Shown in pieces: positions 1 through 32,544 of a DNA stretch of 32,544 bases (within the stretch, counting starts at the first letter, position 1; each line of letters opens with the position of its first letter). Under the pieces are notes generated by a model, which saw only the letters and a list, made by a program, of their open reading frames with translations, did not search any database and had not been told where the DNA came from. Made by a program: the position numbers and the translations under genes. The stretch is from Gemmatimonadota bacterium (GTDB lineage: Bacteria; Gemmatimonadota; Gemmatimonadetes; Gemmatimonadales; GWC2-71-9), in NCBI GenBank assembly GCA_003222055.1, contig QHUT01000143.1, forward strand, positions 1-32,544. Direction: 5' to 3'.

Positions 1-276
1 GAGCAGATCCCGCTCGAGGTGCGGGTCGTCACCATTGCCGATTCGTTCGATGCGATGACCAGCGTCCGGCCGTACCGCCCGGCCCTGTCGGTGCAGAAGG
101 CGCTGCAGGAGCTCGACGAGGGAAAGGACACGCAGTTTCATGCGCCGGCCGTGGAGGCATTTCTCGCCGCGTTCCCCGACGCGTCGGCTCTACCGGTCTC
201 GACGCCCGAGATTCAGCCGTTGCATCTTCCCGCACTGTCGCCCGACACGACGCGCCGCTCGCCTCCCGCCCATTAG
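1..276 (+). CDS. HD-GYP domain protein, C-terminal fragment (5' end outside window)
   Basis: The frame is open from base 1, so this is the 3' end of a longer gene. The visible peptide contains VVTIADSFDAMTSVRPYRPA, which matches the end of HD-GYP domains (the family pattern is ADxFDALTSxRPYRxA), followed by a helix and the QFHAPAVEAFLAAF segment that usually ends the domain. HD-GYP proteins are metal-dependent phosphodiesterases that hydrolyse cyclic di-GMP. The HD and GYP motifs themselves lie upstream of the window, so catalytic competence cannot be judged. The last 35 or so residues form a Pro/Ala-rich tail. The TAG stop at 274-276 lies 3 bp before the left inverted repeat of the IS110 element. 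Before that insertion the next gene, ispH, would have started about 13 bp downstream. Confidence 0.8.
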   Translation, partial: EQIPLEVRVVTIADSFDAMTSVRPYRPALSVQKALQELDEGKDTQFHAPAVEAFLAAFPDASALPVSTPEIQPLHLPALSPDTTRRSPPAH

Positions 277-279
277 TCA

Positions 280-292
280 ATATGGAATGACC
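280..292 (+). repeat. Left inverted repeat of the IS110 element
   Basis: ATATGGAATGACC is the exact reverse complement of 1743-1755. The match stops on both sides (293 and 1742 differ; 279 and 1756 differ), so it is a discrete 13-bp repeat. Confidence 0.88.
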
Positions 293-371
293 GGCTCACA
301 TCGCGGATCGTAGGTTACGCGGTGTGAGTTCACCTTCAACCACGCAGAGCTACACGCGAAGGAGCCGGTCT

Positions 372-1484
372 ATGTCTTCCAACCTGCACTATGTGGGCTT
401 GGATGTCCACGCCGAGACGATCGCCGTCGCCGTGGCGGAACCCGACGGCGCGGTCCGCCCCCTCGGGATCATCCCCAATCACCCCGAGGCCGTCGCCAAG
501 TTGCTCCGCAAGGTCGGCCCCCGCGAGCACCTCCAGGTGTGTTACGAAGCCGGCCCCTGCGGCTACGTCCTCTATTGGCAGCTCACCCGGCTGGGGGTGC
601 ACTGCGCTGTGGTGGCGCCGACCCTGATCCCGACCAAGGCGGGCGATCGCATCAAGACCGACCGCCGCGACGCCGAGCGGCTGGCGCGCTGTTTCCGCGC
701 GGGGGATCTGACGCCGGTCTGGATTCCCGATGCGGCGACGGAGGCGCTGCGTGATCTGGTGCGCGCCCGCCAGGCCGCCAAACAGGATCAGCTGCGCGCC
801 CGGCATCGCCTCGGCAAGTTCTTGCTGCGCCACGGGCGCCGGCCCCCCGAGGGGATGCGGGCTTGGACCCAGCGGCACCGGGCCTGGCTCGCCAGTGTCC
901 GGTTCGCGGCCTCGGCCCAGCAGGCCACGCTCCTCGATTACCTCACCGAGGTCGATCACGCTGCCGACCGGATCGGTCGGCTCGACGCCGCGATCGACGA
1001 GGCCGTAGCGGGCGCTCCCCCCGCGCTGCAAACCGTGATCGCGGCGCTGCAAACGCTGCGCGGGATCAAGCAGGTGGCGGCGACCACCATCGTGAGCGAG
1101 GTCGGCACCCTCCGCCGCTTCCGTCATCCTCGCCAGCTGATGGGCTACAGCGGCACCGTGCCCCGCGAGCACTCGAGCGGGAGCACGGTCCGGCGCGGGG
1201 GGATCACGAAGACCGGCAACGCGCACCTGCGGCGGGTGCTGGTGGAGGCCGCGTGGGCGTACCGGCATGGCCCGAGCTGCACCGGAGCGCTCAAACGCCG
1301 CCAAGTCGGGCAGCCTGAGGCCATCACGGCCCTTGCCTGGAAAGCGCAGCACCGTCTGTGTAGCCGCTATCGCCGGCTCGTGGGCCGGGGCAAACCGCAC
1401 CAACACGTGGTGACGGTCATCGCGCGGGAGTTGCTGGGCTTTATCTGGGCCATCGGCGTGGCGGCCGACCCGGTCGCCGCGTAA
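372..1484 (+). CDS. IS110/IS1111-family DEDD transposase
   Basis: A 370-residue recombinase of usual family length. The N-terminal RuvC-like DEDD domain shows D11 in YVGLDVHAE, E59 in CYEAGPCGY, and D97/D100 in KTDRRDAERLA. The C-terminal transposase_20 domain shows TLRGIKQVAATTIVSEVG followed by LMGYSGTVPREHSSG and the ITKTGNAHLRRVLVEAAW block, which carries the catalytic serine region. Family members excise and insert a circular intermediate guided by a structured RNA encoded in the element's own non-coding end. I chose ATG 372 because AAGGAG at 359-364 lies 7 nt upstream and the conserved fold begins at once. A GTG at 324 is in frame but adds 16 low-complexity residues. The gene looks intact, with no frameshift, so the element may be active. 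Confidence 0.93.
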   Translation: MSSNLHYVGLDVHAETIAVAVAEPDGAVRPLGIIPNHPEAVAKLLRKVGPREHLQVCYEAGPCGYVLYWQLTRLGVHCAVVAPTLIPTKAGDRIKTDRRDAERLARCFRAGDLTPVWIPDAATEALRDLVRARQAAKQDQLRARHRLGKFLLRHGRRPPEGMRAWTQRHRAWLASVRFAASAQQATLLDYLTEVDHAADRIGRLDAAIDEAVAGAPPALQTVIAALQTLRGIKQVAATTIVSEVGTLRRFRHPRQLMGYSGTVPREHSSGSTVRRGGITKTGNAHLRRVLVEAAWAYRHGPSCTGALKRRQVGQPEAITALAWKAQHRLCSRYRRLVGRGKPHQHVVTVIARELLGFIWAIGVAADPVAA

Positions 1485-1742
1485 GGCAGGGGAACTGGTG
1501 AGAGAGACTCGGCGCGGCCGCGGGGCACGGGAAGGAGAATCCTTGTTCAATCTATGCGCTCAGGCTCCGGCCGAACGCGCGCCATTAGTCCGAGGTGGCT
1601 CCCGACGGATGACGACCATGCCGGCGTGCGCGAGCACGATCCGCGAATATCAGAATGATCAACCGTCGCGTCAGCCCCGTCGGCCGCGTCCCAGTCTCCG
1701 CACTCCGCTGCCCCTCGTCCGAAGCAGTGGGTAGACTTGACG
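1485..1742 (+). ncRNA. Candidate bridge/seeker RNA region in the right non-coding end of the IS110 element
   Basis: A stretch of 258 bp between the transposase stop and the right inverted repeat holds no convincing ORF. In IS1111-type elements the guide RNA is known to be encoded here. Two short matches support this. CCATTAGTC at 1582-1590 equals 270-278, the target flank just left of the element. ATATCAGAATGA at 1647-1658 matches the right end and flank at 1752-1763 in 11 of 12 positions. The first match sits in the loop of a small GCCA/TGGC hairpin (1581-1584 with 1596-1599). The order, target match before donor match, fits the two-loop layout described for IS621. The partner right-side guides could not be identified, so the boundaries and the RNA itself are inferred. 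Confidence 0.45.
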
Positions 1743-1755
1743 GGTCATTCCATAT
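1743..1755 (-). repeat. Right inverted repeat of the IS110 element
   Basis: GGTCATTCCATAT is the exact reverse complement of 280-292. A TTGACG hexamer lies directly inside it at 1737-1742. In a circularised element it would stand 16 bp upstream of TATGGA from the left end, a plausible junction promoter reading into the transposase. Confidence 0.88.
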
Positions 1756-1767
1756 CAGATTGACGCC

Positions 1768-2976
1768 GTGGAGCAGACCTATTTCCGCCGCGGCTTCGGC
1801 CTCAAGGGCGACATCGAAGGCGCGCTGGCCGCCGATTACCACAGCCGGGTGGTGGACCGGATCCGCGCCCGAGGGTACGCCATCACGCTGGGCGATCTGA
1901 CCTTCAAGCTCGCGCGCGAGTTCGGGTTCTGCTACGGTGTGGACCGGGCCGTCGAATACGCCTACGAGACCCGCACCAAGTTTCCCGACCGGCGTCTGCT
2001 GCTGGTCGGCGAAATCATTCACAATCCGCACGTCAACGCCAAGCTGCGGGGCATGGGCGTCGAGTTCCTGCACCGGCCCGAGGGCGGTGAGTTCGACTTC
2101 GGGAGCGTCACGGCCGCCGACGTCGTGCTGCTGCCGGCGTTCGGCGTCACCGTGCGAGACTTCGAGCGGCTGCGCGCGATCGGGTGTGTGCTGGTGGACA
2201 CCACCTGCGGCTCCGTGCTCAACGTGTGGAAGCGGGTCGACTCCTACGCCAGGGACGGGTTCACCGCCATCATCCACGGCAAGCACTATCACGAGGAGAC
2301 CAAAGCGACGTCGAGCCAGGTGACGAAGTACCCCGGCGGGAGCTACCTGGTCGTGCGAGACATGACCGAGGCGCGCGAAGTCTGCGCCTACGTCGAGGGA
2401 GCGGGGAGCGGGGAGCGCTTCCTGCAGCGCTTCGCCGGCAAGATGTCGCCTGGCTTCGATCCCGATCGGGACTTGGTACGCGTCGGCGTTGCGAATCAGA
2501 CCACCATGCTCTCGGGCGAGTCGCTCGCCATCGCGGCGGAGCTCAGGAAGGCGATGGCCAAGCGCTACGGCGACGCGGCCGTGCCCCAGCATTTCCGCAC
2601 CTTCGACACCATCTGCTCGGCCACGCAGGATCGCCAGGACGCGGTGTTGAAGCTCATCGCGGAGCCGCTCGACGTGATGGTGGTGATCGGCGGATACAAC
2701 TCGAGCAACACGACCCACCTCGCGGCCATCTGCCAGGAGAGAGTGCCCACCTATCACATCGAAGACGCGGCCTGCATCGATCCCGACGCTGACGCCGTCC
2801 GGTTTCGTCCCGTGGGCGCGCACGCCGAGCGCCGCGTGACCGCATGGCTGCCGGCCGGCCAGCTGACTGTCGGCGTGACGGCGGGCGCGTCGACGCCCAA
2901 CAACAAGATCGGTGAGACCATCGAGCGGATCGCGGCGGCGCGCGGGTTGACGCTCGAGGGAATCCTGGGCGGCTGA
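1768..2976 (+). CDS. ispH: 4-hydroxy-3-methylbut-2-enyl diphosphate reductase (IspH/LytB), long form
   Basis: A 402-residue protein catalysing the last step of the MEP (non-mevalonate) isoprenoid pathway, reducing HMBPP to IPP and DMAPP with a [4Fe-4S] cluster. The three cluster cysteines are visible: C55 in EFGFCYGVDRAV, C147 in VDTTCGSVLNVW and C283 in FDTICSATQDRQ. Also seen are GEIIHNPHVN (H85), GKHYHEETKAT, and the GGYNSSNTTHLA block. It is about 80 residues longer than the E. coli enzyme and resembles the long form of cyanobacteria and plants. GTG 1768 gives MEQTYFRRGFGLK, typical of that form's start. The IS110 element ends about 12 bp upstream, so native upstream signals are separated from the gene. 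Residues 210-217 (EGAGSGER) are encoded by a GGGAGCG tandem repeat. Confidence 0.95.
   Translation: MEQTYFRRGFGLKGDIEGALAADYHSRVVDRIRARGYAITLGDLTFKLAREFGFCYGVDRAVEYAYETRTKFPDRRLLLVGEIIHNPHVNAKLRGMGVEFLHRPEGGEFDFGSVTAADVVLLPAFGVTVRDFERLRAIGCVLVDTTCGSVLNVWKRVDSYARDGFTAIIHGKHYHEETKATSSQVTKYPGGSYLVVRDMTEAREVCAYVEGAGSGERFLQRFAGKMSPGFDPDRDLVRVGVANQTTMLSGESLAIAAELRKAMAKRYGDAAVPQHFRTFDTICSATQDRQDAVLKLIAEPLDVMVVIGGYNSSNTTHLAAICQERVPTYHIEDAACIDPDADAVRFRPVGAHAERRVTAWLPAGQLTVGVTAGASTPNNKIGETIERIAAARGLTLEGILGG
2395..2415 (+). repeat. GGGAGCG heptanucleotide tandem repeat within ispH
   Basis: Three near-complete copies of a 7-bp unit encode GAGSGE-type residues in frame. The same 21 bp occur at 7234-7254 inside lhr, again in frame and encoding the same EGAGSGER peptide. 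Confidence 0.75.
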
Positions 2977-2998
2977 CCCCGGGGCGCCGCCCCGGGGT
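2976..2998 (+). terminator. GC-rich hairpin after ispH
   Basis: ACCCCGGGGC (2976-2985) pairs perfectly with GCCCCGGGGT (2989-2998) around a 3-nt loop, starting at the last base of the ispH stop codon. No T-tract follows, so it may be a weak or factor-assisted terminator, or an mRNA 3'-end stabiliser before lhr starts 20 bp later. Confidence 0.55.
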
Positions 2999-3018
2999 TA
3001 GCCGAGCCATATTTCGGT

Positions 3019-7374
<4,356 letters not shown>

Positions 7375-7387
7375 TTCCCACGTGTAA

Positions 7388-7408
7388 CAGCCCGCGGCAC
7401 GCGGGTTG
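7388..7408 (+). terminator. Hairpin between lhr and the hydrolase gene
   Basis: CCCGCG (7391-7396) pairs with CGCGGG (7400-7405) around GCA. Three further pairs, one of them G-U, extend the stem to 7388/7408. There is no T-tract. It lies 13 bp after the lhr stop, so it is a possible intrinsic or partial terminator. Confidence 0.45.
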
Positions 7409-7430
7409 CTCGGAGCATCCCCCATTTGTC

Positions 7431-8267
7431 ATGGGCATCCCGGGCCAGAACGCGCTCGCCAGCGGCCTCGCCGCACGGCTTCGCTGGGAATGGGCCCTCG
7501 GCCCCACGGGCGCGGGCTCGGTGGTGACGTGTATCCCGGGACTGTTCGCCGGAGGGTGGATCTGGGACGACACATGGAGCGCGCTGCGCGCGGAAGGACT
7601 CAGCGCGTTGCGCCTGCGCGATCCGCTGGCGGCGCTCGACGCCGCGCGCGAGCCCGTCGCAGACTCGCGACGCGTGGTGGAGGCCCTGTTCGATCGGCTC
7701 GGTGTGACCGGCTCCATCATCTGCGGCAACTCGCTCGGCGCCCTGCTCGCGCTCGATCTCGCCCGGTTGCGGCCCGCGGACGTGCGCGCCGTCGTGTTGA
7801 GCGGTGCGCCCGGACTGGAAGCCGGCGTGAACCTGGGCATCGGCACGCCGCGGGCGGCGACGCGCGAGTTCGTGAACCGGCTCGTGGACGTGCTGTTCTA
7901 CGACCGGTCCGGCGTGACCGACGACATGATCGAGCGGACGCGGGCCGTGTTCGCCGACAAGGGCCGCCTGTTCAACGTGGTGCGGGCGCTGCGCGCCGCC
8001 CGGCGCTATCCGGCGCGCGACGCGCTGGCCGCGCTCGAGTGTCCCGTGTTGATGATCTGGGGAGCGAACGATGGCGTGACGCCGCCGGCTGAGTGGGAGC
8101 GGTACGCGGGTGGCATGGCGCGCGGTGAATTCCGCGCCATCCCGGACTGCGGGCACGTGCCCATGCTCGAGCGACCGGACGAGTTCAATCGCGTCCTCCT
8201 GGACTTCGTGCGTCGGGTGCTCGCGGCGCCCGCGGCGGATCGGCGTTCCGGCGCGCCTAGTAGTTGA
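7431..8267 (+). CDS. Alpha/beta hydrolase
   Basis: A 278-residue alpha/beta-hydrolase-fold protein. The nucleophile elbow is GNSLG with S101. The acid is D214 in IWGANDGVTPP and the histidine is H242 in DCGHVPMLERP, all in family order and spacing, so the triad is complete. The oxyanion-hole segment is the IPGLFAGGWIWDD stretch. There is no signal peptide, so it is probably cytoplasmic. The substrate cannot be told from sequence; esterases, haloperoxidase-like enzymes and C-C hydrolases share this pattern. The last 11 bp overlap the convergent TonB-domain gene. The gene starts 56 bp after lhr with a hairpin between them. Confidence 0.85.
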   Translation: MGIPGQNALASGLAARLRWEWALGPTGAGSVVTCIPGLFAGGWIWDDTWSALRAEGLSALRLRDPLAALDAAREPVADSRRVVEALFDRLGVTGSIICGNSLGALLALDLARLRPADVRAVVLSGAPGLEAGVNLGIGTPRAATREFVNRLVDVLFYDRSGVTDDMIERTRAVFADKGRLFNVVRALRAARRYPARDALAALECPVLMIWGANDGVTPPAEWERYAGGMARGEFRAIPDCGHVPMLERPDEFNRVLLDFVRRVLAAPAADRRSGAPSS

Positions 8268-9246
8268 CGAAGCCGAGCGCCTGCCGGATCACCGCGCGTA
8301 CCGGCCGCCCCTGACGCCGCGCGGGACGATAGACCGAGCCGCGCACCACGCGCAGTGCTTCCGCGTCGAACGCGTGGTTCGGACTCTGCACGATGTGCGC
8401 CGACGCGGACTCGACGTGGCCCGTCGTATCGAGCGCCGCTTCCACCTCGACCGTGCCGTCGATCCGAAGCGCTTGCATTTCGGCTGGATAGCGGATCGGT
8501 GGATGAGACACGAGCACCGGTTGCACGTCCACCGCCTCGACCGCGGTCGGGGCGGGCATGGCCGGGCCGGGTGCGTTCCTGCCGCGACGGGCCAGTCGTA
8601 TGGAGTCCGCCAGGCGGCGCAGGAAAGGCGCCAGGTCCACGCCGCGGGCGGTGAGGCCCTGGTACAGGGCGAGGCCCTCGCTCAGGTCGGCACGTCCGGC
8701 GCTGTCCCGCCCCGCACGCGACGCGGCGCTGCCGCGCACGAGCAGCGCGTACGACCGCTCCCCGTCCGTCGGATGGGCGAGCGCCGAATCGAGCGCCAGG
8801 TCCAGCAGCGTGAGCGCGCTGTCGGATCGCCCGGCCGCCAAGTGAGCGCGGGCCGACCGCACGAGCTCCGTCGCGCTCAGCCGCGGTGGCCGCACGTCCA
8901 CGCCCATCTGCACCATGACGCGCACGGCGGCGCCCTTGAGGCGACCGACGGAGAACTGGGAGGCCAGCATCATTTGCTCCACGGCGTCGTTCAGCCCGGA
9001 GTCGGGTGTCGAGAGCACCTCCACCGAAGCAGGCTCCACGCGCCCGGTCGTATCGACGATGGCGGCGAGTTGGACGAAGCCCTGGACGTGGCGGCGCAAC
9101 AGACTGCGAGGGTAGTCGACCGGCGGGCCCGACAGCCGTCGGGGCGGTTCGTCCACGCTTCCCGACGCGTAGAAGACGCGCGACTGGCTCGACAAGAGCG
9201 CGGGGCAGAGCAAGAGCAGCCAGGCGATGCCGCGGAGCTTCCTCAT
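8257..9246 (-). CDS. Secreted protein with two TonB C-terminal-like domains flanking a helical repeat region
   Basis: A 329-residue protein. It begins with a signal peptide (RGIAWLLLLCPALLSSQS). Two homologous segments follow the TonB C-terminal pattern of a YP start, a DTTGxVE strand, then a hydrophobic end: one near residues 40-115 (VDYPRSLLRRHVQGFVQLAAI) and one at the C-terminus (IRYPAEMQALRIDGTVEVEA, ending QALGFVNY). Between them lies an alanine-rich helical stretch resembling a TPR-like repeat (LVRSARAHLAAGRSDSALTL). There is no proline-rich arm or N-terminal anchor of a true TonB, so energy transduction is unlikely to be its role. The start ATG overlaps the upstream stop as ATGA (9243-9246), implying translational coupling. 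Confidence 0.75.
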   Translation of the reverse strand: MRKLRGIAWLLLLCPALLSSQSRVFYASGSVDEPPRRLSGPPVDYPRSLLRRHVQGFVQLAAIVDTTGRVEPASVEVLSTPDSGLNDAVEQMMLASQFSVGRLKGAAVRVMVQMGVDVRPPRLSATELVRSARAHLAAGRSDSALTLLDLALDSALAHPTDGERSYALLVRGSAASRAGRDSAGRADLSEGLALYQGLTARGVDLAPFLRRLADSIRLARRGRNAPGPAMPAPTAVEAVDVQPVLVSHPPIRYPAEMQALRIDGTVEVEAALDTTGHVESASAHIVQSPNHAFDAEALRVVRGSVYRPARRQGRPVRAVIRQALGFVNY

Positions 9247-9680
9247 GGCCGCGTCAAGTCGACGCTCACCACGGGGAGATCCCAATGGGCGGCGAGGATC
9301 TCGAAGCGGCGCTGCTCTTCGCGTCGGAACGTGTCCTGGTCGGGGAACAGGCGCTTGAGCTCTGCGTCGGGAAACGCCTCGTGCGGGGCCGCCGCGTTCT
9401 TCCACACGATCGTGACGCGATAGTCCCAGCGGCCGTCTTCCGTGCCGTGAAAGCGCGGTGCCTCCGCCGTGACCTGCTGTGCGTGGCCCAACTCGATCTG
9501 ACGCTTCAGCACCGGAAAATGGTTCTTCTTGAACAGCCGGATGAACTCGTCGGCATAGCCCCAGCGCACCTTGTAGTAGTACTCCACCACGAACGGCTCG
9601 CTCGCGCCCGCCGGCGGCGCCTGGGCGCTGCCCATGGCCGGCGGCACGACGAGCAGGGCGAGAATCGCGTAACGCAGCAT
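9243..9680 (-). CDS. Secreted protein of unknown function, possible dimeric alpha/beta-barrel fold
   Basis: A 145-residue protein with a clear signal peptide (YAILALLVVPPAMGSAQA). The mature part opens with EPFVVEYYYKVRWGYADEFI and continues LFKKNHFPVLKRQIELG, a strand-helix pattern reminiscent of NIPSNAP/EthD-like ferredoxin folds. A RWDYRVTIVWKNAAAPHEAF segment could be the second half. I do not recognise a specific family. The stop overlaps the start of the TonB-domain gene by 4 bp, so the two are probably made together and act in the periplasm or outside. It lies 12 bp downstream of the DUF1353 gene in the same direction, so it may belong to a longer transcript running from imuB or dnaE2. 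Confidence 0.7.
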   Translation of the reverse strand: MLRYAILALLVVPPAMGSAQAPPAGASEPFVVEYYYKVRWGYADEFIRLFKKNHFPVLKRQIELGHAQQVTAEAPRFHGTEDGRWDYRVTIVWKNAAAPHEAFPDAELKRLFPDQDTFRREEQRRFEILAAHWDLPVVSVDLTRP

Positions 9681-9692
9681 GTCTGTCTCCCT

Positions 9693-10190
9693 TCAGCGAT
9701 TCCGAAGTCGCGACCAGGCGTGCCGCGCGAGCTGGCGCAGCATGCCCGATCGCTCGGACCGGGCGATCGACTTGAGGTGCACGTCCGGGAGCACTCTGTC
9801 AAACCCGGATAACCGCTCGGCGCGGTTCCGGTACCACGCGAGCCAGCCGAACAGCCGCACGCCCCAGTACAGAGTGTGTCTCGCCACGGCGCCCACGCCC
9901 AGCACGCCCATCGCCTCGAAAAAGATGGCGTCCACGGCGCGACGCGGCCGGTCCTGCTTCCAATACAGCCAATCGTGGATGACGGCGGCGTTGCCGTAGC
10001 GGCCCCACTTCGGCAACACGATCCACAGCGGCCGCGGCACCGTGGCGAAATCGGTTTGAAACCCGATCGCCACGTCGATGCGGTCGCCGCTCCCCTTGGC
10101 CTCCACCTCGTAGCCGAAATCGCGCATGATCACCCAGGTGGTGCCGTCGGCCAGGGGAGAGACGAGCAGGATGTCGGTGAAGCGGCTCAC
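9693..10190 (-). CDS. DUF1353 family protein
   Basis: A 165-residue protein matching DUF1353, known from phage and bacterial genomes and of unknown biochemical role. The family signature is clear: GFQTDFATVPRPLWIVLPKW, then GRYGNAAVIHDWLYWK, a helix with AVDAIFFEAMGVLGVG, and a hydrophobic C-terminal segment (HTLYWGVRLFGWLAWYRN). The HD-like pair in AAVIHDWLY is conserved in the family. I place the start at GTG 10190 because it overlaps the msrA stop as GTGA, a classical coupled junction. An upstream in-frame start would lie deep inside msrA. The coupling implies co-expression with msrA, but a functional link is unproven. Confidence 0.8.
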   Translation of the reverse strand: MSRFTDILLVSPLADGTTWVIMRDFGYEVEAKGSGDRIDVAIGFQTDFATVPRPLWIVLPKWGRYGNAAVIHDWLYWKQDRPRRAVDAIFFEAMGVLGVGAVARHTLYWGVRLFGWLAWYRNRAERLSGFDRVLPDVHLKSIARSERSGMLRQLARHAWSRLRNR

Positions 10191-10735
10191 GCCGTCGGCT
10201 GCTTGAGCTTGTCCAGATAAAGCTTGCGGACCTTCGCCACCTTGGGCGCGATCACCGCGCGGCAATAGCCTTGGTTGGGGTTACGGCGGAAGTAATCCCG
10301 GTGGTACTCCTCGGCCGGGTAGAACGCCTCGAGCGGCTTGAGCTCGGTCACGATCGGATCGTCCCACACCTGCTCGGCCCCGAGCTCGGCCATGACGCGC
10401 TGGGCCGTAGCCTGCTGCTCGGGGGAGTGGTAGAAAATCGCCGAGCGATACTGCGTGCCCACGTCGCCGCCCTGTCGGTTCAGCGTGGTCGGGTCGTGAA
10501 TCGTGAAGAAGACGTGCAGCAGCTCGTCGAACGACACGACGGCGGGATCGAACGTGATCTGCACGACTTCGGCGTGGCCGGTGGTGCCGGTGCACACGTC
10601 CTCGTACGACGGGTTGGGCACATGGCCGCCGGCGTATCCGGACCGGACCTGCTCGACGCCCTTCAGCTGCTGGAACGCGGCTTCGAGGCACCAGAAGCAG
10701 CCGCCGGCGAGGGTGGCGGTTTCGTGTTTGGCCAT
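10187..10735 (-). CDS. msrA: Peptide-methionine (S)-S-oxide reductase MsrA
   Basis: A 182-residue cytoplasmic enzyme that reduces the S-epimer of methionine sulfoxide in proteins and free methionine. The active-site motif GGCFWCLEAAF gives catalytic C13 with C16. The family blocks VRSGYAGGHVPNPSYEDVCT, GHAEVVQITFDP, GTQYRSAIFYH and a C-terminal NQGYC are all present; that last cysteine is the likely resolving residue. Length is normal. The start ATG lies 9 bp after the dnaE2 stop, so msrA is probably co-transcribed with the mutagenic-repair genes, which would place oxidative-damage repair under the same control. Its stop overlaps the DUF1353 start. Confidence 0.95.
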   Translation of the reverse strand: MAKHETATLAGGCFWCLEAAFQQLKGVEQVRSGYAGGHVPNPSYEDVCTGTTGHAEVVQITFDPAVVSFDELLHVFFTIHDPTTLNRQGGDVGTQYRSAIFYHSPEQQATAQRVMAELGAEQVWDDPIVTELKPLEAFYPAEEYHRDYFRRNPNQGYCRAVIAPKVAKVRKLYLDKLKQPTA

Positions 10736-10744
10736 GGCGGAAAC

Positions 10745-13700
10745 TTAACCCCAATCTTTGGACTCCGGCGCGACGCGGCGCATGGACTTGAGAAAGGCCA
10801 TTGCGGATTGCGGATTGTGGATTGCGGATTCGACGGGCGGGTCTTCCAATCTGCAATCCGAAATCCGCAATCCGCAATGCAGTCTCGCAGCTTCTTCGGC
10901 GATGACGTTCACCGTCCCGTCGTCCTTGGCGAGCTTGCCCCGCACCAACAAGAGCGGCTCGCTGCGGATCGCCGCCCGGTATCGCTCGTACACGTCGGGC
11001 CGCACGATCACGTTCACCATCCCCGCCTCGTCCTCGAGCAGCACGAAGATGAACCCCTTGGCTGTCTCGGGCCGCTGGCGCGCCACCACCAGCCCCGCGA
11101 CTTCGACCATCGTCGCGTGCTCGCGGCGGGAGAGCGCGTCGCTCTGCACCACGCCCGGCGGCAGCGCCCCCCTGAGCAGCGACAGGGGATGGCCGCACGG
11201 CGCGAATCCGAGGACCGCGTACTCGGCGAGCAGCCGCTCGTCCGCCGCGAGGCCGCCGAACCGGAGTCCCTCGTGGGGATGGTTGAGCGCCAGCTCGAGC
11301 TGCCGCCGCACGCGGGCGTCCGAGTCGCGCGCCGCCTGGGGGGGCAGCCACAGTCCCACTTGCCACAACAGCTCGCGCCTGGTGAGCCCGAAGCCGTCGC
11401 AGCCACCCACCCACACGAGGCGCTCGATCGCGGTGCGCTTGAGCTGGGGCGGCGCCCGGCGCACCAAGTCGCCGACACTCGTGAACGGACCACGCCGCTC
11501 GCGCTCGAGTACGAGTTCGGTCGCCGTCTCCTCGCTCCAGTCCCGAACAAACCCGAGCCCCACTCGCACGGCATATCGTCCCCCCTCTCCCGAAGGGAGA
11601 GGGGGACAGGGGGTGAGGACGGTGCACCACACATCACTCGCATTCACATCCGGCAGCAGAATCACGACCCCGTTGCGCTTCGCGTCTCGTCCCAACGCGT
11701 CGAGCGAGTAGAATCCCATCGGTTGATTGTTGAAGAGCGCGCAGTAATACTCGGCCGGGTGATAGTGCCGGAGCCACGCCGACTGGTAGGCGAGCAGCCC
11801 GAACGCCGCGGCATGCGACTTGGGGAATCCGAACTCGGAGAAGGCGATCACCTGGGTGAACACCCGCTCGGCGGTCGCCTGGGGAACGCCGCGCGCCGCC
11901 GCGCCGTCGCGGAACTCCTCCCAGAACTCCGCCATCAACTCTCGGCTCCTGCGACGGCTCATCGCGCGCCGTAAGGCCTCCGCCTGGCCCGCCGTGAATC
12001 CCGCGAGCGCCTGGCACACCTGCAGCACCTGGTCCTGATAGAGGATCACGCCCAGCGTCTCCGCGAGCGCCTCCCTGAGCAGCGGATGGTCGAGGGGCGG
12101 CTCGTATGCCCGGCCGGCTTCGCGGGCGCGGCGCTGGTCTTCGCGACGCCGCACGTACGGATTCACCGCGCCGCCCACGATCGGGCCCGGACGCACGATC
12201 GCGACCTCGACCGCCAGGTCCTCGAGGTTCCGGGGTCGGGTACGGCGCAGCATCTGGATCTGCGCCCGGCTCTCGATCTGGAACAGCCCCACCGTGTCGC
12301 CCCGGCAGATGCGGTCGTAGACCGCGGGGTCGGCGAAGTCGATGCGCGAGAGATCGGGCGGCGTACCTGCGCGCGCGGCGACCAGCTCGACGCACTCCTC
12401 GACCAGCGACAGCATGCCGAGCGCCAGGAAGTCGATCTTGATGAAGCGCGCGTCGTCGCAGGAATCCTTGTCCCACTGGCACACCACCCGGTCTTCCATC
12501 GCGGCGCGCTCGAGCGGCACGATCTCGACCAGGGGCCGGCTGGAGATGACCATCCCGCCCACGTGCTGGGAGATGTGCCGCGGCAGCCCCGCGATCTCTT
12601 CCGCCAGCTCGCACAGCTCCTTCCAGAGCGGAGCGGTGCTGCGTCCCGCAAAGCCGGGAAGCTGCTCCAGCTCGTCCGCCAGTCCCCCCGACCGCCGGTC
12701 CGCCAGCTTCGCCACCTGCTCGATCTCGCCCGGCGGCAGGTCCAGCGCCTTGCCGATTTCGCGCACCGTCGAGCGCAGGCGGTAGGTAGGGAATGAGCAC
12801 ACCAGCCCGACGTGCTCGTCGCCGTAACGCTTGTAGACCCGCCGGATCAGCTCCTCCCGGATCTCGCGCGGAAAATCGAGATCGATGTCCGGCACCGAGG
12901 CGAGGGTGTCGTTCAAGAACCGCCCCAGAAACAGCCCGTTCGCGATCGGATCGATGTGCGACAGGCCGAGCAGATAGCACACGATCGACGACACCGACGA
13001 GCCGCGCCCGCGACCGGGCAGCAGGTTGGCGTGCGCCCGCCGGCTGCCGCGCCGAACGTCCGCCGCCACTTCCCGGGCCAGGTCGAACAGGTCGTGATAG
13101 ACGAGGAAGAACCCGCTGAGTCGATGGTGTTCGATGAGTGTCAGCTCTTGCTCGAGGCGCCGCACGGCGTCGTTGCGGTGCGGTGAGCCGGAGGGATAAA
13201 GCTGTTCCAGCTTCGCCCGGCACAGCTCGGCGAGGGCGCGCGGGGCGGGCGTGAGGTCCGCCCCCCGAAAATCGGGGAAGGTGTACCCCAGGTCGCGCGT
13301 CAGGTCAAAGGCCCTGCAGCGCTCCGCGATCACGGCTGTATTGGCGACAGCATCGGGACAGTCACGGAACAGCTCCTCGACCTCGTGCGGCGGCCGCAGG
13401 AAGAACTCGCTGTTCGCATGGCGCACGTTGTGGCAGCCGTCGAGCGTGGTGCGGTGCCGGATCGCCACGAGCACATCGTGCAGCCGGTGCCGCTCGCGCT
13501 TGTGATAGTGCACGTTGCCGGACGCCACGACGCCGAGTTGCAAGGAGTCTGCGAGGTCCTTCAGAGCCAGCGTGAGCGCACGATCGCCGCGGACGTAATT
13601 GCGTTGCAGCTCGATGAAAAAGTTCTCCTTCCCGAACACCGCCCGACACCGCTCGGCGCAGCGGCGGGCCGCGGCCGGGCCGTCGCGCCGCAGCACGGCG

Positions 13701-14089
13701 GGCAGCAGTCCCTTGCGGCATCCCGACAGCACGAGCAGCCCCGCGTGCCGCGCTTCGAGCGAGGCGAAGTCGAGCCGCGGGTCGCGCCGGTCGTCCCGGC
13801 CGAGATGCGCTTCCGTAATCAACCGGCACAGGTTCGCGTACCCTTCGGGCGTCTCCGCGAGAACCGTCACGTGAGAATCGTCGAGCAGCGTCAGCTCCGC
13901 GCCGGTGATGGCCTGCAGGCCGAGCTTCTGGGCTGCGTGCGCGAACGCCATCGAGCCGTACAGCCCGTCGTGGTCGGTGAGGGCGAGCGCGGGGTAGCCG
14001 AGCTGCGACGCGGTGAGCGCCAGCTGCTCGGGGAGGGAAGCGCCGTCGAGGAACGAAAACGCCGAATGGCAGTGAAGTTCCGTGTACAT
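10745..14089 (-). CDS. dnaE2: Error-prone DNA polymerase III alpha subunit DnaE2
   Basis: A 1114-residue C-family polymerase responsible for damage-induced mutagenesis with ImuB. The N-terminal PHP domain shows ELHCHSAFSFLDG and LTDHDGLYG. The palm catalytic motif is PDIDLDFP (400-407), preceded by GRGRGSSVSS. A finger block (GFPKSHAAAFGLLAYQSAWL), a helix-hairpin-helix region and an OB-fold with VAGLVVARQRPETAKG follow, and the C-terminus is the family-typical SKDWG. ATG 14089 gives MYTELHCHS; an in-frame start at 14146 would add 19 residues encoded by repeat sequence. Two repeats lie in frame: a CCCTCTCCC palindrome near residue 830, and the palindromic heptamer element at about residues 1071-1097. 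Both are in variable loops, so the polymerase may still be functional. Confidence 0.95.
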   Translation of the reverse strand: MYTELHCHSAFSFLDGASLPEQLALTASQLGYPALALTDHDGLYGSMAFAHAAQKLGLQAITGAELTLLDDSHVTVLAETPEGYANLCRLITEAHLGRDDRRDPRLDFASLEARHAGLLVLSGCRKGLLPAVLRRDGPAAARRCAERCRAVFGKENFFIELQRNYVRGDRALTLALKDLADSLQLGVVASGNVHYHKRERHRLHDVLVAIRHRTTLDGCHNVRHANSEFFLRPPHEVEELFRDCPDAVANTAVIAERCRAFDLTRDLGYTFPDFRGADLTPAPRALAELCRAKLEQLYPSGSPHRNDAVRRLEQELTLIEHHRLSGFFLVYHDLFDLAREVAADVRRGSRRAHANLLPGRGRGSSVSSIVCYLLGLSHIDPIANGLFLGRFLNDTLASVPDIDLDFPREIREELIRRVYKRYGDEHVGLVCSFPTYRLRSTVREIGKALDLPPGEIEQVAKLADRRSGGLADELEQLPGFAGRSTAPLWKELCELAEEIAGLPRHISQHVGGMVISSRPLVEIVPLERAAMEDRVVCQWDKDSCDDARFIKIDFLALGMLSLVEECVELVAARAGTPPDLSRIDFADPAVYDRICRGDTVGLFQIESRAQIQMLRRTRPRNLEDLAVEVAIVRPGPIVGGAVNPYVRRREDQRRAREAGRAYEPPLDHPLLREALAETLGVILYQDQVLQVCQALAGFTAGQAEALRRAMSRRRSRELMAEFWEEFRDGAAARGVPQATAERVFTQVIAFSEFGFPKSHAAAFGLLAYQSAWLRHYHPAEYYCALFNNQPMGFYSLDALGRDAKRNGVVILLPDVNASDVWCTVLTPCPPLPSGEGGRYAVRVGLGFVRDWSEETATELVLERERRGPFTSVGDLVRRAPPQLKRTAIERLVWVGGCDGFGLTRRELLWQVGLWLPPQAARDSDARVRRQLELALNHPHEGLRFGGLAADERLLAEYAVLGFAPCGHPLSLLRGALPPGVVQSDALSRREHATMVEVAGLVVARQRPETAKGFIFVLLEDEAGMVNVIVRPDVYERYRAAIRSEPLLLVRGKLAKDDGTVNVIAEEAARLHCGLRISDCRLEDPPVESAIHNPQSAMAFLKSMRRVAPESKDWG
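10800..10878. repeat. Palindromic ATTGCGG element inside dnaE2
   Basis: The left arm (10800-10830) is four 7-bp units plus ATT. The right arm (10848-10878) is its inverse, pairing at 28 of 31 positions around a 17-nt spacer starting CGACG and ending TTCC. It is read through in frame by dnaE2 and is a sibling of 15265-15342. Confidence 0.88.
11581..11605. repeat. CCCTCTCCC palindrome inside dnaE2
   Basis: An 11-bp perfect stem (CCCCCTCTCCC with GGGAGAGGGGG) closes a GAA loop, followed by GGGGACAGGGGGTGAGGA. In frame it encodes a proline-rich loop (TPCPPLPSGEGG) between NASDVWCTVL and the conserved YAVRVGLGF strand. Confidence 0.75.
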
Positions 14090-14092
14090 AAA

Positions 14093-14162
14093 ATTGCGGA
14101 TTGCGGATTTCGGATTGCGGATTGGATGTACGGGCATCGATCCCAACCCACATCCGAAATCG
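14093..14162. repeat. ATTGCGG element between DUF6504 and dnaE2
   Basis: The left arm of four units plus ATTGG (14093-14125) is intact. The right arm is decayed to about 14 bp (14149-14162). It lies just upstream of the dnaE2 start codon and fills most of the 73-bp gap. Confidence 0.8.
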
Positions 14163-14426
14163 CTAGGGCTTCTGCACGTACCACTCTCCGGTGATTACGT
14201 CCTCGAACAACACCACCCGCCTGCCGCTCTCGATGATCACCTCCACGTACCGACGATGGATCGGCACTCTCCACCATTCATCATCGATCCGCCAGATCTC
14301 CCCTATGTCTTCGACAGCGCGAATCTTGTATCCCGCATCTCGCATCCCGACGGGCAGCCCCTTCTCATCGAGCTCAACCTCCACCCGCTGCGGCTCGTTG
14401 ATTCCTATTAGTCGATCGGTTTTCAC
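14163..14426 (-). CDS. DUF6504-like small protein of the mutasome cassette
   Basis: An 87-residue protein between imuB and dnaE2. The sequence contains GKIR-like and DEWWRVPIHRRYVEVII segments and ends FEDVITGEWYVQKP, resembling the DUF6504 proteins found beside imuB/dnaE2 in other bacteria; their role is unknown. I prefer GTG 14426 because everything upstream in frame (TTG 14456) is repeat sequence. The TTG start would give a 97-residue protein whose first ten residues (MRISDCGLRN) are repeat-encoded. The gene is bracketed by ATTGCGG arrays in inverted orientation (14093-14125 and 14427-14457). It is same-strand with, and 36 bp after, imuB, so co-transcription is likely. Confidence 0.65.
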   Translation of the reverse strand: MKTDRLIGINEPQRVEVELDEKGLPVGMRDAGYKIRAVEDIGEIWRIDDEWWRVPIHRRYVEVIIESGRRVVLFEDVITGEWYVQKP

Positions 14427-14457
14427 ATTCCGCAATCCGCAATCCGAAATCCGCAAT
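14427..14457. repeat. ATTGCGG repeat, single inverted arm, between imuB and DUF6504
   Basis: On the plus strand this reads ATT followed by four CCGCAAT-type units, one of them CCGAAAT. It overlaps the potential TTG start of the DUF6504 gene and follows the imuB stop by 5 bp. Confidence 0.85.
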
Positions 14458-14462
14458 GTTTT

Positions 14463-15743
14463 TCAAGGTTCATAGTCGATCAACGCATACCGCCGCTCCG
14501 GGAGCCGCGACCAGGGCTGCACCTCGATCACGTGGTAGAGCAGCGACCGCTTGAGCCGGAGCTTGATCTCCTGGGCGGCGGTGCGGAGCGCGCGGCGCCG
14601 CCCGGCGCGCGCCGCGGCCTGCGCGTCGCGGGCGAACAGCTGCAGCTCGGTGGTGCCGGCGGCGAACGCGGTGAACTCGACCACCAGCCGCTCCACCGCG
14701 CCGGCGGGCGGCGACCGCTCGAGCTGCGTCTTGAGCGGTGCCGCGATGCGCTCCCGATCCGCGGACGGCTCCTTGAGCGTCGCCTCCGCCAGCCAGGACG
14801 CAGCGTGCTCGAGCTCGGCCCGCACGCGCACCACCTGCACTCGCCACCCGCTGCGGCGCGGATCCCCGAGCGCGCGGTCGATGAGCTTGTCGATCGCGTG
14901 GACGAGCAGCTCTCGCTCGCCGACCGGGGAAAAGAACGTGAGCGCGGCGACGATCGGCTCCGGTGCGACACGCCCCACCACCGGCTCGGCAATCCGCCCC
15001 GCCGCGAGCCGCCACAGCCGCCGGCCGGCGCGGCCGAACTGCGATACGACCGCTTCCTCCGGCAGCGCGGCGAGCGCGCCCAGCGTCCTGACGCCGAGCT
15101 GTCGCAGGCGCCGATACGTGTCGGGGTCGAGCGGCAGCACGGCGAGCGGCTGGGCGGCGAGAAACGTCCCCTCATCCCCGGGCTGCACGATCACGGCCTC
15201 CCCCGGCCGCGCGCGCGTGGCCGCGACCCAGGTGACAAACTTCCCCTGCCCCCACCCCACCCGGATTGCGGATTGCGGATTGCGGATTGCGGATTCGACG
15301 CCGGTATTTCCAATCCGCAATCCGCAATCCACAATTCGCAATTGGATTGCTTCAACGATCTTCTCGGGCGCACCGTACAACCCTTCCAAGCCGTCTGTTC
15401 CTACGTATGCCCGCCCCAGCTCCGCCGGCTCGATCACCGGACTCACCTGGCCCAGCGCCGCGAGCAGGCGGGAGAACTGCGCGTCGTAATGCACGGGGTC
15501 GGGCTCGCACAGCTTGAGTGCGGGACAGAGCCCGATCGCCTGGCTCACCGTCATTCCCGGCTTCACGCCGGCGTGCCGGGCGAGCGGCGACACCTGCCAC
15601 ACGCGGCGGGTATCGTCGGATCCCACCAGTGCCACCGGAAGCGCGGCGAGCTCGGGCCGCCGGGCGGTCTCACAGCGCAGCGCGAACAACGGGATCCAGC
15701 AGCACGCGGCGCTATCGCTTGTGAGAAGGGGAGTCCGGGTCAT
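14463..15743 (-). CDS. imuB: ImuB-like Y-family polymerase homologue
   Basis: A 426-residue Y-family-like protein that in other bacteria bridges the beta clamp and DnaE2 in damage-induced mutagenesis. The palm opens CCWIPLFALRCETARRPELA, and the second motif reads AYVGTDGLEGLYG. Neither shows the full catalytic acidic set of active Y-polymerases (no SIDE), consistent with a non-catalytic ImuB. Fingers (GVKPGMTVSQAIGLCPALKL), the thumb helix-hairpin-helix (LRQLGVRTLGALAALP) and a little-finger region follow. ATG 15743 was chosen over 15806 because the upstream residues are not family-like. Residues 134-161 are encoded by the palindromic heptamer element, inserted just before the RVGWGQGKFVTWVAA strand. 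No ImuA/RecA-like partner is encoded next to it. Confidence 0.88.
   Translation of the reverse strand: MTRTPLLTSDSAACCWIPLFALRCETARRPELAALPVALVGSDDTRRVWQVSPLARHAGVKPGMTVSQAIGLCPALKLCEPDPVHYDAQFSRLLAALGQVSPVIEPAELGRAYVGTDGLEGLYGAPEKIVEAIQLRIVDCGLRIGNTGVESAIRNPQSAIRVGWGQGKFVTWVAATRARPGEAVIVQPGDEGTFLAAQPLAVLPLDPDTYRRLRQLGVRTLGALAALPEEAVVSQFGRAGRRLWRLAAGRIAEPVVGRVAPEPIVAALTFFSPVGERELLVHAIDKLIDRALGDPRRSGWRVQVVRVRAELEHAASWLAEATLKEPSADRERIAAPLKTQLERSPPAGAVERLVVEFTAFAAGTTELQLFARDAQAAARAGRRRALRTAAQEIKLRLKRSLLYHVIEVQPWSRLPERRYALIDYEP
15265..15342. repeat. Palindromic ATTGCGG element inside imuB
   Basis: The left arm is four perfect ATTGCGG units plus ATT (15265-15295). The 16-nt spacer begins CGACG and ends TTCC. 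The right arm is AAT plus four inverse units (15312-15342). At 78 bp it adds 26 codons in frame. Confidence 0.9.
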
Positions 15744-15764
15744 TTTTTGAGTCGACAAATGGGA

Positions 15765-15781
15765 CCCGAATATATCCCGAA
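15765..15781 (-). promoter_or_regulatory. Direct-repeat operator candidate upstream of imuB
   Basis: On the minus strand TTCGGG occurs twice with an 11-bp period (CCCGAA on plus at 15765-15770 and 15776-15781), separated by an AT-rich TATAT that could be a -10. It is 22 bp from the imuB start. The one-helical-turn direct repeat has the same geometry as the alphaproteobacterial LexA site GTTC-N7-GTTC. The binding protein is unknown. Confidence 0.35.
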
Positions 15782-15815
15782 GATCGAGATGGCCGCAAGG
15801 TGGCAATCTGACTAC

Positions 15816-15841
15816 TAACTTATTGGCAGGTTTTAACTTAT
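15816..15841. promoter_or_regulatory. Paired TAACTTAT direct repeats upstream of imuB
   Basis: TAACTTAT occurs at 15816-15823 and 15834-15841, 18 bp apart, in an unusually AT-rich spot for this genome. It may be promoter or regulator-binding sequence for imuB or for the remnant gene. Confidence 0.3.
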
Positions 15842-15884
15842 AACGTATCTATTGGTCTTCATTCTCCGGTACCAGATCGCCTCG

Positions 15885-16061
15885 TCATTCTGGACCGTGA
15901 ATTCTCCGAGTTTCGATCCCTTGGGAAAGCGACCGAGACGGAGTCGCTACTGCGTGAGCACACGAATGTGCTGTGCTTCGGGCTGCGGCGCGCGGAGGAG
16001 CCTGTGCGCCGGCGGAGGCCGCGGAGGCGAGTACTGCGAGGGTGAGGAGGGTGCGGGCCAT
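15885..16061 (-). pseudogene. Possible secreted-protein remnant in the imuB/DUF72 intergenic region
   Basis: A 58-codon ORF on the minus strand starts MARTLLTLAVLASAASAGAQ, a good signal peptide, and then runs into a low-complexity tail (APPRAAARSTAHSCAHAV) before TGA. In a neighbouring frame the DNA further on (about 15838-15940) reads FPKGSKLGEFTVQNDEAIWY, which looks more protein-like. I read this as a secreted protein broken by frameshift and stop, but could not identify a family. It might also be a genuine tiny secreted peptide. The rest of the 338-bp gap (15744-16081) holds the direct repeats listed separately and an AT-rich promoter-like TATATT near 16066-16072. Confidence 0.3.
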
Positions 16062-16081
16062 TTGGTATATTTTAAGTTCTC

Positions 16082-17053
16082 ATGGCCGGTTGCAATAACC
16101 TGGGTTTGTTCGACGACATCGCCGCGCTCCCGCCGCCGCCCCCCGACCTAGTCACGCTCGGCAGTCGCATCCCGGCGAGCATCAAGCTCGGCACTTCCAC
16201 CTGGACCTACGACGGCTGGACCGGGGACGTCTACCATCGCGCCTACCGCGGCGCCCAGCCGGCCCGGCGGCTCGAGGAGTACGCGCGCTATCCGCTGTTC
16301 CGCACCGTGGGGATCGACAGCGCGTTCTACGAGCCTCCCTCCGAGGAAGTGCTCGCGGCCTACGCGCGGGCGCTCCCCGCCGGCTTTCCGTGCGTGAGCA
16401 AGGTGTGGGACCGCATCACCGCCCGACGCTTCAATCAGGACCCACGCTGGGGCAACCTCGCGGGTCAGCGGAACCCCGATTTCCTGAACGCGGCGCTCTT
16501 TAAGGAGTCAGTGCTCGAGCCCTACGCGCGCGCGTTCCGCGACCATGCGGGCGCGTTCGTGTTCGAGTTTCAGGCCATGCGGGGAAAGGACCTGCCCGAG
16601 CCCGCGCACTGGGCGGAAGAGCTCGACGCCTTCTTGCGGCAGCTGCCCCGGGACTTCCGCTACGCCGTCGAGCTGCGGAACGCCGAGCTCTTGACCGATG
16701 CCCACGGCGCCGTGTTGGCGTGCCATGGCGTTGCCCACGTGTTCAATTCCTGGAACGAGATGCCGGGGATCGGCGAGCAGCTCGAGCTGCCGTGGACGTT
16801 TCCGGCCGGGTTCACCGTGGCGCGCGGGCTGCTCCGCCCCGGACGGGCGTACGGCGACGCGGTGAAGCTGTTCGAGCCCTACGAGCGGATCCGCGATCCC
16901 CAACCCGAAGTCCGCCACGACCTGCTGCGTCTGGTCGCGGAAGCCCTGCGGCGACGCATCGAGGCGCTGATTCTTGTCAACAACCGGCTGGAGGGGAACG
17001 CGCCGGGGACGATCCGGGCGCTCGCCGCCGCCCTGAGCGGAGATGGGGAGTGA
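16082..17053 (+). CDS. DUF72 (YecE-type) family protein
   Basis: A 323-residue protein of the DUF72 family, a TIM-barrel-like fold of unknown function, often found near DNA metabolism and iron-sulfur genes. The family marks are IKLGTSTWTYDGWTGDVYH near the N-terminus, VGIDSAFYEPPSEEVLAAYA, FPCVSKVWDRIT, AFVFEFQAM, RYAVELRNAEL and the C-terminal NNRLEGNAPGTIRAL. ATG 16082 is preceded by an AT-rich GTATATTTTAAG that may be a -10, which would leave a very short leader. It is divergent from imuB across the 338-bp gap. No catalytic function can be assigned. Confidence 0.87.
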   Translation: MAGCNNLGLFDDIAALPPPPPDLVTLGSRIPASIKLGTSTWTYDGWTGDVYHRAYRGAQPARRLEEYARYPLFRTVGIDSAFYEPPSEEVLAAYARALPAGFPCVSKVWDRITARRFNQDPRWGNLAGQRNPDFLNAALFKESVLEPYARAFRDHAGAFVFEFQAMRGKDLPEPAHWAEELDAFLRQLPRDFRYAVELRNAELLTDAHGAVLACHGVAHVFNSWNEMPGIGEQLELPWTFPAGFTVARGLLRPGRAYGDAVKLFEPYERIRDPQPEVRHDLLRLVAEALRRRIEALILVNNRLEGNAPGTIRALAAALSGDGE

Positions 17054-17123
17054 CCGGCGGGCCGCGCCCAGTGCTTGCGACCTGGGCGAATGCCTGCTAC
17101 GGTATCAGTGTGTAAATCCCGCG

Positions 17124-17141
17124 GAACCGCACAAACTGCAC
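17124..17141 (-). promoter_or_regulatory. GTGCRGTTT direct-repeat motif upstream of HTH paralogue 1
   Basis: On the minus strand it reads GTGCAGTTTGTGCGGTTC, two 9-bp half-sites. The same pattern precedes paralogues 2 and 3 but in the opposite orientation. It lies 17 bp before the TTG start, just downstream of a possible -10 near 17102. Confidence 0.5.
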
Positions 17142-17157
17142 GCGCAGGGAGGGGCGC

Positions 17158-17580
17158 TTGAGGCCCGGCCGCCGGGGCGTCCCCACGCTTCCCGTCCCCC
17201 TGCTGCGTGACGCCGTGGCGCGCGAGACGGCCCGGCTGTCGCTGCGGCGCGCGGCGCGCGAGATATCCATCAGTCCCAACGGACTGCGCAACTTCCTGAG
17301 CGGCTCCGCGCCCCGCAGCGCCACCCGCGCCAAACTCGAGCGCTGGTTGGCCGAGCAGGGCCGCACGTCGCGGCCCCCCAACGTCGGTCAGCTCGTGCGC
17401 CTGCTGAATGAGCTGTCGGGCGACCTCGCCCCCCACCAGACGACCCAGCTGGGGCGTGAAATCGCCCGGCTGCTGGCCGAGGCGTACGAGGCGCGGCGGC
17501 TCTCGCCGCCCCGTTGGGTGCAGGACCTGCTGCGCCAATACCGATCCTCCCGAAGCAAATCCGCGGGCGAAGTCGCCTGA
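17158..17580 (+). CDS. Small HTH protein, tandem paralogue 1
   Basis: A 140-residue protein of a family I do not recognise. Residues 20-62 (ARETARLSLRRAAREISISP, then NGLRNFLSGSAPRS) have the XRE-like helix-turn-helix pattern: S-x-R-x-x-A-R-E, a turn at SPNG, then a recognition helix. A C-terminal domain follows (VGQLVRLLNELSGDLAPHQT, then LGREIARLLAEAYEARRLSP and WVQDLLRQY) and is shared by all three paralogues. TTG 17158 follows a strong GGGAGGGG purine run at 17147-17154. No enzymatic motif is present. Most likely it is a DNA-binding autoregulator with a C-terminal dimerisation or ligand domain; function is inferred. Confidence 0.7.
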   Translation: MRPGRRGVPTLPVPLLRDAVARETARLSLRRAAREISISPNGLRNFLSGSAPRSATRAKLERWLAEQGRTSRPPNVGQLVRLLNELSGDLAPHQTTQLGREIARLLAEAYEARRLSPPRWVQDLLRQYRSSRSKSAGEVA

Positions 17581-17599
17581 CGCCACGTCTTCCGGGGGT

Positions 17600-17617
17600 C
17601 TTGCCCCGAGGGGCAAG
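17600..17617 (+). terminator. Hairpin between HTH paralogues 1 and 2
   Basis: CTTGCCC and GGGCAAG pair around CGAG, 19 bp after the stop of paralogue 1. It probably terminates it and separates it from the promoter of paralogue 2. No T-tract follows. Confidence 0.5.
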
Positions 17618-17634
17618 GGGGTATATCTACAAGT

Positions 17635-17652
17635 GTTCAGTTTGTGCAGTTG
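17635..17652 (+). promoter_or_regulatory. GTGCRGTTT direct-repeat motif upstream of HTH paralogue 2
   Basis: GTTCAGTTTGTGCAGTTG is two 9-bp half-sites, the first with one deviation. TATATC at 17622-17627 is a candidate -10, placing the motif over the transcription start, as expected for a repressor site. Confidence 0.55.
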
Positions 17653-17690
17653 TTCGGAACCCCGGAGTGACCGCGTATGCCAGGTGCCGG

Positions 17691-18152
17691 TTGAGTCAGG
17701 CCGGTGCGCGCCATCCCAGCAGCAGCCCCCGGCCCCCGGCGACTCGCCCGAGTTTGCCCGCGTTGCCAGTGCCCCTGCTCAGGGATGCGATCGCACGCGA
17801 AACCGCGCGCCATTCGGTGCGACGCATAGCGCGCGAGATCGCCATCAGCCCGAACGGGCTGCGCGACTTCCTGCGGGGCGCCACGCCGCGCAGTCCCACG
17901 CGCGCCAAGCTCGAGCACTGGCTCGCCGACCGCGGACCGGTCACGCGACCGCCCAACATCGGGCAGTTCGTACGCCTCCTGAACGAGCTCTCGCGGGATC
18001 TGTCGGCGAGGCAGATCATGCAAATGGGACGGCAGGTGGCTGAGCTGCTCGTCGAATCGTACGAAGCCCGCAGCCTCTCAGCGCCGCCCTGGGTGCAGAA
18101 CCTGCGCCGGCATTACGAGGCACACGACAAGGCGGCCGGCGATGTCGCCTGA
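17691..18152 (+). CDS. Small HTH protein, tandem paralogue 2
   Basis: A 153-residue paralogue of the preceding gene, aligning without gaps from LPVPLLRDAIARETARHSVR through the HTH (IAREIAISPNGLRDFLRG), the linker (RPPNIGQFVRLLNELSRDLS) and the C-terminal YEARSLSAPPWVQNLRRHYE. The N-terminal 30 residues are unrelated and Pro/Ser-rich. I chose TTG 17691, in frame and mirroring the TTG of paralogue 1, with AGGTG just upstream. GTG 17667 is also possible. The frame stays open farther upstream, but that sequence contains the promoter and operator-like motif. The gene therefore appears to have its own promoter rather than sharing one with paralogue 1. Confidence 0.7.
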   Translation: MSQAGARHPSSSPRPPATRPSLPALPVPLLRDAIARETARHSVRRIAREIAISPNGLRDFLRGATPRSPTRAKLEHWLADRGPVTRPPNIGQFVRLLNELSRDLSARQIMQMGRQVAELLVESYEARSLSAPPWVQNLRRHYEAHDKAAGDVA

Positions 18153-18201
18153 CCCACGCGCGTTTCATTTGCCACGCGCGGCGGGTCGTGCTATATCATA
18201 T

Positions 18202-18219
18202 GTGCGGTTTGTGCAGTTC
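18202..18219 (+). promoter_or_regulatory. GTGCRGTTT direct-repeat motif upstream of paralogue 3
   Basis: GTGCGGTTTGTGCAGTTC is two good half-sites, preceded by TATATC at 18192-18197. The layout matches that of paralogue 2 and lies 21 bp before the start codon. Confidence 0.55.
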
Positions 18220-18240
18220 GTCTTCTGACTTGGTGTGACG

Positions 18241-18474
18241 ATGGCAGCGAGCCGGCCCAAGCAGGCGCAGCGCAAGCGGCCACAATCTCGTAAGGCCTCC
18301 GAGATCGTCGCGCTGGTCGAGCAGCTCAGCTCCGGCCTCGGCAGCCACGACGGGGCTGTCTTGGGCCGGGGCCTCGCCCGATTGCTGGCGGACGCCTACC
18401 AGGCGCGCGGGCGCTCGACTCCTCCCTGGGTCGAGCAGCTCACGGCCTATTACGGGATCAACCGCACGTCGTAA
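18241..18474 (+). CDS. Truncated paralogue 3, C-terminal domain only, no HTH
   Basis: A 77-residue basic protein. After a Lys/Arg/Gln-rich N-terminus (RPKQAQRKRPQSRKAS) it aligns with the C-terminal half of paralogues 1 and 2: IVALVEQLSSGLGSHDGAVL, GRGLARLLADAYQARGRSTP, PWVEQLTAYYG. The whole HTH is missing, yet the promoter layout and operator-like motif are kept. A product with only the shared C-terminal domain could pair with the full-length paralogues and modulate them; this is inference. It could also be a decaying copy. ATG 18241 was chosen; GTG 18235 is in frame two codons earlier. Confidence 0.6.
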   Translation: MAASRPKQAQRKRPQSRKASEIVALVEQLSSGLGSHDGAVLGRGLARLLADAYQARGRSTPPWVEQLTAYYGINRTS

Positions 18475-18484
18475 GCGGCGAGCG

Positions 18485-19555
18485 TCACAGGCCGAGCGTT
18501 CCCTGCGCCGGCGGTAACCGCCTCGTATAGCGGTCTCGCATCCCCTCGTTCTCCGGAAATCCGAAGCGACGTTGCAGCCGCCGGACGCGCCGGTCGAGCG
18601 CGGCCGCGTAGAGCCGCGGCGCGCCGCTGGCGCGCGCGTAGGCGCGCCGATACCGCTCGCTCAGGTGGGGAAAGTGCGCATCCAGCACCGGCAGGAACCG
18701 GTCGCGCACCGCCGCATAGAGCCGCAGCGGGCCGGCGTGAACGAAGCGAGCGCCGGCCTCCCGGGCCGCCTGGAAGAGCGCTTCCAGGTGGGGAACGTCG
18801 TCCGTGATCCCCGGGAGGACCGGCGCCACGATCAGTCCCGCAGTGATGCCCGCCGCGGTCAGCCGCCGGAGCGCCCGCAGCCGGGCCGCCGGCATCGGGG
18901 AGCGCGCCTCCAGCCGTCTGATGATCCCAACGTCCACGGTCGTGAGCGACACGTGCACCTCGAGGTCGCTCCGCTCGGCGATCCGCCGCAGCACGTCGAT
19001 GTCGCGTGCGACGAGCGGGCTCTTGGTGATGATGCCGATGTTCAATCCCTCGCAGCGCGCCAGCCGCTCGAGAATCCGGCGCGTGACGCGGAAACGCCGC
19101 TCGCCGGGCTGATACGGATCGGTCGCGGTGCCGATGACGATCGCCGCGGTCGGGCTGACACCTGGACCGGCGGACCGAAAGTATCGCTGCAGGTCACGCT
19201 CGAGCGCGTCCAGCACACCGTCTTTTACGAAGATGCGTCGTTCGAACGCCTCCCAGCCGTGCGGGCCGCGGAAGTCGCGAAACTCCGCGACGGAGAGCCT
19301 GCCCGCGTCGTGCGCCCGCTCCACCACGTAACGGTGCGCGTAACGCGCGTAGCAGTACGTGCAGCCGAACTCGCAGCCGACGTAGGGATTGAGCGACCAG
19401 AAGTCCACTCCGGTCTGCTGCGGTGAATTCAACAGCGAGCGGGCTGCGAGGGACACGAACCGCGTGCCCCGCAGCCGCTCGTCCAGAACCGCAAGGGCGG
19501 ACGGGCGGACCCGCGGACCGGCGGACGGCAACAACGGCAGCTGCGTCAGCCGCAT
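18485..19555 (-). CDS. Radical SAM protein, SplB/Rv2578c-like family
   Basis: A 356-residue radical SAM enzyme. The [4Fe-4S]-binding motif is CEFGCTYC (C61, C65, C68) within LNPYVGCEFGCTYCYARYAH, characteristic of the group often annotated as Rv2578c/PA0069-family or spore-photoproduct-lyase-related. Further family marks are AIVIGTATDPYQPGERRF, GLNIGIITKSPLVARDIDVL, and VHVSLTTVDVGIIRRLE followed by the GLIVAPVLPGITDD strand. The substrate is unknown; photoproduct-lyase activity is not established for this subgroup. ATG 19555 overlaps the zinc-ribbon ORF by 10 bp; an alternative ATG is at 19570. It is convergent with paralogue 3, 10 bp apart. Confidence 0.88.
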   Translation of the reverse strand: MRLTQLPLLPSAGPRVRPSALAVLDERLRGTRFVSLAARSLLNSPQQTGVDFWSLNPYVGCEFGCTYCYARYAHRYVVERAHDAGRLSVAEFRDFRGPHGWEAFERRIFVKDGVLDALERDLQRYFRSAGPGVSPTAAIVIGTATDPYQPGERRFRVTRRILERLARCEGLNIGIITKSPLVARDIDVLRRIAERSDLEVHVSLTTVDVGIIRRLEARSPMPAARLRALRRLTAAGITAGLIVAPVLPGITDDVPHLEALFQAAREAGARFVHAGPLRLYAAVRDRFLPVLDAHFPHLSERYRRAYARASGAPRLYAAALDRRVRRLQRRFGFPENEGMRDRYTRRLPPAQGTLGL

Positions 19556-19674
19556 CGCGCCCACCCGCATTGCACGCACACCAGGCATCCCGACTGCCGC
19601 ACGATGCCGGCGCCGCAGTCGGGGCAGGGCGTACGCTCGGGTGGAGGAGCAGTTTCGGTATTTGTTCGGGTCAT
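19546..19674 (-). CDS. Stand-alone zinc-ribbon mini-protein, NrdJ C-terminus-like
   Basis: A 42-residue ORF with two CxxC knuckles: CPDCGAGIVRQSGC and CVQCGWARCG. The arrangement closely resembles the cysteine-rich tail of adenosylcobalamin-dependent (class II) ribonucleotide reductase, where it relays reducing equivalents. Here it is free-standing. The start ATG 19674 faces pheA across 63 bp. Its last 10 bp overlap the radical SAM gene, so translation of the two is probably coupled. It could supply redox or metal-binding function to that enzyme, or be a relic; I cannot decide from sequence. Confidence 0.55.
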   Translation of the reverse strand: MTRTNTETAPPPERTPCPDCGAGIVRQSGCLVCVQCGWARCG

Positions 19675-19737
19675 GAATCGGCAATATGATCGGCCGGTAA
19701 GCTTACGGCAAGAGGCGGGAGCCGTTAGTCTAAGCCA

Positions 19738-20574
19738 ATGGAAAACAAGCGGATAGCATTCCAGGGGGAGCCGGGCGCCTACTCCGAGGAAGCGCTCTTC
19801 CTGCTCGAGCCCCGCGCCGAGTCGCAGCCGTATCGGGAGTTTCGAGACGTCACGCAGGCGGTGGTTGACGGCCGCGCCGATCTCGGACTCCTGCCGATCG
19901 AGAACTCGCTGGTCGGTTCGATCGCCACGAATTTCGATCTCATCGCCGAGTCCGGTCTCGCGATCGTGGGCGAGGTCGTCAGCTCGGTGCATCACTGCCT
20001 GCTCGGTCTGGCGGGCGCGTCGCGTGATTCGCTGCGGCGCGTGTTGTCGCATCCGGTGGCGCTCGCGCAGTGCGAGCGGTTCCTGCGCGGGCTGGCGGGC
20101 GTGGAGGTGGTGGCGTTCTACGACACGGCCGGTGCGGCGGCCGAGGTGGCCCGGCAGCGCGACTCCTCGCTCGCCGCGATCGCGGGTGAGCTGGCGGCCC
20201 GGCGCTACGGGCTGACGATCATGGCGGAGCGGATCGAAGACGAGCCGCACAACCAGACGCGCTTCCTGTTGGTGGCGGCGGAGTCGGCGTCGCCGCCCCC
20301 CGGCGTGCCGGCGAAGACGACGCTGCTGCTCAAGCTGCCGCACCGGCCGGGCACCCTGGCGCGGGCACTCGCGCCGCTCGCCGCCGCGGGGCTCAACCTG
20401 ACCAAGCTCGAGAGCCGTCCCGACCGCACGACTCCGTGGGAGTATCTCTTCTATCTGGACATCGAGGCGCGGGCGGCGGACCCCGCCATGGCGGGCGCGA
20501 TCCGCGATCTCGAGGGGCAGGGAGCCGTTGTGATCGTGCTGGGCGACTACCCCCGGTTCACGCCGCGCGCCTGA
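19738..20574 (+). CDS. pheA: Prephenate dehydratase, monofunctional
   Basis: A 278-residue enzyme converting prephenate to phenylpyruvate, the committed step of phenylalanine synthesis. The N-terminal catalytic domain starts IAFQGEPGAYSEEA and holds LPIENSLVGSI, VHHCLLG and the catalytic TRF motif at 174-176 (NQTRFLLVA). The C-terminal ACT domain (about 194-275) has PGTLARALAPLAAAGLNLTK and the phenylalanine-binding ESRP at 225-228, so feedback inhibition is likely. There is no chorismate mutase fusion. ATG 19738 follows a palindromic GTAAGCTTAC at 19697-19706 in the divergent spacer. The 3' end overlaps the convergent permease by 17 bp. Confidence 0.95.
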   Translation: MENKRIAFQGEPGAYSEEALFLLEPRAESQPYREFRDVTQAVVDGRADLGLLPIENSLVGSIATNFDLIAESGLAIVGEVVSSVHHCLLGLAGASRDSLRRVLSHPVALAQCERFLRGLAGVEVVAFYDTAGAAAEVARQRDSSLAAIAGELAARRYGLTIMAERIEDEPHNQTRFLLVAAESASPPPGVPAKTTLLLKLPHRPGTLARALAPLAAAGLNLTKLESRPDRTTPWEYLFYLDIEARAADPAMAGAIRDLEGQGAVVIVLGDYPRFTPRA

Positions 20575-21988
20575 CCATCGCCCGCCAGCCGAAGTACACC
20601 GGTACGCCGATCAGCACCAGTCCCAGGCCGAGGAAGCTGTAGGTGCGCGTGGCGTCCTGAGTCAGCAGGTCCACCGCGATCACGCCGGTGGCGGTCACGT
20701 ACAGGGCGGGGAGCCAGGGATATCCGGGGGTGCGGACCGGTCGCTCCGCCGCCGGCCGTTTGACGCGCAGCGCGAACAATCCCACGGCGGTCAGCATGTA
20801 GAACACCAGTGCCGCAAAGATGACGAAGTTCAGGAGCTGGGTGTACGTGCCGGACAGGCAGAGCACGCCGGTCCACACCGCCTGGACGACCAGCGCCACG
20901 GCGGGGGTTTTGTAGCGCGGGTGCAAGACGCCCGCGGACTTGAAGAACAGGTCGTCGCGCGCCATGGCGTAGTACACGCGTGCGCCCGACAGAATGAGGC
21001 CGTTGTTGCAGCCGAACGTCGAGATCATGATGGCCGCGGCCATGAGCTTGAGTCCCGGCTGGCCGAGCATCGCCTGCAGCGCCGCCGTGCCGACCCGGTC
21101 CTGGGGCGCGGTGGCGATCGCCGCGGCGGGCAGCACGCTCAAGTAGGCGACGTTCGCGAGCAGGTACAGCACCGTCACGATCAAGACGCCCGTCCCCATC
21201 GCGGCCGGCAGATCCCGCTCCGGGTGGGTCAGCTCGCTCCCGGCGAAGCCGACATTGTTCCAGGCATCCATCGAGAACAGCGAGCCGACCATGGCGGCGC
21301 CCACGGCGCCGAGTCCGACGGCCACGCCGCCCGTGGCCCAGAAGTTGCCGCCGAAGTTCGCCGCGATCGCATCGGCGTGCCGGCCGACCGTGAGTCCGAG
21401 GAGGATCAGCGCGGCGAGCGCGGCCGTCTTGACGGCGGTGAGCGACGTCTGGATCAGGGCCGCCGTGCGTACGCCGCGCACGTTGATCCAGGTGAGCAGC
21501 GCCACGGACAGCACGGCGAGGAGCCGCTGGGACGAGAGGCCGACGGCGACGTCGCCGATCGGCGGGGGAAAGTGGACCGTGGAGCCGAGGAACACGTCGG
21601 GCGAGAGGCCGGGCCAGAACACCGCGGTGAAGCGCGCGAACGCCACCGCGACGGCCGCGATGGTGCCGGTCTGGATCACGACGAACAGCGTCCAGCCGTA
21701 CAGGTAGCCGAACAGCGGCGAGATCCCTTCGCGCAGGTAGACGTACTGACCGCCCGCCTTGGGGAACATGGCCGCGAGCTCGCCGTACGACAGCGCGCCC
21801 ATCAGCGTGACCACGCCCGACGCGGCCCAGACGACCAGCAGCAGGCCGGGCGCGTGCACTTCACGGAGGATCTCCGCGGAGACGATGAAAATGCCCGAGC
21901 CGATCATCGACCCGACGACCAGCGCGGTGGCGTCGAGCCGGGAGATCGCCTTGACGAAGTCGACCTGCGGCTGCTGGGTGGTGGCCAT
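20558..21988 (-). CDS. APC-superfamily amino acid permease
   Basis: A 476-residue inner-membrane transporter with about 12 hydrophobic segments. The first helix contains VVGSMIGSGIFIVSAEI, the APC consensus in which the broken helix binds substrate backbone. The second repeat includes GALSYGELAAMFPKAGGQYV. The sixth-helix region reads GSLFSMDAWNNVGFAGSELT, typical of the LAT/amino acid-polyamine subgroup. The substrate is unknown. The C-terminus is short. It overlaps pheA convergently and is divergent from the PhoU-like/PiT pair across 81 bp. Confidence 0.9.
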   Translation of the reverse strand: MATTQQPQVDFVKAISRLDATALVVGSMIGSGIFIVSAEILREVHAPGLLLVVWAASGVVTLMGALSYGELAAMFPKAGGQYVYLREGISPLFGYLYGWTLFVVIQTGTIAAVAVAFARFTAVFWPGLSPDVFLGSTVHFPPPIGDVAVGLSSQRLLAVLSVALLTWINVRGVRTAALIQTSLTAVKTAALAALILLGLTVGRHADAIAANFGGNFWATGGVAVGLGAVGAAMVGSLFSMDAWNNVGFAGSELTHPERDLPAAMGTGVLIVTVLYLLANVAYLSVLPAAAIATAPQDRVGTAALQAMLGQPGLKLMAAAIMISTFGCNNGLILSGARVYYAMARDDLFFKSAGVLHPRYKTPAVALVVQAVWTGVLCLSGTYTQLLNFVIFAALVFYMLTAVGLFALRVKRPAAERPVRTPGYPWLPALYVTATGVIAVDLLTQDATRTYSFLGLGLVLIGVPVYFGWRAMVRRAA

Positions 21989-22069
21989 TGGCGAGGTAAC
22001 CTAGTGGCTCCCGCGCGGGGCCGCTATGTTGGGTGACGACGGACTCCCCCTCACACGAGAGACACGGCC

Positions 22070-22684
22070 GTGCGCCTGTTGCCCCGGGAAGAAGAGTTCT
22101 TCGACCTGTTCGTCGCGGTGGCCACGCGGAACAAGGAGGCGGCGCAGCATCTGCGCGACCTGTTCTCCGCGCCGCCCGAGCGTCGCATCAGTCACGTTGA
22201 AGCGATCAAGCGGCTCGAGCACGAGGCCGACCAGGTCACCCACGAGGTGGTGAACCGGCTGGACCGCACCTTCATCACGCCGCTCGATCGCGAGGACATC
22301 CACCAGCTCGCCTCCGACCTGGACGACGTGATGGACGTGATCGACGGGATCGCGCGCCGCTCCCAGATCTTCCACTTGGGCGTCGCGCCGCAGGGGGTGA
22401 ACCAGCTCACCGAAGTGATCCAGCGGATGGTGGGCGTGCTCGCCGAGGGCGTCGGCCGCCTGAAGAAAGGCGACGACGTGATGCGCTTCTGCATCGAGGC
22501 GAAGAAGCTCGAGGAAGAGGGCGACGCGATCTACCATGAAGCCCTCGGTCGCATGTTCGAGACCGAGCGGGACGCGCTCGAAGTGATCAAGTGGAAGGAG
22601 ATCTACGACAACCTCGAGCGCACGCTCGACGAGTCGGAGAACGTCGCGAACGACCTCGAGTCCATCACGATCAAGCACGCGTGA
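22070..22684 (+). CDS. PhoU-like DUF47 protein
   Basis: A 204-residue all-helical protein of the DUF47/PhoU-like family that accompanies PiT transporters and is thought to regulate them. Recognisable blocks are FFDLFVAVATRNKEAAQHLR, IKRLEHEADQVTHEVVNRL, RTFITPLDREDIHQLASDLD and a C-terminal EGDAIYHEALGRMF with the helix ending YDNLERTLDESENVANDLES. The acidic E/DxxxD-type metal-binding motifs are present in two helices. GTG 22070 fits the family start (MRLLPREEEFFDLF). Its stop overlaps the PiT start as TGATG, a coupled junction. Confidence 0.92.
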   Translation: MRLLPREEEFFDLFVAVATRNKEAAQHLRDLFSAPPERRISHVEAIKRLEHEADQVTHEVVNRLDRTFITPLDREDIHQLASDLDDVMDVIDGIARRSQIFHLGVAPQGVNQLTEVIQRMVGVLAEGVGRLKKGDDVMRFCIEAKKLEEEGDAIYHEALGRMFETERDALEVIKWKEIYDNLERTLDESENVANDLESITIKHA

Positions 22685-23724
22685 TGCACGCGTCCGTCTG
22701 GTTCGTCCTCGCTGTCGTCGGCATCGCGCTGTGCTTCGATTTCATCAACGGTTTCCACGACGCGGCGAATTCGATCGCCACCGTCGTGTCGACCCGCGTG
22801 CTGTCGCCGTCCGCCGCCGTGGTCTGGGCCGCGGCCTTCAATTTCATCGCGGTGTTCCTGTTCGGAACCGCCGTGGCCAAGACGATGGGCAAGGGGCTCG
22901 TGGACCTGGCCACCGTGGACGCCACGGTCATCCTGGCCGGGCTGGGCGGCGCCATCATCTGGGACATCATCACGTGGTGGCTCGGGCTGCCCACATCGTC
23001 TTCGCACGCCCTCATCGGCGGCTACGCCGGCGCCGCGGTGGCGAAGGCGGGCTTCACGGCGCTCCTGTTCCCGGGCAAATGGATCACCACACTCGTCTTC
23101 ATCGTGCTGGCGCCGCTCATGGGCCTCGTGCTGGCCCTGGCGCTGACGGTGGCGTTGTCGTGGGCCCTGCGGCGCTCGCTCCCGCGGAAGGTCGACCGCG
23201 CGTTTCGCGTGCTCCAGATCGGCTCGGCCGCCGCGTATTCGCTCGGGCACGGATCCAACGACGCGCAGAAAACCATGGGCATCATCGTCGGCCTGCTGGT
23301 GGCGGAGCAGCAGGTCTTCGGGACCGGGGCCCTCGCGGCGTCCCCGCTGCACCTCACCGATCCCAACAGCGTGCCTGCCTGGGTGGTGGTGGCGTGCGGC
23401 GCGGCGATGGGGTTGGGCACCGTGACGGGCGGCTGGCGTATCGTGAAGACCATGGGCCAGCGTCTCACCAAGCTCACGCCGTTCGGCGGCTTCTGCGCCG
23501 AAACGAGCGGCGCCATCACACTGTTCATCGCCTCCCACTTCGGCATTCCGGTCAGCACCACCCACACGATCACCGGCGCTATTTCCGGCGTGGGCGCGGC
23601 GCACCGGCTCTCGGCCGTCCGATGGGGCGTGGCGGGGCGGATCGTGTGGGCGTGGCTGCTCACGATCCCCGCGGCGGCGGGGATCGCGGGGCTGACCTAC
23701 CTGCTGCTGCGCGCCCTCGCCTAG
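22684..23724 (+). CDS. PiT-family inorganic phosphate transporter
   Basis: A 346-residue inner-membrane transporter, proton- or sodium-coupled, with about 10 hydrophobic helices. Both PiT signature repeats are seen: FINGFHDAANSIATVVSTRVL at the N-terminus, and SLGHGSNDAQKTMGIIVGLL in the second half. The substrate-filter segments GLPTSSSHALIGG and GIPVSTTHTITGA are also present. ATG 22684 overlaps the DUF47 stop by one base; an in-frame start at 22591 lies inside the DUF47 gene and is rejected. It is convergent with the LVIVD lipoprotein, 7 bp apart. Confidence 0.95.
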   Translation: MHASVWFVLAVVGIALCFDFINGFHDAANSIATVVSTRVLSPSAAVVWAAAFNFIAVFLFGTAVAKTMGKGLVDLATVDATVILAGLGGAIIWDIITWWLGLPTSSSHALIGGYAGAAVAKAGFTALLFPGKWITTLVFIVLAPLMGLVLALALTVALSWALRRSLPRKVDRAFRVLQIGSAAAYSLGHGSNDAQKTMGIIVGLLVAEQQVFGTGALAASPLHLTDPNSVPAWVVVACGAAMGLGTVTGGWRIVKTMGQRLTKLTPFGGFCAETSGAITLFIASHFGIPVSTTHTITGAISGVGAAHRLSAVRWGVAGRIVWAWLLTIPAAAGIAGLTYLLLRALA

Positions 23725-23731
23725 CCCCGAT

Positions 23732-25741
23732 TCAGGGCTGCGCGTTCGCGAGGTCGGTGACCGCCGCGGCCAGGCTCCGCACCTTGGCGGCGTCGCCGGC
23801 GGCCGCCGCGTCGCCGCCCAGTTGCGTCGCCAGTTGCGTCAACGCGTCCCGCCGCTCGCGCCCGGACAGCTTTTGCGCGCGATCGAGCGCCTGCCTCACG
23901 GCCGCTACCCGCTGGGGAGCCAACCCGTTGGACCGGGCGAGCTGGTCGACATACGCGCCCGCGACGAAGAAGCTCGGCGGCCACACGATGCGCGGCTGGT
24001 CTTGGGTGTTGAAGTAGTCCCAGTGCACCAGCCTGGCGGCCTCGATCTCGTTGCTCGAGAGGAGCCCGCTCGGCAGCAGGTCCAATACATCGAGCCCGCG
24101 CGCGATCTCCGAGCTGTAGATGTGCCCGTTGTACCAGTACGCCGACCACGATCCAGCGCCGACGCCGTTGGTACCGTCCATGGGGCCGCGATCGAAAAAC
24201 GCGATCTCCGTGGGATGGGCCGCGTCCGTCCAGTCGAACACGGAGATGCCGCCCTGGTACCACGCCTGCACCATGACGTCCCGCCCGGGGATCGGGATGA
24301 GCGAGCCGTTGTGGGCGACGCAGTTCTCGAGCTCCGTCTGCGGCGCCGGCAGCTTGTAATAGCTCCGGAACGTCATCCGCTTATCGTCCAGCGTGAAGAT
24401 CGCATCCGCGCCCCACTCGTGCCTGTCGGTCGCGCGGCACTTGGGCCCGCCGCCGCCGCCCCATTCGTCCGAGAACAGCAGCTTGGTGCCGTCGTTGTTG
24501 AACGTCGCCGAGTGCCAGTAGGAGAAGTTCGAGTCTGAGACCGCGCCGAGCCGCCTGGGGTGCGCCACGTCGTGGATGTCGAGCAGCAGCCCGTAGCCGG
24601 CGCAGGCCCCGCCCGCCAGCCCGATCGCGGGGTACGCCGTGATGTCATGGCACTGCTCGGGTCCCGGGCGCGCCGTGTTGGGCGTCCCCGGCTTGGGCGC
24701 ACCCACGATCACGTCGACGATGCCCTGGATCGCCGCGCGCAGCGCCGCGCTGTCGGCGGCGGTGGGAGCCCCGGTCCCGCGCCGGGCCCTGACCACGCTG
24801 TCGAGCATCGGATTGATGAAACCGGGTCCGAGCACGTATTCCAGGCCGTTCACCGCCGCCGTGAAGCCGCCCTTGGCGCGCGCGTCGGCGGCCGCCTTGG
24901 CCGCCCGCGTGACGTCTTCGGGCGCCTCGGCGTGCGTCGGGGGCGCGGTGAGCGAATCGAAGATGCGTGGCGAGCTCACGATCGCCGCCTGCTGCGGGGC
25001 GGCGAGCGGCACCTTGATGACCTCGATCCGGAAGCGCGCGCTGTTGGGGTTCGAGTCCGGCGACGCCGTCACGCAGCCCGGCAGCTCGGTGGGCGAGCGC
25101 ACGGGCGCCGCGCCCGAAATGTAGACGTAGACGTTCGCCGTGTCGTTGGGATCGATCACCACGGAGTGCGTGTGCGAGCCGCGGCACGTCTGCACGTTGG
25201 CGATGTACTTCGGATTCGCGATGTCCGAGATGTCGAAGATCCGCAGGCCGCGCAGCCGCTCGGCGCTGACCGAATCGTGCACGCCCTGCGTGCCGCAGTC
25301 GAGTCGGCCCCCCATCCCCTCCCCCGACACGAACAGCAGGTTCCTGTAGACCGACACGTCACTCTGCGATGCCGGACACAGATACCCGACCTTGAGCGCC
25401 GGCGCCGCGGGGTTCGCAATGTCCCAGACCTGAAAGCCGTTGTAATTGCCCTGAATCACGTAATTGCGGAAAAATGCGAGGTCGGAGTTGGTGACGCCGA
25501 TGAACTTCTCCGACGAAGGGCGGTTCACGATCAGCCGCAGGTTCCACGCCGCTTGCGCGGCGGGGGTCACCTCGAATACGCGGCGGTTGGCACTGTCGAC
25601 CCGCACGACTCCGGCCCGCAGGCCCACCCGAGGGTCCGGACTGGGAGGGACGGTCGACAGGTTCGCACCGCCCGACGAGGCGCACGCGGCGAGAGAGAGG
25701 CCTCCGATGACACGAGCGAGCGCGTACAGTCGACGTTTCAT
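23732..25741 (-). CDS. LVIVD-repeat beta-propeller-like lipoprotein
   Basis: A 669-residue exported lipoprotein. The lipobox is LAAC at C20 after MKRRLYALARVIGGLS. LVIVD-type blades are visible, for example NYNGFQVWDIANPAAPALKV, LRGLRIFDISDIANPKYIAN, GYGLLLDIHDVAHPRRLGAV and GGISVFDWTDAAHPTEIAFF. The region between them carries Cys-rich and His/Trp-rich loops (SDSNFSYWHSATFNN). Such proteins fold as propellers and commonly sit beside DUF305 proteins; their role is unknown. The C-terminal 100 residues are helical and Ala-rich. It starts 26 bp after the DUF305 gene, so the two form an operon. Confidence 0.85.
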   Translation of the reverse strand: MKRRLYALARVIGGLSLAACASSGGANLSTVPPSPDPRVGLRAGVVRVDSANRRVFEVTPAAQAAWNLRLIVNRPSSEKFIGVTNSDLAFFRNYVIQGNYNGFQVWDIANPAAPALKVGYLCPASQSDVSVYRNLLFVSGEGMGGRLDCGTQGVHDSVSAERLRGLRIFDISDIANPKYIANVQTCRGSHTHSVVIDPNDTANVYVYISGAAPVRSPTELPGCVTASPDSNPNSARFRIEVIKVPLAAPQQAAIVSSPRIFDSLTAPPTHAEAPEDVTRAAKAAADARAKGGFTAAVNGLEYVLGPGFINPMLDSVVRARRGTGAPTAADSAALRAAIQGIVDVIVGAPKPGTPNTARPGPEQCHDITAYPAIGLAGGACAGYGLLLDIHDVAHPRRLGAVSDSNFSYWHSATFNNDGTKLLFSDEWGGGGGPKCRATDRHEWGADAIFTLDDKRMTFRSYYKLPAPQTELENCVAHNGSLIPIPGRDVMVQAWYQGGISVFDWTDAAHPTEIAFFDRGPMDGTNGVGAGSWSAYWYNGHIYSSEIARGLDVLDLLPSGLLSSNEIEAARLVHWDYFNTQDQPRIVWPPSFFVAGAYVDQLARSNGLAPQRVAAVRQALDRAQKLSGRERRDALTQLATQLGGDAAAAGDAAKVRSLAAAVTDLANAQP

Positions 25742-25767
25742 GGCACGGTCCGGTAAAGGTGGACGAG

Positions 25768-26367
25768 CTAGGGTGCTGCTACAAGGAGATCGGCGAGCAT
25801 GCGCTGCATGCGCTCGATCTCCGTGGTCTGGTCGGCGAACACGTTGGCGGCGAAACGAAACGCGGGCTCCTCTTCTCCTGCCCCGCGCGAGCCGAACAGC
25901 TGATTCACCATGGTGATGGCGCCCTGGTGATGCCGGATCATGTCCTGCAGGAACAGCCGGTCGAACTCCCGGCCGCGGGCGTGCTCCAGCCGCTCGAGCT
26001 GCACGGCGCTCAGCATCCCCGGCATCAGCATCGACGAGTCCATCCCCGTCATCATCATATGCGAGGTGTCCGCTTGGGGGACGGGCTCATGGCGGTCGTG
26101 GAGCCAGCGCTGCATGAGGACGATCTCGTCACGCTGGCCCACGACGATGCGCTCACACAGCGCGCGCACGCTGGGACTCGCTCCGTGCGTGGGCGCCCAG
26201 CCGGCCATCAGCACCGCCTGCGCATGATGCTCGATCATGCCGGACATGAAGTGCACGTCGGCCGCCGTGTACGGGGCACCGCCTCGGGCGGTGCCCTGCG
26301 CAGCGACCTGCGCCGGGGGGCCGGCGCACACGACCGCGACCAAGGCCATCCAAGCGACTTTCGTCAC
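25768..26367 (-). CDS. DUF305 exported protein
   Basis: A 199-residue protein with a signal peptide (AWMALVAVVCAGPPAQVAAQ) and the DUF305 ferritin-like helical region. It has two HH motifs in family context: FMSGMIEHHAQAVLMAGWA and LFLQDMIRHHQGAITMVNQL. A Met-rich insert between them (HMMMTGMDSSMLMPGM) suggests copper or other soft-metal handling, which is reported for some family members; here it is inference. GTG 26367 was chosen because the signal peptide begins there; the frame continues upstream without family similarity. It is first in the operon with the LVIVD lipoprotein and has a tandem CTGTCA motif about 70 bp upstream. Confidence 0.87.
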   Translation of the reverse strand: MTKVAWMALVAVVCAGPPAQVAAQGTARGGAPYTAADVHFMSGMIEHHAQAVLMAGWAPTHGASPSVRALCERIVVGQRDEIVLMQRWLHDRHEPVPQADTSHMMMTGMDSSMLMPGMLSAVQLERLEHARGREFDRLFLQDMIRHHQGAITMVNQLFGSRGAGEEEPAFRFAANVFADQTTEIERMQRMLADLLVAAP

Positions 26368-26437
26368 GTCACGCTCTCGTCCGGATGCGGGAACATGGCA
26401 ATGGATAGCCCGATTACGGCCGTTGCGCGAGTGCGGT

Positions 26438-26459
26438 TTCTGACAGAGTTCTGACAGAG
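26438..26459 (-). promoter_or_regulatory. Pho-box-like tandem repeat upstream of the DUF305 operon
   Basis: A perfect 11-bp tandem repeat. On the minus strand each copy reads CTCTGTCAGAA, giving CTGTCA-N5-CTGTCA. This is the half-site and spacing of the PhoB box of proteobacteria. It lies 71-92 bp upstream of the DUF305 start and directly after the ornithine-cyclodeaminase-like stop. Any OmpR/PhoB-class regulator could use such a site. Confidence 0.5.
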
Positions 26460-26461
26460 AC

Positions 26462-27409
26462 TCACAGTCCCAGAGCCTCCACCACGGCCTGGGCGATCGC
26501 GGCGTCCTGCACGCCCACCCCGGTGAGATCCGCCACGGTGATCTCGTCCGGGTTCTCCCGCCCGGGACGCCGGCCCGCCGCGAGATCACCGAGCTCCGCG
26601 TACACGCGCTTGCGCGTGGTGACACCGGCGGCGACGGCGTGGTGCAGGTTGCCGTAGCGCTCCGTCTGGAACACGCGATCGGCCACCAGCTTGTCGGCGC
26701 GCGCCAGGAGCGCGGGCTCGAGCTCGATCTTTTCGGGGCTTCCAGTCCCCACCGAGGTGATGTGCGTTCCGGGTGCCACCCACGAGGCCATGATCAGCGG
26801 GGTCGTGCTGGCGGTCGCGGTCACGATCACCCGGGCGTCGCGCACCGCGCTCTCGAGGGCGGGCGCGATGCGCGTATCCACGACCTGCGCGAGCTCCCGG
26901 GCGAGCTGCCCGGCGCGCTCGGCCGTGCGATTCCACAGCGTGAGCCGGGCGAGCGGCATTTGAGCCACCATGGCGCGCGCCGTGAGCCGGGCGAGGGTCC
27001 CCGCGCCCACGAGCAGCGCCTCGTGCGCGTCCCTGGGCGCGAGATACTTGAGAGTGAGCGCCACTGCGGCGGCGGTGCGGAAGTCCGTGAGATAGCCGTG
27101 CTCTTCGAGCAGCACCGCCGGCACTCCCGTAGCGGCGTCCAGCAGCAGGAACAGGCCGTCCCCGGACGGCAGGCCGCGGGCGCGGTTCTCGTAGAAGCCC
27201 GTCGCCACCTTGAGGACGATGTGGCGCGCGCCCTTGAGATGCGCCCCCTTCACGTGTACTTCCGCCCGCTCCCCCGGGAGCTCCACCACCATCGGGTCGG
27301 GGAGCACCGCCTCCCCCAGCGCGAGCGCCCGGAAGCCCCGCTCCACCGCGCCGACCGCCACGGTGAACGAGACCTTGTCCCGGAACGCGTCGAGCGGCAC
27401 GACGCGCAT
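26462..27409 (-). CDS. Ornithine cyclodeaminase/mu-crystallin family NAD(P)-dependent enzyme
   Basis: A 315-residue protein with an N-terminal substrate domain and a Rossmann domain showing EALLVGAGTLARLTARAMVA and LTLWNRTAERAGQLA. Family marks include HVKGAHLKGARHIVLKVATG, with the lysine of the substrate site, GYLTDFRTAAAVALTLKYLA, and VIVTATASTTPLI. Members include ornithine cyclodeaminase, alanine dehydrogenase and ketimine reductase; specificity cannot be fixed here. Its ATG lies one base after the aminotransferase stop, so the two are translationally linked and probably act in the same amino acid pathway. Confidence 0.85.
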   Translation of the reverse strand: MRVVPLDAFRDKVSFTVAVGAVERGFRALALGEAVLPDPMVVELPGERAEVHVKGAHLKGARHIVLKVATGFYENRARGLPSGDGLFLLLDAATGVPAVLLEEHGYLTDFRTAAAVALTLKYLAPRDAHEALLVGAGTLARLTARAMVAQMPLARLTLWNRTAERAGQLARELAQVVDTRIAPALESAVRDARVIVTATASTTPLIMASWVAPGTHITSVGTGSPEKIELEPALLARADKLVADRVFQTERYGNLHHAVAAGVTTRKRVYAELGDLAAGRRPGRENPDEITVADLTGVGVQDAAIAQAVVEALGL

Positions 27410-27410
27410 T

Positions 27411-28535
27411 TCAGTCCGTGAACACGCGCTTCAGGCCCCGCTCCGTCTCGGCGAGCGCCGCTTCGAAGTGGTGCAGCTCCTCGCCGAACCCGAATCGGAT
27501 GTGGTGCGGCAGGCCGAAATGGTCCCCCGGCACGAGCAGCACGCTGTGCTCGGCGCGCATCCGCTCCACCAGATCGAGGGCGCTGATCCCCTGGCGGTAC
27601 TTCACCAGGCAGATCGCTCCGGCTTGCGGCGCGTGCCAGCTGAACGTGTCACCGAACCGCTTGAGCCAGCGCTCGATCACCGGGTAGTTCGACCGGAGGA
27701 TTCCGCGCGTGCGCTCGAGCACGCGTTCGCGCACCCGCGGCTCGAGCGCCACGGCGGCGAGGTGATCGCTCGCGCCGGCGGGCCCGATGGTGGTGTAGTC
27801 GTGCCGGGCCCACGCCTCGCCGGAGAACCCCGGTGGACCCACCACCCAGCCGATCCGCAGGCCCGGCAAGCCGTACGCTTTCGAGAGGCCGTTCACGACG
27901 ATCACGCGCTCGTAGCTGCCCCAGAACGACGCCGTCGCGGGCCGTTCACGCTCCGCACCCTGGTACACCTCGTCCGCGAGCAGCCACGCGCCGACCTCGG
28001 CCGCACGACTCACGATGGCCTTTCGCATCTCCGCCGAGAGCACGTGTCCCGTCGGATTGTGGGGATTGGTCACGACGACGAGCTTCGTGCCCGGCGCGAT
28101 CGCGCTGCGCACCTCCTCGGCCGCGGGCTCCCAGCCTGCCTCCGCATGCAACACAAAGCCCTGGACCTGCGCGCCGAAGTTCTGGGCCAGCCCCCAGGTC
28201 TGCAGGTAGTTCGGGAGCATGACGGCCACCCTGTCACCCGGCTCGATCAGGCGCCAGCAGACGACGAAGTTCGCTTCGGCGCTGCCGGTCGTGACCAGGA
28301 TCTGCTCCGGCGACACGCCTGGGTACAAGGCCGCGATCCGGCTACGCAGCAGGTCGGTGCCGTTCGACTGGCTGTAGCCGAGCCGCACGTCGAGCAGGGG
28401 CTCGGGGGGCGCTCCAGCCAGGTCGAGCAGCTCCTGAATCGACAGCGGGTGCACACCCGACTCGGAGAGGTTGTAGCGCACCCGATTCTCCCAGGTGCTC
28501 TGCCAGCGTTCCAATTCAAATGGGACAAAGCGCAA
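27411..28535 (-). CDS. Class I/II PLP-dependent aminotransferase
   Basis: A 374-residue fold-type I aminotransferase. Visible are LGYSQSNGTDLLRSRIA near the N-terminus, VTTGSAEANFVVCWRLI, VVVTNPHNPTGHVLS with the cofactor-ring Asn, LADEVYQGAE with the Asp, and the Schiff-base lysine in NGLSKAYGLPGLRIGW. I place the start at TTG 28535 (reading LRFVPFELERWQSTWENR, a family-like opening). The ATG at 28589 lies inside a perfect intergenic palindrome and adds 18 unfamiliar residues. The substrate is unknown. It pairs with the downstream ornithine-cyclodeaminase-like gene. Confidence 0.88.
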   Translation of the reverse strand: MRFVPFELERWQSTWENRVRYNLSESGVHPLSIQELLDLAGAPPEPLLDVRLGYSQSNGTDLLRSRIAALYPGVSPEQILVTTGSAEANFVVCWRLIEPGDRVAVMLPNYLQTWGLAQNFGAQVQGFVLHAEAGWEPAAEEVRSAIAPGTKLVVVTNPHNPTGHVLSAEMRKAIVSRAAEVGAWLLADEVYQGAERERPATASFWGSYERVIVVNGLSKAYGLPGLRIGWVVGPPGFSGEAWARHDYTTIGPAGASDHLAAVALEPRVRERVLERTRGILRSNYPVIERWLKRFGDTFSWHAPQAGAICLVKYRQGISALDLVERMRAEHSVLLVPGDHFGLPHHIRFGFGEELHHFEAALAETERGLKRVFTD

Positions 28536-28573
28536 GGCGTCGATCCTTCCGTTGGGGGGCCGTCGTGTGTCGA

Positions 28574-28603
28574 TGTAGGGGCGCAGCATGCTGCGCCCCT
28601 ACA
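28574..28603. repeat. Perfect 30-bp intergenic palindrome
   Basis: TGTAGGGGCGCAGCA followed directly by its reverse complement forms a 15-bp perfect arm pair with no loop, between the HAD phosphatase stop and the aminotransferase start. It has the look of a REP-like repeat and could act as a terminator hairpin. It also supplies a spurious ATG for the downstream gene. Confidence 0.8.
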
Positions 28604-28615
28604 ATAACTCGGAAA

Positions 28616-29254
28616 TCAATCCATTGCGGCCAGGTCTGCGGGCCGTTCCAGCCAGTAATCCGGCGCGAGGTCCTCGAGGTGGGACCGGTCGAAGGGTCCC
28701 CACAGCGCGGCGGCGGTTTTGACGCCGGCCGCGCGGCCGCATTCGATGTCGTGGCGCGAGTCGCCGATGAACACGGCGCCCGTCGCGGGCCGGCGCAGCC
28801 GCTCGAGCGCCAGGCGCACCGGCTCGGGATGGGGCTTAGGGTGCGTGACCTCGTCCGCGCCCACGACCACATCGAACGCGTCCTCGAGCGACGCGCGCAC
28901 CAGCCCCCGGATCGCCCCGCTCCGCATCTTGCTCGTCACGACACCCAGGGGCCGGCCCCGCTCCCGCAGGGCCCGCACCGCCTCGACGATGCCGTCGTAC
29001 GGCCGTACAAGCTCGTCGTGGTGCGCGAGGTTGTACGCGCGATACGTCGCGACCATGGCGTCGATCTCGGCCGGGTCTTCGGTGAAGCGACGGAACTGCA
29101 CCCACAGCGGGGTGCCCAGCCCCGCCATCCAGACGTCGTCCGCGGGCTCCTCGCCGCGGTGCGTGCGCATCGTGTGGCGGTAGGAGCGGAGGATCAGCTC
29201 GATCGAGTCGATGAGCGTGCCGTCCAGGTCGAACAGGAAAGTGGTGAGCGTCAC
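28616..29254 (-). CDS. HAD-superfamily phosphatase, phosphoglycolate-phosphatase-like
   Basis: A 212-residue HAD hydrolase. Motif I is FLFDLDGTLIDS with the nucleophile Asp pair. A helical cap follows (MAGLGTPLWVQFRRF). Motif II is in LGVVTSKMRSGAI, and motifs III and IV are in THPKPHPEPVRLAL and AVFIGDSRHDIECGRAAGV. The set is complete and typical of the Gph/PpaX-like group; the substrate is uncertain. GTG 29254 was chosen because the catalytic strand begins 6 residues later; the long upstream open frame runs into the divergent antiporter gene and is a shadow. It shares a 33-bp divergent spacer with the antiporter. Confidence 0.88.
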   Translation of the reverse strand: MTLTTFLFDLDGTLIDSIELILRSYRHTMRTHRGEEPADDVWMAGLGTPLWVQFRRFTEDPAEIDAMVATYRAYNLAHHDELVRPYDGIVEAVRALRERGRPLGVVTSKMRSGAIRGLVRASLEDAFDVVVGADEVTHPKPHPEPVRLALERLRRPATGAVFIGDSRHDIECGRAAGVKTAAALWGPFDRSHLEDLAPDYWLERPADLAAMD

Positions 29255-29287
29255 GCCGGAAGGTAACTTTGGGAGGCCGAAAACCGC

Positions 29288-30874
29288 ATGCACCACTTCG
29301 AGACGGTACTCGCGCTGCTGGTGGGCGTCACCTTCCTGGCGCTGGTGGCGCGCCGGCTCGACGTCCCCACGCCCGCGCTGCTCGTGACGGGCGGGCTGCT
29401 GGTCGCGCTGCTCCCGGGCCTGCCGGTGGTGCAGTTCGACCCGCAGCTCGTCTTTCTCGTGTTCATTCCGCCGCTCCTGTTCCGCGCGTCGCTCCTGGCC
29501 TCCTACCGCGACGTGCGCGCCAACCTGCGGCCCATCCTCTTGCTCGGCGTCGGGCACGTCCTGTTCCTGACGATCGTGGTCGGTTGGGTGGCGCACCGCG
29601 TGGTTCCGGGGCTGCCGTGGGCGTCGGCGTTCGCGCTCGGCGCCGTCGTCTCGGCCCCGGACGTGGCGGCCGCGACGGCGTTCCTGCGCCGTCTCCCGTT
29701 GCCGCGGCGCCTGGTGATCATCCTCGAGGGCGAGAGCATGATCAACGACGCGGCCGCAATCGTGGCGTACCGCATGGCGGTCGCGGCCGCGGTGACGGGG
29801 TCGTTTTCGCTTCCCGCGGCGAGCCTGCGGTTTCTCTACATCGGGGCCGGCGGGATCGTCGTCGGCCTCGCCGTCGGCCGGCTCTTGGCGGAGCTGCGTC
29901 GTCGCATTCACGACCCCGAGGTCGAGAACACCATCTCGCTGCTGACCGGCTACGCGGCCTACCTGCCCGCCGAGCATCTCCATGTGTCGGGGATCCTGGC
30001 GGTCGTCGCGACGGGACTGTACCTCGGGCGCGTGGGCCCCCGCATCGTCGCGGCGGACACGCGCGTGCAGAACTCCGGCATGTGGGACGTGGTCGTGTTC
30101 ATGCTCGAAGGCCTCATCTTCATCATCACCGGGTTGGCGTTGCGACCCATTCTCGGCGGCTGGAGCGGTCCCTTCGCACGGGACCTGATGTGGGGCACGG
30201 TGCTGGTGAGCGTGACGGTGATCGTCGCGCGCTTCGTGTGGGTGTTTCCCGCGACCTACCTTCCCCGCCTCATGAGCGCGCGCGTGCGGAAGCGGGACCC
30301 CTCCCCGCCATGGCGCCTGCCGGCGGTCGTCTCCTGGGCCGGCCTGCGCGGCGCGGAGTCGCTCGTGCTGGCCGCCGCGATTCCCACCCTCACCGGCTCA
30401 GGGGCGCCGTTCCCCGGCCGCGACCTGATCATCGCGATCACGTTCGCCGTCATCCTCGTGACGTTGCTGGGCCAGGGCTTCACCCTGGCGCCGTTACTGC
30501 GTCGGCTCGGCGTGCGCGACACGGGCGACGAGGAGCGCCGCGAGGAGCTCACCGCACGTATCGTGGCATCCGAGGCGGCGCTGGCGCGGCTCGAGGAGCT
30601 CGCGTCGGAGTCGTGGATGAACCCGGACGCGCTGTCGCACACGCGCGATCGGTACCGCAATCGCGCGCGTCATCTGCATGGCCACGCGGATGGCGTCCTG
30701 GACGGCCCGGCGGAGTCCAAGTCCATCGCTCACCTCCGGCTCGCGCGCGAGCTGCTCGCAGCGGAGCGGCGCGAGCTGCTGCGTCTGCGGGACGAGGGCG
30801 CCATCGGCGATGCCGTGATGCGACGCGTGCAGCGCGAGCTCGATTACGAGGAGCTGCTGCTCCATCACGAGTGA
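29288..30874 (+). CDS. Na+/H+ antiporter, CPA1 family
   Basis: A 528-residue inner-membrane antiporter with about 12 hydrophobic segments. Family marks are FLVFIPPLLFRASLLASYRD, GAVVSAPDVAAATAFLRRLP (the ion-binding Asp region), ILEGESMINDAAAIVAYRM (matching the GESLLNDA consensus), and WAGLRGAESLVLAAAIP. The last 90 residues are a soluble, charged helical tail (RREELTARIVASEAALARLE and RDEGAIGDAVMRRVQRELDY), as in many bacterial NhaP-like proteins. It exchanges cytoplasmic Na+ or K+ for protons; ion preference is unknown. It is convergent with the terminal helicase gene, 4 bp apart. Confidence 0.92.
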   Translation: MHHFETVLALLVGVTFLALVARRLDVPTPALLVTGGLLVALLPGLPVVQFDPQLVFLVFIPPLLFRASLLASYRDVRANLRPILLLGVGHVLFLTIVVGWVAHRVVPGLPWASAFALGAVVSAPDVAAATAFLRRLPLPRRLVIILEGESMINDAAAIVAYRMAVAAAVTGSFSLPAASLRFLYIGAGGIVVGLAVGRLLAELRRRIHDPEVENTISLLTGYAAYLPAEHLHVSGILAVVATGLYLGRVGPRIVAADTRVQNSGMWDVVVFMLEGLIFIITGLALRPILGGWSGPFARDLMWGTVLVSVTVIVARFVWVFPATYLPRLMSARVRKRDPSPPWRLPAVVSWAGLRGAESLVLAAAIPTLTGSGAPFPGRDLIIAITFAVILVTLLGQGFTLAPLLRRLGVRDTGDEERREELTARIVASEAALARLEELASESWMNPDALSHTRDRYRNRARHLHGHADGVLDGPAESKSIAHLRLARELLAAERRELLRLRDEGAIGDAVMRRVQRELDYEELLLHHE

Positions 30875-30878
30875 ACCC

Positions 30879-32544
30879 TCAGCCGAGCACGAGCGCCGCC
30901 TCCAGCACGACCGCGGGAGGATCGGGCACACGCGCGAGCGGCGGTAGCCGCTCATGCCACGCCAGCACGTCCCGCACCGTCAGCGGTGCGCGGCGCCCCA
31001 GTAGCTCGTCGAGCAGCACCTCCTCCCCGGCCGTCATCCCGAGCGCGAGCCGCGACACGAGTGCATCGAGGCGGGCGAGCTCGGCGTGGCGTCCCCGCGC
31101 CGCCGCGCGACGGGCGGCCGTGAGCACCCAGGGGATGAGCCGCCGGGTGAGCCGGTCGCGGTCGGCGGCGCGCCACCGGGCCCGCTCGATCGCGTCGAGT
31201 CGGCCGCGCACCAGCGGCGCCGCCCGGCGGATCGCCAGCTCGAGCGCGGCGCGGTCGAGCGGCGCCGGCCGGGAGAACGCGGCCCGCTCGAGCAGGTCGG
31301 TCGCCTGCGCCGGATCGGCGCGCGCCGCGCTCCCCGTCACCACCACCGCTTCCACCTGATCCGCGAGGCGCACCAGCAGCACCACCGCCCGCTCCGCTGC
31401 GGCGATTGCGGCGCAGGCGCCGGACGCGGCAGGGCGGCCGGCGTGTCCTGCGAGTGCCTGCAGCCGGTCGCACCAGTCGAACGCGGCGGCCGTGCCGCCG
31501 TGCGCCAGCTCGATCTGCGCGGTACCGGTCTGCCACTGCGCCCGCGCCTTGGCGAGCCAGCGGCGCTCGATCGCGAGCGCGCCGGCGAGCGACGGTGGCG
31601 GGAGGAAGGTCACCGTCTCGATGTGGGCGTGAGGCGAGCCGGCACGATCGATCCGGCCTACGCGCTGAGCCAGCCGGGCGGGGCTCCACGGCACATCGTA
31701 GTGGATCACCCGCACGGCGTCCTGCAGGTTCAGCCCCTCGCTCAAGAGATCGGTCGCGAGCAGGACGTCGGTCTGGAGCGCGGCCGCGGGCCCGGGGGCG
31801 CCTTGGGCCGTGGGTGCGAACGCCCGCAGCACGTCAGCCCGCGTCGAGCGCTCGCCGCCGAACCACCCCCGATCTCCCATCACCGCGGCGACGCGGTGGC
31901 CGTGGAGGCGGCGGAGCAGGTGCCGGACGGTGGCGCGCGGTTGCACGAACACGATCGTCTTGCCGCCGCGCCCGGCGAGCATGCGCACCAGCGCATCGGC
32001 CTTCGGGTCGGGGCAGGGCACGACGAGCTGGCGCAGCCGCCGCACCGTCTCGCGGTCCGCGTCGCTCACTCTGCTCGTGCCGGCCGGCAGGAGCAGGGGG
32101 AGGAGCGCGAGCTGCAGGTCGTCTTGCCCCGTGGGGAACAGTCGCCGGAAGTCCCGCCGGGTGAGTGAACGACCCTGCACCGCGGCGGCGACGCCGAGCT
32201 CGAGCCATTCCTCGTAACGTCCCAGGCTCGCGCGGAACGCGGGCAGGCTCGAGGCGAGCTGCGACAGGAGCAACAGTCGGAACAGGCCCGCCGCCTCTCC
32301 ACCGCAGTCGAGCTGGACGATGCCGGCGACGAGCCGCTCGAGCAGCGCATCGGGCGCCGCGCCGATTCGAGCCACCGCGCCGCCGGACCGTGCCGGGAAC
32401 GAGAGCGCCACCGGGCCGGCGGTCCAGCCGGTGCGCGCCCGCTCGCGCGAGCGGGACACACACAACCGGGCGGCGGCGGCCCGCAACGCCGCGGGGTCCA
32501 CGTCGCGCTCGCCGCGTGCCACGCAGCGCAGCGAGGGAACGCCG
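30879..32544 (-). CDS. SNF2/RapA-type helicase, C-terminal part (N-terminus outside window)
   Basis: At least 554 residues of an open frame that runs off the right edge (in-frame codons continue to 32544). The helicase C-terminal domain is clear: GKTIVFVQPRATVRHLLRRL, VLLATDLLSEGLNLQDAVRV, and IHYDVPWSPARLAQRVGRID with the arginine finger. The ATPase core with Walker A must lie beyond the edge. A long Ala/Arg-rich C-terminal region follows, with no recognised motif, ending PPAVVLEAALVLG. A GTG at 32522 is not a credible start since the frame is open upstream. SNF2-like enzymes translocate on dsDNA; its role here is unknown. Confidence 0.8.
   Translation of the reverse strand, partial: GVPSLRCVARGERDVDPAALRAAAARLCVSRSRERARTGWTAGPVALSFPARSGGAVARIGAAPDALLERLVAGIVQLDCGGEAAGLFRLLLLSQLASSLPAFRASLGRYEEWLELGVAAAVQGRSLTRRDFRRLFPTGQDDLQLALLPLLLPAGTSRVSDADRETVRRLRQLVVPCPDPKADALVRMLAGRGGKTIVFVQPRATVRHLLRRLHGHRVAAVMGDRGWFGGERSTRADVLRAFAPTAQGAPGPAAALQTDVLLATDLLSEGLNLQDAVRVIHYDVPWSPARLAQRVGRIDRAGSPHAHIETVTFLPPPSLAGALAIERRWLAKARAQWQTGTAQIELAHGGTAAAFDWCDRLQALAGHAGRPAASGACAAIAAAERAVVLLVRLADQVEAVVVTGSAARADPAQATDLLERAAFSRPAPLDRAALELAIRRAAPLVRGRLDAIERARWRAADRDRLTRRLIPWVLTAARRAAARGRHAELARLDALVSRLALGMTAGEEVLLDELLGRRAPLTVRDVLAWHERLPPLARVPDPPAVVLEAALVLG

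What the first reader, a model, noticed from the sequence alone, without database searches (positions are those of the whole stretch)
270..1763. IS110 3' non-coding region contains matches to both the target flank and the element end, as expected for a bridge RNA
CCATTAGTC (1582-1590) equals the 9 bp ending one base before the left end (270-278). ATATCAGAATGA (1647-1658) matches 11 of 12 bases across the right end (1752-1763). Both are in direct orientation and in the order target then donor, which is the expected orientation of the left target guide and left donor guide. The first lies in a predicted hairpin loop. If real, the element's programmed target (around ATTAG-TCA-GATTG) can be read from this window. 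The right-side guides were not found, and the second match runs beyond the presumed crossover.
Basis: partly seen in the sequence, partly recalled or inferred. Interest (0 to 1): 0.6.

Follow-up and report, generated by a model that had tools for sequence, protein, structure and literature searches.

The report
RNA-guided IS1111 insertion sequence
This is a bacterial jumping gene that carries a small guide RNA whose short segments spell out where it inserts; it is a clear but ordinary new member of a recently described kind, and its two flanks here come from two different insertion sites.

Summary
The matches are real and the guide-RNA reading is right, with corrections. The element is an IS1111-type insertion sequence (275-1756) with a DEDD transposase and a downstream non-coding region. 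In this window alone the two matches are weak evidence (4% and 10% of shuffles do as well). Comparison settles it: a covariance model built from 20 sequences, the window among them, finds the same RNA in 60 of 64 loci searched, with strong base-pair covariation. The target guides covary with the host flanks (0 of 20,000 permutations as good).

Corrections: (1) the "missing" right target guide is TTCAATCT, 1546-1553, on the 5' side of the same internal loop, in the published IS1111 order. (2) The crossover is at AG, not TCA; empty sites in the same assembly read TTAG|ATTG. (3) In CCATTAGTC only ATT-AG reads target; TC matches the element's left end. (4) In ATATCAGAATGA only ATATCAG is the left donor guide. 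(5) The flanks come from two different native sites, both also present empty in the assembly, so this copy joins halves of two targets (recombination or assembly join). The right donor guide stays unresolved in this clade. New member of a known kind.

The parts
275..1756 (+). IS1111-type element by the published end convention (7-bp left and 3-bp right extensions outside the inverted repeats); 1482 bp
   Evidence: inverted repeats; conserved ends in relatives; empty sites
275..276 (+). left copy of the AG core (crossover region)
   Evidence: native sites read TTAGATTG
277..281 (+). start of right donor (TCAAT); TC is repeated in the RNA just after the left target guide
282..292 (+). left subterminal inverted repeat ATGGAATGACC (identity extends outward to 280)
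372..1484 (+). DEDD transposase, 370 aa from the ATG; Pfam DEDD_Tnp_IS110 + Transposase_20; D11, E59, D97, D100 and the SG motif S269-G270
1534..1668 (+). guide RNA core (bridge/seek RNA), target-binding loop plus donor-binding loop
   Evidence: A1/R1/A2:
1541..1545 (+). 5' strand of helix closing the target loop (pairs with 1591-1595)
1546..1553 (+). right target guide TTCAAT + core complement CT (TCAATCT pairs with AGATTGA 1757-1763)
1582..1590 (+). left target guide: ATT (1584-1586) + AG core (1587-1588) + TC (1589-1590, matches the element's left end); CC 1582-1583 not supported by covariation
1591..1595 (+). 3' strand of helix closing the target loop
1603..1608 (+). 5' strand of helix closing the donor loop (with 1663-1668)
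1610..1619 (+). 5' side of donor loop; right donor guide expected here (TGAC 1610-1613 is complementary to GTCA 276-279) but not supported within this clade
1647..1653 (+). left donor guide ATATCAG, matching the right end 1752-1758
1737..1742 (+). TTGACG, likely -35 box that would meet a -10 in the left end in the circular form
   Evidence: TTGAC within 45 bases of the right core in 49 of 53 loci
1743..1753 (+). right subterminal inverted repeat GGTCATTCCAT (identity extends outward to 1755)
1757..1758 (+). right copy of the AG core
1..276 (+). left flank: 3' end of an HD-domain response-regulator gene whose native copy is on contig C5 with an empty site
1768..2976 (+). right flank: ispH (lytB); its native upstream with an empty site ends contig C1

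Best explanation
An IS1111-type insertion sequence whose downstream non-coding region makes a two-loop guide RNA. [quoted passage not shown] In the donor loop the 3' side (ATATCAG) pairs with the element's right end. With the transposase this brings the circular element's RE-LE junction to sites reading about ATTAGATTGA and exchanges strands at AG. Shown here: the anatomy, the conserved RNA structure, and covariation of the target guides and left donor guide with DNA. Inferred from published work on relatives: transcription, RNP formation, circular intermediate and catalysis.
For: Transposase domains and weak similarity to the solved IS621 and ISCro4 transposases. Inverted repeats with 7/3 extensions as in the IS1111 description. 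One RNA family found in 60 of 64 sources (20 of these were in the model; 40 of the other 44), downstream of the transposase. Structure: 92.8% of cells paired against 79.3% shuffled, 131 double-change cells against 31. Over 42 distinct right guides the five guide positions nearest the core match 20, 30, 36, 37 and 35 times against 11.9, 11.0, 11.5, 16.6 and 11.8 expected; over 39 distinct left guides the nearest three match 23, 36, 37 against 10.5, 16.8, 33.3; 0 of 20,000 permutations reach the totals. This holds with permutation inside transposase clusters. Left donor guide also covaries. Empty sites TTAG|ATTG in the same assembly. The element is single-copy in the assembly, and the full predicted 12-mer has no exact copy there.
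Against: No RNA, circle or transposition data. Left target guide support covers only three positions, and the nearest is almost invariant (T). The right donor guide is not resolved in this clade (17,461 of 20,000 permutations do as well). Two identical-RNA copies (L075, L076) share few right-flank bases, and one Azospirillum copy (L092) departs after three right-target bases. The transposase is 370 aa against 330-350 given for the family. No Rfam family matches the element.
Confidence: 0.95

Rival explanations
1. The matches are chance; the non-coding region is an unrelated untranslated region.
For: Single-window odds are unremarkable: 216 of 5000 and 490 of 5000 shuffles give matches as long; single-sequence fold z-score only -1.79.
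Against: Conserved covarying RNA and guide-flank covariation.
Confidence: 0.02
2. The element really sits between the HD-domain gene and ispH as one insertion into a single CCATTAGATTGA site, as the window alone suggests.
For: Both flanks fit the guide exactly.
Against: Both native loci are present uninterrupted with different neighbours on C5 and C1; genus relatives have the same motif in front of ispH and, in 5 of 7 HD-gene loci checked, after the HD gene.
Confidence: 0.05
3. The hybrid flanks are a real rearrangement: copies at both sites recombined (or the element-encoded recombinase joined them), linking the HD gene to ispH in one strain. This is a rival to an assembly join, not to the guide-RNA reading.
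For: Single contig path through the element; left flank differs from C5 by 3 of 276 bases, i.e. another haplotype.
Against: Contig starts only 274 bases left of the core; a repeat-spanning assembly join of two insertion sites would look the same.
Confidence: 0.35

Closest known systems
IS1111 family insertion sequences with seekRNA (ISEc11, ISPa11, ISKpn4; PMC11187229, introduction, results and discussion read)
   Same: DEDD transposase, perfect subterminal inverted repeats, 7/3 extensions, downstream non-coding region, top-strand guide 5' of bottom-strand guide, guides overlapping at the core
   Different: different target (about ATTAGATTGA); 370-aa transposase; no experimental data here
IS110 group bridge RNA (IS621; PMC11208160 section 12 and passages, PMC11208158 passages)
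   Same: two internal loops, target and donor guides each including the core; bases beyond the core that match the other DNA, like the handshake guides
   Different: RNA is downstream rather than upstream, and left/right and top/bottom are in mirror order
ISSfr2-family transposase (annotation of NZ_CP023065.1)
   Same: 51.9% identical transposase followed by the same RNA (L095)
   Different: different guides and target

Membership tests
IS1111 family | DEDD transposase with C-terminal Transposase_20 domain and SG motif | tested here: met
   Pfam; residues D11, E59, D97, D100, S269-G270, placed by motif and the alignment
IS1111 family | subterminal inverted repeats of 11-13 bp, perfect or nearly so | tested here: met
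   13 bp perfect, 280-292 and 1743-1755; 11 bp in the core convention
IS1111 family | asymmetric extensions, 7 bp left and 3 bp right, no target duplication | tested here: met
   fits when ends are set from the empty sites
IS1111 family | long non-coding region downstream of the transposase gene | tested here: met
   1485-1742; RNA 1534-1668
IS1111 family | top-strand guide 5' of bottom-strand guide | tested here: met
   1546-1553 before 1582-1590; order as stated in PMC11187229
IS1111 family | RNA co-purifies with transposase; circular intermediate | not testable with these tools
   needs bench work
bridge RNA | target loop with left and right target guides covarying with flanks | tested here: met
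bridge RNA | donor loop with left donor guide | tested here: met
   positions -3 to -1 covary
bridge RNA | right donor guide | tested here: inconclusive
   supported over all 39 loci and in the 22 loci with other right-donor starts, not in the window's own group of 17 (statistic chosen after inspection)
bridge RNA | handshake guides | tested here: inconclusive
   donor-loop +1 base matches right target +1 in 20 of 43 against 12.5 expected inside 60% clusters (p about 1e-4), but the matches are mostly in another clade; target-loop bases vary only between clades

The most novel reading that the evidence does not exclude
IS1111 guide RNAs work as a mirror image of the IS110 bridge RNA, down to handshake bases: the target loop's 3' guide continues into bases that match the incoming donor, and the donor loop's 3' guide continues into a base that matches the incoming target. 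Several right donor guides are interrupted just before the core, as reported for IS621.
Probability: 0.45. Interest if true: 0.5.

Novelty: new member of a known kind. Interest (0 to 1): 0.35.

Why it matters
It gives a clean, alignment-based readout of an IS1111 guide RNA family across about 60 loci (some identical or duplicate), with guide positions, core and donor guide mapped without experiment, and a covariance model that finds it where Rfam has none. It shows that a guide can be read from one genome only with care: flanks at one copy may belong to two targets, and bases beyond the core belong to the element. The handshake-like covariation would extend a mechanism described for IS621 to the IS1111 group if confirmed.

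Tried and rejected
Crossover at TCA: rejected by empty sites. Whole 9-mer and 12-mer as guides: rejected by covariation (left positions -4 to -8 not significantly above expectation, -4 at p 0.09; donor-loop positions +2, +3 below expectation). Hairpin-loop placement of 1582-1590: only in the single-sequence minimum-energy fold, not in the consensus. Rfam: only a sub-threshold ArcZ hit at 2359-2400, taken as chance. Column-by-column search for a right donor guide gave scattered pairs without a diagonal. A later suffix test, designed after looking at the rows, supports one outside the window's clade only. I considered whether TTAGATTG is a promoter motif targeted genome-wide: only 5 sites with a start codon 3-7 bases on, against 0 and 1 in the reversed-pattern control. 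Rows dropped: one search gave spurious end pairs for about a dozen loci. In one search I replaced these by hand-set conserved end motifs (not using the guides) or left one or both ends blank; L031, L074, L078 and L079 have no ends at all. Four sources lacked the RNA (L021, L028, L033, L096). L071-L073 were left out as repeats of L002, L015, L014; L035 repeats L012. Tests 66, 71 and 75 removed identical guides.

Full report
What is there. The element has a 370-aa transposase (372-1484) with both IS110-family Pfam domains, a 13-bp perfect inverted repeat at 280-292 and 1743-1755, and a non-coding region 1485-1742. phmmer against solved structures gives only the ISCro4 and IS621 transposases. It is single-copy in its assembly.

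The observation. Both matches are present as stated, but single-window statistics are weak. The decisive addition is TCAATCT at 1547-1553, the reverse complement of AGATTGA at the right junction. PMC11187229 (abstract, introduction, results and discussion read) reports exactly this for IS1111 elements: a top-strand complement 5' of a bottom-strand match, overlapping in the target.

The RNA. Twenty segments (the window and 19 relatives) give a consensus with two domains: GGAG/CTCC and CCTTG/CGAGG close an internal loop that holds 1546-1553 on its 5' side and 1582-1590 on its 3' side, and CGACGG/CCGTCG closes a second loop holding 1647-1653. A covariance model finds it in 60 of 64 sources searched (20 of these were in the model, so 40 of the other 44). 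On 53 distinct rows 92.8% of cells pair (79.3% in shuffles, at most 60.4% when slid) and 16 of 22 pairs show double changes. That alignment is fitted to the structure, which favours it.

The guides. Element ends were set from inverted repeats or conserved end motifs, without looking at guide matches. With 42 distinct right guides, the five positions nearest the core match far above chance, and the core itself covaries (AG with CT, AA with TT). With 39 distinct left guides only the three nearest positions do. Results hold without the window and inside clusters of related transposases. In the window's close group alone, 0 of 20,000 permutations reach the right-guide total (15 loci) and 29 of 20,000 the left-guide total (13 loci). 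The left donor guide covaries with the right end, for example ATAAC and ATCCT variants on both sides.

Ends and core. Native sites settle the core. Contig C5 carries the HD-domain gene followed by ...CCCATTAG|ATTGCCGCCATG of a phosphoglucomutase-like gene (name recalled from its sequence), with 3 differences in 276 bases from the window. Contig C1 ends in ...CCGGTTAG|ATTGACGCCGTG of ispH, identical to the window for the 63 shared bases from AG on. All eight ispH loci of the genus that I read carry TAGATTG in front of ispH, and 5 of the 7 HD-gene loci checked show TTAGATTG. The guide-predicted CCATTAGATTGA fits C5 at 11 of 12 and C1 at 10 of 12 bases; no exact copy is in the assembly.

Hybrid flanks. 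The window copy therefore has the left half of the C5 site and the right half of the C1 site. Either copies at both sites recombined in one strain, or the assembler joined two insertions through the element. I cannot tell without reads. In both cases the same guide has probably been used at two places.

Copies with identical RNA. Three copies in G093 share CAT (left) and CGTGTGCTTCTGCTG (right). Four Azospirillum copies share the right CAG, three of them CAGGTCGCGGAAAAA, with lefts ending CGCTT or CGCCT. Two Lichenicola copies share CT on the left and TGTTT one base into the right flank. L075 and L076, from two genomes, share ACT on the left but little on the right. This is mostly in line with guide-directed targeting; the last pair is a partial exception.

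Beyond the core. After the left target guide the RNA repeats the element's left-end bases (TC here, AC or AA in others): 38 and 31 of 40 match, but inside 60% clusters this is no more than expected, so it may be shared descent. After the left donor guide the first base matches the first right-target base in 20 of 43 against 12.5 expected inside clusters (p about 1e-4), driven by another clade. These positions mirror the handshake guides of IS621 (PMC11208158, passages). In my searches of the open PMC library I saw, from listings only, no paper that reports handshake guides for IS1111; the one paper there that uses the term names IS1111 only in its references.

Verdict.

Noticed in passing
1-276 and 1757 on; L104, L112: The window's left and right flanks belong to two loci that are also present without the element elsewhere in the same assembly, so the contig joins halves of two insertion sites.
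   Followed up: partly
L104, L112, L127-L129: TTAGATTG lies 3-7 bases before a start codon at five places in the assembly (0 and 1 in reversed-pattern controls), including both target sites; it may be a -10-like element of leaderless genes.
   Followed up: partly
L024, L026, L034, L037, L083-L086, L090-L093: In these relatives the right core reads AA (the left, where known, AG), and the right guide carries TT instead of CT, so the exchange point probably lies just after the A.
   Followed up: no
1737-1742: TTGAC stands near the right end in 49 of 53 loci with a known right end, where the circular form would place it upstream of the transposase gene, like the junction promoter reported for ISEc11.
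   Followed up: partly
L016 around 3523-3900: This relative's end pair lies 1706 bases apart, with extra sequence between the transposase and the RNA, and a run of N inside the donor loop.
   Followed up: no

Follow-up and report, generated by a model that had tools for sequence, protein, structure and literature searches.

Palindromic elements in imuB and dnaE2

The window analysed here, a 32,544-nt stretch of DNA from a Gemmatimonadota bacterium, contains the genes imuB and dnaE2, and each of them harbors a complete copy of a palindromic element made of ATTGCGG heptamers (Table 1). The imuB copy (15265-15342) comprises 78 nt, with two arms of 31 nt around a spacer of 16 nt; the dnaE2 copy (10800-10878) comprises 79 nt, with arms of the same length and a spacer of 17 nt. 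A preliminary description of the sequence had placed two complete copies with this arm-spacer-arm plan at exactly these coordinates. The other copies that it listed, a third one with a decayed right arm before dnaE2 and single arms after imuB and in lhr, are also real. A second heptamer family, represented by an arm in lhr, had been missed.

Table 1. Element copies and genes in the window
Feature	Position	Strand	Remarks
imuB element, left arm, (ATTGCGG)4 ATT, 31 nt	15265-15295		
imuB element, 16-nt spacer CGACGCCGGTATTTCC	15296-15311		Homologous spacers at the same site in G008, G007 and G024 (other genus)
imuB element, right (inverse) arm	15312-15342		
dnaE2 element, left arm	10800-10830		Unit 3 is ATTGTGG
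dnaE2 element, 17-nt spacer CGACGGGCGGGTCTTCC	10831-10847		CGACGGGCGGGTCTTC identical at the dnaE2 site of G143 (other genus)
dnaE2 element, right (inverse) arm	10848-10878		Unit 3 is ATTTCGG
Third copy, just upstream of the dnaE2 start	14093-14163		Intact left arm 14093-14123, short spacer, decayed right arm ~14150-14163
Right arm immediately behind the imuB stop	14427-14457		
Lone left ATTGCGG arm inside lhr	5740-5770		
Lone arm of second heptamer family, AACGCGGAACGCGGAAGTCGGAACGCGGAAC, (AACGCGG)4, inside lhr	6432-6462		
imuB, Y-family polymerase homologue, PF00817	14463-15806	-	Element in frame
dnaE2, error-prone DNA polymerase alpha subunit	10745-14089	-	Element between OB-fold and C-terminal tail

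With up to 3 mismatches allowed, ATTGCGGATTGCGG occurs 27 times in the window (3.7 expected), a number that none of 100 shuffles reached. The arm behind the imuB stop codon and the one starting at 14093 enclose an ORF of 97 aa, and matching arms do likewise in the genomes G009 (locus L082) and G006 (locus L089).

The imuB insert is open and does not break the reading frame, as the preliminary description had stated. Inserts at this site in orthologues measure 39, 57, 78, 84, 102 and 132 nt, all of them multiples of 3 and free of stops. In dnaE2, the copy follows the OB-fold (Pfam match to residue 1065, a number that like those of ImuB varies with the start codon chosen) and precedes a conserved C-terminal tail of 17 residues. 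A structure prediction for ImuB from an alignment of 10 sequences gave a mean pLDDT of 51.7, too low to locate the insert.

We could observe similar cases in other genes. The comF insert measures 78 nt in all copies but one (93 nt). In 8 of 8 genomes, the hflX arms flank a stretch of 126 nt that codes for HflX and contains the NKAD motif, and in ksgA the arms flank approximately 72 nt of host coding sequence including the GDAL motif. The frames of imuB, hflX and ksgA are open in every orthologue tested.

Architecture of the element

The element is a quasi-palindrome in which an arm of 31 bp, made up of four heptamers and 3 nt, is followed by a spacer of usually 16-17 nt and the inverse arm. 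In the host genome, spacers of the 16-17 nt class often read CGA..TCC or, inverted, GGA..TCG, and longer spacers are present as well. The edge of the arms is sharp, since among 20 host ATTGCGG elements with spacers of 14-18 nt the two arms pair at 90-95% from arm position 1, compared to 15% one base outside. Inside the arms, pairing falls at two positions, 12 (30%) and 18 (40%). The same positions are affected in ATTGCGG copies from other phyla (40% and 44%), and in AACGCGG copies of the genus pairing falls near positions 10-11 and 17-18. Typically, ATTTCGG is the third unit of one arm, and the other arm has a different variant unit.

In all fetched loci, inverted pairs with a period of 7 numbered 156, versus 27, 10, 0 and 2 for periods of 5, 6, 8 and 9, and those of periods 5 and 6 were of near-minimal length. 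The mode of the arm length is 31-33 nt, alike in the host, the genus and the sets from other phyla and over some 40 heptamers. The polarity of the units is near-absolute: the left arm consists of ATTGCGG in 97 of 97, AACGCGG in 34 of 34, AATGCGG in 15 of 15 and AGTGCGG in 8 of 8 elements, 154 of 154 together. The fixed size, the fixed polarity and the recurrent mismatches argue for a defined hairpin that is recognised by some factor.

It has been reported that heptanucleotide SSRs dominate many bacterial genomes, and slippage has been proposed as their source (PMC4679880, PMC4692102). Applied to our elements, this would mean that no dedicated machinery is involved: heptamer arrays would be born by slippage, made and kept palindromic by template switching during replication, and the preference of a species for one heptamer would be drift. 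We regard this as unlikely. The homogeneity of arms and units within elements and the existence of single arms are in line with it, but the arm length does not vary as that of slipping arrays would, template switching should yield both polarities, and it is hard to see in this way why ATTGCGG copies have mismatches at equal positions in other phyla.

The preference for four units and the convergent inverted pairing in fixed order, both of which mark the heptamer repeats of Xanthomonas, Geobacter and Nostoc, were found in our elements, too. The GGGAATC repeats of Xanthomonas prefer four units, form 70-75 convergent inverted pairs per genome and were read as G-quadruplex (G4) motifs (Rehm et al. 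2015, PMC4692102); a G4 was also proposed for the Nostoc repeat GGGGA(C/T)T (PMC4692102). By their published description, the Xanthomonas repeats resemble ours in the 7-base unit, the four units, the inverted pairs and the location near stop codons or between genes. A rule of four units could accordingly reflect the four G tracts of a G4, for which the four units and the paired inverted repeats of Xanthomonas and Nostoc would speak. However, ATTGCGG, AACGCGG and AATGCGG contain GG only and thus no G tract of at least 3. Heptamers without GGG show the 31-33 nt mode as well (302 arms), and in those that lack even GG (36 arms), AAATGAC and AATTACG among them, a weak mode remains at 31. As the arm length is thus retained in families without G tracts, G4 formation is no general explanation, and we give it hardly any credence. 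The repeats of Xanthomonas and Nostoc were interpreted as G4-forming SSRs with a variable number of units, whereas here the palindrome is the unit, arms keep to 31-33 nt for heptamers lacking G tracts, and the heptamer switches at orthologous sites.

Copy number and distribution

A search of the whole host genome (3.69 Mb, 173 contigs), which the preliminary description had suggested as a check, revealed 128 exact ATTGCGGATTGCGG sites and none of the reversed pattern used as control, so that the objection of lacking further copies falls. Paired copies with variable spacers are dispersed over many host contigs, and many copies sit at gene junctions, outside coding sequence. In genus mates, the number of exact ATTGCGG dimers ranges from 0 to 38. 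Among 150 genomes drawn evenly from the phylum, the paired ATTGCGG pattern was found in only 7, all from the same family. The genomes analysed are metagenome assemblies, in part of low completeness.

The pattern is nonetheless present in at least 119 stretches of named bacterial genomes; the phyla among the matches listed include Acidobacteria, Planctomycetota, Omnitrophota, Chloroflexi, Nitrospirota, Gemmatimonadota, Bacteroidota and others. Another 15 stretches lie on contigs of a viral collection and are putatively viral. In the fetched loci, we found about 40 other heptamers with the same architecture (for example AAATGAC, AGCTTTC, ACGAGTG, AATTACG and CAGGAGT), which are bystanders in a sample chosen by the ATTGCGG pattern. 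These data support a defined, high-copy palindromic element that is tolerated in frame in conserved proteins.

Heptamer turnover at orthologous sites

We searched the genus with the flanks of 22 host elements and could read orthologous stretches at 17 sites. Most of these sites are filled in most species of the genus, but with differing heptamers (ATTGCGG, AACGCGG, AATGCGG or AGTGCGG), and each genome has its own preferred one. The host has 128 ATTGCGG, 9 AACGCGG and 46 ARTGCGG dimers. The corresponding numbers are 7, 148 and 1 in the sister species G009, whose flanks are about 85-95% identical to those of the host, 0, 4 and 155 in G004, and 5, 4 and 184 in G006. Such a genome-wide switch of the heptamer between sister species is a further point against slippage and drift.

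Within an element, both arms agree in their heptamer without exception (81 of 81 elements at the 17 sites). As the sites had been picked by the ATTGCGG of the host, the uniformity of the host at these sites is due to selection, and the permutation test for an association of heptamer and genome leaves the host out. It gave 198 concordant pairs versus a permuted mean of 109 (p ~0.0002), and spacers at one site with different heptamers were more alike than spacers across sites (p ~0.001), where both p values count sites as units and the species are related. Because the spacers stay orthologous despite the change of heptamer, a site is in general not simply hit anew. The imuB spacer of G001 resembles, by eye, the reverse complement of the G009 and G005 spacers, as would a flipped loop. 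As the spacer in hflX and ksgA consists of host sequence, the arms around it have changed in pairs; in hflX the heptamer switches on both sides. The genome-wide heptamer preference and the retained spacers together argue for a rewriting of the arms in place. The heptamer is not the defining feature of the element family, as orthologous elements carry other heptamers in the same architecture.

The turnover goes along with considerable age of the sites. In another genus of the family, G024 carries the imuB element where the host has it, and G143 likewise carries the dnaE2 element, whose spacer is nearly identical. A further junction with an ATTGCGG element is common to the host and G172. Orthologous copies at equal positions in another genus indicate that the insertions in imuB and dnaE2 are old and not the result of recent spread. 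Some species have empty orthologous sites, for example G009, G005 and G003 at the operon junction C16_96. These are the only and indirect sign of recent movement; they could be losses, and the sites are old and mostly shared. The notion in the preliminary description of an element spreading through coding sequence is supported in so far as conserved proteins tolerate copies in frame, but the imuB and dnaE2 copies are old and many others sit at junctions.

Conserved sites and paired changes could also be expected from a functional RNA or a cis-regulatory hairpin (acting in mRNA stability, as terminator or as attenuator), with the compensatory changes caused by selection on the stem. In the comF stem, 10 of 31 pairs are changed on both sides in a gap-free alignment, and covariation amounts to 0.309 versus 0.130 after shuffling; slid controls did not exceed 0.080. 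Both DNA strands fold strongly into the stem (z-scores -6.9 to -8.8), the location at gene junctions is frequent, and sites are conserved across genera. Compensatory selection would not, however, be expected to exchange whole arms, with all eight units, across most sites of a genome. Moreover, copies lie inside the coding sequence of unrelated proteins, orthologous sites can be empty, and Rfam covariance models did not match in the window. A selected RNA or regulatory hairpin thus seems improbable to us.

Candidates for mobilization

Direct repeats of 2-9 nt in the flanks of 76 elements occurred at chance level, so that the target-site duplications typical of a MITE of a DDE transposon were not found. 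No strong flanking consensus was found. Of possible terminal tags, GTAG was present in 0 and GGAG in 1 of 152 flanks. In about 1 Mb of fetched loci, in which far pairs were not read gene by gene, there was no convincing pair that brackets a transposase, and neither an autonomous copy nor a mobilizing gene was found.

The elements share with REPINs the high-copy inverted pairs with variable spacers (PMC3116915), the single copies as relics and the non-autonomous nature, and Y1_Tnp genes are present in the host genome. It nevertheless seems very improbable that they are a REP/REPIN family moved by a RAYT (TnpA-REP). The element-rich genomes G001 and G007 (93-94% complete) have no Y1_Tnp. Three host RAYT loci that we examined adjoin other inverted repeats (of the CCCCGGGC type in L127 and L144) and not heptamer palindromes, and none of 30 RAYT loci contains an ATTGCGG-type pair. 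RAYT (Y1) was rejected as mobilizer on these grounds. The defining features of REPIN/REP are lacking as well: the halves of REPINs are REP palindromes tied to RAYT genes, whereas the arms described here are tandem heptamers, neither self-palindromic nor tagged with GTAG at their ends, and a cognate flanked RAYT was not found.

Known heptamer repeats and palindromic elements

In the literature covered, we found no match to the exact repeat, be it as DNA or as peptide. The preliminary description had named no family with this heptamer architecture, but four-heptamer and paired-heptamer repeats have been published from Xanthomonas, Geobacter, Nostoc and others, and the kind of element is therefore not wholly undescribed. 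In Geobacter metallireducens, 49 Gmet_H4 elements (GGACCGG) are dispersed within genes and between them. By their published description, they resemble ours in the four tandem heptamers, the dispersal and the genic as well as intergenic location (PMC2700814). They were predicted to be regulatory RNA elements, and the part of that report considered here makes no mention of pairing, heptamer turnover or orthologous sites. The TAACTGA repeats of Beggiatoaceae are another heptamer case (PMC4679880). In the P6b stem of the Nostoc tRNA-Leu intron, heptamers of Class I (TDNGATT) or Class II (NNTGAGT) have repeatedly been replaced (PMC4476775). This, too, is a hairpin stem built of heptamers in which one class is swapped for another in place with similar structure; it concerns, however, one locus in a group I intron, and the present elements occur genome-wide, in coding genes and across phyla.

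The preliminary description had also pointed to the Rickettsia palindromic elements (RPEs), and the comparison is apt as far as a high-copy palindrome tolerated in frame is concerned. It does not extend to the swapping of heptamers at orthologous sites. RPEs are larger and not known to be heptamer-periodic. The account of them considered here describes palindromes that sit in frame within conserved proteins (Ogata et al., cited in PMC6649704). Their arms lose identity with time (PMC6649704), whereas the arms of the present elements stay matched.

Possible origin of the elements

On balance, we lean towards REPIN-like dispersed hairpins that undergo concerted turnover genome-wide by an agent acting in trans, which is probably not a RAYT. 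A non-autonomous hairpin, similar to a REPIN or RPE, would be copied in trans to sites that permit it, both gene junctions and protein loops. Arms in place might then be rewritten in trans by conversion from other genomic copies, and the partner arm could be brought into line by hairpin-templated correction. Such correction is a known replication error in quasi-palindromes. It is discussed in PMC6649704. Several points count against this reading. A mobilizing gene, an autonomous copy, target-site duplications and a strong flanking consensus were not found, and the sites are old and mostly shared. The simple insertion of a unit does not explain arms around host coding sequence, and a conversion confined to 31-nt arms has no demonstrated mechanism.

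A bolder alternative, which we put forward only tentatively, is a hairpin system that is agnostic of sequence. The rule of the hairpin (a period of 7 nt, four and a half units, arms of 31 bp with two mismatches inside, and fixed polarity) would be conserved across phyla, and the heptamer would be rewritten per species, genome-wide, in both arms and in situ. This would imply a copying or conversion machinery acting in trans that has not been described before.

Until now, heptameric repeats have been recorded case by case, be it as SSRs, as G4 motifs, as regulatory sites or as intron stems. Our data suggest that they are one sequence-independent architecture common to many phyla. The comF, imuB, hflX and ksgA sites are natural replicates in which the arms were rewritten and the spacer and reading frame kept. 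It thereby becomes testable why heptamers dominate the long repeats of bacteria, and by what means short repeats dispersed over a genome remain alike there yet differ between sister species. The peptides encoded by the arms include LRIADFGLRIG and NPQSAIRNPR, and the elements account for peptides like NPQSAIRNPQS and GLRIADCGLRI in the translations of these genes.

Variation within and around the elements

Some elements have changed internally while keeping the reading frame of their host gene. The imuB insert of one relative in the genus (G006, locus L089) carries an additional AATGCGG arm, and the comF insert of another (G007, L096) is longer by 15 nt (TCAAAGTTCCGCGTT); both are local duplications. 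Judged by eye, the imuB spacer of G001 (L084), when reverse-complemented, closely resembles those of G009 and G005 (L082, L087), which suggests that the loop separating the arms was inverted.

Inward-facing arms also flank a 97-aa ORF between imuB and dnaE2 in three species, each with a different heptamer (ATTGCGG, AACGCGG or AATGCGG).

Other repeats

At two sites occupied by heptamer elements in relatives, a genome carries another palindrome instead: G002 (L331) one of CCCGGGC type at s18, a tgt/queA-type junction, and G004 (L320) a further one at s17. Junctions such as these seem to accept several kinds of element.

AAACGGG (and AAAGGGG) forms a second common heptamer family of the host, in both pairs and single arrays. 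Y1 (RAYT-like) transposase loci in the host are adjoined by CCCCGGGC-type inverted repeats, which look like ordinary REPINs.

Positions of arm-bracketed ORFs and further repeats
Feature	Locus	Position
97-aa ORF	window	14091-14459
97-aa ORF	L082 (G009)	3801-4131
97-aa ORF	L089 (G006)	2037-2410
AAACGGG/AAAGGGG family	L018 (host)	1683-1786
AAACGGG/AAAGGGG family	L032 (host)	6342-6419
AAACGGG/AAAGGGG family	L043 (host)	473-512
CCCCGGGC-type repeats near Y1 transposase	L127 (host)	about 1395-1469 and 1892-1973
CCCCGGGC-type repeats near Y1 transposase	L144 (host)	about 1889-1919
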